A DNA stretch of 64,000 bases from Baekduia soli (lineage in GTDB: Bacteria > Actinomycetota > Thermoleophilia > Solirubrobacterales > Solirubrobacteraceae), in contig NZ_CP042430.1 of NCBI RefSeq assembly GCF_007970665.1, positions 3,100,001 to 3,164,000 of the forward strand, in the 5' to 3' direction. The number at the start of each line of letters is the position of its first letter. The stretch's first letter is position 1. The position numbers were made by a program, and so were the translations under genes. The notes under the pieces are model-generated. The model was not told the DNA's origin and did no database searches. It was given only the letters and a program-made list of their open reading frames with translations. Shown in pieces: positions 1-64,000 of the stretch.

Positions 1-1585
<1,585 letters not shown>

Positions 1586-1589
<4 letters not shown>

Positions 1590-1702
1590 CGGGCCTCCTC
1601 GGCGTCGGCGAGCCGGCAGCCGTCGCGCAGGAGCTCGCGGCCGGTCAGCCGGCACTCGGTGTCGCGGCGGCGCTGCGCGCCGGATCGGGGCGCCGCGCTC
1701 AT
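1586..1702 (-). CDS. 38-residue small ORF between RES toxin and uvrA2
   Basis: An ATG-initiated frame of 38 codons, charged and rich in Arg, Asp and Glu, with two cysteines. It overlaps the RES stop at its start and the UvrA2-like start at its end (both ATGA-type overlaps), so it fills exactly the gap between two coupled genes. I do not recognise a family. It may be a genuine micropeptide, or merely a coupling ORF that carries ribosomes and the GAGGAGG site into uvrA2. Support comes from position and overlap alone. Confidence 0.4.
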
Positions 1703-2448
1703 GCGCCGGGCCCCAGGGCCGGCGGGGCGAGGGTCAGGCGCGCCGCGGGGTGCAGACGCAGGTCCAGCGTGCGCAGGGCGTCCTGCAGGGCGGGGTCCTG
1801 CGCGGCGATGGCCTGGCCGCGGTGCACGACGGTGACCGGAGGGCCGCCCTCGAAGATCGCCCAGTTGACGAGCTCGTCGCCCAGGCGCGAGGGGTAGCGC
1901 AGCCCGGCGAACGGGTGGCCCAGCTCGTCGGCCGGCGTCGCGAACACGTGGCGGGAGACGTCCTGGGTGAACGCGCGAGGGGTGCGGCGGCGCACGTCGC
2001 CGCCATCGAGGTCGTCGAGCCCGTAGTGCACGAGCCGCGCGGCGAGCGCGACGCGCAGGTGGGCGAGCGAGTCGGAGTGCGCGACGTCGGCGAAGGGTCC
2101 GGGCGGCGCCGTGGCGACGCCGAGGCAGCGCGTCGCGGTCCAGGTGTCGGGGACGAGCCCCGGGGCGATCGTCGGGAACGGGCCGTCGCGCTCATCGCCT
2201 TCGATGGCCTCCATCTCGGCCACCAGGGCGACGTCCACGCGGAAGCGGGCGAGCGTCTCGAGGAACGCGCCGCGCCGCCGGCCGGCGGCGTAGAGCACGC
2301 GGTACTCGCCGAGCGGATCGTCGTAGCGGTTGCCGAACGTGCCGTCCGGGCCCGCGTAGGCCCAGTCCGGCCAGGCCCAGGCGTCCGGGCGGCGGCCGAC
2401 GCGGTAGAGCTCCCCGGACGGCGACGCGGCCCGCAGCCCCGGCGTCAT
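1699..2448 (-). CDS. RES-domain toxin (type II toxin-antitoxin)
   Basis: A 249-residue RES-family protein. Characterised RES toxins (MbcT, ParT) act on NAD+ or transfer ADP-ribose. The family residues are visible: Arg41 in GNRYDDP, Glu64 in AFLETLARFR and Ser187 in LRYPSRLGDELVNWAIF. ATG 2448 overlaps the antitoxin stop by 4 bp (ATGA), which fixes the start and gives the usual antitoxin-first order. It is somewhat longer than minimal RES toxins because of an insertion around residues 75-160. All three named residues are present, so I expect an active enzyme. The downstream small ORF and UvrA2-like gene continue the operon. Confidence 0.85.
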   Translation of the reverse strand: MTPGLRAASPSGELYRVGRRPDAWAWPDWAYAGPDGTFGNRYDDPLGEYRVLYAAGRRRGAFLETLARFRVDVALVAEMEAIEGDERDGPFPTIAPGLVPDTWTATRCLGVATAPPGPFADVAHSDSLAHLRVALAARLVHYGLDDLDGGDVRRRTPRAFTQDVSRHVFATPADELGHPFAGLRYPSRLGDELVNWAIFEGGPPVTVVHRGQAIAAQDPALQDALRTLDLRLHPAARLTLAPPALGPGA

Positions 2449-2837
2449 CCCCCGACGAGGAACGCGCGCGAGGCCGCGACCACGGCCGGGCCGACGTCCT
2501 CGAGGTCGCCGTCGCGCAGCAGCCGCGCGGGGGAGCGGTCGTCGAGCTGGGGGTTGAGCCCCTGGAACCACGCCTGGGCCACCGCGTCGGAGTCGGCCGC
2601 CGCGATGGGCAGCGCGATGCGCAGCGCGAACCGCAGGCGCTGCTGGACCTCCTGGCCGGGCGTGCGCTCGCCCTCGGCCCAGCCGTGGACCGCGCGGGTC
2701 TCGCGCACGCCGCCGAGGTAGGCGACCAGCCGGGCGCCGAGGACGGCGCGCAGCTCCGCGGCCACCTGCGCGAACGGGGCGCGCGTGGCGTGGGTGTGGG
2801 CCTCGAGGTCGGGGCGGGCGTGTTCGGCGAGGGTCAT
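2445..2837 (-). CDS. Xre/MbcA/ParS-type antitoxin of the RES toxin
   Basis: A 130-residue protein with the layout of RES-partner antitoxins (DUF2384/MbcA-ParS type): an N-terminal helical DNA-binding part (about 20-60) and a C-terminal toxin-binding part with the segment AWFQGLNPQLDDRSPARLL, which resembles the family's conserved W..PN..L....P..LL pattern. ATG 2837 is chosen because AAGGAG lies just upstream; the in-frame GTG at 2855 would place that site inside the gene. The gene is first in the operon and overlaps the toxin by 4 bp. It probably represses its own promoter through the direct repeats just upstream. Confidence 0.78.
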   Translation of the reverse strand: MTLAEHARPDLEAHTHATRAPFAQVAAELRAVLGARLVAYLGGVRETRAVHGWAEGERTPGQEVQQRLRFALRIALPIAAADSDAVAQAWFQGLNPQLDDRSPARLLRDGDLEDVGPAVVAASRAFLVGG

Positions 2838-2857
2838 GGCGATCTCCTTGGCCACCG

Positions 2858-2886
2858 ATCGTACGACGTCTCGATCCCAGACGCAA
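2858..2886 (-). promoter_or_regulatory. Sigma70-type promoter of the RES/Xre operon
   Basis: On the minus strand a TTGCGT -35 element (2886-2881) and a TACGAT -10 element (2863-2858) are separated by exactly 17 bp. The expected start of transcription is only about 10-15 bp before the antitoxin ribosome-binding site, giving a very short leader. Confidence 0.55.
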
Positions 2887-2913
2887 TCACAACCTGAATC
2901 ACCGCATGATCAC
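2886..2913. repeat. Three ATCAC direct repeats, probable antitoxin operator
   Basis: ATCAC (GTGAT on the transcribed strand) starts at 2886, 2898 and 2909, a spacing of 12 and 11 bp, about one helical turn. The first copy overlaps the -35 element. Regular half-sites on one DNA face are what an autoregulating antitoxin would use, but no binding is shown by sequence alone. Confidence 0.45.
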
Positions 2914-2933
2914 ACGCGAGCCGGCGCGCCAAC

Positions 2934-3272
2934 TCAGCCGCCGGCCAGCACGACGTCGTAGCCGTCGGCGCGCAGGAGCTCGACGACGACGTCGCGGTGG
3001 TCGCCCTGCAGCTCGATGACGCCCGCCTTGGCCGAGCCCCCGACTCCGCAGCGCTTCTTGAGCCGGCCGGCCAGCTCGCGCAGCGCGTCGTCGGCCAGCG
3101 GCACGCCCGATACGGTGGTCACGGCCTTGCCGCGGCGCCCGGCGACCTCGCGGCGCACCTTGACCCGGCCGCCGGCGGCCGGCGCGGCGCCGGGCCGGGC
3201 GCGCGGGTCGCGCGCTCGGCGCAGGTCGCCGTCGGTGCTGGACCACACGGTGCGGCGATCGCGGTCGGCCAT
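2934..3272 (-). CDS. yciH: SUI1/eIF1-like translation initiation factor YciH
   Basis: A 112-residue protein of the bacterial SUI1 family, which associates with the small ribosomal subunit and influences start selection under stress. The C-terminal SUI1 core is clear: KAVTTVSGVPL, then ELAGRLKKRCGVGGSAK, then VIELQGDHRDVVVELL. An N-terminal Arg/Ala-rich extension carries the family-typical DRDRRTVWSS. ATG 3272 has no good ribosome-binding site, and an IS element now begins 16 bp upstream (3288), so the native promoter and most of the leader have been displaced. Expression may be lost, leaderless, or driven from the IS. Confidence 0.88.
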   Translation of the reverse strand: MADRDRRTVWSSTDGDLRRARDPRARPGAAPAAGGRVKVRREVAGRRGKAVTTVSGVPLADDALRELAGRLKKRCGVGGSAKAGVIELQGDHRDVVVELLRADGYDVVLAGG

Positions 3273-3281
3273 GGCGGGGAC

Positions 3282-3287
3282 GCTAGC
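3282..3287. repeat. GCTAGC target-site duplication, left copy
   Basis: The hexamer GCTAGC directly abuts the left end of the IS element and recurs at 4366-4371. It fits the NCTAGN target described for IS481. Being palindromic, it could also be read as an extension of the inverted repeats. Confidence 0.65.
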
Positions 3288-3313
3288 TGACGTGCCTCGG
3301 GACGTTCCGAACG
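3288..3313 (+). repeat. Left terminal inverted repeat of the IS481-like element
   Basis: Matches the reverse complement of 4340-4365 at 21 of 26 positions. The inner CGTTCCGAACG block is itself palindromic and identical at both ends. Confidence 0.8.
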
Positions 3314-3401
3314 TCTGAGGGCTGAAGTTGAGGCATCCGGGCTGAGACAGAGGCTGTGGGTCTTCTCAAGGATCCAACGGCCTCGGAGGTCATCAGCCCG
3401 G

Positions 3402-4370
3402 ATGCAGTGCAAGCGTAGGTGGCTGCCCAGCTGGCAGCGTGTCGAGCTGGTTGATTGGTGTCTTGGCGAGGGACTTCCTCGACGCCAGGCAGCGGCCCGT
3501 CGGCGGGTGAGCGTGTCGACGGTGCAGTACTGGATCGACCGGTACCGCAACGCCTCAGACGCCGAGCGAGCGTCGGGCGCGTGGGCGCAGGATCGACCCT
3601 CGACGCCGCATCGCCAGCCGACGCGGTCCAGCGACGAGCTGCACGACCGTGTCTGCCAGGCGCGGACGCGGACGGGCTGGGGGCCGCGCCTGATCGCCTC
3701 CGAGCTCGGCATCGCGCACGCGACGGTCTCGCGCTGTCTGAAGCGGCGCGGCATGTCGCGCCAGCCGCCGGCGCCCCGAGAGGCGGTGCAGCGCTTTGAG
3801 TGGCCGTGCCCTGGGGCGTTGATCCAAAACGACGTCAAGCGTTTCGCGCGGTTCTCCTCACCCGGCCATGCCGTCACCGGCAACCGTCACCGCACGGGCG
3901 CCGAGAAGCGCCAGCGTGTCGGCTACGAGTTCGCCCACAGCGCGATCGACGACCACAGCCGCCTGGCCTACACCGAGCTGCACCGCGACGAGAAGGCCGC
4001 CACCGTCATCGGCTTCACCGAGCGGGCGATCGCGTTCTTCGCTGCGCACGGCATCATCATCGAGCGCTGGCAGACCGACAACGCCTGGACCTACACCCAC
4101 AACAAGGCGCTGGCCGCCCTGTTTGACAGCCACGGCATCCGGCATCGCACGATCGCGCCCCGCACGCCGCGCCACAACGGCAAGGTCGAGCGCTACCAGC
4201 AGACCCTCAAACGCGAATGGGGCCTGGGACAGCGCTACCGCTCAAGCGACGCCAGAGCCGCAGCGCTGCCACACTGGCTGCACCACTACAACAACGAGCG
4301 GAACCACAGCTCGCTCGGCAACCGGCCGCCCATCACCCGCGTTCGGAACGACCTGAGGCAGAACAGCTAG
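3402..4370 (+). CDS. IS481-family DDE transposase
   Basis: A 322-residue transposase. Residues about 10-55 form a helix-turn-helix (RVELVDWC through VSVSTVQYWIDRY), followed by a second DNA-binding segment and an rve/DDE core. The catalytic candidates are Asp144 (QNDVKRF), Asp226 (WQTDNAWTY) and Glu263 (PRHNGKVERY), with 36 residues between the last two, close to DD35E. A GGAGGT site lies 11 bp before ATG 3402. The reading frame runs off the inverted repeat: its TAG stop (4368-4370) lies in the duplicated target GCTAGC, so the C-terminus is set by the insertion site. Confidence 0.93.
   Translation: MQCKRRWLPSWQRVELVDWCLGEGLPRRQAAARRRVSVSTVQYWIDRYRNASDAERASGAWAQDRPSTPHRQPTRSSDELHDRVCQARTRTGWGPRLIASELGIAHATVSRCLKRRGMSRQPPAPREAVQRFEWPCPGALIQNDVKRFARFSSPGHAVTGNRHRTGAEKRQRVGYEFAHSAIDDHSRLAYTELHRDEKAATVIGFTERAIAFFAAHGIIIERWQTDNAWTYTHNKALAALFDSHGIRHRTIAPRTPRHNGKVERYQQTLKREWGLGQRYRSSDARAAALPHWLHHYNNERNHSSLGNRPPITRVRNDLRQNS
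4340..4365 (-). repeat. Right terminal inverted repeat of the IS481-like element
   Basis: Partner of the repeat at 3288-3313. It also encodes the last residues of the transposase. Confidence 0.8.
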
Positions 4371-4371
4371 C
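4366..4371. repeat. GCTAGC target-site duplication, right copy
   Basis: Second copy of the hexamer at 3282-3287. It supplies the stop codon of the transposase. Confidence 0.65.
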
Positions 4372-4497
4372 GGGCGCCGAGGCTCGTCCGCGCAGACCCT
4401 CTGTCGCAGCACGCTGTCCGCGCCCCGACCGGATGTCGACGGGGGTTGCATCCGGGCCGCGGGCGGCTCGTGTCCGCCGGGTGACGCGGCCGACACG

Positions 4498-4854
4498 ATG
4501 GGCATGTCAACGGGTCACGCACCAACGCCGCAGCAATGCCTCCAGCTCATCGAGACCGCTCGCTCGGAGCTGCGCACCATCGGCAACCCGGCCTACCTGT
4601 GCGCCGTGGTGGACGCCGACGGCGTCTGCGACATCCTGCCCCTGGTGTTCTCCTCGGCGGGCCCGGCCATCGACCACGGCTGCCGGGCGTCGCGCGACCT
4701 GTCCGACGGCCAGCGGGCCGTGCTCGTCGCGCGCCAGGCCGACGCCTCGCGGCTGACGTTTCGCGTCCTGTGCCCGAGCACCATGCGCACGCTGCACCTG
4801 CTGCGTGAGGCGCTCGTCGAGGACGAGTCCGCCCTGGCCGACGCCTGGTGTTGA
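4498..4854 (+). CDS. Hypothetical protein, 116-118 residues
   Basis: A short soluble protein with normal high-GC codon use. ATG 4498 is followed by a second possible start at 4504. It has no signal peptide, no membrane segment and no motif I can name; a predicted helical N-terminus (QQCLQLIETARSELRTIG) precedes an alternating hydrophobic core (YLCAVVDADGVCDILPLVF) and a C-terminal helix. The core is rich in cysteine (five in total). It stands alone between the IS element and the convergent cyclopropane-fatty-acid synthase gene. Function unknown; coding status rests on frame and composition. Confidence 0.6.
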   Translation: MGMSTGHAPTPQQCLQLIETARSELRTIGNPAYLCAVVDADGVCDILPLVFSSAGPAIDHGCRASRDLSDGQRAVLVARQADASRLTFRVLCPSTMRTLHLLREALVEDESALADAWC

Positions 4855-4882
4855 GCGCCCCGACGCCCCCCGTGGCGTCCCG

Positions 4883-6280
4883 TCAGCCCGTGGCCGGCAC
4901 GCCCTCGCGCACCAGCGGCAGGCCGTGCGCGGCGCCGCCGCGCGCCGCGAGCACCTGGTAGATCGTGATCTCGCGCTCCTCGAAGGCCATGGCCGAGCCG
5001 AGCATGTACATGTGCCACACCCGCTCGCGCGGGGCGCCGACCTCGCCGATCGCCTCCTCGCGGTGGGCGAGCAGGTTGTCGACCCAGCGGCGCAGCGTCA
5101 GCGCGTAGTGCTCGCGCAGCGACTCCACGTCGCGCACCTCGAGTCCCGCGGCCTGCATGGAGGCCATGACGTCGGTCACCGGGTGCAGCTCGCCGTCGGG
5201 GAACACGTAGCGCGTGATGAACGGGTCGGGCGCCGGGGCGTGCGGGGCCAGGCGCGCGATGCCGTGGTTGAGGACCAGCCCGCCGGGGCGCAGCAGCCCC
5301 TCCAGGATCGCCGCGTAGCGGTGCAGCTCGTCGCGGCCGACGTGTTCGTACATCCCGACGCTGGCGATCTTGTCGAACGGCCCGTCGGCGATCTCGCGGT
5401 AGTCGCAGACGCGGACCTCGAGGCGGTCGGAGAGACCTGCCTCGGCGATGCGGCGCCGGGCCATGACGGCCTGCTGCTCGGACAGCGTCACGCCCACGCC
5501 GTGCACGCCGTGGTGGCGCGCGGCATGCAGCAGCAGCGAGCCCCAGCCGCAGCCGACGTCGAGCAGGCGCTCGCCCGGCTGCAGGCGGAGCTTGCGGCAG
5601 ATGACCTCCAGCTTGCGCTCCTGGGCGGACTCGAGGTCCTCCTCGGGCTCGGCGAAGTACGCGCACGAGTAGACCATCGACGGGCCCAGGACCAGCTCGT
5701 AGAAGCGGTTGGAGACGTCGTAGTGGTGGCGGATGGCCTGGCGGTCGCGGCGCAGCGAGTGCCGGCGGCCTGCGGCGCGGGCCTCGATCTCGGGCACCGG
5801 CGGCGGCAGCAGGATGCGCGGCCCGGCGATGCGCAGCGCGTCGCGCAGGAGCGCCAGGCGCTCGCGGGTGCCCAGCGTGAGGCCCGTGAGGTTCTCCCGT
5901 GCGCCGAGCGCGGTCTCCAGGTCGCCCTCGGCGTCCAGGGTGCCCGCGACCCAGGCCCGGGCCAGGCCGAGCTGGTCGGGCCGGTGCAGGATGTGGGCGA
6001 TCGCCGAGCGGTCGCGCACGACGACGACGGGCGCGTCGGGCGCGCCGGCGGCGGGCAGGGTGCTGCCGTCCCAGAAGCGCACGGCGACGGGCAGCCGGGC
6101 CAGGCGGCCGTCGGCCAAGCCGGCCAGGACCTCGGCGACCGCTTCGGCGACGGGCCGGCGACGACGACGGCGCCGGCGCCGGCGTCCCGGCCGCGCGGGG
6201 CCCGGTCCGGCGGAGGTGGGCGTCGGCACGGCGGGGGCGTGCGGCTCGGCGGGGCTGTGGGGATCGGCGTGCGTGCTCAC
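4883..6280 (-). CDS. Cyclopropane-fatty-acyl-phospholipid synthase family methyltransferase
   Basis: A 465-residue SAM-dependent enzyme of the CFA synthase / mycolic-acid cyclopropane synthase family, which transfers a methylene or methyl group to the double bond of membrane phospholipid acyl chains. It has an N-terminal non-catalytic domain (about 45-180), a family lead-in HYDVSNRFYE, SAM motif LDVGCGWGSLLLHAA and the active-site segment SVGMYEHVG, then the conserved ITRYVFPDGELHP region. The start is GTG 6280. The first 42 residues are low-complexity, Pro/Ala-rich and end in an unbroken run of ten arginines, which may aid membrane association or may be repeat expansion. Transcribed alone. 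Confidence 0.93.
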   Translation of the reverse strand: MSTHADPHSPAEPHAPAVPTPTSAGPGPARPGRRRRRRRRRRPVAEAVAEVLAGLADGRLARLPVAVRFWDGSTLPAAGAPDAPVVVVRDRSAIAHILHRPDQLGLARAWVAGTLDAEGDLETALGARENLTGLTLGTRERLALLRDALRIAGPRILLPPPVPEIEARAAGRRHSLRRDRQAIRHHYDVSNRFYELVLGPSMVYSCAYFAEPEEDLESAQERKLEVICRKLRLQPGERLLDVGCGWGSLLLHAARHHGVHGVGVTLSEQQAVMARRRIAEAGLSDRLEVRVCDYREIADGPFDKIASVGMYEHVGRDELHRYAAILEGLLRPGGLVLNHGIARLAPHAPAPDPFITRYVFPDGELHPVTDVMASMQAAGLEVRDVESLREHYALTLRRWVDNLLAHREEAIGEVGAPRERVWHMYMLGSAMAFEEREITIYQVLAARGGAAHGLPLVREGVPATG

Positions 6281-6347
6281 GGATGGGGTGCCGGGGCCGG
6301 AGACGGGGCCACGGGACGGTCAACGATAGGCATCTGCGGCGCGGCCG

Positions 6348-7601
6348 TCAGCCTGCTGCCTCCGCGGCCCGCAGGACGACGACGCAGTTCTGGCCGCCGA
6401 ACCCGAACGCGTTGGCGGCGGCGGCGCGCACCTCGGTGCGCCGGGCGGTCATGGCGACGTGGTCGAGCTCGCACTCCGGGTCGGGCGTCTGGAGGTTGAT
6501 CGTCGGCGGCACCACGCCGTCGCGCATCGCCAGCAGGCAGACCATCGCCGACAGCGCGCCGGCGGCCCCGATGAGGTGGCCGACCATCGACTTGGGGGAG
6601 CTGACCGGCACCCGGAGGACGTCGGACCCCAGAGCGGCGTGCAGCGCCCGGGTCTCCACCGCGTCGTTGGCCCGGGTGCCCGTGCCGTGCGCGCAGACGT
6701 AGTCCAGCTCGCCGGGCGCCACGCCCGCGCGCTCCAGCGCCTGGGTGACCGCGCGCGCCGCGTGGGCCCCGCTGCGCTCGGGCGCGCTCATGTGGAACGC
6801 GTCGCCGGTCAGCGCGGCGCCCGCGACGCGGCCGTAGGTGCGCGCGCCGCGGGTGCGGGCGTGCTCGGCGGACTCCACGACGAGCACGACCGCGCCCTCG
6901 CCGAAGACGAACCCGTCGCGGTCGGCGTCGAACGGACGGCTCGCGCGCTCGGGCTCGTCGTTGCGCGACGACAGCGGACCCATGTTCGACAGGCCGGCGA
7001 GCATGACCTCGCAGATGCCCGCGTCGGTGCCGCCGGCGATGACGACGTCGGCCTCGCCGCCCAGGATGAGGCGTCGCGCCTCGAGCAGGGCGTAGGTGCC
7101 GCTCGCGCACGCCAGCGCCGACGCCGACACGGGGCCGTGGGCGCCGAGGTCGATGGCGACCTCGCACGCGGGCATGTTGGGGATCGTCGTCGGCACGTAG
7201 AACGGGCTGACCTCCCGCGGGCCGCGGGCGACGAGCCCCTCCACGTTGGCCTGGGTCTCCGGGACGCCCGCCACCGCGGTGTTGACCGCGACGGCGACGC
7301 GGTCGGGGGCGTCGGCGATCCTCAGGCCCGCGTCGGCGACCGCCTCGCGCGCGGCCGCGATCGCCAGCTGGCTGAACCGCGCGGTGCGCCGCGCGCGCTT
7401 CTCGCCGAGCACGGCGACGGGGTCGAAGCCCGTGACCTCGCCGGCGATGCGCGTGGGCAGCCGCGAGGCGTCGAAGCACGTGACCGCCGCGATCCCCGAC
7501 CGGCCGGCCACGAGCGCCTCCCATGTCCGCGCCGCGTCGAGGCCGACCGGCGTCAGCGCGCCGAGGCCCGTGACGACGGGGTCCTGCGGGGCAGCGCTCA
7601 T
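6348..7601 (-). CDS. Beta-ketoacyl-ACP synthase II-like enzyme (FabF family)
   Basis: A 417-residue thiolase-fold condensing enzyme that extends acyl chains with malonyl-ACP. The Cys-His-His triad is complete: Cys165 in SALACASGTY, His305 in CAHGTGTRAND and His342 in VGHLIGAAG. The C-terminal FGFGGQNCVVVL is typical of KAS II. ATG 7601 overlaps the upstream acyl-CoA ligase stop (ATGA), so this is the last gene of a three-gene operon: LLM oxidoreductase, ligase, ketosynthase. No malonyl transferase, ketoreductase or ACP is adjacent, so it is either an accessory KAS or part of a small specialised acyl pathway. Confidence 0.92.
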   Translation of the reverse strand: MSAAPQDPVVTGLGALTPVGLDAARTWEALVAGRSGIAAVTCFDASRLPTRIAGEVTGFDPVAVLGEKRARRTARFSQLAIAAAREAVADAGLRIADAPDRVAVAVNTAVAGVPETQANVEGLVARGPREVSPFYVPTTIPNMPACEVAIDLGAHGPVSASALACASGTYALLEARRLILGGEADVVIAGGTDAGICEVMLAGLSNMGPLSSRNDEPERASRPFDADRDGFVFGEGAVVLVVESAEHARTRGARTYGRVAGAALTGDAFHMSAPERSGAHAARAVTQALERAGVAPGELDYVCAHGTGTRANDAVETRALHAALGSDVLRVPVSSPKSMVGHLIGAAGALSAMVCLLAMRDGVVPPTINLQTPDPECELDHVAMTARRTEVRAAAANAFGFGGQNCVVVLRAAEAAG

Positions 7602-9268
7602 GGGCGCTCGAGCAGGCCGTCGGCCGCGTCGCGCGGGGCCTGCTCGCGCACCCGGAAGTGCATCTTCTTGCCCGTGGCGGTCATGGGGAGCTCGGCGACG
7701 AAGCGGTAGGCACGCGGGCGCTTGTAGTCGGCCAGCATCGGGTGCGCGCGGCAGTGCGCGTCGCAGGCCGCCGCGTCGAGCGCGGGGTCGGACGCCACGA
7801 CATAGGCGACGACGAGCTGGCCCCACTTCGGGTCGGGGACCCCGACGACGAGCGCGTCGGCGATCCCCGGGTGCTCGGCCAGCGCGGCCTCGACCTGGAC
7901 GGGGTGCACGTTCTCGCCGCCCGAGACGATCATGTCGTCCTTGCGCCCGACGATCGTCACGTACTCGTCGGCGTCCCAGGTCGCCAGGTCGCCCGTGTGG
8001 AGCCAGCCGTCGCGGAACCGGTGGGCCTGCTCCTCCGGCGCGTTGACGTAGGCGTAGCCCGACTTGACCGAGCGCACGATGACCTCGCCGACCTCGGTCC
8101 CGTCGCGGGCGACGTGGTCGCCGGGATCGGCGGCCTGCGCCGGGTCCTCGCCGACGCGCACGACCGCGACGTCGTCGTCGGTGCACGCGCGCCCGGCCGC
8201 CCCCGCGTGGGCGGGCAGGTCGGCGGGGCGCAGGAACGTGTTCCAGAACGCCTCCGTCGTGCCGTAGCCGTTGAAGATGCGCGGGGTCAGCAGCTCCTGG
8301 TGGCGCAGGCACGCCTCGCGGTCCAGCGGCGCGCCCATCGTCACGATGCCGCGCAGGGTGGAGAGGTCGCGCGGGCGCTCGCGCTGCTCGGCCGACAGGA
8401 GGGCGAGGTTCGTCGGCGCGCCGATGAGGAACGTCAGGCCGTGCTCCTGCACCCAGTCCAGGCAGGTCGCGGCGTCGAACTGGCGCATGGGGACGACCTC
8501 GGCCCCGACGTAGAACACCGGGTTGGGGCCACCGGAGTACAGCCCGCCGCGGTGGAACCACGGCGTCATGTTCAGCGTGCGGTCCTCGGGCGCCAGCGGG
8601 AAGTGCATGATCACGTCGTGGGCCGAGAGCACCTCGACGAGCCCGTTGAGCGAGACGCCCTTCGGCAGGCCCGTGGTGCCCGACGTGTACAGACGCGTGG
8701 TCTCGTCGTAGACCGTCGGGTCGGTGGGGCCGGGCGGCGGCGCGTCGTCGCAGGCCGCCAGGTCGTCGAAGGCCGCGGCGCCGGCCAGCGGTTCGCCGCC
8801 GCCGGGCGCCCGGACGGCCACGACGAGCGCGGGCGCATGGCCCGCCCGCGCCAGGGCGCCGGCGGCGGTCTCGGTCAGCGCCGTGTCGTAGGCGAACGCG
8901 CGAGGGCGGCTGTCGTCGAGGATGTGGGCGGTCTCCCCGGCCGAGAGGCGGAAGTTGACCGGCGCGGCGATCGCGCCCAGGCGCTGGCAGGCCAGCCAGG
9001 TCAGCGCGAACTCCGGCCCGTTGAAGAGCTGGAAGACGACGACGTCGCCCTCCGCCACGCCGTTGCGATGCAGGCCGGCGGCCAGGCGGCCCGCGTCGTC
9101 CCACAGCTCGGCGTAGGTCCAGCGGCGCCCGGAGACGGGGTCGTGCATCGCCGGGCGCGAGGCGAAGCGGTGGCTGTTGCGCTCCACGCCGGCGACGTAG
9201 CGGAAGCGGCGCTCGAAGACCGCGCGGAACGGCCCGGCGTCGTAGATGTAGGGGTCGGAGGGCAAGGG
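7598..9268 (-). CDS. Acyl-CoA synthetase / AMP-dependent ligase
   Basis: A 556-residue ANL-superfamily enzyme activating a carboxylic acid to its CoA thioester through an acyl-adenylate. Motifs in order: P-loop-like YTSGTTGLPKGVSLN, FNGYGTTE, GWLHTGDLATWD, and a C-terminal MTATGKKMHFRV containing the catalytic lysine. I use the TTG start at 9268 because GAGGAG, overlapping the stop of the upstream LLM gene, lies at proper distance and the protein then begins MPSDPYIYDAGPF. It is coupled at both ends to its neighbours. The substrate cannot be read from sequence; fatty or aromatic acids are possible. Confidence 0.92.
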   Translation of the reverse strand, partial: PLPSDPYIYDAGPFRAVFERRFRYVAGVERNSHRFASRPAMHDPVSGRRWTYAELWDDAGRLAAGLHRNGVAEGDVVVFQLFNGPEFALTWLACQRLGAIAAPVNFRLSAGETAHILDDSRPRAFAYDTALTETAAGALARAGHAPALVVAVRAPGGGEPLAGAAAFDDLAACDDAPPPGPTDPTVYDETTRLYTSGTTGLPKGVSLNGLVEVLSAHDVIMHFPLAPEDRTLNMTPWFHRGGLYSGGPNPVFYVGAEVVPMRQFDAATCLDWVQEHGLTFLIGAPTNLALLSAEQRERPRDLSTLRGIVTMGAPLDREACLRHQELLTPRIFNGYGTTEAFWNTFLRPADLPAHAGAAGRACTDDDVAVVRVGEDPAQAADPGDHVARDGTEVGEVIVRSVKSGYAYVNAPEEQAHRFRDGWLHTGDLATWDADEYVTIVGRKDDMIVSGGENVHPVQVEAALAEHPGIADALVVGVPDPKWGQLVVAYVVASDPALDAAACDAHCRAHPMLADYKRPRAYRFVAELPMTATGKKMHFRVREQAPRDAADGLLERP

Positions 9269-9276
9269 CGGTCTCC

Positions 9277-10218
9277 TCAGGCGCCGGGGGTGGGTATGGC
9301 GGAGGCGGGGCCGTCGACGAGGGCCCGCAGGGACGTCAGGCGCTCGTACTGCCCGACCGGGTCGCGGCCCAGCGGCATGGCGATGAACTCGCCGACCCCG
9401 GCCGCCGCATGGGCGGCGAGCATCGGCGCGACGCGCTCCGGCGTCCCGAGCATCGTCCAGCGCTCGACCACGCGCAGCGGCAGCCGGTACTGGCGCGCCA
9501 GATGGGCCTCGGCCTCCCGGCGGGCGCGCTCCTCGTCCTCGTCGAGGCAGACGCCGAACAGCAGCGCGACGCCGGGGGCGGGGCGGCCGTGCCCGGCCGC
9601 CAGCTCGCCGAGCTCCTGCGCGCGCTGCGCCAGCGTCGGCGGGTCCAGCCACATCGGCAGCCACGTGTCGGCGAAGCGGGCGGCGCGGCGCAGCGCGGGC
9701 TCGCCGCGGCCGCCGACGTAGATCGGCGGCGTCGCGGGCAGCGCGGGCGCCAGGGCGGGCACGTCCAGCGCCAGCGCCGGTCCGTCGTGGCGGACCGGGC
9801 GCCCGGCGAGCAGGTCGGGCAGCACCGACAGCGCCTCGTCCAGGCGCGCCCCGCGCCGGCTCAGCGGCACGCCCGCGGCCGTGAACTCCTCCGGGAACTC
9901 GCCGCCGACGCCGACGCCGAGGAGCAGGCGCCCGCCCGACAGGACGTCGATGGTCGCCAGCTGCTTGGCCGCCCAGGCCGTCGGCCGCAGGCCCAGCAGC
10001 AGGACGCTCAGGCCCAGCGCGACCCGGTCGGTGACCGCCGCGGCGGCCGCCAGCGCGGTCGGGGCGTCCAGCAGCGGCACGTGGCACGCGAGGTGGTCGC
10101 CCGCCCACACGGCGTCGAAGCACAGCGCCTCGGCGTGGCGCGCGGCCGCCGGCACGTCGTGCAGGCGGCCCTGCTCGAACGGGTCGAAGGTGGGAAGCAG
10201 AACGCCCCAGCGGCTCAT
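9277..10218 (-). CDS. Luciferase-like (LLM class) flavin/F420-dependent oxidoreductase
   Basis: A 313-residue TIM-barrel oxidoreductase of the bacterial luciferase / F420-dependent superfamily. Supporting segments are FDAVWAGDHLACHVP near the N-terminus, the LSGGRLLLGVGVGGEFPEEF core and a TPPIYVGGRGEPALRRAARFADTWLP block, all typical of actinobacterial LLM enzymes. It is first in the operon, 8 bp before the acyl-CoA ligase start, so oxidation of a substrate followed by CoA activation and condensation is plausible. Whether FMN or F420 is the cofactor cannot be settled by eye. Confidence 0.9.
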   Translation of the reverse strand: MSRWGVLLPTFDPFEQGRLHDVPAAARHAEALCFDAVWAGDHLACHVPLLDAPTALAAAAAVTDRVALGLSVLLLGLRPTAWAAKQLATIDVLSGGRLLLGVGVGGEFPEEFTAAGVPLSRRGARLDEALSVLPDLLAGRPVRHDGPALALDVPALAPALPATPPIYVGGRGEPALRRAARFADTWLPMWLDPPTLAQRAQELGELAAGHGRPAPGVALLFGVCLDEDEERARREAEAHLARQYRLPLRVVERWTMLGTPERVAPMLAAHAAAGVGEFIAMPLGRDPVGQYERLTSLRALVDGPASAIPTPGA

Positions 10219-10264
10219 GAGGGCCGGACCTTACAAAGCCGAGCGCCGGCGGCCGGCGCGCGCG

Positions 10265-10603
10265 TCACGGAGCGGTCGGCGGGTGCCCGACCGTCAGCAC
10301 GCGATCGACGCCGGTCCGGGCCAGCAGGCGCCGGACCGGACCGGGCGCGGCGATGACCGAGAAGCCGCCGCCGCGCTCGCTGGCGGCGTGGTGGGCGGCC
10401 AGCAGCACGTAGACCGCGGTCGTGTCGATGAACGTCACGCCGCGCAGGTCGAGCGTCATGTCGTTCCACCCCGCGTCCCACAGGCCGCGCAGGCGGGCGT
10501 CGAGCGCGTCGGCCGCGTCCATGTCGATCTCGCCGCGGGCGACGACCCGGACGTGCGCCCGGTCTTCCACCACCGACAGCGACAACAGGGGGGAGAGGGT
10601 CAC
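10265..10603 (-). CDS. STAS-domain anti-sigma factor antagonist-like protein
   Basis: A 112-residue single STAS domain. SpoIIAA-type proteins bind anti-sigma kinases and are switched by phosphorylation. The diagnostic segment reads DLRGVTFIDTTAVYVLL, placing Thr-Thr where most family members have Ser-Ser or Ser-Gly, so a phosphorylatable residue is kept. The C-terminal FSVIAAPGPVRRLLARTGVDRVL is the usual final helix. The start is GTG 10603, preceded by GGAGG at 5 bp. No partner kinase or phosphatase lies nearby. Confidence 0.85.
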   Translation of the reverse strand: MTLSPLLSLSVVEDRAHVRVVARGEIDMDAADALDARLRGLWDAGWNDMTLDLRGVTFIDTTAVYVLLAAHHAASERGGGFSVIAAPGPVRRLLARTGVDRVLTVGHPPTAP

Positions 10604-10757
10604 GCGGGCCTCCAGGTCCGATCGGCTCAGCGGTGTCGCGTGCCGGCTCCGGGCCCCGGTCGGGAGCGCGGCGCCTGCACCGGACTGCCACCGACGCCGG
10701 AGCCGGGAGGCCGGTCCCGGCGCCACCGCCAAGGGTACCGCCGCCCCGCCGGGGCGG

Positions 10758-11177
10758 TCAGCCCTCGGACAGCGCGGCGACGCCCTCGCGCGCGCCCTCG
10801 CCCTGCTCGAAGATGTCCCAGGCCTCGACGAGGTTGCCCTCGGGGTCCTCGAAGTACAGCGAGCGGTCGCCCCCGTCGTGCTCGACGGGCCCGCGGGGCT
10901 CGCGGCCCAGAGCCCGCAGCCGCCCGGCGATCTCGTCCAGCGCGCCGGGCGCGACGGAGAACGCGTAGTGCACGTGGCGCCCGCCCTCGTCGCCGAACTC
11001 CTTCTCACCGGGGGACCACAGCCCCAGGCGGGTCTGCTCGCCGCAGGCCAGCCACACGCGGTCGTCCTCGCGGGACAGGACGGGGAGGCCGAGGACGGCC
11101 TCGTAGAAGCGGGCCAGCCCATCAGGGTCCCGCGTCTGCAGCGTCAGCTCCGACAGGCCGCGCGTGAGCATCGTCAT
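10758..11177 (-). CDS. VOC-family (glyoxalase/dioxygenase fold) protein
   Basis: A 139-residue vicinal-oxygen-chelate protein with two beta-alpha-beta-beta-beta modules: RGLSELTLQTRDPDGLARFYEAVLGLPV and, later, RSLYFEDPEGNLVEAWDIFE. The metal-ligand type residues His (RHVHYAF) and Glu (NLVEAW) are present. ATG 11177 starts MTMLTRG. The last 10-15 residues are an extra acidic tail. Members include glyoxalases, extradiol dioxygenases and resistance proteins; the substrate is unknown. Transcribed in the same direction as the STAS gene but 154 bp away. Confidence 0.85.
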   Translation of the reverse strand: MTMLTRGLSELTLQTRDPDGLARFYEAVLGLPVLSREDDRVWLACGEQTRLGLWSPGEKEFGDEGGRHVHYAFSVAPGALDEIAGRLRALGREPRGPVEHDGGDRSLYFEDPEGNLVEAWDIFEQGEGAREGVAALSEG

Positions 11178-11226
11178 GCCGGCGCCGTACCCGCCGCCGG
11201 GCGACGCCCACCGCGGGATGGCGCGA

Positions 11227-12189
11227 TCAGCCCCGCTCGGCGGCCTGCGGCGCCAGCAGCGACTCGCGGAACGCGACGCCCTCCGCGGTGGTCGCGGGCA
11301 CGCCGTAGCCCTCCTCGTCGACGACCTCGCCCCAGCGCGCCAGGATGTCCTCGGGCTCGAGGCCGGGCGCGACGAGCCCGCGTGTCTCGGCCCAGAAGAC
11401 GCGCGCAAAGCGCCCGATCCCCGCGGTCATCGTCTCGCCGTTGACCGGGCAGGACTCGTGGGCGAGCAGCACGACCATCGGCGAGACGAACTCGGGGCCG
11501 CGCGCGGGGTCGGGCCGGGTGCCGGGCGGCAGCGGCGGCAGGTTGCAGTTGGCGCGGAACTCGGGGTCGGTGACCATGCGCGTCTCGGCCGAGGGGACGA
11601 GCTGGTTGACGGTGATGCCGTGCGGCGCGCCCGCCTCGGCCAGCGACCGGCCGAGGGAGACCGCGGCGCCCTTGGCCGTGGAGTAGCCGACGAGGTGCGC
11701 GCTGCCGAAGAGGCCGACCGAGCTCGTGATGACGATCCGGCCGTAGCCCCGGTCGACGAGGTGGGGCCACGCGGCGCGCGTGACGTTGAACGCACCGAGG
11801 ACGTGGACGTCGACGTGGCGCTGGATCGCCTCGGCCGTCACGCCGGGCAGCCCGCCCGGATCGAGGTTGCCCGCGTTGTTGATGATGATGTCGACGCGGC
11901 CGAAGCGCTCGAGCGCGGCGGTGACGATCGCCTCGGCGCCCTCGGGGGTCGCGACGCTGTCGGCGTTGGCGACCGCCTCGCCGCCGGCGGCCGCGATCTC
12001 GTCGGCCACGGCCTGGGCCGGGCCGGGGTCGCCTCCGCCGCCGGCCAGCGCGCCGCCGAGGTCGTTGACCACGATCCGCGCGCCGCGCGTCGCGAGCGCC
12101 AGCGCGTGCGAGCGGCCGAGGCCGCGGCCGGCTCCGGTCACGATCGCGACGCGGTCGTCGAAGCGCATGGCGGGCGTCTGCGGGGTCAT
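11227..12189 (-). CDS. Short-chain dehydrogenase/reductase (3-hydroxyacyl-CoA dehydrogenase-like)
   Basis: A 320-residue SDR. The NAD(P) motif VTGAGRGLGRSHALALA, then VVNDLGG, the NNAG motif INNAGNLDPGG and the catalytic Ser/Tyr/Lys region (ITSSVGLFGS, YSTAKGA) are all present. The VVNDLGG segment and the long form resemble the dehydrogenase part of multifunctional enzyme type 2, so a 3-hydroxyacyl-CoA substrate is a reasonable guess. I start at ATG 12189, which has AAGGAC upstream; a TTG at 12222 would add 11 unlikely residues. Confidence 0.9.
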   Translation of the reverse strand: MTPQTPAMRFDDRVAIVTGAGRGLGRSHALALATRGARIVVNDLGGALAGGGGDPGPAQAVADEIAAAGGEAVANADSVATPEGAEAIVTAALERFGRVDIIINNAGNLDPGGLPGVTAEAIQRHVDVHVLGAFNVTRAAWPHLVDRGYGRIVITSSVGLFGSAHLVGYSTAKGAAVSLGRSLAEAGAPHGITVNQLVPSAETRMVTDPEFRANCNLPPLPPGTRPDPARGPEFVSPMVVLLAHESCPVNGETMTAGIGRFARVFWAETRGLVAPGLEPEDILARWGEVVDEEGYGVPATTAEGVAFRESLLAPQAAERG

Positions 12190-12352
12190 CGGCTGGTCCT
12201 TGTCTTCCGGGGGCCCGGCCAAGTCTGGTCGACGTGCGCTCGCGCGGGGCTGGCACTAGCGCCAGTGTCGGCGGGCGGCCCGCGCGCGGCCCCGCCCCGG
12301 CGCCCGTCATCATGGCGGCGCCGCGTCCGCCGTCCGACCCCTGGAGCCCACC

Positions 12353-13144
12353 TTGCCCGTCGACCTGCCGCCCGCCGTCGAGCTCAACGTCCTGGACATC
12401 GGCAGCGGGCCCGTCGTCGTCCTGCTGCACGGCTGGGCCATGAGCCTGGAGGCCTTCGACCGCCAGCTCGCGGCGTTCGCAGGCGACCATCGCGTCGTCG
12501 CCGTGGACCTGCGCGGCCACGGCGCTTCGCCCAAGCCGTGGGGCACGGTGCACTACGCCGATCACGCCGCCGACGTGATCGCCGTGCTCGAGCGCCTGGA
12601 CCTGCGCGACGTCGCGCTCGTCGGGTGGTCGATGGGCGGCGCGATCGGCGCGTACCTGGCCGCCCGCACCGACCGCGTGGCCAAGGTCGCGCTCGTCGGC
12701 TCGCCGCCACGCTTCCGCCGGGCGCCCGACGCCCCCTGGGGCGCGCCCCCCGGCGGCGGCGAGGCGTTCCTGGAGAACATCCGCACCCGGCGCGAGTGGA
12801 CGATGCGCCGGGCCGTCGAGGACACCCTGGCCGTGCAGCTCGGCGAGGCCGTGCACCAGTGGCTGTTCGGGCTGACGATGCGCTGCCCGACCCACGCGGC
12901 GGCGGGGACGTTCGAGGGCGTGCTGGAGGCCGACGTCCGCGAGGACCTCGTGGGGCTGGCGCGGCCGGTCCTGGTCGCCCACGGCGTCCACGACCCGTTC
13001 GTGTCCATCGAGGCCGCGCGCTGGGCCGGCGGCGCGGTCCCCGGCGCGCGCCTGGTCGAGTTCGCGCAGTCGGCCCACGCCCCGTTCCTTGAGGAGCCCG
13101 AGCGCTTCAACGCCGAGCTGCGGGCGTTCGTCGGCGGCTCCTGA
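12353..13144 (+). CDS. Alpha/beta hydrolase, BioH-like
   Basis: A 263-residue alpha/beta-hydrolase-fold enzyme. Oxyanion segment LLHGWAMS, nucleophile elbow GWSMGG (Ser93), acid region AHGVHDPF and catalytic His in FAQSAHAPF are in the canonical order. The small size and GWSMGG elbow resemble BioH-type carboxylesterases, but there are no biotin genes nearby. The start appears to be TTG 12353, since the next in-frame ATG lies beyond the oxyanion motif. Convergent with the FtsX-type permease gene. Confidence 0.88.
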   Translation: MPVDLPPAVELNVLDIGSGPVVVLLHGWAMSLEAFDRQLAAFAGDHRVVAVDLRGHGASPKPWGTVHYADHAADVIAVLERLDLRDVALVGWSMGGAIGAYLAARTDRVAKVALVGSPPRFRRAPDAPWGAPPGGGEAFLENIRTRREWTMRRAVEDTLAVQLGEAVHQWLFGLTMRCPTHAAAGTFEGVLEADVREDLVGLARPVLVAHGVHDPFVSIEAARWAGGAVPGARLVEFAQSAHAPFLEEPERFNAELRAFVGGS

Positions 13145-13160
13145 GGCCCGCGCCGGGGCG

Positions 13161-15770
13161 CTATTCGTAGCGCAGCGCCGCGAGCGGGTCCAGGCGTGCC
13201 GCCCGCCTGGCGGGGAGGGCCGCGGCCACGACGCCGATGACGACGCCGAGCACGGCGATGCCCGCCAGGGTCGCCGTCGGCAGCCGGAGGCTCAGGTCGG
13301 TGAACGCGCTCTGGCGCATCCCCAGGATCCAGGCCGTCGCGACGAGCAGGCCGGCGACGATCCCGGCCAGGGCGCCCGCGAGCGAGATCAGCAGGCTCTC
13401 GGCGGCCATCGTGCGCCGGACGCGCCAGCGCGAGGCGCCGACGGCCCGCAGCACGCCGATCTCGCGCGTGCGCTCGAGCACCGACATCGTGAGGGTGTTG
13501 ACGATCCCGAGCATGCCGACGAGCACCGCGATCGCCACGATCGCGTCGAAGAACGCGAACTGCTGGTTGATGGCGTCGGTCGTCCGCTTCTTGAGCTGCG
13601 CGTTGGACAGCGCCTCCATGCCGGGGTAGCGCCGGGCCAGCAGCGCGTCGACGCGGGCGGCGAGCGGTGCCCGCGCGGCGGCCGACCGCGCCTTGACCGC
13701 CAGCTGGACGTCGGTCGTGACGCCGTAGACGGCCGACATGGTCGCCAGGGAGACCTGCAGCGAGCGTCCGGTGCCGTCGACGGTGTCGCTGATGCCGACC
13801 ACGGGGGCGACGCGCATGCCCGACGCGCCCGCCAGCGTCAGTCGGTCGCCGACGTGCAGGCCGCGCGCCTGCGCGTAGGTCTTGGACGGCACGACGCCGC
13901 CGGCGGCCAGGCCGCGCAGCACCGCGGCGCGCGATGCACCCTGGTAGTCGACGTGGTCGACGCGGTCGTAGGCGTAGGGGTCGTAGGCCACGATGAGCCC
14001 GTCGGCGCCGCCGCCCGGCAGCTTGGTCAGGTAGAGCACGCGGCGGCCGGCGACCGCGGCGGTCTCGGGCATGGCGGCGATGCGGCGGCGCAGATCGTCC
14101 GAGATCCCGGACTGCGGCGGCCCGACGTCCTGGTAGTCCAGGGGCTGGACCGTCAGGTCCCGGGAGAACCGCTTGTCGAGGTCACTGCGGATCGAGCCGA
14201 CGAAGCTCGAGGCGATCGTGGTGTTCACGACGACGACCGAGAGCGCGACGAGCAGCGTGGCGGCGGTCGCGGCGGTCCGCCCGGGGTTCGACAGCGCCGC
14301 GTCGGAGGCCAGGCGCCCCTCCGCCGGCATCGCGGCGCGCAGCGGGCGGCTCATGAGCCGGATGAGCGGCAGGATCACGAACGGCGCCAGGAGCACCATC
14401 CCCAGCAGCATCACCATGGTCGAGCCGACGCCGCCGATCGCGGCCAGCACGCTGCCCTGCGCCGTGTCGCCGAACCAGAACAGCCCGCCGACCAGCATCC
14501 CCGGCAGGAAGAGCGCCAGGCCGATGAGCGCCCGGCGCAGCCCGGGGCCGCCTCGCGGTGCGCCGGCCATGCCGAGCATGGCCTGGATCGGCGGGATGCG
14601 GGCGGCGCGGACCGCGGGCCAGGTCGCGCCGGCCAGCGTGGCGACCAGGCCGGTCGCGAGCGCCCCGATCACCGCGATCGGCGCGTACTCGATCTGGGCC
14701 ACCGGCAGGCCGAAGCCCTGCATGGCCTTCAGCAGCAGGATCGCCAGCACCGCGCCCAGCGCCAGTCCCAGCACGCAGCCGACGGCCCCGAGGACCAGCG
14801 CCTCGGCCAGGATGCTGCGCGCCACGCGGCGATCGCTGGCGCCCAGGGCCCGCAGCGTGCCGATCTCGCGCATGCGCTGCAGCACGGTCATGTTGAAGGA
14901 GTTGAGGATCAGGAAGGCGCCGACGAACAGCGCGATGCCCGAGAAGAAGTACAGGACGACATCCAGTCCGGAGAGCTGCTTCTGGGCCTCGGCGTTCTTG
15001 GTCTGGGGCGTGACGACCTCCACGCCGCGGCCCAGGCGCCGCTGCAGCCGCGCCTGTACGTCGGCGACGCGGGCGCCGCGGTCGACCACCACGGTGATCT
15101 CGTCCCAGACGCCGGGCTTGTCCATGACGCGCCGCGCGTCCTGGACGGGCATGGAGGCCATGCCGTAGCCGCCGAGGTCCAGGCCGCCGCCGAACGCGAA
15201 CAGCCCGGCCACCCGCAGGGTCGTCACGCCGGAGGGCGTCGAGAGCCGCACCCGGTCGCCGACGCCCACGTGGTGGCGTGCCGCCCAGTCGCGGTCCAGC
15301 TCGATCTCCCCGGCCCCGGCGCGCGGGTTGCGCCCGGCGACCTGGCGGGAGTCGGTGGTGTCGGGCTGGGCGTAGTCGACCCCGACGACGTAGAGCCGCG
15401 CGGACCGCGCGCGCTCCACGCGGCCGTGCGCATCGACCGTGCGGAAGCTCGAGTAGACGTCGCCGGCGGCCGAGCGCACGCCCTGGACCAGGCGCACGCG
15501 GTCGATCGTGTCCAGCGTCAGCGACCCCGCCGACTGCCTGCCCGAGACGACGATGTCGGCGCGGCCGTAGAGCGAGTCGTACAGCCGGCCGAACGTGGAG
15601 TGGATGGTCCCGACGAGCAGCAGGACGCCGAAGACCATCCCGACGCCGAGCACGATCGCCCCCGCCGTCAGCCCGGAGCGCAGCGGGCGCGCGCGGACCG
15701 TCCGCACGCTCAGGCCCGAGAACGAGGCCAGGCGCGCGCCGGTGGGGAGCCGGCGCCGGTGCGCGATCAC
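13161..15770 (-). CDS. FtsX-type ABC transporter permease (duplicated MacB/LolC fold)
   Basis: An 869-residue inner-membrane permease with the ten-helix duplicated layout of large FtsX-domain exporters: one N-terminal helix (RSGLTAGAIVLGVGMVFG), a large extracytoplasmic domain, an FtsX core (VLYFFSGIALFVGAFLILNS), a second extracytoplasmic domain, and a second FtsX core ending ALPARRAARLDPLAALRYE, a family hallmark. GTG 15770 overlaps the ATPase stop (GTGA), so the two genes form one transport operon. Such exporters move lipids, lipoproteins or antimicrobial molecules outward; no substrate-specific gene is adjacent. Confidence 0.93.
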   Translation of the reverse strand: MIAHRRRLPTGARLASFSGLSVRTVRARPLRSGLTAGAIVLGVGMVFGVLLLVGTIHSTFGRLYDSLYGRADIVVSGRQSAGSLTLDTIDRVRLVQGVRSAAGDVYSSFRTVDAHGRVERARSARLYVVGVDYAQPDTTDSRQVAGRNPRAGAGEIELDRDWAARHHVGVGDRVRLSTPSGVTTLRVAGLFAFGGGLDLGGYGMASMPVQDARRVMDKPGVWDEITVVVDRGARVADVQARLQRRLGRGVEVVTPQTKNAEAQKQLSGLDVVLYFFSGIALFVGAFLILNSFNMTVLQRMREIGTLRALGASDRRVARSILAEALVLGAVGCVLGLALGAVLAILLLKAMQGFGLPVAQIEYAPIAVIGALATGLVATLAGATWPAVRAARIPPIQAMLGMAGAPRGGPGLRRALIGLALFLPGMLVGGLFWFGDTAQGSVLAAIGGVGSTMVMLLGMVLLAPFVILPLIRLMSRPLRAAMPAEGRLASDAALSNPGRTAATAATLLVALSVVVVNTTIASSFVGSIRSDLDKRFSRDLTVQPLDYQDVGPPQSGISDDLRRRIAAMPETAAVAGRRVLYLTKLPGGGADGLIVAYDPYAYDRVDHVDYQGASRAAVLRGLAAGGVVPSKTYAQARGLHVGDRLTLAGASGMRVAPVVGISDTVDGTGRSLQVSLATMSAVYGVTTDVQLAVKARSAAARAPLAARVDALLARRYPGMEALSNAQLKKRTTDAINQQFAFFDAIVAIAVLVGMLGIVNTLTMSVLERTREIGVLRAVGASRWRVRRTMAAESLLISLAGALAGIVAGLLVATAWILGMRQSAFTDLSLRLPTATLAGIAVLGVVIGVVAAALPARRAARLDPLAALRYE

Positions 15771-16540
15771 GTCGCCCCGGCCAGCGCGGTGGGCGCGACG
15801 GTCAGGTCGCGCAGGGTGTCGGCGACGCGGATGCGATCGCCGCCCGGGACCTCGCACACGATCTCGCCGTCGCGGAAGAACGCGACGCGGTCGGCCAGGG
15901 CGGCGGCGCCGGCGTCGTGGGTGACCATGACGGCGGTCTGGCCGTCGTCGACCAGCCGGCGCAGCAGGCCGAGCACGACCGCGCCGGCGGCGGAGTCGAG
16001 GTTGCCCGTGGGCTCGTCGGCGAGCAGGACGTGCGGATGGCGCAGCAGCGACCGCGCGATGGCGACGCGCTGCTGCTCGCCGCCGGACATCTCCGACGGG
16101 CGGTGCGCCGCGCGGTCGGTCAGCCCGACGAGCGCCAGCAGCTCGTCGACGCGATCGGCGTAGTCGCCGGGGCGCTCACCGGCGACGAGCGCGGGCAACA
16201 GGACGTTCTCGGCGGCGGTGAGGGTCGGCAGCAGGTTGAAGAACTGGAAGACGAACCCGAAGACCTCGCCGCGCAGGCGCGTCAGCTCGCGGTCGCCGAG
16301 GTCGTCGTAGCGGCGGCCGTGGACGGTGACCGTGCCGCCCGTCGGCCGGTCCAGCCCGCCGAGGATGTGCAGCAGCGTGCTCTTCCCCGAGCCCGACGGC
16401 CCCATGATCGCCACGAACTCGCCGTCGCCGACGACGAGGTCGACCCCGCGCAGCGCCGCGACCGCGGTGGTCCCCTCGCCGAACGTCCGGACGATGTCCC
16501 GGGCCTCAAGCGCCGGGTGGGCGTGGTCGTGGTGGGCCAT
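15767..16540 (-). CDS. ABC transporter ATP-binding protein (MacB/LolD family)
   Basis: A 257-residue ATPase paired with the FtsX-type permease. It shows Walker A GPSGSGKST, Q-loop FVFQFFNLLPTLTAAENV, signature MSGGEQQRVAIARSLL, Walker B HVLLADEPTGNLD and an H-loop in MVTHDAGAA. The NLLPTLTA and NLDS features are typical of LolD/MacB/FtsE-like ATPases. ATG 16540 gives a His-rich N-terminus (MAHHDHAHP). A 188-bp gap separates it from the divergent thioredoxin-like gene; a promoter must lie there, but I cannot identify elements with confidence. Confidence 0.94.
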   Translation of the reverse strand: MAHHDHAHPALEARDIVRTFGEGTTAVAALRGVDLVVGDGEFVAIMGPSGSGKSTLLHILGGLDRPTGGTVTVHGRRYDDLGDRELTRLRGEVFGFVFQFFNLLPTLTAAENVLLPALVAGERPGDYADRVDELLALVGLTDRAAHRPSEMSGGEQQRVAIARSLLRHPHVLLADEPTGNLDSAAGAVVLGLLRRLVDDGQTAVMVTHDAGAAALADRVAFFRDGEIVCEVPGGDRIRVADTLRDLTVAPTALAGAT

Positions 16541-16728
16541 GCCGCGACCGTAGGCGGGGAGCGGGCGCGGATCATCCGCCCCGACCGCGGACCGGCGCCC
16601 GGGACAACTACGGGTGGTCCTCGTGAAGACGCCGGACGGCGCGGGACCCGGCCCCGACGGACCGGTGGATTCGCCGGCGCCGGGCGGTTAGCGTTCGGTG
16701 CGACCATCGAGTGACCCGGGAGGACGGG

Positions 16729-17967
16729 ATGGCCGCGACGCTGCTGATGCAGGTCTCCGACATCGAGCTGGCCGAGGCCGTCGGCGCCGACGACGGCGGG
16801 CTGTGGCTGACCGCCGCCGACCTCGAGGAGGCCACGGGCTGGGTGCTCAAGCCCGAGGGCCTGTGCCGTGAGGACGCGTGCGTGCCGCTGCCGCCCGACG
16901 GGTCCTGGCAGGACGACGAGGGCCGCGTCGACGTCGTCGCGTTCATGGAGCGCATGGGACGGCCCGTGGTCTCGGACCCGGCCCACGGCCTCTGGGCGAT
17001 CGGCGAGACCGCGCAGGCCGGCGGCCCCGGCGAGGACGGCGGCGAGGAGGGCGACGCCGTCCGGGCCCCGGACTTCACGCTGCCCGACATCGACGGCACG
17101 CCCCGGTCGCTGTCGGAGCTGCGCGGGCGCAAGGTCCTCCTGCTGTCGTGGGGCTCGTACTGCGGCTGCTCGTTCGACCTGCCGGCCTGGCAGGCCGTCT
17201 ACGAGGACCTGCACGACGACGGCCTCGAGATCATGGCCGTCGCCTTCGACACGGCCGGGACCCAGGCGGTGCAGGACCGGATCCGGCCCGCCGACCTCGA
17301 CGCCCAGCCCGACGTCATCCGCCGGCTGCGCGGCTGGAGCGAGGCGCAGTGGGCGCGCCGCGCGACGCCGAGCTTCCCGTGCGTCATCGACGAGGAGCAC
17401 CGCGTCGCCGCCATGTACGGCATGACCAACGTGCCCATGTGCGTGTGGATCGACGAGGAGGGCCGGATCGTGCGGCCCAGCGAGCCTGCGGGCGTCAGCG
17501 ACCACTTCCGCTCGATGGACCCCGAGAGCTTCGAGATCCCCGACACCGACGCCGACCGCCTGGAGGCCAACCGGCGGCTGTACCTCGAGGCGCTGCAGGA
17601 CTGGGTCCGCCGGGGCGCCGAGAGCGAGTTCGCGCTGGCGCCCGACGAGGTGCGCCGGCGCATGAGGCGCCCGAGCGAGGACGAGGTGCGCGCGGCGCTG
17701 CACGCGCGGATCGCCCACCGCCTGTACCGGGGCGGCGACCCCGACGACGCCCGGCGCCACCTCGACCGGGCCGTGGAGCTGTGCCCCGACGCCTGGACCT
17801 ACCGCCGCCAGGCGATGGTGCTCGATCCCGACACCGTCGGCGACCTCAACGTGTCACCGGGCTACTGGGCGGCGATGGACGCGCTCGGCCGGGACGAGTT
17901 CTACCCGCCCGTCGACCTGCCCGGCTTCAAGGACGGCGCCGACTACCAGCGGGGCGCCGCGGGCTGA
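16729..17967 (+). CDS. TlpA/ResA-like thioredoxin-fold protein with CGC motif
   Basis: A 412-residue protein. Residues about 1-95 form an extra N-terminal domain of unknown role; about 105-260 form a peroxiredoxin/TlpA-like domain (APDFTLPDIDGTPRSLSELRGRKVLLLSW); the C-terminus is helical and carries a possible TPR-like segment (DPDDARRHLDRAVELCPDAWTYRRQAMVLDP). The redox site is WGSYCGCSFDLP, Cys145-Gly-Cys147, rather than the normal CxxC. No signal peptide is visible, so it is probably cytoplasmic. ATG 16729 follows GGGAGG; GTG 16711 would bury that site. Function unproven; a redox role is inferred from the fold. Confidence 0.8.
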   Translation: MAATLLMQVSDIELAEAVGADDGGLWLTAADLEEATGWVLKPEGLCREDACVPLPPDGSWQDDEGRVDVVAFMERMGRPVVSDPAHGLWAIGETAQAGGPGEDGGEEGDAVRAPDFTLPDIDGTPRSLSELRGRKVLLLSWGSYCGCSFDLPAWQAVYEDLHDDGLEIMAVAFDTAGTQAVQDRIRPADLDAQPDVIRRLRGWSEAQWARRATPSFPCVIDEEHRVAAMYGMTNVPMCVWIDEEGRIVRPSEPAGVSDHFRSMDPESFEIPDTDADRLEANRRLYLEALQDWVRRGAESEFALAPDEVRRRMRRPSEDEVRAALHARIAHRLYRGGDPDDARRHLDRAVELCPDAWTYRRQAMVLDPDTVGDLNVSPGYWAAMDALGRDEFYPPVDLPGFKDGADYQRGAAG

Positions 17968-17986
17968 GCCTGCGAGAGCCCGTGGG

Positions 17987-18147
17987 TCACGGCGGGATCT
18001 CCCGCTCCCAGCCGATGCGCCCGAACGTCGTGTCGCTCGCGGGGTTCGCGCCCGCGGGTCGACCGTCAGCCGCACGGCGCGGACGCGTCTGGGGCGAGGG
18101 AGCACGAACCCATGGTGGCGCTCCCAGCCGGTCGTGAACGGGCTGTG
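17987..18147 (-). other. Possible remnant of a coding sequence with a frame shift
   Basis: The gap between two convergent genes reads on the minus strand as protein-like text in two adjoining frames: FTTGWERHHGFVLPRP in one and then DTTFGRIGWEREIPP before a stop at 17987-17989. The two pieces share a GWER motif and would join through one indel. I do not recognise a family. It could be a short degraded gene or chance. Confidence 0.25.
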
Positions 18148-18164
18148 ACCGGCCCGGCGGTCAC
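18145..18164 (-). terminator. Hairpin directly after the alpha/beta hydrolase stop
   Basis: A 7-bp stem GTGACCG / CGGTCAC with a 6-base loop abuts the stop codon of the hydrolase gene. There is no T-tract, as is common in very GC-rich genomes. Confidence 0.4.
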
Positions 18165-18974
18165 TCAGCGGTCCGCGCCGCCGTCGTCCCCGAGGAACCC
18201 GAGCACGACGGCGGCGAACGCCTCCGGCGCCGTGACCGCCGCGACGTGCCCGTGGCCCTGAAGGACGACGAGGCGCCCGTCGGGCAGCGCGTCGGCCAGG
18301 CCGCCGCAGAGCTGGTGGCGCCACGGCGGGCTCGTGGACCCGACGAGCACGAGCGTCGGGACGTGATGGCCGGCGAAGCGGGCGGGGTCCAGCGCGTAGG
18401 TCGCGGCCACGTGACCCTGGCGCGGCACCGCGGCGATCGTGGCGGCGGCGTCGCGCCAGCGGGGGCCGCGGCGGATGTCGTCCAACACCTCCGGCGCGAT
18501 GCCGAAGCGGCGCGTCATCAGCAGCGCGACCGCGTCGTCGAGGGCGCCGTCGCCGACGAGGCGCTCGAGCTCGGCGGCCACGCCGGCCAGCTCCGGGTCG
18601 CTGCCCAGCGACGGCTCGTAGAGCACCATCCGCCGGACGTCGGCGTGCAGCGAGGCCTCCAGCGCGACGAGCCCGCCGTAGGAGTGGGCGAGGAGGTCGG
18701 TGCCCGGCCCGGCCGCCTGCAGGACCGCGGTGACGTCGGCGACCTCGTCCTGGAGCCGATAGGGGTCGCTGCCGGAGCCGCTCGCGCCGTGGTCGCGGCG
18801 GTCGGGGGTCCACAGCTCCCGGTGGGGCTCGAGGTGGGGGCGGACCGGGTCCCACCAGCGCGCGTCGGTCATCCCGCCGTGGACGGCGACCAGCGGGCGG
18901 CCGCAGCCGCCGCGGCGCACGGCGATGTCGACGCCGGTCGGGCTGTGCACGACGTTGGTCACGCCCGTGAGCAT
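18165..18974 (-). CDS. Alpha/beta hydrolase family protein
   Basis: An alpha/beta-hydrolase-fold enzyme of about 269 residues: oxyanion segment VAVHGGMTDARWW, nucleophile elbow AHSYGG, acid region LVLVGSTSPPW and a catalytic-His region in LQGHGHVAAV. DRRDHGASGSG is the usual strand-4 turn. The acid position reads STS rather than an obvious Asp, so the catalytic acid is uncertain. Start uncertain: ATG 18974 is used; GTG 19013 would add 13 residues rich in Arg. Divergent from the secreted PhoX-like gene. Substrate unknown. Confidence 0.85.
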   Translation of the reverse strand: MLTGVTNVVHSPTGVDIAVRRGGCGRPLVAVHGGMTDARWWDPVRPHLEPHRELWTPDRRDHGASGSGSDPYRLQDEVADVTAVLQAAGPGTDLLAHSYGGLVALEASLHADVRRMVLYEPSLGSDPELAGVAAELERLVGDGALDDAVALLMTRRFGIAPEVLDDIRRGPRWRDAAATIAAVPRQGHVAATYALDPARFAGHHVPTLVLVGSTSPPWRHQLCGGLADALPDGRLVVLQGHGHVAAVTAPEAFAAVVLGFLGDDGGADR

Positions 18975-19125
18975 TCCCGATCGGCGGCGCAGCCGCGTCC
19001 CGCGCGCCTTCACAGGATGGACACGGCACCGTTGCGCCTCGGTAACCGTCGCGTGCCGGCGCCCGGCCTAGGTTCGCCGCGGCAAGACACCGGCACCGGG
19101 TCGGGGTCACGCAAAGGAGAACCTC

Positions 19126-20757
19126 GTGGATCGCAGACGCAAGATGGTGTCCCTGGTCGCCGGCTCGGCCCTGGCGGCCGGCGCGGCCTTCGCCGCGACC
19201 GGCGCGGCGGACTCGCCGTTCGGCTCGGGGCCCGAACTCACCGGCGTACCGACCGCCAACACGCGCTCCGACGGCTACGCCCCGGCGAGCCGCCTGTCGC
19301 CGCAGCTCACGCAGGTCGTGGTGGCCCAGGGCTCGACGAAGCTCGAGAACCCGTCGGCGCTGACCTCGTACTACGGCTATGACAACGATGTCCTCAACGC
19401 CGCCGGCGAGCCGCAGATGGTGCCGACGCCCACCAACACGGGCGAGGCGCACAAGACCGAGCCCGACAAGAACACCTACCTGGTGCTCAAGGGCCAGCAC
19501 GGCGCCGACCCGGCCTACGACTACGGCCGGCACTTCCTCTTCCAGGGCCACGAGGGCGGCGCCGGGGGCGCGAGCAGCCTCACGCGCATCAACCTCGACG
19601 CCGACGCGACGCACCGAGTGACGCTGCTGGCCACCCAGGACTCGGCCGGCAACCCGCTCTCGCCGATCGACGGCTCGACGTGGGATCCGTTCGCCCAGCG
19701 CCTGCTGCTCACGACGGAGAACCCGGCGGCCCCGACGTACGCCGCGACCGCCGACTTCCCGTCGAAGGTCGACGACGTCTCCGGCGCCCTGGGCCGCGGC
19801 GGCTACGAGGGCATCCAGGACGACTCGGCCGGCAACATCTGGATCGTCGAGGACATCGGGGGATCCAAGAAGGTCGGCACGACCGCCAAGGTGCCCAACA
19901 GCTTCGTCTACCGCTACGTCCCGGCCAAGCCCGGCGACCTGGCCCATGGCAGGCTCCAGGCGCTGCAGGTCACCGGCGCGGGCGGCCAGCCCATCACGCA
20001 GGCCACCCAGACGGCGCTCAACAGCCCCGACCAGGTCGCACTGCACACCTATGGCACGTCCTTCAAGACCACCTGGGTGACGGTGCACGACACCGCGGTC
20101 GACGGCACCGCGCCGTTCAACGCCAACACGCTGGCCAAGACGGCCGGCGCGACGCCGTTCAAGCGTCCCGAGAATGGCCAGTTCCGGCCGGGGTCCGACT
20201 TCAAGGACTTCTTCTTCGACGAGACCGGCGACACCGACGCGACCAGCCCGGAGAACGACACGGCCGGCGGCTGGGGCTCGGTGCTCAAGCTCACCCAGAA
20301 GAACCCGAGCGCGACGACGGGCACGCTGACCCTGTTCTACAAGGGCGACCAGGCCCACACGGGCCTGGACAACGTGGCGTTCCTCTCCAAGAACGTCATC
20401 TCGTTCGTCGAGGACGCCGGCGACACGCTGCACGGCCAGCGCAACGCGCTGGACTCGGCGTTCGCGTTCGACGTCAACACCGACTACGGCAACGCGGCCA
20501 ACCAGCCCGTCCGCTGGCTGGCCGAGGGCCGCGACGCCTCGGCGACGATCGACGCCGCCAATGCCGGCTTCGGCAAGAACGACGGCGACAACGAGATCAC
20601 GGGGCTGCACGTCTCGGACGGCAACCCGACGGTGGGCGGCATCCTGGGCGCCCAGAACCCCCGCCTGGGCAACGGCCGCTGGCGCTGGTTCTACACCCAG
20701 CAGCACGGCGACAACACCACGTACGAGGTCCTGGCGGCGCCCCGCCACGACGACTGA
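19126..20757 (+). CDS. Secreted PhoX-like (DUF839) protein
   Basis: A 543-residue exported protein. Residues 1-28 form a signal peptide with a basic start (MDRRRKM), an Ala-rich core and an ATGAADS cleavage region. The rest resembles the DUF839/PhoX beta-propeller family: NYLV-type strands, FLFQGHEGG, STWDPFAQRLLLTTEN, GYEGIQDDSAGNIWIVEDIGG and LDNVAFLSKNVISFVEDAGDTLHGQRNALDSAF. PhoX enzymes are calcium/iron phosphatases, but DUF839 proteins are often uncharacterised, so phosphatase activity is not assured. GTG 19126 is supported by a strong AAAGGAG. A stable hairpin follows the gene. Confidence 0.85.
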   Translation: MDRRRKMVSLVAGSALAAGAAFAATGAADSPFGSGPELTGVPTANTRSDGYAPASRLSPQLTQVVVAQGSTKLENPSALTSYYGYDNDVLNAAGEPQMVPTPTNTGEAHKTEPDKNTYLVLKGQHGADPAYDYGRHFLFQGHEGGAGGASSLTRINLDADATHRVTLLATQDSAGNPLSPIDGSTWDPFAQRLLLTTENPAAPTYAATADFPSKVDDVSGALGRGGYEGIQDDSAGNIWIVEDIGGSKKVGTTAKVPNSFVYRYVPAKPGDLAHGRLQALQVTGAGGQPITQATQTALNSPDQVALHTYGTSFKTTWVTVHDTAVDGTAPFNANTLAKTAGATPFKRPENGQFRPGSDFKDFFFDETGDTDATSPENDTAGGWGSVLKLTQKNPSATTGTLTLFYKGDQAHTGLDNVAFLSKNVISFVEDAGDTLHGQRNALDSAFAFDVNTDYGNAANQPVRWLAEGRDASATIDAANAGFGKNDGDNEITGLHVSDGNPTVGGILGAQNPRLGNGRWRWFYTQQHGDNTTYEVLAAPRHDD

Positions 20758-20799
20758 CCGCGCGCCCGGCCCGGCGCCGGACGGCACGGATGCACCCCG

Positions 20800-20826
20800 G
20801 GGCCGGGCGCGGACCGCGCCCGGTCC
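20800..20826 (+). terminator. Strong GC hairpin after the PhoX-like gene
   Basis: A 12-bp stem GGGCCGGGCGCG / CGCGCCCGGTCC (one G-U type pair) with a 3-base loop, 43 bp after the stop codon. There is no T-tract. Confidence 0.6.
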
Positions 20827-20878
20827 CGCAGCGTGCTTGACTGACCGGCGTCCCTGACCGCGACCCGGGAGCGCCGCC

Positions 20879-21589
20879 GTGCCCGACCTGACCTATGCCG
20901 CCGCCTCCGCGGACCTGGGGGCCTACCTCGCCGTCCCGCTGGGCGAGGGCCCGTGGCCGGGCGTCGTCGTCATCCAGGACGCGCTGGGCCTGGGCGACGA
21001 CATCCGCGAGCAGGCCGACCGGCTGGCCGCCGCCGGCTACCTCGCGCTGGCCCCCGACCTCTACAGCGGACGCGGGCTGAAGTGCGTCGTGGCGACCATC
21101 GCCTCGTCGCGCTCGGGCCGTGGCCCGGCGTTCGAGGACATCGAGGCCGCGCGCCGCTGGCTGCAGGCCCGCGAGGACTGCACGGGGCGGATCGGGATCA
21201 TCGGCTTCTGCATGGGCGGCGGCTTCGCGCTGCTCAGCGCCCCGCGCTTCGCGTTCGCCGCCGCCTCGGTCAACTACGGCGAGGTGCCGTCCGACACGTC
21301 CGTCCTGGCCGGCGCCTGCCCGGTGGTGGCCAGCTACGGGCGGCGCGACCGGATGATGCCGGGCCGCGCGGCCCGCCTGGAGCGCGCGCTGACCGAGCAC
21401 GGCGTCGAGCACGACGTCAAGGAGTACCCCGACGCCGGGCACAGCTTCCTCAACCGCATCAACACCGGGCCGCTGTTGGGGCCGATCGCGCACGTCGCGG
21501 GCGTCGGCTACCACCACCCGTCGGCCGAGGACGCGTGGAGGCGCATCCTGGGGTTCTTCGCCGAGCACCTCGCCGCCCCCGCGGCGTAG
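20879..21589 (+). CDS. Dienelactone hydrolase family protein
   Basis: A 236-residue alpha/beta hydrolase of the DLH family, which hydrolyses lactones such as 4-carboxymethylenebut-2-en-4-olide in aromatic breakdown. The nucleophile is cysteine in GIIGFCMGGGFAL, followed by YGRRDRMM (acid) and PDAGHSFLN (His). The opening strand PGVVVIQDALGLGDDIREQADRLAAAGYLALAPDLY is classic. The start is GTG 20879. No other aromatic-degradation gene is nearby, so the natural substrate is open. Convergent with the glycosyltransferase gene. Confidence 0.92.
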   Translation: MPDLTYAAASADLGAYLAVPLGEGPWPGVVVIQDALGLGDDIREQADRLAAAGYLALAPDLYSGRGLKCVVATIASSRSGRGPAFEDIEAARRWLQAREDCTGRIGIIGFCMGGGFALLSAPRFAFAAASVNYGEVPSDTSVLAGACPVVASYGRRDRMMPGRAARLERALTEHGVEHDVKEYPDAGHSFLNRINTGPLLGPIAHVAGVGYHHPSAEDAWRRILGFFAEHLAAPAA

Positions 21590-21595
21590 GGCCGG

Positions 21596-23095
21596 TCAGC
21601 CCAGGCGCCGCAGCCCGGGCCACAGCCGCGACCAGGGCGCGCGCGTCCCGGCGCAGCGGTCGACCGGCTCGCCGCGCTCGTCGTTGTCGACGCCCGCGGC
21701 GTTGTCGATGCGGGCCGCGACCCGGCAGCCGGTGAAGTCGGCCCGCAGCCGCGCCGCCGAGAAGCCGACGGTGATCACGGGCGAGGGCCGGTCCGGGGGC
21801 GGGCCCCACTCGTGGAACGCGTTGTGCCCGCTGAACGCCGCGGGCAGGCCGAGCGCCGGGCCGTAGCGGTCGATGGCCCCGGCCTCGCCGTAGTTGGAGG
21901 TGAGGATCACGGGGGCGCCGGGCGTGTCGCGGTAGACGCCGGCCACCGTGCGGGCCAGGGCCGGCCAGCCGATGGTCTCGCCGATGTCGCCGTTCATCGC
22001 GATGACGACGCCCGCATCGCGCGCGGGCAGGACGGGCAGCGCGAGCGTGACCGAGACCACGGCGCTGAGCACGACCGCGACGGCCAGCAGCCCGGCGCGC
22101 ACGCGCCGCGCGCCGTGGTCCAGCCAGGCGTCGGCGCGCAGCGCGCCGGCGGCGAGCAGCACGCCGAACATCCCGGCCAGGTAGTACGGCTTGCCGCCCG
22201 TGGCCAGGAAGACCACGGCCAGCACGACCCAGGCCACCGCGAACAGCCGGTGGGGGCGCAGCTCCGGGCGCCGCGCGAGGTCGACGAGGCCCGCGATCCA
22301 GACCGGGGCCAGCACCGGGCTGACGAGCAGGAGCTGGAACGGCAGCAGCGCCCAGCGCGGCTGCGAGCTCGACGACCCGCCGCTGGCGATGGACGACGAG
22401 ACGTCGAGCTGGGGCCAGCCGTGGCCGGCCTGCCAGATCAGCCACGGCGACCAGAGCACGAGCGCGATCGCCGCGCCGGCCCAGGGCGCCGGACGGCGCA
22501 GCAGCTCGCGCGGGCCGGCCGCGGCGATCCCGACGCCCAGCGCGACGAGCAGGAACGCGATGAGCGGCTTGTCCAGCAGGGCCAGCCCGGCGACGACGCC
22601 CGCGGCGAGCCAGGGCGCGCCGGCGCCGGTGCGCAGCGCTCGCGCGACGAGCCACGTGACCGCCGTCCAGGCCATGAGGTCGAACGTCGCCGTGCTCAGC
22701 AGGTGGCCGACGATGAGCACGACCGACGCGACCGCGGCGCAGGTGGCGGCGATGAGCTGCGCCCGGCGCCGGCCGCCGAGCTCGGCGGCGATGAGCCCGG
22801 TGAGGGCGACGGTCGTGCCGGCCATGAGCGCGGAGGGCAGCCGCAGCGCGACCAGCGAGCCGGGGGCGACCGCGTCGGCGGCCCGGGCGACCAGCGGCGT
22901 GAGCGGGCCCTGGTCGGCGTAGGCCCAGGCGAGGTGGCGCCCCGCGGCCAGGAAGTACAGCTCGTCGCGGTGGTAGCCGTAGCCGCCCGACCCCGCGACG
23001 AGGACCAGCGCCACGAGCGCGCCGAGGGCCAGCAGCGGCGCGAGCGCCGGCCGCGGCGCGCCTGTCCCGGGGAGGTCGGTCGGCGGCGCGGCCAT
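21596..23095 (-). CDS. GT39/ArnT-like membrane glycosyltransferase
   Basis: A 499-residue polytopic membrane protein of the PMT/ArnT superfamily, which uses polyprenyl-phosphate sugars on the outer face of the membrane. After the first helix it has the luminal-loop motif GYGYHRDELYFLAAGRHLAW with acidic residues needed for catalysis, then DQGPLTPL, followed by about ten hydrophobic segments and a soluble C-terminal domain (VILTSNYGEAGAIDRYGP). ATG 23095 is used; ATG 23131 would add 12 residues. No clear ribosome-binding site is seen for either. Acceptor (lipid, protein or cell-wall polymer) unknown. Confidence 0.88.
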   Translation of the reverse strand: MAAPPTDLPGTGAPRPALAPLLALGALVALVLVAGSGGYGYHRDELYFLAAGRHLAWAYADQGPLTPLVARAADAVAPGSLVALRLPSALMAGTTVALTGLIAAELGGRRRAQLIAATCAAVASVVLIVGHLLSTATFDLMAWTAVTWLVARALRTGAGAPWLAAGVVAGLALLDKPLIAFLLVALGVGIAAAGPRELLRRPAPWAGAAIALVLWSPWLIWQAGHGWPQLDVSSSIASGGSSSSQPRWALLPFQLLLVSPVLAPVWIAGLVDLARRPELRPHRLFAVAWVVLAVVFLATGGKPYYLAGMFGVLLAAGALRADAWLDHGARRVRAGLLAVAVVLSAVVSVTLALPVLPARDAGVVIAMNGDIGETIGWPALARTVAGVYRDTPGAPVILTSNYGEAGAIDRYGPALGLPAAFSGHNAFHEWGPPPDRPSPVITVGFSAARLRADFTGCRVAARIDNAAGVDNDERGEPVDRCAGTRAPWSRLWPGLRRLG

Positions 23096-23164
23096 GGCGT
23101 GCGCCCATGATGGGGCCGGCGGGCGGTGCATTGCGGGCCGGGGTCCGCGCGCGCACCGCGACCC

Positions 23165-23989
23165 TCAGCGCCGGAGGCGACGCAGCAGCCTGGCGATGGC
23201 GCGCTCGCGCCGCCGCAGCCGGCGGGGAGCCACGACGCCCAGCAGCCGCGGCGGCGCGGGCCGGGCCCGGTGGCGGGCGACGAAGCCGGCGCCGATGCCC
23301 AGCGCCGCCAGCGTCGCGACGACCACGCCGGGCGTGGCCCGCAGCCGGCCGTAGGCCTCGCGGACCTCCGGCCAGGCCTGCTCGTCGATGAGCCCGACCG
23401 GGTCCGCGGCGCCCGGGCCGGGCCGGATCGGCGCCAGGATCACCACCCGCACGTGGCGCGGGCGGGGGAGGGGCCCCAGCCACAGGCGGGAGGTGCCGGC
23501 GATCGCCGCGGGCAGGATGGGCGCGCCGGTCTCCGTCGCGAGCCGCCCGGCGCCGTGGTGGGGCGACCCGAGGGCGTCGGGCTCGTCGACCCTCGTCCCC
23601 TCGGGGAACAGCACGAGCACCTCGCCGGCCCGCAGCACGGCGCGGGCGGTCTCCATCGCCTCGGCGTCGGCCTCGCCGCGGCGCACCGGGAACGCGCCGA
23701 GGCGCACGAACAGCGAGCCCAGGGGGCCGGCGAACAGCTCGCGCTTGGCCATGAAGCGCAGCGGGCGGGGTCCGGCGAGCGAGAGGAAGAACGGGTCCAG
23801 GAAGCTCTTGTGGTTGGGGGTCAGGATCGCCGGCCCGTGGCGGGGGAGGTGCTCGGCCCCCTCGATGCCGACGCGGAACCACAGCCGCAGGGGCGGCGCC
23901 AGCAGGGCGCGGACGATGCGGTACAGCGCACGGCTGACGCCGCGCTCCCGGGCCCGGCGGTGCGCCGCGCGCTCGCTGCGGGGCGACAT
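23165..23989 (-). CDS. 1-acyl-sn-glycerol-3-phosphate acyltransferase family protein (PlsC-like)
   Basis: A 274-residue membrane-associated acyltransferase. The NHX4D motif is NHKSFLD and the second glycerophosphate-binding motif is LFPEGTR; a PILPAAIAGTSRL segment matches the later family block. The C-terminal 40 residues contain a hydrophobic stretch (ATLAALGIGAGFVARH) and end very basic (RRLRRRERAIARLLRRLRR), probably membrane-binding. Divergent from, and near to, the PAP2/GDPD/UPF0104 genes, so a phospholipid-metabolism role fits. Confidence 0.9.
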   Translation of the reverse strand: MSPRSERAAHRRARERGVSRALYRIVRALLAPPLRLWFRVGIEGAEHLPRHGPAILTPNHKSFLDPFFLSLAGPRPLRFMAKRELFAGPLGSLFVRLGAFPVRRGEADAEAMETARAVLRAGEVLVLFPEGTRVDEPDALGSPHHGAGRLATETGAPILPAAIAGTSRLWLGPLPRPRHVRVVILAPIRPGPGAADPVGLIDEQAWPEVREAYGRLRATPGVVVATLAALGIGAGFVARHRARPAPPRLLGVVAPRRLRRRERAIARLLRRLRR

Positions 23990-24119
23990 CCCCCGGTTCT
24001 CGCAGCCCGGGGGCTCCCTGCCAAGCGGGGCGGGCCGCGGTCGCCTCCGTAATGGTCACCCGCCCGGCGCGGAAGACGGCGGATGCGGGCGTGCGGGCGC
24101 CCGGGCATGGTGGGCACGC

Positions 24120-24968
24120 ATGTCGCCCCGCGCCCTCCGCGCCCGTCCCGGACCCGGCCTGCGGCGCCACAGCGGCGCCCGCGAGCTCCTCGTGTTCGGC
24201 CTGGCCTACCTGACGTACTTCGGCGTGCGCGCGATCACCGAGGGCGACGCCGCCCGTGCCTTCCGCAACGCGGACGGGCTCATCGGGCTCGAGCGCCGGC
24301 TCGGCCTGGACCGCGAGGCCGCCGTCCAGGGGCTCGTGACCGGATCGCGGCTGCTCACCGACGGGGCCGACGCGGTCTACATCTACGGCCACTGGCCCGT
24401 GCTGGTGGTCTCGGGCGTGCTGCTCTTCCGCCTGGCGCCCGCCCAGTACCGCACGCTGCGCGACGCCTGCCTCATCAGCGGCCTGGCCGGCCTGGTGATC
24501 TTCGCCTGCTTCCCCGTCGCGCCGCCGCGGCTGAGCGATGCCTCGGTGATCGACACGATCACGAGGGGCTCGCCGGGCTACCGCCAGCTGCTGCCGCCGT
24601 CGCTGGTCAACCAGTACGCCGCGATGCCGAGCTTCCACGCCGGCTGGAACCTGCTCGTCGGCATCGCGGTCTACCGGGCCACCCGCCATTGGGCCTTGAG
24701 GTCGTTCGCGGTCCTCATGCCGGCGGCGATGGCCTTCGCCGTGGTCGCCACGGCCAACCACTTCATCATCGACGTCGTCGTCGGCGTGGCGATCGTCCTC
24801 GCGGCCCTGCGCGCCGCGGTCGTCCTCGAGCGCCGGCGCGCCCGTCCTACACTCATCAGCATCCCGAAGGGTCCGAATGCGGACAAGTACCTTGACATCC
24901 ACACCTCCCATGCCGTTCCTCGTCGCGCACCGCGCAGGCAACGACCTCGGGCGCCTGCGCCGCGCTGA
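24120..24968 (+). CDS. PAP2-family (inositolphosphotransferase-like) membrane protein
   Basis: A 282-residue membrane protein with about six hydrophobic segments. The catalytic PAP2 motifs are PSFHAGWNLL (motif 2) and NHFIIDVVVG (motif 3); the layout with VYIYGHWPVLV and CFPVAPPRL is that of the PAP2_3/AUR1-like group, which includes inositolphosphoryl transferases. ATG 24120 is the first plausible start. Its 3' end overlaps the next gene's start by 59 bp, and its last 25 residues are Arg/Pro-rich and look unlike the core, suggesting the stop may have moved downstream. Confidence 0.88.
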   Translation: MSPRALRARPGPGLRRHSGARELLVFGLAYLTYFGVRAITEGDAARAFRNADGLIGLERRLGLDREAAVQGLVTGSRLLTDGADAVYIYGHWPVLVVSGVLLFRLAPAQYRTLRDACLISGLAGLVIFACFPVAPPRLSDASVIDTITRGSPGYRQLLPPSLVNQYAAMPSFHAGWNLLVGIAVYRATRHWALRSFAVLMPAAMAFAVVATANHFIIDVVVGVAIVLAALRAAVVLERRRARPTLISIPKGPNADKYLDIHTSHAVPRRAPRRQRPRAPAPR

Positions 24969-25563
24969 GTCGCTCGGCATCCCGCTCATCGAGGCCGACG
25001 TCCACCTCTTTGCCGGCCGCCTCGAGGTGCGCCACCTCAAGACGGTCGGCCCGCTGCCCATCCTGTGGGACCGCTGGGAGCTCGCGCCGCCGTGGCGGCC
25101 GCGGCTCCTGCTCGGCGACCTGCTGGCCACCGCCGCCCCGCCGACCGAGCTCATGCTCGACCTCAAGGGGCGCGACCCGCGGCTCGCGCGGGCCGTCGCG
25201 GCCTGCCTGGACCGCCACGGCGACGGGCGGCGCGTGACCGTGTGCTCGCGCACGTGGCGGCTGCTGCGCCCGCTGGAGGGGCGGCCCGACGTTCGCGTCG
25301 TGCACTCCGTGGGCAGCCGGCGCCAGCTGGCGGCGCTGCGCCGGCTGCTGGGCTACCGGGCGGTCGACGGCGTCTCGATCCACCGGCGCCTGCTCGATGC
25401 GCCCGTGACCGCCGCGCTCAAGCGCGACGTCGGGCTGCTCGTGAGCTGGCCGGTCGAGACCGCAGAGGAGGCCCGACGGCTGGCGGCCTGGGGCGTCGAC
25501 GGGCTCATCACGACGCGCTTCGACGCGCTGGCCGGCGTCCTGGCCGGCGGGGAGGCGGCGTGA
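24910..25563 (+). CDS. Glycerophosphodiester phosphodiesterase family protein
   Basis: A 217-residue single-domain GDPD. Catalytic elements are at the start: AHRAGN (His7-Arg8), Glu28 and Asp30 in LIEADVHLF, and His32; LMLDLKGRD and the final GVDGLITTR complete the barrel. It hydrolyses glycerophosphodiesters to glycerol phosphate and an alcohol, or acts on lysolipids. I use ATG 24910, so that the protein starts at strand 1; the reading frame opens further upstream. Its TGA overlaps the GTG of the following UPF0104-like gene. No signal peptide, so cytoplasmic. Confidence 0.9.
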   Translation: MPFLVAHRAGNDLGRLRRAESLGIPLIEADVHLFAGRLEVRHLKTVGPLPILWDRWELAPPWRPRLLLGDLLATAAPPTELMLDLKGRDPRLARAVAACLDRHGDGRRVTVCSRTWRLLRPLEGRPDVRVVHSVGSRRQLAALRRLLGYRAVDGVSIHRRLLDAPVTAALKRDVGLLVSWPVETAEEARRLAAWGVDGLITTRFDALAGVLAGGEAA

Positions 25564-26501
25564 TCGACCGCCTCGAGGACCTCGTGGGCGGCGTCTGGTC
25601 GCACTTCGACCACGTCGACGGGCGCCTCCTCCTGGTTGCGCTCGTCTTCCACGTGGCCAACCACGTCCTGCGCTCGGTGGCCTGGCGCAACGTGCTGGCC
25701 GGCGCCCATCCGGGCCGCCGGGTGCCGCTCCTCGGGGTCGCCTCGGCGTACGCGATCGGCGTCGCCCTCAACGCGGTCGTCCCGGGCCGCGGCGGCGACG
25801 CGGCCAAGCTGGCGATCGTGCGCTCGCGGATCGAGGGCTCCCGCGCGGCGACGATCGCCTCGACGATGGCCGTCATCATGCTCTTCGACCTCGTGGCGGC
25901 CACCCTGCTGGTCCTCGTCGTCGGGCTCACGGGCTCGGTCCCGTTCGTCCCGCACGTGCCGCTGGCCGGCGCGCCCGGGTGGATGGCGGCGCACGTGCCG
26001 ATCGCCGTCGCGGGCGTCCTCGCGCTCACGGCGCTGGTCGCGCTGGCGGTGCGCGTGCTGCGCGGGCGCGTCCGCGGCCTGCTGGCCCAGGCACGCCAGG
26101 GCGGCGCGATCCTGCGCAGCCCGGCGCGCTACGTGACGCAGGTCGCGCTCGTCCAGGCGGGCGCGTGGACCTGCCGCATCGCCGTGGTCTTCCTCCTGCT
26201 GCGCGCCTTCGGCCTGCACGCGACGGTCCCCACGGCGGCGCTGGTGATGGTGCTGTGCGGGGCATCGACGCTCATCCCGCTGACCCCCGGCGGCGCCGGC
26301 ACCCAGCAGGTCATGCTCGCCTACGCGCTGGGCCAGGCGGCGGGCGCGGCGGTGGTGCTCTCGTTCTCGGTCGGCATGCAGGCGGGCATCACGCTCATCA
26401 ACGCCGCTCTGGGCCTGGCGGCGGCGATGGTCGCCTTCCGCACCCTGCGCCCGGTCACGGCGGTCCGTGCAGGCCTCGGGCTCGCCCGCGCTCGCGCCTG
26501 A
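25560..26501 (+). CDS. UPF0104 / lysylphosphatidylglycerol-synthase-type membrane protein
   Basis: A 313-residue polytopic protein with the LPG_synthase_TM (UPF0104) fold seen in the flippase part of MprF and in many stand-alone actinobacterial proteins. Landmarks: ALNAVVPGRGGDAAKLAIVRSR, then the late LIPLTPGGAGTQQVMLAYAL motif, typical of the family. About eight helices. The GTG start overlaps the GDPD stop (GTGA). Together with PAP2 and GDPD it makes a three-gene lipid-handling operon; lipid transfer or flipping is an inference. Confidence 0.88.
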   Translation: MIDRLEDLVGGVWSHFDHVDGRLLLVALVFHVANHVLRSVAWRNVLAGAHPGRRVPLLGVASAYAIGVALNAVVPGRGGDAAKLAIVRSRIEGSRAATIASTMAVIMLFDLVAATLLVLVVGLTGSVPFVPHVPLAGAPGWMAAHVPIAVAGVLALTALVALAVRVLRGRVRGLLAQARQGGAILRSPARYVTQVALVQAGAWTCRIAVVFLLLRAFGLHATVPTAALVMVLCGASTLIPLTPGGAGTQQVMLAYALGQAAGAAVVLSFSVGMQAGITLINAALGLAAAMVAFRTLRPVTAVRAGLGLARARA

Positions 26502-26508
26502 GCGGCGG

Positions 26509-26763
26509 TCAGGCGCGGGCGGGACGGGCCCCGGCGAGATAGGCCACCGCCGCGTCGACGCTGACGAGCTGCGCGGCGTCGCGGTCGGGGATCTCCACGC
26601 CGCCCTGCTCGGCGAGCGCCGCGACGAGGTTGAACACGTCCATCGAGTCGAGGTCGAGGTCGCGGCGCAGGTCGGCGCCCGGCGGCAGGGCGGCCAGGTC
26701 GGCGTCGGGCGCGATCTCGCCCAGGCAGGTCATGAGCAGGTCACGGGCGGCGGCGGGGGTCAC
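26509..26763 (-). CDS. Acyl carrier protein
   Basis: An 84-residue four-helix carrier protein. Ser40 in DLDLDSMDVFNLV is the phosphopantetheine attachment site; the context D-S-M-D is normal for ACP-like domains. Acidic overall, of typical length. GTG 26763 overlaps the stop of the E2 acyltransferase (GTGA), so it is translationally coupled as the last gene of the acetoin/2-oxoacid dehydrogenase operon. An ACP there is unusual; it may receive the acyl group made by E2 or have an independent role. Confidence 0.88.
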   Translation of the reverse strand: MTPAAARDLLMTCLGEIAPDADLAALPPGADLRRDLDLDSMDVFNLVAALAEQGGVEIPDRDAAQLVSVDAAVAYLAGARPARA

Positions 26764-28025
26764 AGCGCATCGGGCTCCTGGAGGTGGCGGTCGACGGCGA
26801 CGAGCAGGCGGCTGGCGGCGTGGCCGTCGCTGACGCGATGGTCGGCCGTCAGCGTCGCGATGACGCTGGGGCGGGCGCCGACCATGCCGTCGCGGGCCAG
26901 CGGGCGCTCGGCGATCCGCCCGAAGCCGACGAGCGCGACCTGCGGCGGGAAGATCACGCCCTGGACGAGGTCGGCGCCCTGGTCGCCGAGGTTCGTCACG
27001 GTGATGCTCGCCCCGGCGGCGTCGGCGCCGCGCAGGACGCCGCGCCGGGCGCGGGCGGTGAGCCCGCGCAGGGCGGTCATGAGCTCGGGCAGGGCCAGCG
27101 CGTCGGCGCCGGGGATCGCCGGGGCGATGATCCCGCCGTCGCGCAGCGCGATCGCGACGCCGAGGTCGACGCGCGGCGCCGCGGTGAGGATCCCTTCCTC
27201 GTAGGTCCCGTTGAGCCCGGGCACGTCGCGGGCGGCCAGGACGACGGCGCGCAGCAGCACGGCGGCGGGCAGCAGGCGCTGGGCCGGCGGCCGCTGCTGG
27301 TTGTAGGCCTGCAGCCACGCGGTCGCGGCCGAGAGGTCGATCGTCTGCTGGACGCTGAAGTGGGGGATCTCGCGCTTGGAGCGCGCCATGAGCGCCGCCA
27401 CGGCCGCCCGCAGCGATGCGCGGCGCTCGGCGTCGCTGCGCCGCGCGGCGCCCGCGGGCGGGGCGGCCTCGGCGGCCGGCGCCGGCGGAGCGGGCGCCGG
27501 GACGGCCTCGGTCGCGGTCCCGGCGGCCGCGGCGCGCACGTCGTCGCCGACGATCACGCCGCCGGGCCCCGAGCCGGTCACGCGGTCGAGGTCGACGCCC
27601 AGCGCGCCGGCCATGCGCCGTGCCAGCGGGCTCACGCGCCGCCGCCCGGCGGGCCCGTCCGCGGGCGCCGGGACGACCGCCACCGCGACGACGGGCGTCG
27701 GGACGACCGGCGGGGGCACCGGCGCCGGCCCGGCCGGGGGCGCCGGTGGGGCCGGGGGCGCCGACGCGGCCGCGGCGGCCTGCGGCGCGTCGGCCGGCCG
27801 CAGCGTGGCCAGCACGGTGCCCACGGGCACCTTGGTGCCGGGCGCCACGACGAGCGTGTCGACGACGCCCTCGTCGAAGGACTCGATGTCGATCTCGGCC
27901 TTGTCGGTGTCGACGGTGGCCATGATGTCGCCGCGGCGGACGCGGTCGCCCGGCGCCACGTGCCAGGTCAGCAGCCGGCCGGCGACCATGTCGGCTCCCA
28001 GCGTGGGCATCGTCAGCTCGGGCAC
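26760..28025 (-). CDS. acoC: Dihydrolipoamide acyltransferase E2 (acetoin/2-oxoacid dehydrogenase)
   Basis: A 421-residue E2 with a single N-terminal lipoyl domain (Lys42 in VDTDKAEID), a Pro/Ala linker, a peripheral subunit-binding domain (VSPLARRMAGALGVDLDRVTGSGPGG) and a C-terminal catalytic domain ending with His396-RVSDG, the HxxxDG active site. It takes the acyl group from E1-bound thiamine and passes it to CoA. The GTG start directly follows the E1 beta stop (TAGGTG). Which 2-oxoacid or acetoin is used cannot be decided from E2 alone; the symbol reflects the most likely family. Confidence 0.9.
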   Translation of the reverse strand: MPELTMPTLGADMVAGRLLTWHVAPGDRVRRGDIMATVDTDKAEIDIESFDEGVVDTLVVAPGTKVPVGTVLATLRPADAPQAAAAASAPPAPPAPPAGPAPVPPPVVPTPVVAVAVVPAPADGPAGRRRVSPLARRMAGALGVDLDRVTGSGPGGVIVGDDVRAAAAGTATEAVPAPAPPAPAAEAAPPAGAARRSDAERRASLRAAVAALMARSKREIPHFSVQQTIDLSAATAWLQAYNQQRPPAQRLLPAAVLLRAVVLAARDVPGLNGTYEEGILTAAPRVDLGVAIALRDGGIIAPAIPGADALALPELMTALRGLTARARRGVLRGADAAGASITVTNLGDQGADLVQGVIFPPQVALVGFGRIAERPLARDGMVGARPSVIATLTADHRVSDGHAASRLLVAVDRHLQEPDAL

Positions 28026-29018
28026 CTAGCCGCCCAGCCCCATCGCGTGGACCGCGGCGACGACGCGGCGGGGCTGGGGCAGCGCGGCGTCCTCGAGGTG
28101 CTTGGCATAGGGCAGCGGCACCTCGGCGGTGCACACGCGGGCCACCGGCGCGTCGAGCTCGTAGAACGCGTGCTCGGTGATCCGCGCGCTGACCTCTGCG
28201 CTCAGCCCCACGCTGCGCCAGCCCTCGTCGACGACGACCGCCCGGTGCGTGCGCCCGACCGTCGCCGCGATGGCCTCCGTGTCCAGCGGCCGCAGCACGC
28301 GCAGGTCGAGGACCTCGGCCGACACGCCCTCCTCGGCCAGCGCGTCCGCGGCGGCCAGCGCCACGTGGACGGCCTGGGAGGAGGCGATGAGCGACACGTC
28401 GGTGCCCGCCCGGCGCACGGCCGCGTGGTCGAGGTCGACGGGTCCGGGCCCCGGCGGCGGGCCCTCCATGGCGTAGAGCGAGCCGTGCTCGAAGATCACG
28501 ACCGGGTCCGGGTCGCGCAGCGCCCCGGCCAGCATCCAGCGCGCGTCGTCCATCGTGGCCGGCGCCAGGACGCGCAGCCCCGGCACGTGGGCGTACCAGC
28601 CCTCGAGCGAGTGCGAGTGCTGGGCGGCGAGCTGCCGGCCCCCCCCGGTCGTCATCCGCACGACCAGCGGCACGTGGAACTGACCGCCGGACATGTGCGA
28701 CAGCGACGCGGCGGTGTTGACGATCTGGTCGAGGGCCAGGAGCGAGAAGTTCACCGTCATGACCTCGACGATCGGGAGCATCCCGCCCAGCGCCGCCCCG
28801 ATCCCGGCGCCCATGAACGCCGACTCCGACAGCGGCGTGTCGCGGATGCGCTCGGGGCCGAACTCGTCCAGCAGGCCGCGGCTGACCCCGAACGAGCCGC
28901 CGTAGCGCCCGACGTCCTCGCCGAGCAGGAACACGCGTTCGTCGCCGGCCAGCGCGTCGCGCAGCCCGTCGTGCAGCGCCTGGCGGTAGGTCGTCGTGCC
29001 GGCCGTGACGTCGGTCAT
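28026..29018 (-). CDS. acoB: Acetoin/2-oxoacid dehydrogenase E1 component, beta subunit
   Basis: A 330-residue transketolase-C-type subunit pairing with E1 alpha to form the thiamine-diphosphate site. Landmarks: [59 protein letters not shown] and the C-terminal [31 protein letters not shown] 29018 overlaps the alpha-subunit stop. The whole set resembles AcoAB of acetoin cleavage and the closely related E1 subunits of PDH/BCDH; length and order fit AcoAB. Confidence 0.9.
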
Positions 29019-29986
29019 GCCGCGGGCACCTCGGTGAGCACGAAGCGCTCGAGATCCTCCACGGGCTCCAGCGTGCCGGCGCGCGCGAAGGCGACGGCGT
29101 CGTCCATCTCGGCGGCGACGTCGGCCTCCATCGCGGCCAGCCCCGCGTCGTCCAGCGCGCCCTCCTCGCGGAGCACGGCGGTCTGCAGCGCGAGCGGGTC
29201 ACGCGCGGTCCAGCGGGCGATCTCCTCCTTGCTGCGGTAGAGGTCGGGGTCGTACATCGAATGCGCGCGGAAGCGGTACGTCCGCGCCTCCAGGAAGCAC
29301 GGCCCGCCGCCGCCGCGCACCATCGCGGCCTGCTCGGCCGCGGCGGCCGCGACCGCCTCGACGTCCATGCCGTCGACCGACCACGCCGGGACCTCGTAGG
29401 ACGAGGCCTTGAGCACGAGGTCGGTCTGGGACTCCGAGCGCTCCAGGGCCGTGCCCATGGCGTATTGGTTGTTCTCGCACACGAAGAGGACCGGAAGGCG
29501 CCAGAGCGCGGCGAGGTTCAGCGCCTCGTGGAACTCGCCCTCGGCGATCGCGCCCTCGCCGAAGAAGCAGGCCGTCACGCGGCGCTCGCCCCGCATCCGG
29601 GCGGCCAGCGCCAGGCCCACGGCCAGCGGCAGGCCGCCGCCCACGATCGCGTTGCCGCCGAAGAACCGCGTGCCGGCGTCGAAGAGGTGCATGGACCCGC
29701 CACGGCCGTGGCTGCAGCCCTCCTGGCGGCCGAGCATCTCGGCCAGGATGGCGCGCGCCGGGATGCCGCGGGCCAGCGCGTGGCCGTGCTCGCGGTAGGT
29801 GCCGACGACGTCGTCCTCGGGGGTCAGGGCCTGCATCACCCCGACGGCGACGGCCTCCTCGCCGATGTAGACGTGCAGGAAGCCGCGGATCTCGCCGGCG
29901 CTGTAGAGCTCGATGCAGCGCTCCTCCAGGCGCCGGATCCGCAGCATCGCGCGCAGCAGGCCGACGCCGTCGGGCGCGGCGGTCAT
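29015..29986 (-). CDS. acoA: Acetoin/2-oxoacid dehydrogenase E1 component, alpha subunit
   Basis: A 323-residue ThDP-dependent E1 alpha. The thiamine motif runs from [21 protein letters not shown] to ENNQYAMGT (GDG...NN type, with Gly-Glu-Gly). [14 protein letters not shown] and [14 protein letters not shown] are strongly AcoA-like, and the phosphorylation-loop region is short, as in AcoA. ATG 29986 overlaps the ligase stop (ATGA). It decarboxylates or cleaves the substrate and passes the acyl unit to lipoyl-E2. No E3 (lipoamide dehydrogenase) gene is in the window. Confidence 0.9.
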
Positions 29987-31710
29987 CGGGTGGCCTCGAC
30001 CGTCGAGACGTCGCCCTCGGGCAGGCCGAGCTCCTGGGCGCGCACGAGCCGGCGCATGATCTTGCCGCTGCGCGTGCGGGGCAGCGTGTCCACCACGTCG
30101 ATCCGGCGCGGCGCGATCGCCGGTCCCAGGCGGCGGCGCGCGAATGCCCGCAACTCCCGCCGCAGCTCCGCCGTGTCGGCGTGCCCGGGTGCCGGCACGA
30201 CCTTGGCGATGACGACCTGGCCGGCGATGGGGTCGGGGATGCCGATGGCGGCGGCCTCCACCACGGCGGCGTGCTCGCACAGCACGCTCTCGATCTCGAA
30301 GGGCCCGACGAGGTGGCCGGCGGTCTTGATGACGTCGTCGCCGCGGCCCAGGAACCAGTACCAGCCGTCCTCGTCACGGCGCGCCAGGTCGCCGCTGAGG
30401 TACCAGTCGCCGGCGAAGCAGGCGCTCGTCCGCGCGGGCTCACCGACGTACTCGCAGAACATGGACGGCCAGCCCGCCCGCAGGAGCAGCTCGCCGGGCT
30501 CGCCGGCCGCCTCCACGAGCTCGGGCCGGCCGAAGGCGTCGCGCACGACGTGCCCCTCGGCGTCGCGGCGCGCGAGCGCCGCCTCGATGCCCGGGAACGG
30601 GCGGCCCATGGCGCCCGGCCGGACCGGGTCGCCCGGGAGGTTGGCCACCATGATGGCCCCGGTCTCGGTCTGCCACCAGGTGTCGTGGATCTCGTGGCCG
30701 AGGACGCGGCGGCCCCACCGGACCGCGTCGGCGGCCAGCGGCTCGCCGACGGAGGCCGTGAGGCGCAGCGCCCCGAGGTCGTGGTCGCCGCGGGCCTCCT
30801 CGCCGGCACGCATGAGCATCCGGATCGCCGTCGGCGCCGTGTACCAGACGTTGACGCGCTCGCGGGCCAGCGTCGCGTACCAGCGGTCGGCGTCGAACTC
30901 GGCCTCGTCGACGACGACCGTGACGCCCCGGGTCAGCGGTCCGATGATGCCGTAGGACGTGCCGGTCACCCAGCCGGGATCGGCCGTGCACCAGAAGACG
31001 TCGTCCTCGTGCAGGTCGAGCGCGAGCGCGCTCGTGGCGTGGTGGGCGACGACCGCGCGGTGGGCGTGCAGCGCGCCCTTGGGCGTGCCGGTCGTGCCGC
31101 TCGTGAAGTGCAGCAGCGCCGGGTCGTCGGGCTCGGTCGCGGCCATGGGGGCGGGGGTGGCGGCGGCCAGGCGCGCGGGCAGGTCCTCGGCGAGCAGGAC
31201 GTGGCGCAGGCCCGACAGGCCGTCGACGAGGTCGGCGACCTTGCGCTCGTGCAGCTCGCGGGTGGTCACGAGCACGCGGGCGTCGCCCCGCTGCAGGCGC
31301 ACGCGGACCGGCTCGGGCCCGAACGCCGAGAACAGGGGGCAGAACACCGCGCCGTGGCGCAGGGTGCCGAGGGCGGCGACGTAGAGCTCGGGGATGCGGC
31401 CGGCCAGTGCGAAGACGCGCTCGCCGCGCTGCACGCCGAGCTCCTGCAGGAGCCCCGCGAAGCGGGCCGCCCGGTCGGTCAGCTCGGCGTAGGTGAGGTC
31501 GACCCGCGTGCCGTCGCGGCCGAGCCACCGCAGGGCCACCCGCCCCGCGCCCGGGCCCGCGGCGTGGCGGTCCAGGGCCTCGTGGGCGATGTTCAGGCCG
31601 CCTCCGGGCAGCCCGTCGAGCGCCGCCGCCGCCTCCGCCCAGGAGAACCCCGCACCGGCCTCGGAGGAGGCCGGCGTGGTGGGGGTCGGGCTGGGGGCGA
31701 CGGTGCGCAT
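29983..31710 (-). CDS. acsA: Acetyl-CoA synthetase-like AMP-forming ligase
   Basis: A 575-residue ANL enzyme with the acetate-CoA ligase signatures: [82 protein letters not shown] and [10 protein letters not shown] with the regulated catalytic lysine. It resembles the shorter AcsA type. ATG 31710 has GGAGG at 5 bp. As first gene of the operon it could supply acetyl-CoA or recycle acetate from acetaldehyde released by acetoin cleavage. Confidence 0.9.
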
Positions 31711-31868
31711 GGGAGCCTCCTGGACGCAGCGGTGAGGGGAGGCCATCGTCCTGCCGGCGGCGCGCGGCGGCATCGGTAGTCCCCCCGGGTCGCGTCGCGG
31801 ATTTCGACGGTTGGTCGCGGCCGCGGGCCGATCTAGCGTCGGTCGCCCACCCACGACCGGAGGGACCC

Positions 31869-32093
31869 ATGAGCACCCCGACCCCCACGACCGGCGCGGC
31901 GCCCGGCGACATCCTGAAGGCCCGCGGCATCCATGGCGAGGCGGCCCGCAGCGCCGAGATCCTGGAGGTCATCGGCGCGCCCGGCCACGAGCGCTACCGC
32001 GTCCGCTGGGAGGACGGCCACGAGTCCGTCGTGTTCCCCGCCGACGGCATCAGCGTCGTGCACGCGGCGCGGGCCCGGCACGAGCCTGCGTGA
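31869..32093 (+). CDS. DUF1918 domain-containing protein
   Basis: A 74-residue protein of the actinobacterial DUF1918 family, a small SH3-like barrel of unknown function. The family pattern is clear: GDILKARGIHG, then AEILEVIGAPGHERYRVRWEDGHESVVFPADG. GGAGGG precedes ATG 31869. It opens a plus-strand group with Hsp20 and CBS genes, divergent from the acetyl-CoA synthetase gene across a 158-bp gap, and the group looks stress-related. Confidence 0.88.
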   Translation: MSTPTPTTGAAPGDILKARGIHGEAARSAEILEVIGAPGHERYRVRWEDGHESVVFPADGISVVHAARARHEPA

Positions 32094-32191
32094 AGGTACG
32101 GAGCGACGATGCCCGATCTCCCCGATGGCGGGCGTCGGGCGCCGGCGTAGCGTCGGCGCTCCGACACGGCACCGACCCCAAGGAGCACCCC

Positions 32192-32632
32192 ATGACGACC
32201 GAGCTCTCCCGCCGCCCGTTCCCCGACTTCGCCGCCATGCGCGACCGCCTGGACCGGTTCTTCGAGGACGTCACCGGCACCCGCCAGACCGACGGCAGCT
32301 GGAGCGTGGCCATGGACGTCCGGCGCACCGACGACGCGCTGACCGTCCGCGCCGACGTCCCGGGCCTCGAGCCCGAGGACATCAAGATCACCGTCGAGGA
32401 CGGGATGCTCACGATCGCCGGCGAGCACGAGGAGTCCTCCGAGCAGGAGGATGAGGGCTACGTGCGGCGCGAGCGGCGCTTCGGGTCGTTCCGCCGGACG
32501 ATGGCGCTCCCGCCGGAGGCCCTGCCGGACAAGATCCAGGCCACGACCAAGAACGGCGTCGTGCAGATCGAGATTCCCGTCGGCGACAAGCCGGCCGGGA
32601 CGAAGATCGAGATCACGCCCAAGGCGGAGTAG
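32192..32632 (+). CDS. Small heat-shock protein, Hsp20/alpha-crystallin family
   Basis: A 146-residue holdase chaperone. The alpha-crystallin domain spans about residues 40-135 (SVAMDVRRTDDALTVRADVPGL; EDIKITVEDGMLTIAGEHEE; FGSFRRTMALPPEAL), and the C-terminus has the IEI and TKIEITPK strands used in oligomer contacts. ATG 32192 follows AAGGAG at the right distance; an upstream extension in the same frame lacks protein-like composition. Its stop abuts the ATG of the CBS gene, so the two are co-translated. Confidence 0.93.
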   Translation: MTTELSRRPFPDFAAMRDRLDRFFEDVTGTRQTDGSWSVAMDVRRTDDALTVRADVPGLEPEDIKITVEDGMLTIAGEHEESSEQEDEGYVRRERRFGSFRRTMALPPEALPDKIQATTKNGVVQIEIPVGDKPAGTKIEITPKAE

Positions 32633-33085
32633 ATGTCCACCTACCTCATGCCGCAGCAGGGCAGCCACCTGGCGCCCGCCTTCGAGCACGCCACCGTCGC
32701 CGACGCCATGTGCCACGGCGTCATCAGCTGCGAGCCCGACGCGCCCGCGACCGACGTGGCCCGCATCATGGCCACCCGCCACCTGCACGCCGTCGTCGTT
32801 GCGGGCCTCGAGCGCCGGCCCGGCGAGGGCGAGCGGCTCCTGTGGCGGGTGATCACCGACAGCGACCTGCTGCGCGCCGCCCGCTCGGGCCTGGAGGGGC
32901 GCACGGCCGCCGACCTCGGCGCGGCCGAGCCGACGACCGTGGCCACGACGACCACGCTGGACGAGGCGGCACGGATCATGGTGGAGTCGGGCCAGACCCA
33001 CCTCATCGTCGCCGACCGCGGCCGGCCGGTCGGCGTGCTGTCCACGCTCGACGTCGCCGGGGTCTTGGCCTGGGGGCGCGCCTGA
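32633..33085 (+). CDS. CBS-domain pair protein
   Basis: A 150-residue protein with two CBS motifs, about residues 18-85 (VADAMCHGVISCEPDAPATDVARIMATRHLHAVVV) and 95-145 (AEPTTVATTTTLDEAARIMVESGQTHLIVADRGRPVGVLSTLDV). Paired CBS domains bind adenine nucleotides and sense energy state. ATG directly follows the Hsp20 stop. No enzyme or channel domain is attached, so it is likely a small regulator or partner of another protein. Confidence 0.88.
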   Translation: MSTYLMPQQGSHLAPAFEHATVADAMCHGVISCEPDAPATDVARIMATRHLHAVVVAGLERRPGEGERLLWRVITDSDLLRAARSGLEGRTAADLGAAEPTTVATTTTLDEAARIMVESGQTHLIVADRGRPVGVLSTLDVAGVLAWGRA

Positions 33086-33133
33086 CCCGCCGCCGCCGGC
33101 ACACCGCCGCCCGCCGATCGTCACACTCCGGGT

Positions 33134-33856
33134 GTGCCCTCCGACCTCCCCCTGCAGGTGCGGGGGCTCACGCGCAGCTACGGCCGGCTCGTCGGCCTGC
33201 ACCGCCTCGACCTCGACCTGCGCGCGGGGGAGTGCGTGGCGCTGATCGGCGCCAACGGCAGCGGCAAGTCCACCGCGGTGCGCACGATCGCCGGGCTGCT
33301 GGAGCCCACGGACGGCACCGTGCGCATCTGCGGCCACGACCCCCACGTCGAGCCCGGCGCGCAGGCGGCGCGCGCCGCGCTGGCCCTCGTGCCCGACACC
33401 CCGCTGCTCTACGACGACCTCACCGTCCGCCAGCACCTCGCGCTCGTGGCGCTCGCCCACGCCCAGGTCGACGACGGGCTGGCGGCGCGCATCGACGCGC
33501 TGCTCGAGCACCTGGGGCTGTCGGCGCGCGCCGACTTCCTGCCCGCCGAGCTCTCGCGCGGCATGCGCCAGAAGACCGGCCTGGCCTGCGCGCTGATCCG
33601 GCCGGCCGCGCTGATGGTGCTCGACGAGCCCGTCGTCGGGCTGGACCCGCCGTCGCAGGCGCTGCTGGCCGAGCTGCTGCTCGACGCCAAGGCGCGCGGC
33701 ACGGCCGTGCTGCTGACCACCCATCAGATGATGTTCGCCGACGGGGTGGCCGACCGGGCCGTCGTGCTCGGGGAGGGCGCGGTGCTGGACCGAGGGCCGT
33801 GGCACGAGGTCCGCGTGCGCGCGCAGGAGCGCGGCTGGCTGCCCGACCATGGCTGA
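33134..33856 (+). CDS. ABC transporter ATP-binding protein
   Basis: A 240-residue ATPase: Walker A GANGSGKST, signature LSRGMRQKTGLACALI (Ser-Arg-Gly in place of the usual Ser-Gly-Gly), Walker B ALMVLDEPVVGLDP and switch His in LLTTHQMMFADG. Layout and signature resemble CcmA/EcsA-like exporters. The start is GTG 33134. Its 3' end overlaps the membrane protein gene by 8 bp, identifying the partner. Confidence 0.92.
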   Translation: MPSDLPLQVRGLTRSYGRLVGLHRLDLDLRAGECVALIGANGSGKSTAVRTIAGLLEPTDGTVRICGHDPHVEPGAQAARAALALVPDTPLLYDDLTVRQHLALVALAHAQVDDGLAARIDALLEHLGLSARADFLPAELSRGMRQKTGLACALIRPAALMVLDEPVVGLDPPSQALLAELLLDAKARGTAVLLTTHQMMFADGVADRAVVLGEGAVLDRGPWHEVRVRAQERGWLPDHG

Positions 33857-35420
33857 CGCCGTGGCGGTGCGCACCACCCCGGTGCGCGAGATCCGCGCGT
33901 TCTGGCGGGTCGTGCAGGCCCCGCCGAGCCTGCTCAAGCGCCTGGAGCCCTTCTACTACGTGGCGATCACGCTGGCCATCGGCGGCCCGTTCGTCTACGG
34001 CACCGCCAGCTCGGCGCTCGCCGAGGTCGCCACGCCGCGCACGGTGGCCACCTGGGGCCCGGCGCTCGCGCTGGCCGGGCTGCTGGCGCTGGTGCGCTGG
34101 GGCGCCGTCCAGGGGCCGGTCATCTTCTCCGTGGCCGACGTGGCGCAGCTGCTCGGGGCGCCGCTGCGGCGCGCCGAGCTCGTGCTGGGACGCCTGGCCC
34201 GCGGCCTGCTGTGGGGCGCGGGCGGGGCGGCCGTCGTGGCCGCGATCGCGCTGATCGGCATCGCCGGCCACCACCGGTCGGTGCCGGGCGGGCGGGCCGC
34301 GGCGTTCGTGGCGGCCGTCGCCCTGCTCGGCGTCCTGGGCATGGCGGGCGCGTCGCTCGTGCAGGGTTCACGCGGCTGGGACCGCGCGACCCGCCTGGCC
34401 GGCTGGCCCGTGCTGGCCGCGGCGGCGGGCCTCGTCGTGCTCGGCTCCTCCGGCGCGACGGGGCGCTCCGTCGCCCTGTGGTCGGGGCCGTGGGGCTGGG
34501 CGGTGGCGCCGGTGGCCGCCGGGCGCGCGTGGCCGCTGGCGCCGGTCCTGCTCGCGGTCGCCACCGCCGGGGCCGTGGGGCTGGCGCTGGCGCGCCGCGG
34601 ACGGTGCCCGACCGAGCGTCACATGCTGCGCGCCGAGGCGCGCGGCGGCGCCGTCGCAGCGTTGTACTCGTTCAACGCCCGCTACGTGGGCCGCAGCCTG
34701 CGCGCCGTCAGCGCCGGGCCCACGGCGGGCCGCGGCTCCGGGCTGCGCGCGCCGCGCTCGCCGCGACTCGCGATCTTGTGGCGCGACGCGGTCGCGGCGC
34801 TGGCCGCGCCCCAGCGCCTGGGGGAGGCGATCGTCCTGGCCGCCGGCGGCACCGTCGTCTGCCTGCTCAACGCCGGCCACCCGGCCGCCGTGGCGGGCGG
34901 GGCACTGGCGACCTACGTCGGCGCCTCGCGGCTGCTGGAGCCGCTGCGCGCCGAGACCGACCGTCCCAACCGCGTCCGGGTGCTGCTCCGCGAGCCGATG
35001 GGCCGCGTGCTGACCCAGCACGCCGTCCTCCCGGCCCTCGTCGTGCTCGCCGCCGCGTCGGCCGCCACGGCGGGGGTGGCGATCGCCGGCGCGCTGCCGC
35101 GCCACGGCGGCGCCATCGCGCTGCTGGCCGTCGCGGCGACACCGTCGGTCACGCTCTGCGCCGCGCTGAGCAGCCGCCGGGGCGGCCAGATGCCCACGAG
35201 CCTCATGTCGGTCACGATCGCCGACACGACGGGCATGAGCGGTGGGATCATCGTGGGCTGGATCGTGGCGTGGCCGCTGGGCGCCGTCGCGCTGGGCACC
35301 GTGCCGGTCAGCGTGGTGGCGGCCCGTGGGACCCATGCGCTGCCGACGTTCGTCCTGCTGCTGGCGGTCGCGCCCGCCGCGCTGGTCACCGCGCTGGGCT
35401 GGGAGCGCTTCGCGCCCTGA
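33849..35420 (+). CDS. Polytopic ABC-associated membrane protein
   Basis: A 523-residue membrane protein with roughly ten to twelve hydrophobic segments and no large soluble domain. Motifs do not match a named permease family well; it is best described as an ABC-2-like permease because it overlaps the ATPase gene and starts by coupling (ATGGCTGA). The cytoplasmic loop near residues 250-300 is basic. Substrate unknown. A hairpin lies just after the stop. Confidence 0.7.
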   Translation: MADAVAVRTTPVREIRAFWRVVQAPPSLLKRLEPFYYVAITLAIGGPFVYGTASSALAEVATPRTVATWGPALALAGLLALVRWGAVQGPVIFSVADVAQLLGAPLRRAELVLGRLARGLLWGAGGAAVVAAIALIGIAGHHRSVPGGRAAAFVAAVALLGVLGMAGASLVQGSRGWDRATRLAGWPVLAAAAGLVVLGSSGATGRSVALWSGPWGWAVAPVAAGRAWPLAPVLLAVATAGAVGLALARRGRCPTERHMLRAEARGGAVAALYSFNARYVGRSLRAVSAGPTAGRGSGLRAPRSPRLAILWRDAVAALAAPQRLGEAIVLAAGGTVVCLLNAGHPAAVAGGALATYVGASRLLEPLRAETDRPNRVRVLLREPMGRVLTQHAVLPALVVLAAASAATAGVAIAGALPRHGGAIALLAVAATPSVTLCAALSSRRGGQMPTSLMSVTIADTTGMSGGIIVGWIVAWPLGAVALGTVPVSVVAARGTHALPTFVLLLAVAPAALVTALGWERFAP

Positions 35421-35447
35421 GTCGGCTGGGGCGGGCCACCGCCCGGT

Positions 35448-35468
35448 CCCGGGGGTCATCCCCCCGGG
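35448..35468 (+). terminator. GC hairpin after the ABC permease gene
   Basis: An 8-bp stem CCCGGGGG / CCCCCGGG with a 5-base loop, 28 bp past the stop codon. Confidence 0.5.
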
Positions 35469-35583
35469 CGGGCAGGGGACACCAGCACCGCCACACGCCT
35501 GCTGGCCGGCGGGCGGCCGGGACGATGCGGTGGGACGGTGAGGGCGTCCCTGATCCCCGCCGCACGCACCACCGGAGCCCGAG

Positions 35584-36360
35584 ATGTCCGACCCCGTCCC
35601 GCCCTCCACGCCCCGAGGCCACCACAGCGCCGCCCGCACGGCCTCGCTGCTGGCCGGCGGCCTCGCCGCGCTGCTCGCCATCGCCCTCCTGGCCGCCGCG
35701 GGCCTCGCGCTGTGGGCCGACGGGCGCAAGGACCACGACGGCTACCTGTCGGCCGGCACCCAGCACCTCACGACCCGCGCGGCCGCGATCGCCAGCGGCG
35801 ACGTGGACCTGCACGTCGGCGGCGCCCGCTGGCTGCTGGGCGACGACCACCTCGGCACGGTCCGCCTGCGCGTGACGGGCGCCACCGGGCGCCCGGTCTT
35901 CGTCGGAATCGCGCCCACGCACGACGTGGAACCCTGGCTGCGCGGCCGCACCTACGAGCGGCTGACCGACATCAGCGGCGTCTTCTCGCTGCACGCCCAC
36001 ACCGAGGCCGTGCAGGGCGCCGGGCGCCCCGCGCCCGCGGCGACGCGCCGGTTCTGGGCGGCGTCGGCCTCCGGCCGCGGGCGCCAGGACCTCGTCTGGC
36101 ACGCCCGTCAGGGAACGTGGTCGGTCGTGGTCGCCAACGCCGACGGCTCGCCCGCGGTCGACGTGCGCGTCGGCGCCGCGGCCCGTGTGCCGCACCTGGC
36201 CACCGTCGGCTGGGTCGCGCTGGGCGGCGGCGTCCTGGCCGGGCTGATCGCCGCGGGCCTCGTCGCCGTCGGCGTGCGCCGCCCCGGCCCGGCGACCGGC
36301 GCGCTCATGCCGCCGGGCCCCGGACCGGCGTGCCGCGCGCCCGCGACAGGCGGCTCGTGA
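35584..36360 (+). CDS. Predicted membrane protein with one extracytoplasmic domain
   Basis: A 258-residue protein with one hydrophobic segment near the N-terminus (about 20-46, LLAGGLAALLAIALLAAAGLAL) and one near 200-225 (VGWVALGGGVLAGLIAAGLVAV), bracketing a soluble domain of about 150 residues, expected outside. The domain contains HLTTRAAAIASGDVDLHVG and FWAASASGRGRQDLVWHARQGTWSVVVANADG, which look like beta strands. I do not recognise a named family. Convergent with the double-lipocalin-like gene. Confidence 0.72.
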   Translation: MSDPVPPSTPRGHHSAARTASLLAGGLAALLAIALLAAAGLALWADGRKDHDGYLSAGTQHLTTRAAAIASGDVDLHVGGARWLLGDDHLGTVRLRVTGATGRPVFVGIAPTHDVEPWLRGRTYERLTDISGVFSLHAHTEAVQGAGRPAPAATRRFWAASASGRGRQDLVWHARQGTWSVVVANADGSPAVDVRVGAAARVPHLATVGWVALGGGVLAGLIAAGLVAVGVRRPGPATGALMPPGPGPACRAPATGGS

Positions 36361-36427
36361 CGGTGCACAGGGCGTACCAGGATCCCGGACCGGCGTCCGA
36401 TCGTCGCGGCGCGCGGTGCGCCGCCGC

Positions 36428-37537
36428 TCAGGACGGCGGCGCCGGCGGCTTGGCGCCCGCCAGGATCGAGTACTCGAAGTGCGCCATCCCGGTGGTCCCG
36501 CCGGGCCCGGTCACGAACCGCGGGAACTCGGTCGGGCCGATGCGTCGGCGCACCGGCACGTGCGCGGGGCCCGAGCGCTCGCCCTCGGTCCCCGTCGGGT
36601 AGCGGTCGACCTCGATCGTCTCCGGGCCGCGGTAGACGCCCGCGCTGCCGTGGTCGGCCCAGCCGCCGTAGTAGCCCAGGCCCTGCACGTCGGCCGGCGC
36701 GCCGGCGACCGCGAGCTCGTAGCGGCGGGTGACGCCCTCCTCGTCGACGAGGTCGACGGTCCCGACCGGGCCGGCGGGGCCCACCTGCAGGTCGTGCGCG
36801 ATGGAGCGCAGCCCCACCGACCGCCCGTCGTCGAAGTCCAGGCGGCCCTCGAAGTCCAGCGTCTCGCCGTCGCGGTCCTCGTGGGTGTTGAAGAAGCCGC
36901 AGTGGTCGCCGACCTGGAACGGCATCCACAGCCGCAGCGCGCGGCGGTCGCGCTGCACGCCGGGCTCCTCGATGCCGCCGAAGCGGGTGGGCGGCCCCAT
37001 GCTCGCGCGGATGCCCCACGAGTGGTCGCGCATCGCGTGCCAGCCGTCGACCTCCAGGTCCCGGCCATCGCAGCGCACCGTGCCCGTGGCCCGGCAGACC
37101 TGCGTGTAGCGCAGCGTGTCGCCGATGATCCGCCCGTGCTTGACGGTCTGGTAGCGCTCCTCCACGAACGGCGGGGCCTGGACGGCGAACGTGACGTCGA
37201 ACGCGAAGCCCGCGTCGTTCTCCTCCAGGACGAGCCGGTGGCGCTCCATGAGCTGCTCGACGTCGAGGCGGATGGGCCCGGCGGCCAACTCGCTGTAGCG
37301 CGGGCGCAGCGTCCGCGACGCCCGCACGCAGCGCTGCTCGCCGTCGTGGGTCAGGCCGGCGAAGCCGTCGATCGTGTTCGTGTTGGGGTGCAGGCGCAGG
37401 CCCGCCAGGACGTACCAGTCGGCCGCGTAGAACGCGAAGAAGTACCCGTCGTTGAAGTGCGGGTCCGACGTGGCCAGCATGTTGAACGGCGTGGGGTGCT
37501 GGTGGAACGGCAGGTCGTCGACGTCGTTCAGCTGCAT
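36428..37537 (-). CDS. Double-lipocalin-like (DUF7064/7065-type) protein of a fatty-acid operon
   Basis: A 369-residue soluble protein, rich in aromatic residues and predicted beta strands, with DGYFFAFYAADWYVLAGLRLHPNTN in the first half and DHSWGIRASMG and WMPFQVGDHCGFFNTHED in the second. The pattern recalls AttH/CrtC-like paired lipocalin barrels and the DUF7064-type proteins found near acyl-CoA genes, but the match is from memory. ATG 37537 overlaps the kinase stop by 10 bp, making it the last gene of the AidB-like operon. Lipid or sterol binding is inference only. Confidence 0.65.
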   Translation of the reverse strand: MQLNDVDDLPFHQHPTPFNMLATSDPHFNDGYFFAFYAADWYVLAGLRLHPNTNTIDGFAGLTHDGEQRCVRASRTLRPRYSELAAGPIRLDVEQLMERHRLVLEENDAGFAFDVTFAVQAPPFVEERYQTVKHGRIIGDTLRYTQVCRATGTVRCDGRDLEVDGWHAMRDHSWGIRASMGPPTRFGGIEEPGVQRDRRALRLWMPFQVGDHCGFFNTHEDRDGETLDFEGRLDFDDGRSVGLRSIAHDLQVGPAGPVGTVDLVDEEGVTRRYELAVAGAPADVQGLGYYGGWADHGSAGVYRGPETIEVDRYPTGTEGERSGPAHVPVRRRIGPTEFPRFVTGPGGTTGMAHFEYSILAGAKPPAPPS

Positions 37538-38634
37538 GGGTCTCCCGGGTGGGCGGTGCGGACGGATGGGGTCAGGCTCGGCACGCCGGCGGTGGCGGCG
37601 GCCCGCTCGAGCAGCTCGGGCACACCGTCGGCGAACGCGGCGAGGTAGGGATCGTCGCTGCCGCCCTGCACGGCCCGGCGGTGGATGCCCTCCATGGCCA
37701 CGGCGAGCTTCCACAGCGCCAGCGTCTGGTACCAGGCGATCGCGCCGGTGCTCCGGCCGCTGCGCTCGTGGTAGCGCGCGACGAGCTCCGCGCGGGTCGG
37801 GAAGCCGCCCGACCGCGTGACCGTGGAGAGGTCGAACATGCGCAGCGGCGGGTCGTCGGGCTGGACCCAGAACGCGCACAGGTAGCCCACGTCGGCCAGC
37901 GGATCGCCGAGCGTCGACATCTCCCAGTCCAGGATGGCGACGACGCGCGGCGGCGCCTGCGGCGCGTACATCGTGTTGCCCAGGCGGTAGTCGCCGTGGA
38001 CGATCGTCGTCGCGGGCGACTCGGGCAGGTGGTCGCCGAGCCACGTGGCCAGGCGCCCGAACACGGGCAGGTCGCGGGTCCGGCTGAGCTCCCACAGGCC
38101 CTCGAAGCGGCGGACCTGGCGGGCCAGGTAGCCGGCGGGGCGCCCGAAGCCCTGCAGGCCGCAGGCCCGCCAGTCGACGGCGTGCAGGCCGACGAGCGCG
38201 TCGACCAGGGCGTCGGCGATCGCGCCCTCGCCCCCGGCCAGCGACTCCGGGACCGCGTCGGTGAGCACGTGGCCCGCCATGCGCTCCATGAGGAAGAACG
38301 GCGCGCCGATGACGGCCGGGTCCTCACAGGTGGCGAGGATCGCGGGGACGGGTGCGCGGCCCGCCAGCGCGCCGATGACGCGGGACTCGCGCAGCACGTC
38401 GTGCGAGCTGGGCGGCAGCGGCGGCCGCGGCGGGCGGCGCAGGACGACCTCGGCGCCCTCGCGGGTCAGCACGAACGTCGGGTTGGAGTGCCCGTCACCG
38501 ATGGGCCGGGCGTGCACGGGGCCCGAGCCCAGCCCGTGGGCGTCGAGGAACGCCCGCAGCGGCTCGATCACGAGCAGCGGCGGGCGCGCAGCGCCCGCCG
38601 CGTCCTCGTGGTGCTCGACGACGTCGTCGCTCAC
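37528..38634 (-). CDS. Aminoglycoside-phosphotransferase-like kinase (ACAD10/11-N-terminal type)
   Basis: A 368-residue protein-kinase-fold phosphotransferase. The catalytic loop reads IVHGDYRLGNTMY and the metal motif ILDWEMSTLGDP, the form seen in the kinase parts of ACAD10/ACAD11 and in LvaA rather than in antibiotic-resistance enzymes. A GDGHSNPTFVL segment forms the nucleotide-binding loop. The GTG start overlaps the ligase stop (GTGA). In the cited relatives the kinase phosphorylates 4-hydroxyacyl groups so that the dehydrogenase can remove phosphate; that role is proposed here by analogy. Confidence 0.85.
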   Translation of the reverse strand: MSDDVVEHHEDAAGAARPPLLVIEPLRAFLDAHGLGSGPVHARPIGDGHSNPTFVLTREGAEVVLRRPPRPPLPPSSHDVLRESRVIGALAGRAPVPAILATCEDPAVIGAPFFLMERMAGHVLTDAVPESLAGGEGAIADALVDALVGLHAVDWRACGLQGFGRPAGYLARQVRRFEGLWELSRTRDLPVFGRLATWLGDHLPESPATTIVHGDYRLGNTMYAPQAPPRVVAILDWEMSTLGDPLADVGYLCAFWVQPDDPPLRMFDLSTVTRSGGFPTRAELVARYHERSGRSTGAIAWYQTLALWKLAVAMEGIHRRAVQGGSDDPYLAAFADGVPELLERAAATAGVPSLTPSVRTAHPGDPCS

Positions 38635-40151
38635 GCGGCGCCGTGCGTCGCACGCAGGACGTTCTTGGCCACCTTGCCCAGCCCGGTGCGCGGCAACTCG
38701 GCGGTGAGCTCGACCTGCTTGGGGACCTTGTAGGCCGCCAGCCGCTCCCGGCACCAGGCGCGCACGTCGTCGGCGTCGATCGCCATCCCCGCGTTGGGCA
38801 CGACGATCGCCACGGTGCGCTCGCCCCAGCGCTCGTCGGGCAGCCCGATCACGGCGGCCTCCAACACGCGCGGGTCAGCCATGAGCACGCGCTCGACCTC
38901 GGCGGCGAACACGTTCTCGCCGCCCGACCGGATCATGTCCTTGAGCCGGTCGACGATGTGCAGGTCGCCGTCCTCGTCGCGGCGCGCGAGGTCGCCGGTG
39001 TGCAGCCAGCCGTCGCGGATCGCCGCGGCGGTCGCCTCCGGGTTGCGCCAGTAGCCCTGCATGATCGACGGCGATCGGGCGCACAGCTCGCCGACCGCGC
39101 CGTCGACGACGTCGGCGCCGGTGTCGGGGTCGCGCAGGGCGATCTCGACGCCGGGCACTGCGCGGCCGATCGAGCCGGGCTTGGCGGCCGTCAGCGCCGG
39201 GGCGGCGGCGGTCACGTAGGGGCCGCCCTCCGTCAGCCCGTAGGTCTGGTAGAGGGCCAGCGGGCCGGGCACGGCCTCGCGCAGCTCGTCCAGCACGCCG
39301 AGCTCGCCGAGCGCGCCGCCGTAGATGACGGTGCGCAGCGTGGAGAGGTCGGTGGCGGGCCGGCGCGGGTGGTTGAGCAGCGCGCGCAGCACCGGCGGCA
39401 CGCCGAACAGCGAGGTCACGCCGTCGCGCTCGATGGCCTCCAGCGCGGCGCCGGCCTCGAAGCGCGGCAGGATCCGCAGCGTGGCGTCGACCGACAGGTA
39501 CATCTTGGCGTGGTCCCAGCACGCGCAGTGGAACGAGGGGGCGTGCACGAGATAGGTGTCCTCGGGCCGCGCGCCGTAGCCGATGGCGCCGTAGAACGCG
39601 TCGACGTAGGTCGCGCGCTGGGTGTGGCAGGCGCCCTTGGGCCGGCCCGTGGTGCCGCTGGTGTACAGGATGAGGTGCAGGCCGTCGGGGTCGGGCGCCT
39701 CGAGCTCGGCGGCGGGGTCGGCGCCCGCGCGCCGGCCGGCCCACTCCGCATCGGGCTCCCCGAACCCGACCACGGGGGTGTCCGGCACGGCCCGCGCCGC
39801 CGCCGCGGCGGTCGCCGCGGCGAACTCGGGGCCCGCCAGCACGAGGGAGGGCTCGAGGTCGGCGAGCAGGTACTCGAGCTCGTCGGCGGCACTGAGGTAG
39901 TTCAGCGGGCACAGGACCGCCCCTGCGCGCGCCGCCCCGTAGTACAGCGCCAGGTACTCGGCCGAGGTCGTGTCGATGGCCGCGACGCGGTCGCCCGGCC
40001 CGACCCCGGCGGCCCGCAGCGCGGCGGCGCTGCGGGTGACCTGCTCCTCCAGCTCCCGCCACGTCCACGAGCCCAGGCGGTCGATCACCGCGACGCGGCC
40101 GGGCTGCTGTCCGGCGCCGCGCCGGACGATCGCGTCCAGCGTCATCGTCAC
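38631..40151 (-). CDS. Acyl-CoA synthetase (fatty-acid/AMP-dependent ligase)
   Basis: A 506-residue ANL ligase. Motifs: [44 protein letters not shown] and ELPRTGLGKVAKNVLR with the catalytic Lys. It begins MTMTLDAIVRRGAGQQPGRVAV, a standard start for the family. The GTG start overlaps the AidB-like stop (GTGA); ATG 40145 is an alternative. Placed between the dehydrogenase and kinase genes, so it probably activates the acid that those enzymes process. Confidence 0.9.
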   Translation of the reverse strand: MTMTLDAIVRRGAGQQPGRVAVIDRLGSWTWRELEEQVTRSAAALRAAGVGPGDRVAAIDTTSAEYLALYYGAARAGAVLCPLNYLSAADELEYLLADLEPSLVLAGPEFAAATAAAAARAVPDTPVVGFGEPDAEWAGRRAGADPAAELEAPDPDGLHLILYTSGTTGRPKGACHTQRATYVDAFYGAIGYGARPEDTYLVHAPSFHCACWDHAKMYLSVDATLRILPRFEAGAALEAIERDGVTSLFGVPPVLRALLNHPRRPATDLSTLRTVIYGGALGELGVLDELREAVPGPLALYQTYGLTEGGPYVTAAAPALTAAKPGSIGRAVPGVEIALRDPDTGADVVDGAVGELCARSPSIMQGYWRNPEATAAAIRDGWLHTGDLARRDEDGDLHIVDRLKDMIRSGGENVFAAEVERVLMADPRVLEAAVIGLPDERWGERTVAIVVPNAGMAIDADDVRAWCRERLAAYKVPKQVELTAELPRTGLGKVAKNVLRATHGAA

Positions 40152-41788
40152 GCGGGCACCGCCCGGGCCAGGATCGCCGAGGCGTCGGCGCCCGCCGGCA
40201 GCGTGCCGTAGGACCGCCCGCCCTCGCCCCCCAGCCGCGTCGCGCAGAACGCGTCGGCCACGGGGGCCGGCGCGTGGCGCACCAGCAGCGAGCCCTGCAG
40301 GGCCAGCGCCAGATCCTCGACGGTCCGCCGGGCCGTGAACTGGGCCTCGGCCAGGCGCTGCGCGCGCCCGGTGTCGTCGCCGCCCAGCAGGGCGCCCGTG
40401 GTCTCACGTACGCGTGCGAGGTGCGCGTCGAGCCGGCGGTCGGCTCCCGCCCCGAGCTCGCACTCGGCCAGGAACGCCGGCAGCGCCTCGGGGTCGGTCT
40501 CCATGGCGCGGAGCACGTCGAGGGCCACGACGTTGCCCGAGCCGTCCCAGATGCTGGGCAACCCGGAGTCGCGGAAGTGCTGAGGCAGGCCGGAGTCCTC
40601 GACGTAGCCGTTGCCGCCCAGGCACTCCAGCGCCTCGCCGGCGTGGTCGACGGCACGCTTGCAGACCCCGAACTTCATGACCGCGGTGGCGAAGCGGCGG
40701 AAGGCGGGCTCGTCGTCGTCGTAGGCGCGGGCCACGCGCAGTGCCGCGACGGTCGCGGCCTCGGACTCGAGCTGGAGGTCGGCCAGCACGTTGCGCATGA
40801 GCGGCAGGTCCGCCAGCGGGGTGCCGAACGCCTCGCGCCGGCGGCAGTGGTGCACGGCCTCCAGCACGCCGCGCCGGATGCTCGCGGTCCCGCCGAGCAG
40901 GCACTCCAGCCGGGTGAAGTTGATCATCGCGATGATGACCGGGATCCCGCGGCCCTCCTCGCCGACCATCCGGGCCCGAGCGCCGCGGTACTCGACCTCG
41001 CTGGAGGCCAGGGCCCGTGTCCCGAGCTTGTCCTTGAGCCGCTGGAACTCCATCCCCGGTCCCCGCTCCACGAGGAAGCACGACAGGCCGCCGGGCGTGC
41101 GGGCCAGGACGAGGAAGTGCTCGCACGTGGGGTGCGAGCAGAACCACTTGTGGCCCCAGAGCTCATAGGTGCCGTCGCCGGCGGGCACGGCGGTCGTCGT
41201 GTTGGTCCGCACGTCCGAGCCGCCCTGGCGCTCGGTCATGACGACGCCGATCTGCGAGTAGGCGCCGAAGTCGCGGCTGACCAGGCGCGGCTCCCACTCG
41301 GCGGCCAGGTCGGGGGCCGCGGCGCGCAGCGCCGGGACGGCCGAGTAGTTCATGGAGATCGGGCACATCACGCCCGTGTTGACGTTGTGCCACAGCATGT
41401 ACATGCCGGCCCGCACGACGTGGGCGCCGGGGCCCGGGTCGGTCCAGGGCAGGGAGTGGATGCCGTGCTCGACGCCCTGGCGCAGCAGCCAGTGCCACGA
41501 GGGGTCGGACTCGACGGCGTCGACGCGGTGGCCGAAGCGGTCGTAGGGGGCCAGGACCGGGGCGTTGCGCTCGGCCCGGAAGGAGTGCTCGCGGGCCTCG
41601 GCCGAGCCGGCCAGGGCGCCGAGGTCGCGCAGGGGTCCGGCGCCCCAGCCGCCGCCCTCGCGCTGCGTGCCCTCCTGGAGGCCGATCCAGGCCTCGTAGG
41701 TGTTGATGGGCTCCAGCGGGACCGACTGGTTGAGCACCTCGCGCACCTGGGGGTGGCTGTCGCCGCTCCGGAGCTGTTCGTCGAGCAT
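40148..41788 (-). CDS. AidB-like acyl-CoA dehydrogenase family protein
   Basis: A 546-residue FAD-binding protein of the AidB branch rather than the shorter beta-oxidation dehydrogenases: N-terminal NQSVPLEPINTYEAW, middle MTERQGGSDVRTNTT, GHKWFCSHPTCEHFLVLART, then DKLGTRALASSEVEYRGA and LGGNGYVEDSGLPQHFRD. E. coli AidB binds FAD and DNA in the adaptive response and has weak dehydrogenase activity. In this operon (ligase, kinase, lipocalin-like) a metabolic role on an acyl-CoA is more likely. ATG 41788 is the first gene of the operon. Confidence 0.88.
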   Translation of the reverse strand: MLDEQLRSGDSHPQVREVLNQSVPLEPINTYEAWIGLQEGTQREGGGWGAGPLRDLGALAGSAEAREHSFRAERNAPVLAPYDRFGHRVDAVESDPSWHWLLRQGVEHGIHSLPWTDPGPGAHVVRAGMYMLWHNVNTGVMCPISMNYSAVPALRAAAPDLAAEWEPRLVSRDFGAYSQIGVVMTERQGGSDVRTNTTTAVPAGDGTYELWGHKWFCSHPTCEHFLVLARTPGGLSCFLVERGPGMEFQRLKDKLGTRALASSEVEYRGARARMVGEEGRGIPVIIAMINFTRLECLLGGTASIRRGVLEAVHHCRRREAFGTPLADLPLMRNVLADLQLESEAATVAALRVARAYDDDEPAFRRFATAVMKFGVCKRAVDHAGEALECLGGNGYVEDSGLPQHFRDSGLPSIWDGSGNVVALDVLRAMETDPEALPAFLAECELGAGADRRLDAHLARVRETTGALLGGDDTGRAQRLAEAQFTARRTVEDLALALQGSLLVRHAPAPVADAFCATRLGGEGGRSYGTLPAGADASAILARAVPA

Positions 41789-42134
41789 CCCGCCGCGTCC
41801 CGTCCTCGTTGCCGAAAGCGTGCCGAGCGTATCGGCCGCCGGGCCGTCGGAACCGCTACCGCAACCAGGCCCGCGCCATGGCTCACCGCTGAGCGCGGCG
41901 CGCGATCGTACCCGGATTCAGCTGCGCTCAATCCAGACTTAGCACTGAACTGCTGTCGGAAGCGCTAGTTTCGGCTTGTCACGAAGGTCACAGATCGGCA
42001 TGTTCATCGCCGGACGCACGGAAGTGTCGTCGGTCACGGTGAGACGGCGGCGCGCGGGGGCCCGTGCGGAACGTTGTGGAGGCCGGCCCCGCCCGGGGTC
42101 GTCCTGAACTGCAGTCCGCACTGGAGGAGACAGG
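41789..42134. other. 346-bp divergent intergenic region, promoters only
   Basis: No gene is supported here. On the minus strand a TACGAT -10-like element (41910-41905) follows TTGAGC (41931-41926) at a short 15-bp spacing, a weak promoter candidate for the AidB-like operon. The section 41910-42010 is the most AT-rich of the region and probably holds both divergent promoters. A GGAGGAG site at the right edge serves the solute-binding protein gene. Confidence 0.4.
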
Positions 42135-43547
42135 ATGCACGAATCGAGCGATCGCTCGAAGGGCCTTCGGCCCGTGACGCGGCGGAAGTTCGTCGCGCGC
42201 ACGGCGGCCGCGGGGTCGTTGGTCGCTGCCGGCGGGGCCCTCGCGGCCTGCGGCAGCAGCAAGAGCAGCACCAGCAACAGCGCGGCGAGCACCGTCGGCA
42301 GCGGGTCCAAGCCCAAGCCCGTCGCCACCGGCAGCGCGATCGGCCAGGAGCTGCAGAAGATCCTGGGCACGCCGGACGCCCTCATCGCGAAGGGCCCCGG
42401 CACGTTCAAGATCGCCGGGCAGTTCGCGATCTCGGGCGCCGGGTCGGTGTACGGCCTGCAGCAGACGGCGGGCTTCAAGTACGGCGCCCAGCACGTCGCC
42501 GAGTGGACGAACGGCAAGCTGCAGTTCGACACGAAGTACTACGACAACAAGTCGGGGGTGCCGCAGGCCGAGGCGGCCGCGGGCCGCGAGGCGGGCCTGT
42601 CGAAGGTGCCGGTGCTCATCAGCTCCTACATCTTCGGCTTCGGCGCGATCCTGCCGTTCGCCAAGCAGTACAAGATGTTCAGCCCCGACCCCGGCGGCGG
42701 AGCAGGCCCGATCCCGGGTCCGTTCGCCTCGGCGCCGTACTGCTACGGCTTCCGCTCGGGCTACCCGACGGACTGCATGGAAGGGATCATCAAGTACTTC
42801 CGCGAGACGTTCCCGGACAAGAAGCGCTTCGTCACGGTCCAGCCGGTCATCGCGCCGCCGTACAACAACGCGGTGAAGGACTTCCTCAAGAAGCTGTGGC
42901 CGAAGTACAACATCGACTTCGCCGGTGACCTCCTGGCGCCACTGGGCGCCACCGACTACAGCTCGACGGTGCAGAAGGTCAAGCAGCTCAACCCAGACGT
43001 GGTCCTGTGGATGACCTTCGGCGCCGATCCGGCCTACCAGGCCAAGGAGATGCGCCGCCAGGGCGTCAACGTCATCAACGCGGCGGTCGACCACACGTCG
43101 ATCGTGGCCAAGCTGGCCGGCTCGGCGTGGAAGGGCTGGTACTTCGGGTTCGACAACCTGGACACCGCCAACCCGCCCAACCCGTGGAGCAAGTTCTTCA
43201 TCGACAACTGGAAGAAGGACAACAACGGCGACACACCGGGCTACTTCAACGCCGGTGACTACATCACCGCGTTCGCCGTGGCCCGCCTGATGAACGACAT
43301 CCTCAAGGCCGGCGGGGACATCCACAACGGCGATGACTACGTCAAGGCGCTGGAGGCCAACCCGTCGTTCGACCATGTCTACGGGGGCAGCGCCACCGAG
43401 GTCGGCAAGATGGTCATCGACACCAAGACGCACTCGCCGAGCGCGATCACGATGCTCCTGTTCCAGTCCAAGGGAACGGGCAACTGGCTCGACACGACGC
43501 CGTTGGCGACCTACGGGATCAACGCCGCGGACTACAAGAAGGTCTGA
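42135..43547 (+). CDS. Branched-chain amino-acid type ABC substrate-binding lipoprotein (TAT)
   Basis: A 470-residue periplasmic-binding protein, type I (Peripla_BP_6/LivJ fold). A twin-arginine signal (TRRKFVARTAAAG) ends in a lipobox LAAC with Cys39, so it is exported folded and lipid-anchored. The mature part starts with a Ser/Asn/Gly linker and then FKIAGQFAISGAGSVYGLQQTAGFKYG. Codons are skewed to a highly expressed type. GGAGGAG precedes ATG 42135. No livHMGF genes adjoin it, so it is an orphan receptor; the ligand may be any small amide, urea or acid. Confidence 0.9.
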   Translation: MHESSDRSKGLRPVTRRKFVARTAAAGSLVAAGGALAACGSSKSSTSNSAASTVGSGSKPKPVATGSAIGQELQKILGTPDALIAKGPGTFKIAGQFAISGAGSVYGLQQTAGFKYGAQHVAEWTNGKLQFDTKYYDNKSGVPQAEAAAGREAGLSKVPVLISSYIFGFGAILPFAKQYKMFSPDPGGGAGPIPGPFASAPYCYGFRSGYPTDCMEGIIKYFRETFPDKKRFVTVQPVIAPPYNNAVKDFLKKLWPKYNIDFAGDLLAPLGATDYSSTVQKVKQLNPDVVLWMTFGADPAYQAKEMRRQGVNVINAAVDHTSIVAKLAGSAWKGWYFGFDNLDTANPPNPWSKFFIDNWKKDNNGDTPGYFNAGDYITAFAVARLMNDILKAGGDIHNGDDYVKALEANPSFDHVYGGSATEVGKMVIDTKTHSPSAITMLLFQSKGTGNWLDTTPLATYGINAADYKKV

Positions 43548-43558
43548 TCCTGGCGTCG

Positions 43559-43586
43559 CTCATCCCGCCGGACAGGCGGGGGTGAG
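43559..43586 (+). terminator. Hairpin after the solute-binding protein gene
   Basis: An 11-bp stem (43559-43569 with 43575-43586, one bulge) and a 5-base loop, 12 bp after the stop codon. Confidence 0.5.
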
Positions 43587-43702
43587 CGGCCCGGTGCGGA
43601 CTCGGGCAGGCGCGCCGCACGCAGCGTGCCTGCCCGATCACCGCAGCCCCCCTGCGGGGCGCTACCGATGACGGCGCGGCGGCGGACCGGGAGGCTGCCG
43701 CC

Positions 43703-44488
43703 ATGTCCATCGTGGCGATCGTGCTCATCGTCCTGGCGGCCGTGCTCGTGGCGCTCGCCCTCAGCGCCATCCGCATCGTGCGCGAGTACGAGCGGGTCGT
43801 GGTCTTCCGGCTCGGCCGGCTGCGCGGTGCGCGCGGGCCCGGCCTGGTGCTGGTCATCCCGGTCATCGAGCGCACGCGCTGGGTCAACCTGCAGATCGAC
43901 ACGGCCGACATCCCGCCGCAGGACCTGATCACCAAGGACAACGTGACGATCCGCGTCGAGGCCGCGGTCTTCTACCGCGTCGTGGACCCGATCAAGGCGG
44001 TGGTCGCCATCCGCGACTACCAGCACGGCGTGCTGCGCATCGCGCAGACCACGCTGCGCGCGACGCTGGGCCAGCACGAGCTCGACGACCTGCTCGCCCA
44101 CCAGGCGGCGATCAACGACCTGCTCGAGCAGACGATCGACGCGGCGACCGAGCCGTGGGGCATCAACGTCGTCAAGGTCGAGACCCGCGACGTCGACCTC
44201 CCCGACACGATGAAGCGCGCGATGGCACGTCAGGCCGAGGCCGAGCGCGAGCGGCGCGCGAAGATCATCGCCGCCGAGGGCGAGTTCCAGGCCGCCGAGC
44301 GGCTCTCGCAGGCGGCCGGTGTGATCGGGCGTGAGCCCGGGGCGCTGACGCTGCGCACCCTGCAGACGCTCGCCGAGGTCGCCAGCGAGCACAACTCCAC
44401 GCTCGTGCTGCCGATCCCGATCGACGTGCTCGAGGCCGCGCGGCGCATGGCCGCGCCCGCCACGCCCAACGGCAGCAGCGTGCGCTGA
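43703..44488 (+). CDS. SPFH/band-7 protein, slipin/stomatin-like
   Basis: A 261-residue membrane-microdomain protein. One N-terminal helix (MSIVAIVLIVLAAVLVALAL) anchors it; then YERVVVFRLGRLRGARGPGLVLVIPVIE opens the SPFH domain, followed by DNVTIRVEAAVFYRV and a charged helical region RAMARQAEAERERRAKIIAAEGEFQAAERLSQAA that forms oligomers. The bacterial slipin operon partner NfeD is not adjacent. ATG 43703 follows a long non-coding stretch of 155 bp. Confidence 0.93.
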   Translation: MSIVAIVLIVLAAVLVALALSAIRIVREYERVVVFRLGRLRGARGPGLVLVIPVIERTRWVNLQIDTADIPPQDLITKDNVTIRVEAAVFYRVVDPIKAVVAIRDYQHGVLRIAQTTLRATLGQHELDDLLAHQAAINDLLEQTIDAATEPWGINVVKVETRDVDLPDTMKRAMARQAEAERERRAKIIAAEGEFQAAERLSQAAGVIGREPGALTLRTLQTLAEVASEHNSTLVLPIPIDVLEAARRMAAPATPNGSSVR

Positions 44489-44565
44489 GGCTCCGTGGTT
44501 ACCCGCATGACCACCGCACGCAAGTGCGGATGGCGGGCGCCCCCGGGCGGCGGTACCGTCGCACC

Positions 44566-44787
44566 ATGACCGGTCATCCCTCCGTGCTGCACGTGAGCCC
44601 CGGCCACGACGGGGCCTGGGTCGTGGCCGACGACGAGGATCGCGACACCCAGCTGTCGCGGCACGCCGACGCCTCCGAGGCGCTGCGGGTCGCGACGGAG
44701 CGCCTGCGCCGCCACGGCGGCGGCGAGGTGCTCGTGCACGACCGCTACCACCACGTCCATCCGCATCGCTGCGCGGGCCGCGTGTGA
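44566..44787 (+). CDS. DUF2188-like small protein
   Basis: A 73-residue protein with the DUF2188 features: a short beta-hairpin (SVLHVSPGHDGAWVVADD), a helix (ADASEALRVATERLRRHGGGEVLVHD) and a terminal YHHVHPH strand. His-rich. ATG 44566 is used; an upstream GTG at 44524 exists. It ends with TGA 44785-44787, and the following reading in the same frame becomes a VOC protein (see next entry). Confidence 0.72.
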   Translation: MTGHPSVLHVSPGHDGAWVVADDEDRDTQLSRHADASEALRVATERLRRHGGGEVLVHDRYHHVHPHRCAGRV

Positions 44788-44814
44788 GCGCCGGCCCGGG
44801 CGCCGTCCTACGTC

Positions 44815-45183
44815 CTGGACCATCTCGGCCTGCCGGTCGCCGACGTCGCCGCGTCGCGGCGCTTCTACGAGGCCGCGCTGGCGCCGCTGGGCTTCGCGGT
44901 CGTCATGGAGGTCCCGGGGGTGGCCGGCGCCGGGTTCGGCGTGCCCGGCAAGCCGTCGTTCTGGATCCGCCCGGGCGGCCCGGCGGGTCCCGTGCACATC
45001 GCCTTCCACGCGACCGACCGCGGCCGCGTCGACGCCTTCCACGCCGCGGCGCTGCAGGCCGGCGGGACCGACAACGGGCCGCCCGGGCTGCGCACGCACT
45101 ACCACCCCGGCTACTACGGCGCGTTCGTGCTCGACCCCGACGGCAACAACGTCGAGGCCGTCTGCCACACGCCGTCGGGCTAG
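44815..45183 (+). CDS. VOC-family protein without a normal start (probable frameshift)
   Basis: The frame encodes a VOC domain: LDHLGLPVADVAASRRFYEAALAPLGF, then HIAFHATDRGRVDAFHAAALQAGG and GYYGAFVLDPDGNNVEAVCHTP with the Glu ligand. No ATG, GTG or TTG lies between the preceding TGA (44787) and the domain; CTG 44815 is used here for convenience. GTG 44784, which overlaps the DUF2188-like stop (GTGA), is the natural start but reads one frame off. One base change near 44790-44810 would join them, so this is either a frameshifted gene or a sequencing error. Confidence 0.65.
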   Translation: MDHLGLPVADVAASRRFYEAALAPLGFAVVMEVPGVAGAGFGVPGKPSFWIRPGGPAGPVHIAFHATDRGRVDAFHAAALQAGGTDNGPPGLRTHYHPGYYGAFVLDPDGNNVEAVCHTPSG

Positions 45184-45530
45184 CCGGCCGGCGGCTGCGC
45201 ACCCGCCGCGGCCAGCAGCGGTCGCAGGTCGTCGAGCTTGTCGTAGGTCCACCACAGGTAGTTCGTGGTGCCCGACTCGCGCAGCGGGTGCAGGTCGGCG
45301 TGGGCCGGGTCGTCGATGAACCCCTGGAAGGCCTCCGGGCTCTCCCACTCGACGAGGATCATCGCCTGACGGGGCCTGACGCCGCCGCCGGTGCGTGCTC
45401 CCGCCAGCTTGCCCAGCGCCACGACGCGGCCGTGGTGCTCGGCGACGGCCTGGGCCGAGCGGCGGGCGTAGGCGCGGTAGTCGTCGTTGGGGGCCAGGTC
45501 GAACAGGTTGAGGGCGTAGAGCGCGGCCAT
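45180..45530 (-). CDS. DUF1330-like small protein
   Basis: A 116-residue ferredoxin-like alpha/beta protein. ALYALNLFDLAPNDDYRAYARRSAQAVAEHHGRVVALGKL and MILVEWESPEAFQGFIDDPAHADLHPLRESGTTNY fit the DUF1330/EthD-like dimeric barrel, though it is longer at the C-terminus than most. ATG 45530 is used. The last 4 bp overlap the convergent VOC gene, and the start lies head to head with the DUF1232 gene. Function unknown. Confidence 0.75.
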   Translation of the reverse strand: MAALYALNLFDLAPNDDYRAYARRSAQAVAEHHGRVVALGKLAGARTGGGVRPRQAMILVEWESPEAFQGFIDDPAHADLHPLRESGTTNYLWWTYDKLDDLRPLLAAAGAQPPAG

Positions 45531-45549
45531 GGCGCCATCATGGCGGCTC

Positions 45550-45948
45550 ATGCACGTCCTCGCACCGGTGCTCGTGGCGCTCGGGATCGCGCTCGGCGTC
45601 TACGCCGCCGCGGTCCTGGCGCTCATCGCGCTCGGACGCCGCTCCGACGCACGCGCCGTCGCGGGCTTCATCCCGGACTGCCTCGTCCTGGCCCGCCGGC
45701 TGCTGGGCGACGACCGCGTCGCCCGCCGCCACAAGGCGCTGGTCGGCGCCCTCGTGGTCTACCTGGCCATGCCGTTCGACCTCGTGCCCGACGTCATCCC
45801 GGTCGCGGGCCAGCTCGACGACGCCGTGCTCGCGGCCCTCGTGCTGCGGGTCGTCCTGCGCGGGGCCGGCGCGTCGCTGCTGCGCGAGCACTGGCCGGGG
45901 CCCGAGCGCTCCCTGCGGGTCGTCGAGCGCCTGGCCGGCGGCCGGTAG
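45550..45948 (+). CDS. DUF1232 membrane-associated protein (YkvA-like)
   Basis: A 132-residue protein. One hydrophobic N-terminal segment (LAPVLVALGIALGVYAAAVLALIALG) precedes the DUF1232 domain: RRHKALVGALVVYLAMPFDLVPDVIPVAGQLDDAVLAALVLR, with the family-typical PFDLVPDxIPxxGxxDD core. I use ATG 45550, which avoids overlap with the divergent DUF1330-like gene; ATG 45529 would add seven residues. Function unknown in the family. Confidence 0.85.
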   Translation: MHVLAPVLVALGIALGVYAAAVLALIALGRRSDARAVAGFIPDCLVLARRLLGDDRVARRHKALVGALVVYLAMPFDLVPDVIPVAGQLDDAVLAALVLRVVLRGAGASLLREHWPGPERSLRVVERLAGGR

Positions 45949-45971
45949 CCGCCGTGCGCGAGGCGGGACCG

Positions 45972-47069
45972 TCAGCCCAGCGCCTCGGCCGGCCGCAGCC
46001 GCGTCGCCCACCAGGCGGGGTAGAGGCTCCCGAGGGCCCCGGTGGCCAGCGCCAGCGGGATGGCCACCGCGAAGGTCGCCGCCGTGACGTGCGGGGTCAC
46101 GAGGGCCGAGGCCCCCGTCGCACGGACGAGCAGCCCGGCGCCCACGGTGCCCAGCACGCTGCCGGCCACGGCGCCTGCGAGACCCAGGACCAGGCCCTGG
46201 CCGAGCACGAGCGCGGCGACGAGGCGCCGGGGCCAGCCGACGGCCAGCAGCAGGGCGAAGTCGCGCCGCCGCTCGACGGCCGCCAGCACCATGGTGTTGG
46301 CCACGCCGATGCCGCCGATGATCAGCGCCAGAGCGACGAACACGATCGCGGCCTCGCGGATCAGCAGGCTGTTCGTGTCGACGCGCGTGACCTGGCCGGG
46401 CTGGCTGATGGCGACCGTCCCGCGGAACGCGCGCTCCAGCCGCCGGCCCACGTCGGCGGCCCGCGCGCCGGGACGCAGCGACACGGCGATCGTCGTGGCA
46501 TCGCCGGGGCGCCCGAGCAGCCGCTGGACGGCCGCGAGCGTCAGCGCCGCGCCCTGGTCCTCGAACGGGACCCCGGCGTGGTAGACGCCGACGATGCGGG
46601 CCGGCCCGCGGACCATCGGCAGCCGGTCTCCCATGCCGAGCCCCAGCGTTCGTGCGGCGCCGTCGCCGAGCGCAGCCTCGCCGGCACGCAGCGGCGGGCG
46701 GCCCGAGAGGAACACGACGCGACGCGCCACGAACCCGCGCGGGTCGACGCCGAAGACCAGGAACGACCGACGGGTCGTGAGCTCGCCGGTGGCCACCGCC
46801 ACGGCGGTGGCGTCGCGCACGCCCGGCGTGCGGCGGACGCGCACGACGAGCGACGTCGGCAGCGTCGAGGCCGTGAGGTCGCCGACGCCGCCCTGGAACA
46901 GCCCGAGCTCCGAGCCGCCGAGGTGGATCAGCCCCGACGCGCCGCGCTCGATCCCCGAGCTGAGCGACAGCAGCGCGACGATCGTCGCCACGCCCATCGC
47001 CACGCCGGCCGCCGTCAGCACGGTGCGGGCGACGTGGCGGCGCAGGTCGACCAGGACGAGGCGGAGCAT
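45972..47069 (-). CDS. MacB/FtsX-type ABC transporter permease
   Basis: A 365-residue four-helix permease: an N-terminal helix (TVLTAAGVAMGVATIVALLSL), a large extracytoplasmic domain of about 210 residues, and a C-terminal FtsX core (EAAIVFVALALIIGGIGVANTMVLAAVERRRDFALLLAVGWPRR) ending in SLYPAWWATRLRPAEALG. Single-copy, MacB-like. ATG 47069 is 4 bp from the end of the upstream lipoprotein gene. Its ATPase is likely the plus-strand gene at 49123. Confidence 0.9.
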   Translation of the reverse strand: MLRLVLVDLRRHVARTVLTAAGVAMGVATIVALLSLSSGIERGASGLIHLGGSELGLFQGGVGDLTASTLPTSLVVRVRRTPGVRDATAVAVATGELTTRRSFLVFGVDPRGFVARRVVFLSGRPPLRAGEAALGDGAARTLGLGMGDRLPMVRGPARIVGVYHAGVPFEDQGAALTLAAVQRLLGRPGDATTIAVSLRPGARAADVGRRLERAFRGTVAISQPGQVTRVDTNSLLIREAAIVFVALALIIGGIGVANTMVLAAVERRRDFALLLAVGWPRRLVAALVLGQGLVLGLAGAVAGSVLGTVGAGLLVRATGASALVTPHVTAATFAVAIPLALATGALGSLYPAWWATRLRPAEALG

Positions 47070-47073
47070 CCGA

Positions 47074-47529
47074 TCAGCCGGGCAGGAGCCCCGGGACGGC
47101 GACGATCCGCCAGCGTCCCTCGCGCTTGGCGAGAGCGACGCGCTGGCGCGGGAACTGGGTGCCGTCGGCGACCTCGGCGCGCGCGGTCGTCCCGGTGACG
47201 ACGACGTGGCCGACATCGGCGCCGCGCAGGGCCTCCAGGAACGCCGCCGGGGCGACGAGGCGGACGAGCCCGACGGCGTCCTCGCAGGACGCCGGTGCGG
47301 CGCCCGCCGCCCCAGCCCGGCGCGCGACGACGCGGACCAGGTCCGCGCGTCCCTCGGCGCCGAGCTGGGCGCAGGCCGTCGGGCCGTCGCCGTCGGCCTG
47401 CGCCCGCAGGAACGTGTGCAGCACGTCGGCGACCCGGGCCTGGTCCGACGGCCGATGCCCGCCGCAGGCCGCGAGGGTGGCCGCCACGGCGATGCTGATG
47501 GCGCCGCACGGCCGACCGGCGATGGACAT
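47074..47529 (-). CDS. Small exported lipoprotein
   Basis: A 151-residue protein with a short signal and a LAAC lipobox (Cys22). The mature part is alpha/beta and contains VADVLHTFLRAQADGDGPTACAQLGAEGRADLV, typical of DUF4878/SnoaL-like cystatin-fold lipoproteins, then a Lys/Arg-rich WRIVAVPGLL end. AGGGGA precedes ATG 47529. Transcribed ahead of the permease; it may serve as an extracellular adaptor. Confidence 0.75.
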   Translation of the reverse strand: MSIAGRPCGAISIAVAATLAACGGHRPSDQARVADVLHTFLRAQADGDGPTACAQLGAEGRADLVRVVARRAGAAGAAPASCEDAVGLVRLVAPAAFLEALRGADVGHVVVTGTTARAEVADGTQFPRQRVALAKREGRWRIVAVPGLLPG

Positions 47530-47707
47530 GGGTTCCCCTGCTGTCGGAGTGATGGGACGCCGATCCTCCGGCGCCGCCCGCCCCGGCACATCCGCGAGGA
47601 GCAGCGTCGTCCGTCCGTAGATGGCCGCGGCCGGCGTCCGCGCGCGGTGCGGATGCGCGTCGGCCCGGCGGGCGCTGTACTGGCGGCACCCGACCGGAAG
47701 GCAGGCG

Positions 47708-49126
47708 ATGACCACGACGCACGCCGCGGCGGGCGACGCACCGTTGCACGATCCGGGCTCCGGGCCACCGGTCGCCGCGCTCGTCGGCCAAGGCCTGCCG
47801 GTGCCCTGCCTCGACGGCGTGCGCCGGCCCTACGCCGACCTCGACGCCGCGGCGTCGACGAGTGCGCTGCCGGCGGTCGCCGAGCGCGTCGCGGACGTCC
47901 TGCCGTGGTACTCGAGCGTGCACCGCGGCGCGGGCCACAAGTCCCAGCTGGCCACGGCGGCCTACGAGCGCGCCAGGGCCGACATCCTGGCCTTCGCCGG
48001 CCGGGATCCCGACCGCGACACGGCGATCCTCTGCCGCAACACGACCGAGGCGGTCAACCACCTCGCGCACCGCCTGCGCCTGGACCCGGCGGACGTCGTG
48101 GTCAGCACGGCGGTCGAGCATCACGCCAACCTGCTGCCGTGGGCGCGGGTGGCGACGCGGCGGTTCGTCGAGTGCGGCCTCGAGGGGACGTTCGACCTCG
48201 CGGCGGTCGTCGCCGCGCTGGACGCCCGGCCGGCCGCGCGGCTGCTGGCCGTGACCGGGGCCTCGAACATCACGGGCTGGCTGCCGCCGGTGGGAGCCAT
48301 GATCGCCGAGGCGCACGCACGCGGCGTGCCCGTGCTCGTCGACGGCGCCCAGCGCGCACCGCACCTCCCGCTGCCGCCCGAGGCCGACTTCGTGGCCTTC
48401 AGCGGCCACAAGATGTACGCGCCCTACGGCGCCGGGGCGCTGATCGGCCCGCGCGACGCCTTCGCCGACGGCGAGCCGTTCCTGGCCGGCGGGGGCGCGG
48501 TGGAGTTCGTCTCGCTGGACGAGGTGATCTGGACGTCGCCGCCCGAGCGCGAGGAGGCGGGCTCGCCGAACGTGCTCGGCGCGCTCGCCCTCGGCACCGC
48601 GGCCGCGGAGCTCCCCGCGCTCGGCTGGGACCGGATCGCCGCCCACGACCGGGCGCTCGCGCAACGGCTGCGCGGGGGCCTGGCCGCAATCGGCGGCGTG
48701 CGCCTCCTGGGGCCCGGACTCGAGGTCGCCACGCTGCCGATCGCCACGTTCCTCATCGAGGGGGTGCCGCACGCGCTGGCCGCCGCGCGCCTGAGCGCGG
48801 AGTTCGGCGTCGGCGTGCGCCACGGCTGCTTCTGCGCCCATCCGTACCTGCAGCGGCTGCTGGGCCTGGACGCCGCCGGCACCCGGCGCTTCCGCGACGC
48901 CGCGGTGGACCGCGACCGGCGCGGGCGCCCGGGTGCGGTCCGCGCCTCGGCCGGGATCGCGACGACCATCCAGGACGTCGACCGCCTGCTCGAGGGCGTG
49001 GCCGCCGTCGCGTCCGGCCCGCCGCCGGTCGAGTACCTCAGGGACGCGGGCACCGGGGAGGCGTGGCCGGCCGGCTTCCCGCGGCCCGCGGAGCCCGGAC
49101 GGGGCGGCTCCGGCGAGTCGTCGTGA
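47708..49126 (+). CDS. PLP-dependent aminotransferase class V / cysteine-desulfurase-like
   Basis: A 472-residue fold-type I PLP enzyme. SSVHRGAGHKSQLATAAYERARADILAFAG and ILCRNTTEAVNHLAH mark the N-terminal half; the PLP lysine lies in FSGHKMYAPYGAGALIG; VRHGCFCAHPYLQRLLG carries Cys where desulfurases have their active-site loop. Longer than IscS/SufS, with a distinct tail of about 60 residues. GGAAGG precedes ATG 47708. The TGA overlaps the ABC ATPase GTG (GTGA), an odd partnership. Whether it is a desulfurase or a lyase cannot be told. Confidence 0.85.
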   Translation: MTTTHAAAGDAPLHDPGSGPPVAALVGQGLPVPCLDGVRRPYADLDAAASTSALPAVAERVADVLPWYSSVHRGAGHKSQLATAAYERARADILAFAGRDPDRDTAILCRNTTEAVNHLAHRLRLDPADVVVSTAVEHHANLLPWARVATRRFVECGLEGTFDLAAVVAALDARPAARLLAVTGASNITGWLPPVGAMIAEAHARGVPVLVDGAQRAPHLPLPPEADFVAFSGHKMYAPYGAGALIGPRDAFADGEPFLAGGGAVEFVSLDEVIWTSPPEREEAGSPNVLGALALGTAAAELPALGWDRIAAHDRALAQRLRGGLAAIGGVRLLGPGLEVATLPIATFLIEGVPHALAAARLSAEFGVGVRHGCFCAHPYLQRLLGLDAAGTRRFRDAAVDRDRRGRPGAVRASAGIATTIQDVDRLLEGVAAVASGPPPVEYLRDAGTGEAWPAGFPRPAEPGRGGSGESS

Positions 49127-49803
49127 GCGCAGGGGCCGAGGTGGTGGTGGTGGAGGGTGTGCGTCGCAGCTTCGGCGCGCTGGTGCCGGTGCTGCAGGAC
49201 GTGAGCTTCCGCCTGGAGCCCGGTGAGCTCGTGCTGCTGCGCGGTCCCTCGGGAGCCGGCAAGAGCACCGTGCTCAACCTCGTCGCCGGCCTGGACCGTC
49301 CCGACGGCGGCGAGGTGCTGGTCGACGGCGTCCGGGTCGCCGGGCTCGGCCATCCGGCGCGCTTTCGCCGTGAGGTCGTCGGCTTCGTCTTCCAGCTGCA
49401 TCACCTGCTGGCCGAGCTGACCGCCGAGGAGAACGTCGAGGTGCCGCTGATCCCCGCCCACCTGCGAAGGTCGCAGCGTCGGGCGCGGGCGCGCGCGGCC
49501 CTCGCCGAGGTCGGGCTCGGCGATCGCGCGACGCATCGTCCGGTGGAGCTCTCGGGCGGCGAGCGCCAGCTGACGGCCGTCGCGCGCGCGATCGTCGGCC
49601 GGCCGCGCCTGCTGCTGGCCGACGAGCCGACGGGGTCGCTGGACGCCATCGCCGGCGAGCGGGTCCTGGGCCTGATCGGCCGCCTGTCCCGCGACCAGGG
49701 CATGACGGTCCTGCTCGTCAGCCACGACCCGCGGGCGGCCGGGCGCGTCGATCGCGTCCTGGAGCTTCGCGACGGCCGGATCGTCGCGCCGGAGCCTCGG
49801 TAG
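49123..49803 (+). CDS. ABC transporter ATP-binding protein (MacB/LolD type)
   Basis: A 226-residue ATPase with Walker A GPSGAGKST, Q-loop FVFQLHHLLAELTAEENV, signature LSGGERQLTAVARAIV, Walker B LLLADEPTGSLD and H-loop LLVSHDPRAA. It is the natural partner of the MacB-like permease at 45972, although that gene runs the other way and the PLP gene lies between. Coupled to the PLP gene by a GTGA overlap. Confidence 0.92.
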   Translation: MSAGAEVVVVEGVRRSFGALVPVLQDVSFRLEPGELVLLRGPSGAGKSTVLNLVAGLDRPDGGEVLVDGVRVAGLGHPARFRREVVGFVFQLHHLLAELTAEENVEVPLIPAHLRRSQRRARARAALAEVGLGDRATHRPVELSGGERQLTAVARAIVGRPRLLLADEPTGSLDAIAGERVLGLIGRLSRDQGMTVLLVSHDPRAAGRVDRVLELRDGRIVAPEPR

Positions 49804-49822
49804 TTCGTGGCACGACGGCACC

Positions 49823-51058
49823 GTGGACCCCCCGATGGCGCGCGGCGTCCTGCGGCGCAGGATCCCCGGCATGACCGCCCGCCGGCGCGCCGACCTCGAC
49901 CTCTACAACGTCCTGCTGGCCTTCGGGTGGCTGCGCGAGCGCGGTGAGCTCGTGCGGGCCACGCTGGACCCGGGCTTCCTGCTGCGCGCGCGGCGCGCGC
50001 TGTTCCCGCTGCCGCTCGTCGACCGGCCCCGCCCCGTCGACGTCGGCGCTGCGCTGCCGCCGTTCCGCGCGCGGCCGCTGCGCAAGCCGGTCCCGAAGCG
50101 CCCGGCGCTCATCGCCGGCGGCGGCGCCGGCGCGTGCGTGTCGCTGGTCGGGGTGCGCCGCGCGTTCGAGGAGGCGGGGATCGAGCCCGTGCTCATCAGC
50201 GCGTGCTCGGGCGGCACGGTGTGGGGGGCGATGTGGGCGGCGGGAATGAGCGCGGAGGAGATGGCCCGCTTCTCGCTGTCCTGGCGGCTGGAGGACTACC
50301 TCGACATCCAGTGGGCCGACCTGCCGCGCCACGTGGTCCGCGCGCTGAACGGCTTCAGCGGGCTGGCCAAGGGCGAGGCCATCCAGCGGACGTTCGACGA
50401 GCGCTTCGGCGGGCTGACCGTGGGCGAGCTGCCGATCGCGCTGGCCTCGATCGTCTACGACATGGACCGCGGGGTCGTCGACTACTTCGGCACCGCGACG
50501 CAGCCGTCGCTGACGATCGGCCGCCAGGTCCGCATCGCGATCGCCCTGCCCGTGTTCATCGAGTCCGTCGAGGTCGATGGCCACCTCTACGTCGACGGCG
50601 GCATCATCGACCTGCTCCCGGCCGAGCCGGTGCTGCGCGACCCGACCATCGACCACGTCTTCGCGGTCAACTTCATGCTGCCGGCGCAGCTGCGCCCCCA
50701 GGACATCACGGGCTGGCAGGACACGACGATGGGCATCCTCAAGGCCAGCCGTCAGGCCGAACAGGGCTTCCAGCTCGAGCTCGCGCGGCGCGCCCAGGAG
50801 GTGCTGGGCGACCGGATGACGATCATCGACGCCGCCGACCACCGCCTCCTGCGCGGGCCGTCGTTCTACGACCTGTTCCTGGACCGCAGCCGCTGGCCGC
50901 AGCTCATCCGCGAGGGCCACCGGCGGGCCACCGCGGCGCTCGACGCGTTCCGCGCGCCCGAGGCCGCCCGCGGTCGGGGTCCGCGGCGTTCCACGGTCCG
51001 AGGACGCAGTCGTCTACCGATGAACGGCACGCGCGCCGCGGCGAAGATCGAGCGATGA
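49823..51058 (+). CDS. Patatin-like phospholipase family protein
   Basis: A 411-residue lipid acyl hydrolase. The glycine-rich oxyanion loop is AGGGAGACVSLVGV; the nucleophile region is ISACSGGTVWGA, with Ser flanked by Cys rather than the canonical Gly-x-Ser-x-Gly spacing; the dyad Asp is in YVDGGIIDLLPAE. Residues 1-80 are a basic N-terminal extension. GTG 49823 is listed, but ATG 49835 or 49871 are credible. The last 35 residues are basic and low-complexity. The ATGA overlap with the next gene indicates coupling. Confidence 0.85.
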   Translation: MDPPMARGVLRRRIPGMTARRRADLDLYNVLLAFGWLRERGELVRATLDPGFLLRARRALFPLPLVDRPRPVDVGAALPPFRARPLRKPVPKRPALIAGGGAGACVSLVGVRRAFEEAGIEPVLISACSGGTVWGAMWAAGMSAEEMARFSLSWRLEDYLDIQWADLPRHVVRALNGFSGLAKGEAIQRTFDERFGGLTVGELPIALASIVYDMDRGVVDYFGTATQPSLTIGRQVRIAIALPVFIESVEVDGHLYVDGGIIDLLPAEPVLRDPTIDHVFAVNFMLPAQLRPQDITGWQDTTMGILKASRQAEQGFQLELARRAQEVLGDRMTIIDAADHRLLRGPSFYDLFLDRSRWPQLIREGHRRATAALDAFRAPEAARGRGPRRSTVRGRSRLPMNGTRAAAKIER

Positions 51059-51411
51059 GCGTCTCCTTCGACATCGGCGAGCTGGACCGGGAGATCACGG
51101 CCCTGCGCTCGCACCCGCACCTGCGCAAGCTCGTGATCGTGCTCCCGATCGAGCCCGACCTGCGCGACATGGCCCGCGACGTGCTCGCCGAGGGCCCCCC
51201 GTTCGATCTGCGCGCCGCCGGGCTCGACGCCCACGAGGTCCTGCTGACCGACAACGAGGCGATCTTCGTCTTCGGCCTGCCCGACGGGCCGCCGGCGCTG
51301 GAGCGCATCCTGGCCGAGGAGGACTTCTGGACCGTCGTGAGCTCGTGGGAGCGCATCGCCGCCGGGCCGCCCCGGATCGCCTCCGTCGCGTTCGACTGGC
51401 ACGCCGCCTGA
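51055..51411 (+). CDS. Hypothetical protein coupled to the patatin gene
   Basis: A 118-residue soluble alpha/beta protein of unrecognised family. It has regular hydrophobic patterning ([64 protein letters not shown]), no signal and no membrane segment. ATG 51055 overlaps the patatin stop, so it probably acts with, or on, that enzyme; this is inference from position. Confidence 0.7.
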
Positions 51412-51445
51412 GCCGCGGGCGCCCCGGTGGGGGATGATCCGGCCC

Positions 51446-51874
51446 ATGCCCACGATCATCCGCTGCCCCGCGTGCGCGACGGCCAATCGCGTCGGCGCGG
51501 TCGCCTCCGGCCACCCGCGCTGCGCGAGGTGCAAGGCGACGCTGCCCTGGGTCGTCGACGCCGACGCCGGCTCGTTCGCCGACGAGACGCGGGCGTCGGT
51601 TCCCGTGCTCGTCGACTTCTGGGCCGCGTGGTGCGGCCCGTGCCGGGCCATCGCGCCGGTGCTCCAGGACCTGGCCGCGCGCCACGCCGGCCGGCTGAAG
51701 GTCGTCAAGGTCGACGTCGACGCCAACCCCGACCTGGCCGCCCGCTATGGCGCGCAGTCCATCCCGCTGCTCGTCGCGCTTCGCGACGGGCGCGAGGTCG
51801 ACCGGGTCGTCGGTGCGCTGCCGCCCGCCGCGCTGGAGGCGCGCCTGGGCCCGCTGCTGGTGCCGGCCGCATGA
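51446..51874 (+). CDS. trxC: Thioredoxin with N-terminal zinc ribbon (Trx2 type)
   Basis: A 142-residue thioredoxin 2. The N-terminal zinc site has Cys7, Cys10, Cys26 and Cys29 (CPAC and CARC), followed by a thioredoxin fold with active site [14 protein letters not shown] (Cys63/Cys66). The Zn site is diagnostic of TrxC. ATG 51446 is preferred; an ATG/ATC-rich stretch 12 bp upstream gives an alternative at 51434. The gene ends overlapping the enoyl-CoA hydratase start by 4 bp. Confidence 0.92.
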
Positions 51875-52617
51875 CCGCGTCCTACGAGCACCTCGTCGTC
51901 GAGCAGGAGGGCCCGCTGATGCGGGTCTGGCTCGACCGCCCCGAGGTGCTCAACGCGCTCAACGACGAGATCCTCGTCGAGATCACCGATCTCTTCACCG
52001 GCCTGCAGGGCACCGACGAGATCCGGGTCGTCGTGCTCGGCGGCGTGGGGCGCTGCTTCAGCTCGGGCGCCGACCTGCGCCGCTTCCCCGGCCGCACGAC
52101 GCCCGACGTGCCGCTGGGGCGCAGGCGCTGGCGGGGCAACACGGGCCTGCGCGCCGCGCGGGCCATCGCCGACGCCGACCCGGTCACGATCGCGCGCACC
52201 CACAGCCACGTGCTCGGCGGCGGCGTGGTGCTCGCGATCTCGTGCGACTTCCGCATCGGGGCCGACGACACGATCCTGCGCCTGCCCGAGGTCGAGCTCG
52301 GCGCGCCGCTGCCGTGGGGCGGCACCCCGCTGCTCATCCGCGAGATGGGCGCGTCGCGGGCGCGCGAGTTCGTCATGTTCAGCACGCCGCTGGACGCCGC
52401 GCAGGCCCGCGAGGCCGGCCTCCTGCACGCGGTGGTGCCCGCCGCCTCCCTCGACGCCGAGGTCGACGCCTGGGTGCAGCGCCTGCTGGCGCTGCCCGAG
52501 GAGTCGGTGGCCGCGACCAAGCAGCAGTTCCGCCGCTACGCCGCGGTCACCCGGCTGGCCGACCTGAGCGAGACCGATGCCGAGCTGGGCCAGCGCGTGA
52601 CCGATCGCGGGGCCTGA
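51871..52617 (+). CDS. Enoyl-CoA hydratase/isomerase family protein
   Basis: A 248-residue crotonase-fold enzyme. Oxyanion residues lie in [10 protein letters not shown] and in [21 protein letters not shown]; the [15 protein letters not shown] segment carries the acid position seen in hydratases and isomerases. It acts on 2-enoyl-CoA or similar esters. ATG 51871 overlaps the thioredoxin stop (ATGA), although the two enzymes share no obvious pathway. Confidence 0.92.
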
Positions 52618-52704
52618 GCGCGGCGGGCCTACGCGTGGCGCGGGGCCCCGTCTGTCCACGTCGTACGACTGCGGACCGTTGCGGCGATCCGGGCCGGCCG
52701 GGGC

Positions 52705-53349
52705 CTAGTGACCCGTGGAGGAGAAGTGCATGTAGTCCTTCGTGTTCCCCGTCCACCCGCCGCCCCAGCCCCAGCCCACCGAGGCGAACGCGCCGATGAC
52801 GCGGCGGGTGATCATGCCGCGGCGGTGGCGCGAGCGGTCGCGGTACAGCCGGGCCGCCGGGTCGTGCAGCTGGCCGCACCCCACGTACGGGTTCTCGCGC
52901 GGGTTGAGGTCGACGGCGAGGCCGTAGGCGTGCATGGACCACGTCCCGGTCCCCGTGCCGCCCACGCAGGGTGAGGGCACGGCCTGGCGGCACTCGAACG
53001 AGCCGCTGACGTCGCCGTCGGTCGGCCGCCCGGCCACCGGCCCGTAGACCGCCGACAGCTTGAGGTGGCGGATCGGGAAGTGCAGCCCGTACAGCCTGGC
53101 GAAGACGCCGGCGATCGAGCCGGTCGCGCCGGCGTTGACGATGAGGCGGCCGGTGTGCGCGCGCCCGTCGAAGCCCCAGTGGCGGACGGTCAGCACCCGC
53201 AGGCCCGACAGCGGCACGGGACAGCCCGGGTGCCAGAAGCCGCCGGAGCGCAGCTCGGCGCGGATGGGCTTCGACAGCGGCTCGGCCGAGGCGCGGAACG
53301 GCGAGGCGAACGCGACGGGCGCGGCGGGCAGGGCGAGCGGGACGGGCAC
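52705..53349 (-). CDS. M15-family D-alanyl-D-alanine carboxypeptidase-like protein
   Basis: A 214-residue zinc peptidase of the VanY/M15 type that trims peptidoglycan stems or cross-links. The metal ligands are His140 and Asp147 in SMHAYGLAVDLNP and His208 in DYMHFSSTG, in the SxHxxGxAxD...H order of the family. GTG 53349 is used. The N-terminus is hydrophobic (LALPAAPVAFASPF) but is a weak signal peptide, so export should be checked. 31 bp from the next minus-strand gene. Confidence 0.88.
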   Translation of the reverse strand: MPVPLALPAAPVAFASPFRASAEPLSKPIRAELRSGGFWHPGCPVPLSGLRVLTVRHWGFDGRAHTGRLIVNAGATGSIAGVFARLYGLHFPIRHLKLSAVYGPVAGRPTDGDVSGSFECRQAVPSPCVGGTGTGTWSMHAYGLAVDLNPRENPYVGCGQLHDPAARLYRDRSRHRRGMITRRVIGAFASVGWGWGGGWTGNTKDYMHFSSTGH

Positions 53350-53380
53350 GCCTGCAGGATCCCACGACGCGGCGCCGGCG

Positions 53381-54400
53381 TCAGCGGCGCGTCAGGCGGC
53401 GCGCGGCGACGGGCCGCGGCCCCATCGCCGGCCACCACCGCGGGCGCCGCGCGTGCCGCAGGGCGGGCAGCGCGGGAAGCAGCAGGTTGGCGGCGCGGTA
53501 GGCGACGACGATCGGCAGCGCGGTCGCGAGCGGCAGCCCGACCCAGAGCAGGGCGAAGGCCAGCGAGATCTCCGTGGCGCCCGCGCCCGCCAGCGGCATG
53601 CTGCGCCGGGTCAGCGAGTAGCCCGTGGCGTAGGCCAGCACGGCGTGCGCGGCGCCCAGCGTGGTGCCGAAGAGCCGGGCGGCGGCGACCAGCATGCCGA
53701 TCTCCGCGGCCCAGTACATCGCCATCCCCAGCCAGGAGCCGGCGTGACGGATGGGGTGGCGCAGCGCGTCGCGCAGCAGCTCGAAGCCCTTGAAGCCGTC
53801 GTCGAGCATGGCGGTGAGGCGATGGCCGGGCGGGCGCGTGCGGCGCCGCCAGCGCGCCGCGGCCCAGAAGCCGATCGCAAAGCCCGCCGGGACCGCCGCC
53901 ACCCACGGCCACAGCAGCGCGGTCTGGACGTGGCGCGAGCCGGCGGCCAGCAGCAGGATCGCCGCGACCCAGGCCGCGGGGGCCAGCACGGCGTACTCCA
54001 GCGCGCCGAGGCCGAGCACGAGGCGTCGCGCGCGGCCCTCCTCCTCGCCGAGCTCGCACAGCGCGCGGCGGTCCAGCGCGAAGCCGCCGAGGAACGCGAA
54101 GGGGCCGAAGCCCGCGGTGACGACGCGGGCGACCTCGCTCCAGCCCGGGCGGGCGTTGCCGGCCGCGCGCGCCCAGGCGCCGTAGGCCAGCGTGTAGCCG
54201 CCGAGGCCGGCCACGGCCAGCCCGACGATGACCGCGATCCATCCGGGGTGCAGGTGGCCGAACGCCGCGACGGTGGCCGACCACCCGGCCCAGGTGGCGA
54301 CGAGCAGGCCGCCCGCGCCGGCCAGCGCGAGCGCCACGACCGTCAGCGGCAGGCGGTGGGAGGTGACGCGGGCGTCGATGGGCGCCGTGGACCGGGCCAT
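53381..54400 (-). CDS. UPF0104 / lysylphosphatidylglycerol-synthase-type membrane protein
   Basis: A 339-residue membrane protein with about eight helices, second of its kind in the window. The family core is RRSMPLAGAGATEISLAFALLWVGLPLATALPIVVAYRAANLLLPALPAL, near the C-terminus. A glutamate-rich loop (ALCELGEEEGRARR) lies between helices 3 and 4. The role in lipid flipping is taken from MprF relatives. ATG 54400 is the first plausible start; divergent from the SDR. Confidence 0.85.
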   Translation of the reverse strand: MARSTAPIDARVTSHRLPLTVVALALAGAGGLLVATWAGWSATVAAFGHLHPGWIAVIVGLAVAGLGGYTLAYGAWARAAGNARPGWSEVARVVTAGFGPFAFLGGFALDRRALCELGEEEGRARRLVLGLGALEYAVLAPAAWVAAILLLAAGSRHVQTALLWPWVAAVPAGFAIGFWAAARWRRRTRPPGHRLTAMLDDGFKGFELLRDALRHPIRHAGSWLGMAMYWAAEIGMLVAAARLFGTTLGAAHAVLAYATGYSLTRRSMPLAGAGATEISLAFALLWVGLPLATALPIVVAYRAANLLLPALPALRHARRPRWWPAMGPRPVAARRLTRR

Positions 54401-54471
54401 GCCCGGGTGCGTTCCCGTTCGGGCCCGCCGCCACGCGTGACGGTGCGTCCCGACCGGTAGCGTCGAGCACC

Positions 54472-55233
54472 ATGGACCTGGAGCTCGGAGGCCTGCGCGC
54501 GCTGGTGACCGGCGGCAGCCGCGGCATCGGCCGCGGCATCGCCGCCCGTCTGGCCGCCGAGGGTGCGGCCGTCGCGGTCTGCGCCCGCGACGGTGCCGCC
54601 GCCGCCGAGGCGGGGGAGGCCCTGGGCGGCTTCGGGATGGCCGCCGACGTGACGAGCGAGGACGACCTGCAGCGCTTCGTCGCCGTCGCGGCGCAGCGGC
54701 TGGGCGGCGTCGACCTCGTCGTCGCCAACGCGGGCGGTGCGAGCGGGGGCGCCCCCCTGGAGGAGGCCGACGCCGCGGCCTGGTCGCAGACCATGGCCGT
54801 CAACGTGGTCCACGCGCCCGCGCTCATCCGTGCGAGCCTGGGCCACCTCGAGCGCTCGGCGCACGCGGCGGCGCTGATCATCAGCTCGGTCTCCGGGCTG
54901 CGCCCGCAGCTGCGCGCCCAGTACGCCGCGGCCAAGGCCGCCGAGATCCACGCCGCCGCCGCGCTGGGCCGCGAGCTGGGGCCCAGGGGCATCCGGGTCA
55001 ACGCGCTGAGCCCGGGCTCGATCCTGTTCGAGGGCGGGGGCTGGGAGGCCCGCCGCGACCGCGACCCCGAGGCCTTCGCCCGCTGGATCGCCGCCGAGCT
55101 GCCGCACGGGCGCCTGGGCACCGTGGAGGAGGTCGCCGACGTCGCGGCGTTCCTGCTCTCGCCGCGCGCGAGCTGGGTCAACGGCGCCAACGTCGTCGTC
55201 GACGGCGGCCAGGGGCATCCGAACATGCCGTAG
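54472..55233 (+). CDS. Short-chain dehydrogenase/reductase, FabG-like
   Basis: A 253-residue SDR: cofactor motif VTGGSRGIGRGIAARLA, NAG motif VVANAGGASGG, catalytic Ser in IISSVSGLRPQLRAQYAAAKAAE with YxxxK, and a C-terminal LLSPRASWVNGANVVVDGGQ. ATG 54472 gives MDLELGGLRALVTGG. The usual substrate is a 3-oxoacyl thioester or a keto alcohol; nothing adjacent tells which. Convergent with the MFS gene. Confidence 0.92.
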   Translation: MDLELGGLRALVTGGSRGIGRGIAARLAAEGAAVAVCARDGAAAAEAGEALGGFGMAADVTSEDDLQRFVAVAAQRLGGVDLVVANAGGASGGAPLEEADAAAWSQTMAVNVVHAPALIRASLGHLERSAHAAALIISSVSGLRPQLRAQYAAAKAAEIHAAAALGRELGPRGIRVNALSPGSILFEGGGWEARRDRDPEAFARWIAAELPHGRLGTVEEVADVAAFLLSPRASWVNGANVVVDGGQGHPNMP

Positions 55234-55248
55234 GCCCGCGCCGGCGGG

Positions 55249-56538
55249 TCAGGGCACGACGGGCGCGGGCTCCGGCTCGGCCGGAGCGGGCTCGGCCGGG
55301 ACGCCCGGGCCGCGGTTGACGGCCAGCAGCGGGATGAGCAGCAGGGCGATCGCCCCGCCGGTGAACGAGAGCGCCGAGTAGCCGCTGGCGGCCACGACGA
55401 GGCCGCTGCCGATGCCGCCCGTCGCGCCGGCGAGGCTGACCGACAGGTCGACGGAGCCCTGGGTCCGCGCGCGCGTGGCGATCGGCGTGGCGTCGGTGAG
55501 CATCGCGGTGCCCCCGATGAGGCCGAGGTTCCAGCCCAGCCCGAGCAGGCCGAGGGCGATCGAGAGCAGGACCATCGAGTCGGCCGGGGCCAGCGCGGCG
55601 AGCAGGCCGGAGCTCAGCAGGACCACTGCGCCCGCGCCGATCACGGGCCGGCGGCCGACCCGGTCCACGAGCCGCCCCGTCAGCGGCGAGGGCAGGTACA
55701 TCGCCGCGATGTGGATGGAGACGACCATCCCGGCGGCGGCGAGGCTGTGGCCGTGATCGCGCATGTGGATCGGCGTCATGGTCATGATCCCCACCATCAC
55801 GATCTGGGTGATGACCATGCCGGCGGCGGCGATGCGCACCTGGCGCGGCGAGCCCGCCGACGGGGCGGGTGCGCCGTGGGGCGCCTCGCGCGCGGCGTCG
55901 GCGGCCCAGCGGCGCGAGCTCAGCAGCGGGTCGGGCCGCATGCGCGCGAAGATCACCAGCGCGGCGGCCAGGTAGGCGGCCCCGGCGAGCATGAACGGCC
56001 CGGCCAGCGGCGTGACGTGCACGCTGCGGGCGACGTCGCCGGTGACCGAGACGAGGTTGGGCCCGATGACCGCGCCGACGGTCGTGGCGACGAGCACGGC
56101 GCTCACGGCGCGGCCGCGGCGCTCCTCCGTGACGAGGTCGGCGCCCGCGTAGCGCGCCTGGAGGTTGGTCGCGGTCCCGGCGCCGTAGACCAGCAGGGAG
56201 GCCAGCAGCAGCGCCACGCTGTCCAGCGCCGTGGCGGCCACGACCCCGGCGGCCCCCGCCGCGCCGGCGGCGTAGCCCGTCGCCAGGCCCGGCCGGCGCC
56301 CGCGGTGCTGGGAGAGCCGGCCCACCAGCAGCGACGCGACCGCCGAGCCGAGCGTGAACAGCGCAGACGGCACGCCGGCCGAGCCCTTGCCGCCGAGCAT
56401 GTCCTCGGCGATGAGCCCGCCGACCACGACGCCCGCCGCCAGGCCCGCGCCGCTGAGGATCTGGGCGACCGTCAGCACGCGGATCGTGTGGCGGTAGAGC
56501 GCCTCGGCCTCGTCCCGGCGCAGGTCGGCGGCGCTCAC
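55249..56538 (-). CDS. Major facilitator superfamily transporter
   Basis: A 429-residue permease with twelve hydrophobic segments. The motif-A-like loop is LLVGRLSQHRGRRPGLATG between helices 2 and 3 and a second copy is LTGRLVDRVGRRPVIGAG after helix 8. A central cytoplasmic loop (LLSSRRWAADAAREAPHGAPAPSAG) divides the halves. Substrate unknown; a drug or metabolite exporter is most likely. The final 20 residues are Pro/Glu-rich. Confidence 0.9.
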   Translation of the reverse strand: MSAADLRRDEAEALYRHTIRVLTVAQILSGAGLAAGVVVGGLIAEDMLGGKGSAGVPSALFTLGSAVASLLVGRLSQHRGRRPGLATGYAAGAAGAAGVVAATALDSVALLLASLLVYGAGTATNLQARYAGADLVTEERRGRAVSAVLVATTVGAVIGPNLVSVTGDVARSVHVTPLAGPFMLAGAAYLAAALVIFARMRPDPLLSSRRWAADAAREAPHGAPAPSAGSPRQVRIAAAGMVITQIVMVGIMTMTPIHMRDHGHSLAAAGMVVSIHIAAMYLPSPLTGRLVDRVGRRPVIGAGAVVLLSSGLLAALAPADSMVLLSIALGLLGLGWNLGLIGGTAMLTDATPIATRARTQGSVDLSVSLAGATGGIGSGLVVAASGYSALSFTGGAIALLLIPLLAVNRGPGVPAEPAPAEPEPAPVVP

Positions 56539-56622
56539 GTGGCGCCGCCGAGCCGCCGCCGGGGATGGTCGTGCATGGAGGTCTCCTACCAGAAACGCTG
56601 CGGGCGATCCCGCCGCGGGGGG

Positions 56623-57108
56623 TCAGCCGCAGTGCGTCCAGCCCGACCGGAAGGCCGAGTGGAACTCGCCGCGCGGCGACCAGTTGGACGGCACGAGCAG
56701 GTCGGCGCCGCCGCCCCACCGCACGCACTTGCTGCGGGCCGTGACGTAGACCGGGCCGGCGAAGAACTTGAAGTTGCCCTGGTCGCTGTCGAGGTTGGCG
56801 GGGTTGGTCAGCGGCCGCGTGTAGACCTCGGCGTAGAGCCAGTCGCCGTACTTCTCGGCCTGGCCGACGCGGTAGCGCTTGAGGTTGACGACGCAGTTCT
56901 GCCCGGTCGAGGCGTTGTAGGTCAGCACGACCTCGGAGAGCAGCTGGCCCCAGTTGCCGTCGACGAGCCTGTGGCGGTCGATGGGCTTGAAGCCCGGGCC
57001 GCACACCCCCGCCGCGGTGTAGGGGTTGGCCTTGGCGGCGGCCATCGCGGGGAGCGCCATGACGGCGATGAGCGCGACGGCGACGGTGACCATCCGTGTG
57101 TTCCTCAT
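56623..57108 (-). CDS. Secreted protein similar to spore-associated protein A (SapA)
   Basis: A 161-residue exported protein. A signal peptide (MRNTRMVTVAVALIAVMALPAMAAAKA) leads to a mature part of four cysteines with the segments VVLTYNASTGQNCVVNLKR, FKFFAGPVYVTARSKCVRWGG, close to the pattern of Streptomyces SapA and related small extracellular proteins. ATG 57108 is chosen so that the basic MRNTR starts the signal; upstream ATGs exist at 57120 and 57156. Function unknown. Confidence 0.72.
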   Translation of the reverse strand: MRNTRMVTVAVALIAVMALPAMAAAKANPYTAAGVCGPGFKPIDRHRLVDGNWGQLLSEVVLTYNASTGQNCVVNLKRYRVGQAEKYGDWLYAEVYTRPLTNPANLDSDQGNFKFFAGPVYVTARSKCVRWGGGADLLVPSNWSPRGEFHSAFRSGWTHCG

Positions 57109-57426
57109 GATGGACAGCATTTCTTGGCATCGGGATCCGGAAACGTCGGTTCTCATGGAGGTCTCATGCGACCAGGGACCGCGCCCGGGCGATCACGGGG
57201 TGTCGGACGCCAGGGTCGCGGGCGATCCGCCCGGCGTCCAGGAGCCCTGGCCGATGCCCTTCCCCGATCAGCTGCCCTCGCCCGACGTGCCCGTGCGGAG
57301 CCGGTGGCGGCGGACGCGGGTGGGAGCGGGGCTCGGTGTGTGACGCACATCGCAGAAGACATACCCCTGGGGTGTATCTTTGCGGGAGTCGAGTCGATAC
57401 TCCCCCATAGTACCCCGGAGCCCGCC
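57109..57426. other. 318-bp divergent intergenic region with operator-like sequence
   Basis: No further gene is supported. The left two-thirds are GC-rich and featureless. The right part, 57355-57420, is markedly AT-richer and carries the near-palindrome at 57361-57377, an inverted pair GGGAGT / ACTCCC (57384-57404) and a further ATAC...TACCCC stretch to 57418, so it looks like a regulated promoter for the small protein and MFS genes. Confidence 0.5.
57361..57377. promoter_or_regulatory. CsoR/CstR-type operator candidate
   Basis: The stretch ATACCCC-T-GGGGTGTAT is a near-palindrome, with core ACCCC-T-GGGGT, matching the TACCCC...GGGGTA form bound by CsoR-family repressors. A related half-site recurs at 57409-57416 (TAGTACCC). 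No CsoR gene is in the window, so the regulator would act in trans. Confidence 0.4.
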
Positions 57427-57645
57427 ATGTCCACCTCCACCATCTCCGCACACGACCTCGCCGAGCAGCTGCGCCTGCTTCGCGCCGAGCGCTCCCTGGC
57501 GGAGCTTCACGGCCTCGCAGCCGACACGGCGTACCTGGCCGACCTCGAGGCCGAGATCCGCCACACGACCGCCGCCTACGTCGGCGCCGCCGTCACCGAG
57601 ATCGCATCCCTCCGCGGCCGGCTGTCGGGTCCCCTGCACGGCTGA
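57427..57645 (+). CDS. Small helical protein upstream of the DHA2 exporter
   Basis: A 72-residue, almost wholly helical protein with heptad-like hydrophobic spacing (LAEQLRLLRAERSLAELHGLAADTAYLADLEAEIRHTTAAYV). There is no Cys or metal-site residue as in CsoR or FrmR, so it is not the repressor itself. ATG 57427 follows the operator region at 50 bp. I do not recognise the family; co-transcription with the MFS gene (136 bp downstream) is plausible. Confidence 0.6.
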   Translation: MSTSTISAHDLAEQLRLLRAERSLAELHGLAADTAYLADLEAEIRHTTAAYVGAAVTEIASLRGRLSGPLHG

Positions 57646-57781
57646 TCGCCTCCATCCCCGGTACTCCATTCCAGGGAGCCCGACGTGCCCCCGTTCCGCA
57701 CGGGTGGGCGGCGCCGCGCGCCCGCCGCGGAGGGCAGCGCGACCACGGCTGCCGCAGTCAGACCCTCAACAAGGAGTTCCC

Positions 57782-59224
57782 ATGTCGTCCGCACACCCGC
57801 GGCGTTGGTCGGCCCTGGCCGTCATCGCCCTCGCGCAGTTCGTCGTCATCATGGACACCTCGATCATCGGAGTGGCCCTGCCCGAGATCCAGGCCGCTCT
57901 CGGCTTCGGCGCCGAGAGCCTCTCCTGGATGTTCAACGCCTACGTCGTCGCGCTCGGCGGCCTGCTGCTGCTCGGCGGCCGCCTGTCAGACCTCTTCGGC
58001 GCCAGGCGCATGTTCATGTTCGGTTGGGCGATCCTCGCCGCCGGATCGCTGGCCGCCGGCCTGGCCGGTTCGGTCGGCGTGGAGATCGCCGCCCGCGCCG
58101 CCCAGGGCATCGGCGCGGCGTTCATCGCCCCGTCGGCCCTGACGTTGCTGATGATGCTCTTCGGCTCGGACCCCAGGGAGCTGATGAAGGCCTTCTCGAT
58201 CTACGGCGCCGCGGCGCCGGCCGGCGGCACCGCCGGCGTCTTCCTCGGCGGCGTCATCACCGAGTGGATCAGCTGGCCGTGGGTCTTCTTCATCAACATC
58301 CCGCTCGCCCTCGGGGTGCTCGCGGTCACGCCGAGGCTGATGCCCGGCGTCCCGGCGCGCCGTGGATCGGTCGACGTGCTCGGCGCCGTGATCGCCACGG
58401 CCGGCCTGGCGCTGACCGTCTTCGGCGTCGTCCGAGCGCCTGAGGAGGGCTGGCAGGCGCCGGCCACGCTGCTGAGCATCGCCGCCGGCGCCGCGCTGCT
58501 GGCCGGCTTCGTCGCCGTCCAGGCGGTGCGGCGCGCGCCGCTGCTGCGGCTCGGCATCTTCCGCGCTCCCAACCTGGCCGCGGCCAACGTCAGCCAGCTG
58601 CTGCTGGGTGGCGCGTGGATTCCCATGTGGTTCTTCCTGAACCTCTACCTGCAGCGGGTGCTCGGCTTCGGGGCCTTCGAGGGCGGCGCCGCGCTGCTGC
58701 CCATGACCGCGATGATCGCGGTGCTGATGGTCGTGGTCGCACCCCGCCTGCAGGCTCGCGTGGGCGCCAAGCCGATGGTCGTCGGTGGCCTGCTCGTGCT
58801 CGGCTCCGGCCTGTTCGTGCTGTCGCTGAGCCGTCCGGACGGAAGCTTCGCCGTCGACGTGCTGCCCGGCTCGCTGCTGGCGGCCACCGGGATGGCGCTG
58901 GCCTTCATCCCGTCGCTGGGCACCGCCATCCAGTCCGCACCGCCCGAGGAGGGCGGCCTGGCATCCGGGATCGTCAACACCGCCTACCAGGTCGGCTCCG
59001 CGCTCGGCCTGGCGGCCATGACCGCGGTCGCCGGCAGCCACGGCGCCGATCGGATCGGCGACGCCGCCGCCCAGACCGGCGGGTACTCGGCCGCCTTCGT
59101 CGGGGCGGCGGGCGTCGCCGTCGCCGGGGCGATCGTCGCCCTGCTCACGCTGCGCAGCCCCGGGCCGGCTCAGCCGGAGCTCGACGCGACGGCGGCCGAC
59201 GACCGCCAGGCCATCGCCGCCTAG
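57782..59224 (+). CDS. DHA2-family MFS drug exporter (EmrB/QacA type)
   Basis: A 480-residue 14-helix drug:proton antiporter. Motif D1/C region: VVIMDTSIIGVALPEIQAALGF; motif A: LGGRLSDLFGARRMFMFGW; motif B: RAAQGIGAAFIAPSAL; AGGTAGVFLGGVITEWISWPWVFFINIP is the helix-5 antiporter region with PWxFxINxP. AAGGAG precedes ATG 57782. The putative CsoR-type operator lies 400 bp upstream. A hairpin follows the gene. Substrate cannot be inferred. Confidence 0.93.
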   Translation: MSSAHPRRWSALAVIALAQFVVIMDTSIIGVALPEIQAALGFGAESLSWMFNAYVVALGGLLLLGGRLSDLFGARRMFMFGWAILAAGSLAAGLAGSVGVEIAARAAQGIGAAFIAPSALTLLMMLFGSDPRELMKAFSIYGAAAPAGGTAGVFLGGVITEWISWPWVFFINIPLALGVLAVTPRLMPGVPARRGSVDVLGAVIATAGLALTVFGVVRAPEEGWQAPATLLSIAAGAALLAGFVAVQAVRRAPLLRLGIFRAPNLAAANVSQLLLGGAWIPMWFFLNLYLQRVLGFGAFEGGAALLPMTAMIAVLMVVVAPRLQARVGAKPMVVGGLLVLGSGLFVLSLSRPDGSFAVDVLPGSLLAATGMALAFIPSLGTAIQSAPPEEGGLASGIVNTAYQVGSALGLAAMTAVAGSHGADRIGDAAAQTGGYSAAFVGAAGVAVAGAIVALLTLRSPGPAQPELDATAADDRQAIAA

Positions 59225-59240
59225 CCGCAAGGCCCGACGG

Positions 59241-59269
59241 CCCGCCGGGGATCCTCGAGCCCCGGCGGG
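59241..59269 (+). terminator. Perfect 10-bp hairpin after the DHA2 exporter
   Basis: CCCGCCGGGG / CCCCGGCGGG with a 9-base loop, 16 bp after the stop codon. It lies just before the cyclase gene, so the cyclase would need its own promoter or read-through. Confidence 0.65.
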
Positions 59270-59274
59270 CACCG

Positions 59275-59973
59275 ATGCGATCGGCTAGCGTCCGCCGGGT
59301 GGGCGACGAAAGCACGTTCATGTTCGCCGACATCGCCGGGTTCACCGCCTTGACGGAGGCCCACGGTGACGACGAGGCGGCCGACCTGGCGCTGGAGTTC
59401 TGCCGGCGCGTCAGCCGGCAGCTCGGCCCCGAGGACGGCGAGGTCGTCAAGACCATCGGCGACGCCGTGATGGTGCGCCTGACGTCGGCCGGGCGGGCGA
59501 TCCGCCTGGGGGTCGCTATCGTCGAGGACCTCATGTCCGAGCATGGGCAGCCCACGGTCCGCGTCGGGATGCACAGCGGGCCCGCGACGCGACGCGGGGG
59601 CGACTACTTCGGCACGACGGTGAACCTCGCGGCCCGCATCGCCGCGGCCGCCGCGGGCGGGGAGGTGCTGATCTCCGAGACCGTTCGGCAGCTCGGGGCA
59701 GCGGCGCTGAGCGACGTGGCCGTCACCGCGCGCGGCGAGGCCCGGTTTCGCAATGTCGCTGCACCGGTCGCGCTGTACGCGGTCCACCGCGCCCACGAGC
59801 CCGGCAGGCGGCAGCACCCGCTCGATCCCGTGTGCCGCATGGCCGTGGTCCCCGGGCGTGAGGCGCGGCGCGTGACGCACGGCGACACGATCCACTTCTT
59901 CTGCTCGGAGCTGTGCGCCGACCGGTTCTCCGCGGCACCCGGCGACTACGTGGGGTCGATGCGAGCGACGTGA
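59275..59973 (+). CDS. Class III adenylate/guanylate cyclase fused to a YHS domain
   Basis: A 232-residue two-domain protein. Residues 14-170 form a class III cyclase homology domain with metal Asp19 (FADIAGFT) and Asp63 (KTIGDAVMV), Lys59 for purine choice, and Asn117/Arg121 in YFGTTVNLAARI. Residues 181-225 form a YHS domain (HPLDPVCRMAV; THGDTIHFFCSELCADRF) with Cys187, Cys210 and Cys214, a likely metal or heme-type site. All catalytic residues are in place. ATG 59275 is used; GTG 59299 would give a shorter start right at the domain. Cytoplasmic; it could tie cyclic nucleotide output to metal status. Confidence 0.88.
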   Translation: MRSASVRRVGDESTFMFADIAGFTALTEAHGDDEAADLALEFCRRVSRQLGPEDGEVVKTIGDAVMVRLTSAGRAIRLGVAIVEDLMSEHGQPTVRVGMHSGPATRRGGDYFGTTVNLAARIAAAAAGGEVLISETVRQLGAAALSDVAVTARGEARFRNVAAPVALYAVHRAHEPGRRQHPLDPVCRMAVVPGREARRVTHGDTIHFFCSELCADRFSAAPGDYVGSMRAT

Positions 59974-60161
59974 TCGTCGCCGGCGGCGCGGAGGCGCAGG
60001 AGCCGATGCTGGGCGGGGCCGAGCAATTGGTGATGCCGACGGCCGGTCGAACCCCCCGATCGACCGGCCGGAGGGCGCTCGACCTGGGCCGAGCGGTATG
60101 ACCGCTACGAGCGGTCCGCGCGCTGGAGAACGACCGTTGGTTCATCTTCTCGCTCGATGGC

Positions 60162-60516
60162 TCAGCGGGCGTACATGATGACCCCGACGCCGACAAGGCA
60201 GATGAACGCGCCGGCGAAGTCCGAGCGATCGGGGCGGAAGCCGTCGAAGGTGATGCCCCAGAGCAGCGATCCGACGATGAGGACGCCGCCGCAGGCCGCC
60301 AGCACCCGGCCGAACTCATGGCTCGGCTGGAAGGCGGCGATGACGCCGTAGGCGGCGAGGGCCATGGCGCCGACAGCGATGAACGCGAGGCCCCTGTGCT
60401 CCTTGATGCCGATCCAGACGAGGTAGGCGCCGCCGATCTCGGCGATGGCGCGGCCAGGTGCAGGGCGGCGACCGCAGCGGCCAGGGGGGGCGAGGCCGGT
60501 GCGGTGCTCGTCAGGC
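60162..60516 (-). pseudogene. ynfA: ynfA (UPF0060) with a frameshift near its 5' end
   Basis: A four-helix membrane protein of the YnfA/UPF0060 family, about 110 residues when intact. The reading frame ending at 60162 gives [76 protein letters not shown], which is unmistakable. The expected first helix ([13 protein letters not shown]) is in another frame, separated by one indel near 60449-60455, and no start codon fits. Either the gene is broken or the sequence has an error. The 5' boundary is approximate. The preceding 188 bp (59974-60161) hold nothing I can support. Confidence 0.75.
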
Positions 60517-60601
60517 TGATGGACGACCTCGCGCACGTCCAGCACACGAGGATCGGCATCGCCCAGTTCGCCCACGGCGCGCCGAACGACACCCCGCAAC
60601 G

Positions 60602-60631
60602 ACGAAGGCCCCGCATTCGCAGGGCCTTCGT
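60602..60631. terminator. Perfect 10-bp bidirectional terminator-like hairpin
   Basis: ACGAAGGCCC / GGGCCTTCGT with a 10-base loop (60612-60621), in a gene-free stretch. The stem class is typical of intrinsic terminators in actinobacteria but lacks a T-tract on either side. No tRNA or ncRNA was found before it on either strand. Confidence 0.6.
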
Positions 60632-60873
60632 GGAAGCGGCTGAAGGGACCCGACGGCATGGCGACGGACTGTTGCGGCGCTGGAAGGGTTACACGTCCTG
60701 GCCTGGCCCTGCAACGTGCGATTCGCCGTGCGATCGCGGGTGCAGAGCGTGCCCAGGCGGCACCGCGCGCGTGGTACCAGGATCGTGGTTGCCCGTCTTG
60801 CCACCCGGTGGTAGCTTCGCAGCCGCTTGCGGGGGCGCGACGTACCGATCGGGATTGACAGACGGGGGTTTTG

Positions 60874-62859
60874 ATGGACGTGGTTCGCGTCGGCCGCAGT
60901 CTTGCGCCGGTGGTTGCCGTGCTCGCCTTCGCGGCGGCGCCGTGCAGCGCGCAGGCCCGTACGACGCCGCGGCGCGTGGCGCCGGCGCGTAGAGCGTCCG
61001 TGCTCGTACATGCGATCCATCGAGCATCGACGACCCAGCAGCACGAGCGCGCCGTCCTTGCGGTGATGCGCAAGCTCGACGTCGCCGTCTACACCGGATC
61101 GGGACAGGCGGTCGTGACTCACGCGTCGGCGGCACACCACGCGTTTCTCTACGACTTCGAACTCGGCGCCTTGGGCGATCAGGTCGCCCGCGGGGAGCGG
61201 ATCCCGGTCACGACGCTCGCCCAGCGCCTCAGTGACGCGGGCCTGCACAAGCCGCACTCGGCACTCGGCGCAGCAGATCTCGCGGCCGGCATCGCCGCGG
61301 CGGTGCAGGACGGCCAGCGCCATCCAGGGAGCGCCACGTCATTTCCCTCGCTCGTCCTCGCCGCGCTCGGGCGCACCGACACGCCGCGCGTCGACATCGC
61401 GCACCTGAAAGGCACCGACAGCCTTGATCCGCTGCAGGCAGAGATCATCATGTTGGGGATCGCGCAGACCACGTACGGCACGGTCCGCCACGTGCGCCAC
61501 ATCGCGCGCGCCGCGGGTACGTCCGACTCCTGCGGGGACGTCAATCGTGCGATCGATCTCGTGCTGTCGGGCGGCAACGACGGTCTCGTCGGGAAGTTCA
61601 CCAAGAAGGCGCTGAAGACCGTCTTCAAACGCGAGTTCCTGACGAAGGCGCAGCGTGCCGCCCTGAAGCTTGCCTCCGTGATCGAGGATGGACTTCACGG
61701 CTCGGCGCTTGCCCTGTCGGTGTCCGTCCACGGTGACCCCGAGACGGCAGGGCCGGTCCACTACGACCACTCGGCCGCTGAGCACAACGTGTTGGCGATG
61801 CGCATCAAGGTCGAGATGCTCGACGACTACGGGGACATCACGGTGAAGTGCGGGCCGCTCGCCGGCCTGAAGTTCCCGAAGAAGGGCGGAATCCCCGATG
61901 TCCCGATGCACTGGGACTACCCGAACCTCGCCCAGCACGGTCAGGTCATCTGCGGGGATGGCTGCAACAAGACCGGTCCGGACGGCGTCGCAACCCTGCA
62001 GCTCGCGGTCAACAGCGAGCGGGTTCCCGGTTACGGGCTCCAGCAGGAGGCAACCGACAACGCCGACGCCGTCGCGGCCTACCAGAGTGCCTTCGGTGCC
62101 GGGCTCAGCAACCCGAGCTTCTGGGCGCAGTACTTCACGCCGAAGATCGGCGGCGTACGTTGGTTCGTGACCTGGCACAAAGCACCCAACCTCACGCTTC
62201 GATTCACCAACCAGCACGACGAGACCTACACCGATCAGCCCGAGGGACAGTTCTCGTCGACGGGCACGGGCGCATGGCATTCGGCGATCAGTGCCGTGGC
62301 GCCGCTGCAGGCAGTGACCACGACGGACGGCACAGCGCTGTGGACCGGCGACGCACCGATCAACTGGGACGCGTTCTCCTACCATGACGACGGTGGCAAG
62401 TCGCTCTGTCAGGACGGCAAGACGGGGACGATCGACTTCGACGGCTCGTCGCCTGGGCCGGGCGAGCTCATCGTCGACTCCGTGCAGCAGGATCCGGCTG
62501 CGCCATCGCCGGGCATCACCGTCGTGCTGCACGCCCAGCACGAGCCAACGTACCTGTGGACGCAGACGTTCCACCACGGCTCCAGCAGCTGCGCAGACTT
62601 CTCCAACAACCTCACCGACAGTTGGTGGAGCGGTCCGAGCCGGGCGTTCTCCGCGACCGGCGTGACGACGACGAGCTACGACAACGGAGCGGGGGCGTCG
62701 CCGACCTACCGGATCACCGGCTGGCAGCCGGGGCCGTCGTCTGGTGGTGGCGAGGGGGTGTACGCATACCGCGACTTCCCGTACACCACCACGAGCGCCA
62801 GCGGGGAGCCCATCAGCGGCGCAACCCGCGTCGAGATCGTCGCCTCACCGTCGCCCTGA
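60874..62859 (+). CDS. Large secreted protein of unknown function
   Basis: A 661-residue exported protein with visibly lower GC and more A/T-ending codons than neighbours. Residues 1-27 form a signal peptide ([28 protein letters not shown]). About 30-300 are mostly helical, with several His-rich patches and a basic segment ([24 protein letters not shown]); about 300-660 appear beta-rich, with many Trp, Tyr, Thr, Asn and Gly residues and paired cysteines ([10 protein letters not shown]). I recognise no family. A TTGACA motif lies 14 bp upstream of ATG 60874, but no -10 fits. Plausibly an acquired surface or secreted effector-like protein. Confidence 0.8.
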
Positions 62860-62959
62860 GCCCTGTGCGAGCGGACGTCGGTGAGGAGCGCCGTGCCTCC
62901 GAGGTCGCGCGCGCGGGCCGCCGCCGAAGGTCATCACCGCCGTCCGCCGGGTACCGGCG

Positions 62960-63180
62960 TCGCGAATGACGAGATCGCCGCACGCTGTGCCGAAGACGCC
63001 CGGGCCGCCGGGCTGATTCGCGTTCTCGCCTACACGGGTATGTGGGTGGGGAGGTGCTGGCGCTGCTCCGGAGCGACGTCGACCTCGAAGGCCGGCGGAT
63101 CATCGTTCAGCGAGCGGTCAGTGCCAGGGGAGCGGGCTCGGCTGAGGGCGAAGCACGTGGAGTCCCTCGTGTCACGCGCC
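62960..63180 (+). pseudogene. Tyrosine recombinase/integrase remnant (frameshifted)
   Basis: Two adjoining frames give integrase-like text: ARAAGLIRVLAYTGM in one, then GEVLALLRSDVDLEGRRIIVQRAVSARG in the next, joining near 63045-63050. That is the region before the first catalytic Arg to the DVDLE strand of phage-type integrases (LAYTGxRxGEaLALrWsDVDLe). The conserved Arg is changed to Trp in the preserved piece, and the rest of the enzyme is missing. Coordinates are approximate. Confidence 0.65.
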
Positions 63181-63196
63181 GCTACGACCGGGGTGC

Positions 63197-64000
63197 TTAC
63201 CAGTCCGGCACCTCCTCGGCGACCCGGGCGGCCTTGCGATACCGGGGCTCCTCGCGACGGATGAGATCGGGGTTGGTGCCGCGCGCGTGCGCCAGCGCGA
63301 GCGTGAGGGCCTGCAGGCCGCCTGCACCGGCGAGGAGGCCCGCCAGGGTCCGGTCGAGCTGGGCGTCCTGCGGGAGGTCGAGGACGAGGCGGCCGGCAGG
63401 CGTCAGTGCCGGTGGAAGTGCGTCGTCGTAGGAGGCCGACAGCAGCGCCGCGACCGGCAGGCCGATCGCGGCGACGGCCCCGGCCAGAAGGGCGGCGCGG
63501 CGGGCGAGACGACTCTGCTGTGGGCCGCGATCGATCGCGACGAGGTCACCGCGTCGCCGGAGTCGTGGCCGGCGAGCGAGCCGTGCAGCACAGTCTCGAG
63601 TCGAGGGCGACGGTGGGCATCCGAGCGCCCTCGGCGATCTTCAGCGCCAGCTCGCGTGCCGTGATGTGGTCGATGCCCGCACCGGCGCACAGCAGGACGC
63701 GGCTGCCGGACAGGTGGTCGGCGAGCGGGACCGCATCGACCGCGGCGCCGCTGCGCAGCACCGCAGCCGCGGCGGCCGGCTGGATGGTCATCGGGCCAAG
63801 GTGCTCGGCGATCGCCGCACCCGCGGCGATCGCCGAGGTGTAGGCGACGGTGTGACACCACGAGTCGTCGTGGCGTGGTGTCACGAGGACATGGTCGACG
63901 GCGGCGGCCACGGCGGAGGACGGGTCGTGGACGACCGCCGCCGTGCGCGCACCGGCCTGGCGGGCCGCTGCCGTGGCCAACGCCGTCGCACGAGTGCCGC
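63197..64000 (-). pseudogene. SIS-domain (GlmS/AgaS-like sugar isomerase) gene with two frameshifts, 5' end cut
   Basis: A tandem sugar-isomerase-fold protein. Frame 1 (63980 to about 63600) reads GTRATALATAAARQAGARTAAVVHD, then SSRVLLCAGAGIDHITARELALKIAEGARM; frame 2 gives LETVLHGSLAGHDSGDAV; frame 3 gives LVAIDRGPQQSRLARRAALLAGAV, down to FLRRE-type end NPDLIRREEPRYRKAARVAEEVPDW and TAA at 63197-63199. Two one-base deletions (near 63600 and near 63546-63555) are needed to join them. The AHARGTNPDxIRRxxPRYR ending is typical of SIS/GlmS-like aminosugar proteins. The gene continues past the right edge. Decay or low-quality sequence are both possible. Confidence 0.75.

Follow-up and report, generated by a model that had tools for sequence, protein, structure and literature searches.

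An aspartate-based AidB-branch flavoprotein in a Baekduia soli operon with a CoA ligase, an LvaA-type kinase and a putative phospholyase

An operon of Baekduia soli brings together an AidB-branch acyl-CoA dehydrogenase-like flavoprotein (P0001), an AMP-forming acyl-CoA ligase (P0002), an APH-fold kinase of the LvaA/ACAD10-11 type (P0003) and an Rv3169-family double lipocalin (P0004), which is a homologue of 25-phosphosteroid lyase (25-PSL). The flavoprotein carries Asp at the position of the catalytic base, where every other AidB compared carries Glu. We propose, with middling confidence, that the operon serves to dehydrate a CoA-activated hydroxy acid at the expense of ATP. In this scheme P0004 would remove the phosphate, and P0001 would be an AidB flavoprotein that has acquired a new function on acyl-CoAs of the same series.

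Operon organization

The gene identities, the operon structure, the protein lineages, the conserved catalytic residues and the Glu-to-Asp change can be read directly from the DNA and its translations. Within the window (the whole 64-kb stretch of DNA that was analysed), four intact ORFs run in one direction on the minus strand at 36428-41788. The first gene of the operon encodes P0001 (40148..41788, minus strand, 546 aa), and is followed on the same strand by the genes of P0002 (38631..40151, 506 aa), P0003 (37528..38634, 368 aa) and P0004 (36428..37537, 369 aa). Successive genes overlap by GTGA (4 nt), again by GTGA (4 nt) and then by 10 nt, and such tight overlaps would imply a single transcript. 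GC3 is 0.97-0.99 in all four ORFs, which matches the expectation for a genome of 75% GC and thus supports their being real genes. The host genome is 5.2 Mb in a single contig. Beyond the first gene, an intergenic region (41789..42134) separates the operon from a divergent substrate-binding-protein gene on the plus strand (42135/42174-43547). Only weak inverted repeats were seen in 41789-42134, and no convincing operator or shared promoter logic was found there.

The first-pass annotation had described four overlapping genes at this locus, and their coordinates and overlaps proved exact. Its naming of a CoA ligase, an AidB-branch dehydrogenase, an APH-like kinase comparable to those of LvaA/ACAD10-11 and a double lipocalin agrees with the AMP-binding domain, with the AidB_N domain and tree, with the kinase tree and residues, and with the AF2 model and Foldseek matches, respectively. 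The two kinase motifs that it quoted, HGDYRLGN and LDWEMSTLGDP, are both present in P0003.

The CoA ligase and the kinase

P0002 contains an AMP-binding domain (5e-84) and a C-terminal domain (Pfam, NCBIfam), and its nearest PDB entries are 8WEU/8WEV and FadD13. Its start is either the GTG at 40151 or the ATG at 40145. Other ACAD/ligase operons are plentiful in the genome.

P0003 contains an APH domain (1.9e-48; Pfam, NCBIfam), with 9O56, 3DXP and the kinase domain of mouse ACAD11 (8V3V/8V3U) as its closest solved relatives. A distant kinase relative (38.8 bits) is 3ATS, which we take to be Rv3168. A maximum-likelihood tree places P0003 in a clade of eight actinobacterial same-class kinases with 100/99 support, four of which (L273, L274, L275 and L277) adjoin LvaC-type ACADs. 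P0003 keeps R82-E83, R172, D215, N220 and D236, representing the PKL catalytic residues and the counterparts of two Arg through which ACAD11 contacts CoA. The catalytic D215 of the HGD motif (codon 37990..37992, minus strand) corresponds to D220 in mouse ACAD11, and this Asp, the catalytic Asn, the alpha-C Arg-Glu and the Arg matching ACAD11 R176 are conserved in 25/25 kinases compared; the alpha-C Arg was matched by motif, as its number in the available chain differs from the R86 printed in PMC12440821. In ACAD11, R176 contacts CoA (PMC12440821). The tree and the residues are good evidence that P0003 belongs to the LvaA/ACAD10-11 lineage, which is not in itself proof of its substrate. The genome encodes two further paralogues of P0003 (58-59% identity), neither of which has an AidB gene beside it, and LvaC-type ACAD genes are also present elsewhere in the same genome.

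A double lipocalin related to 25-phosphosteroid lyase

P0004 is a member of the Rv3169 family (2.8e-69) and scores 233.8 bits against NF053593, where the cut-off is 150. By sequence, its only solved relatives are the 25-phosphosteroid lyase entries 9FZN/9G2I/9G4C (phmmer, 1.1e-28 to 9FZN), the identity of 25-PSL being taken here from the names and ligands of these PDB entries. The AF2 model of P0004 (pLDDT 78.7) matches 25-PSL over the full length (Foldseek 4.8e-28, TM 0.77-0.80); AttH, kievitone hydratase and pericyclases give weaker matches. D171 of P0004, in the motif RDHSWG (codon 37025..37027, minus strand), is invariant in an 11-member alignment; the equivalent Asp lies in RDRSWG of 9FZN and is changed to Asn in the product complex 9G4C. 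Since P0004 is a 25-PSL homologue that keeps both the fold and the catalytic Asp, the operon would contain a putative dedicated phosphate eliminase of its own. In Sterolibacterium, the kinase/lyase pair carries out the ATP-dependent dehydration of a tertiary alcohol, 25-PSL being the phosphate-removing step after the ATP-dependent kinase; the lyase gene is termed unknown or putative in these papers (PMC8449060, PMC11061730).

Other DUF7065/Rv3169-family proteins of the genome also adjoin APH kinases, and one of their genes is clustered with CoA-catabolic genes, among them those of an MCC-like carboxylase and HMG-CoA lyase. P0004-like genes are rare in the class and were not found in the other genome of the genus sampled (G017). 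In the Mycobacterium tuberculosis Rv3168-Rv3169 operon, an APH-fold kinase gene adjoins an Rv3169-family gene, as it does here, although the reported operon consists of two genes only (PMC5340868).

Proposed pathway

In the pathway that we propose, P0002 would make the acyl-CoA of a hydroxy acid, P0003 would phosphorylate the hydroxyl of this acyl-CoA in the manner of LvaA and ACAD11, and P0004 would eliminate the phosphate, leaving an alkene. P0001, with its remodelled Asp-base site, would act on the same acyl-CoA series, most likely by alpha-proton abstraction, desaturation or isomerisation, and the product would enter beta-oxidation. We infer these reactions, their order, the substrate, and the choice of P0004 rather than the ACAD as the remover of phosphate. 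The clade of P0003 and the residues it keeps, the match of P0004 to 25-PSL with D171 in place, and the presence of family members beside APH kinases would all argue for such a dehydration. Against it, LvaA-type kinases elsewhere adjoin LvaC-type ACADs and not a PSL-type lyase, the two being joined only in the P0001-P0004 operon among the loci examined. Additionally, 25-PSL works on a free steroid that carries its phosphate on a tertiary alcohol; from the lineage of P0003, by contrast, one would expect a secondary 4-hydroxyacyl-CoA as substrate. The identity of P0004 to 25-PSL is only ~24% over the full length, which may also count against a shared reaction, and the separate LvaC-type ACADs of the genome could serve P0003.

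An AidB-branch flavoprotein with a changed catalytic base

P0001 contains AidB_N (2.2e-47, 161.5 bits against a cut-off of 22.9) and Acyl-CoA_dh_M/1 domains (Pfam, NCBIfam), and its best PDB relatives are 5EZ3 and E. coli AidB 3DJL. The AF2 model (pLDDT 93.5) has the full-length AidB fold, with TM ~0.9 to 5EZ3/3DJL (Foldseek). In the tree, P0001 falls inside a Solirubrobacterales AidB clade with 100/100 support, and no other member of that clade has so long a branch. By domains, fold and lineage, P0001 is to be classed with the AidB branch, as a member whose base is altered, and not with the LvaC-type enzymes. The AidB_N domain, the ACAD core and the fold are common to the AidB family (E. coli AidB, M. 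smegmatis FadE8 and P. aeruginosa PA3972), from which P0001 differs in its Asp base, in six other near-invariant changes, and in sharing an operon with a ligase, a kinase and a lyase.

The changed base is D415, encoded by GAC at 40544..40546 on the minus strand, so that P0001 reads IWDGSGN where other AidB homologues read IWEGSGN. In the comparison of 91 homologues the base is Glu in 90/90 other AidBs and Asp in P0001 alone, and the IWDGSGNV DNA motif was found nowhere else in 399 genomes of the class and 396 of the phylum (overlapping sets, ~750 in total). P0001 deviates seven times at columns that are >=97% conserved, while the other members of its clade (n=22) do so 0-2 times. The six changes besides D415 are T147N, M182V, D223E, S259A, V289I and P409G, and four of the seven fall inside hand-chosen active-site segments (Fisher p = 0.07, not significant). 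As D415 amounts to one base (GAC vs GAG) in one genome, a sequencing error would be conceivable from this codon alone, but the six other near-invariant changes argue against an isolated one. An argument on ETF docking from Arg120 of E. coli AidB (PMC3546729) was also set aside; the equivalent position in P0001 is Met129.

In the alignment, D415 falls on the Asp that is invariant in the LvaC types. A catalytic Asp in place of Glu is common to ACAD10/11/LvaC and is their hallmark, and ACAD10/11 do not show classical dehydrogenase activity (PMC12440821, PMC11342911). On these grounds P0001 could itself be the phosphate eliminase. The ACAD10/11/LvaC reaction would then have arisen twice by convergence, here with an Asp base and a redox-neutral flavin, and P0004 would have another job, for example a second dehydration. 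The uniqueness of the Asp among AidBs with its accompanying changes, and the presence of an LvaA-type kinase and a ligase in the operon, as in lva, speak for this. So does D295, which is altered in only 4/91 AidBs, namely the kinase-linked ones, being Glu in P0001 and Tyr in an alphaproteobacterial trio; as two lineages are involved and the P0001 change is a conservative one, this tie to kinase linkage would be suggestive only. However, phosphate is held in ACAD11 by R626, H634 and R637, whose replacement disrupts its activity (PMC12440821), and the corresponding positions of P0001 are occupied by M288, by E295 or a gap, and by G299, respectively. The HxMR motif and the upstream phosphate-binding Arg are thus absent from P0001 in the alignment with ACAD11, which disfavours an ACAD11-type elimination, and the alphaproteobacterial AidBs that lie beside LvaA-type kinases keep Glu. 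We consider it unlikely that P0001 is the eliminase. Equally, we doubt the broader claim that Asp-based redox-neutral removal of a phosphorylated hydroxyl evolved twice in ACADs, the second time from the AidB branch and beside an LvaA-type kinase, under which AidB-branch proteins may as a group be hydroxy-acid acyl-CoA enzymes and not DNA-protection factors.

It also appears improbable that P0001 works as a normal, if slower, acyl-CoA dehydrogenase that uses Asp as its base and passes electrons to ETF, in an operon that is a routine side branch of beta-oxidation. The chemical similarity of Glu and Asp, the intact and confidently predicted fold and the other ACAD/ligase operons of the genome are in line with it, but the six further changes and the length of the branch are not, and dehydrogenase activity is already very weak in AidB proteins (PMC7432924, PMC3546729). 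A retained AidB-like protective or DNA-binding role, with P0001 merely co-transcribed with an unrelated kinase/ligase pathway, would suit its AidB domain architecture throughout, and yet is very improbable: a second AidB, which has the usual Glu, is encoded in the genome, the active site of P0001 has diverged as well, and its orthologues are not in such an operon. No ligase, kinase or lipocalin was found near the close orthologues (60-66% identity) where gene calls were readable. The simple gene caller, which was trained on the 64-kb window, overlooks genes where GC is lower, and neighbourhood absences are for this reason weaker in distant than in close genomes.

Relation to known systems

The operon resembles the lva operon of Pseudomonas putida and mammalian ACAD10/ACAD11 in joining a ligase, an LvaA-type kinase and an ACAD, in the catalytic Asp for Glu of the ACAD, and in the catalytic and CoA-contact residues of the kinase. 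It differs in that P0001 is of the AidB branch and not the LvaC branch, and in that its four genes include neither LvaD (the levulinyl-CoA reductase, an SDR) nor LvaB, and hold an extra 25-PSL-type lyase. The first-pass annotation had suggested an lva-like phosphorylation and phosphate elimination, with 4-hydroxy acids as the presumed substrates; the kinase type and the Asp of the ACAD uphold this, whereas the elimination half fits the ACAD poorly without HxMR and the Arg, and P0004 is the better candidate eliminase. The likely role of P0004 and the catalytic D415 would both go beyond its interpretation.

With the 25-hydroxysteroid kinase and 25-PSL of Sterolibacterium denitrificans, the operon appears to share the combination of a kinase with a double-lipocalin phospholyase for a two-step ATP-dependent dehydration, as well as the lyase fold and catalytic Asp. 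In contrast, P0003 is of the acyl-CoA (LvaA/ACAD11) lineage and shows only a remote relationship to 9FSG, an APH-like entry that is probably the steroid kinase. The operon here also includes a CoA ligase and an ACAD, and a steroid substrate is not implied.

The pairing of an AidB with such a kinase had been put forward as new. This holds for the Asp-form AidB, which is unique among the AidBs compared, but not for AidB as such: three alphaproteobacterial genomes (sponge-type) have ligase-AidB(Glu)-SDR-kinase-GNAT operons, whose kinases fall together with ACAD11 and 3DXP in the tree. AidB and LvaA-type kinases have thus come together on at least two occasions. No paper that connects AidB with kinases of this type turned up in our literature search.

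Significance

The operon unites two ATP-dependent dehydration modules that were discovered separately, the LvaA/ACAD11-type kinase and the 25-PSL-type lyase. It further points to a possible phospholyase activity in the Rv3169 family, the M. tuberculosis protein among them. AidB-branch flavoproteins have, to our knowledge, no established physiological substrate. As P0001 lies in an operon with a CoA ligase, a 4-hydroxyacyl-CoA-type kinase and phospholyase chemistry, the substrate of an AidB-type protein would become directly approachable.

Related neighbourhoods

Three loci of sponge-type alphaproteobacteria (L105, L106 and L109) carry an operon of ligase, AidB, SDR, LvaA-type kinase and GNAT genes, preceded by transporter-like genes; they resemble the lva operon, but AidB in its Glu form replaces LvaC. 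Within Baekduia soli's own genome (L302, 345000-361000), a single cluster contains a ligase, a DUF7065/Rv3169-like protein, an APH kinase, an enoyl-CoA hydratase, an MCC-like carboxylase and an HMG-CoA lyase, possibly representing a kinase/phospholyase route into a leucine- or isoprenoid-type pathway. Locus L238 (5710-9200), where two APH-like kinase genes flank an Rv3169-family gene, is a further kinase/phospholyase neighbourhood.

Other genes in the window

Divergent from the operon at 36428-41788, a Peripla_BP_6 substrate-binding lipoprotein gene (42135-43547, plus strand) encodes a twin-arginine-like signal, and its product could be an importer component for the operon's substrate; no permease genes adjoin it. 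On the minus strand, 26509-31710 holds a pair of genes for E1-like dehydrogenase subunits, together with genes for an E2-like lipoyl acyltransferase and an 84-aa acyl-carrier-like protein, with a 575-aa gene upstream. Judged from translations only, all five look like a single operon; it would be unusual for a 2-oxo acid dehydrogenase complex to have a dedicated carrier protein.
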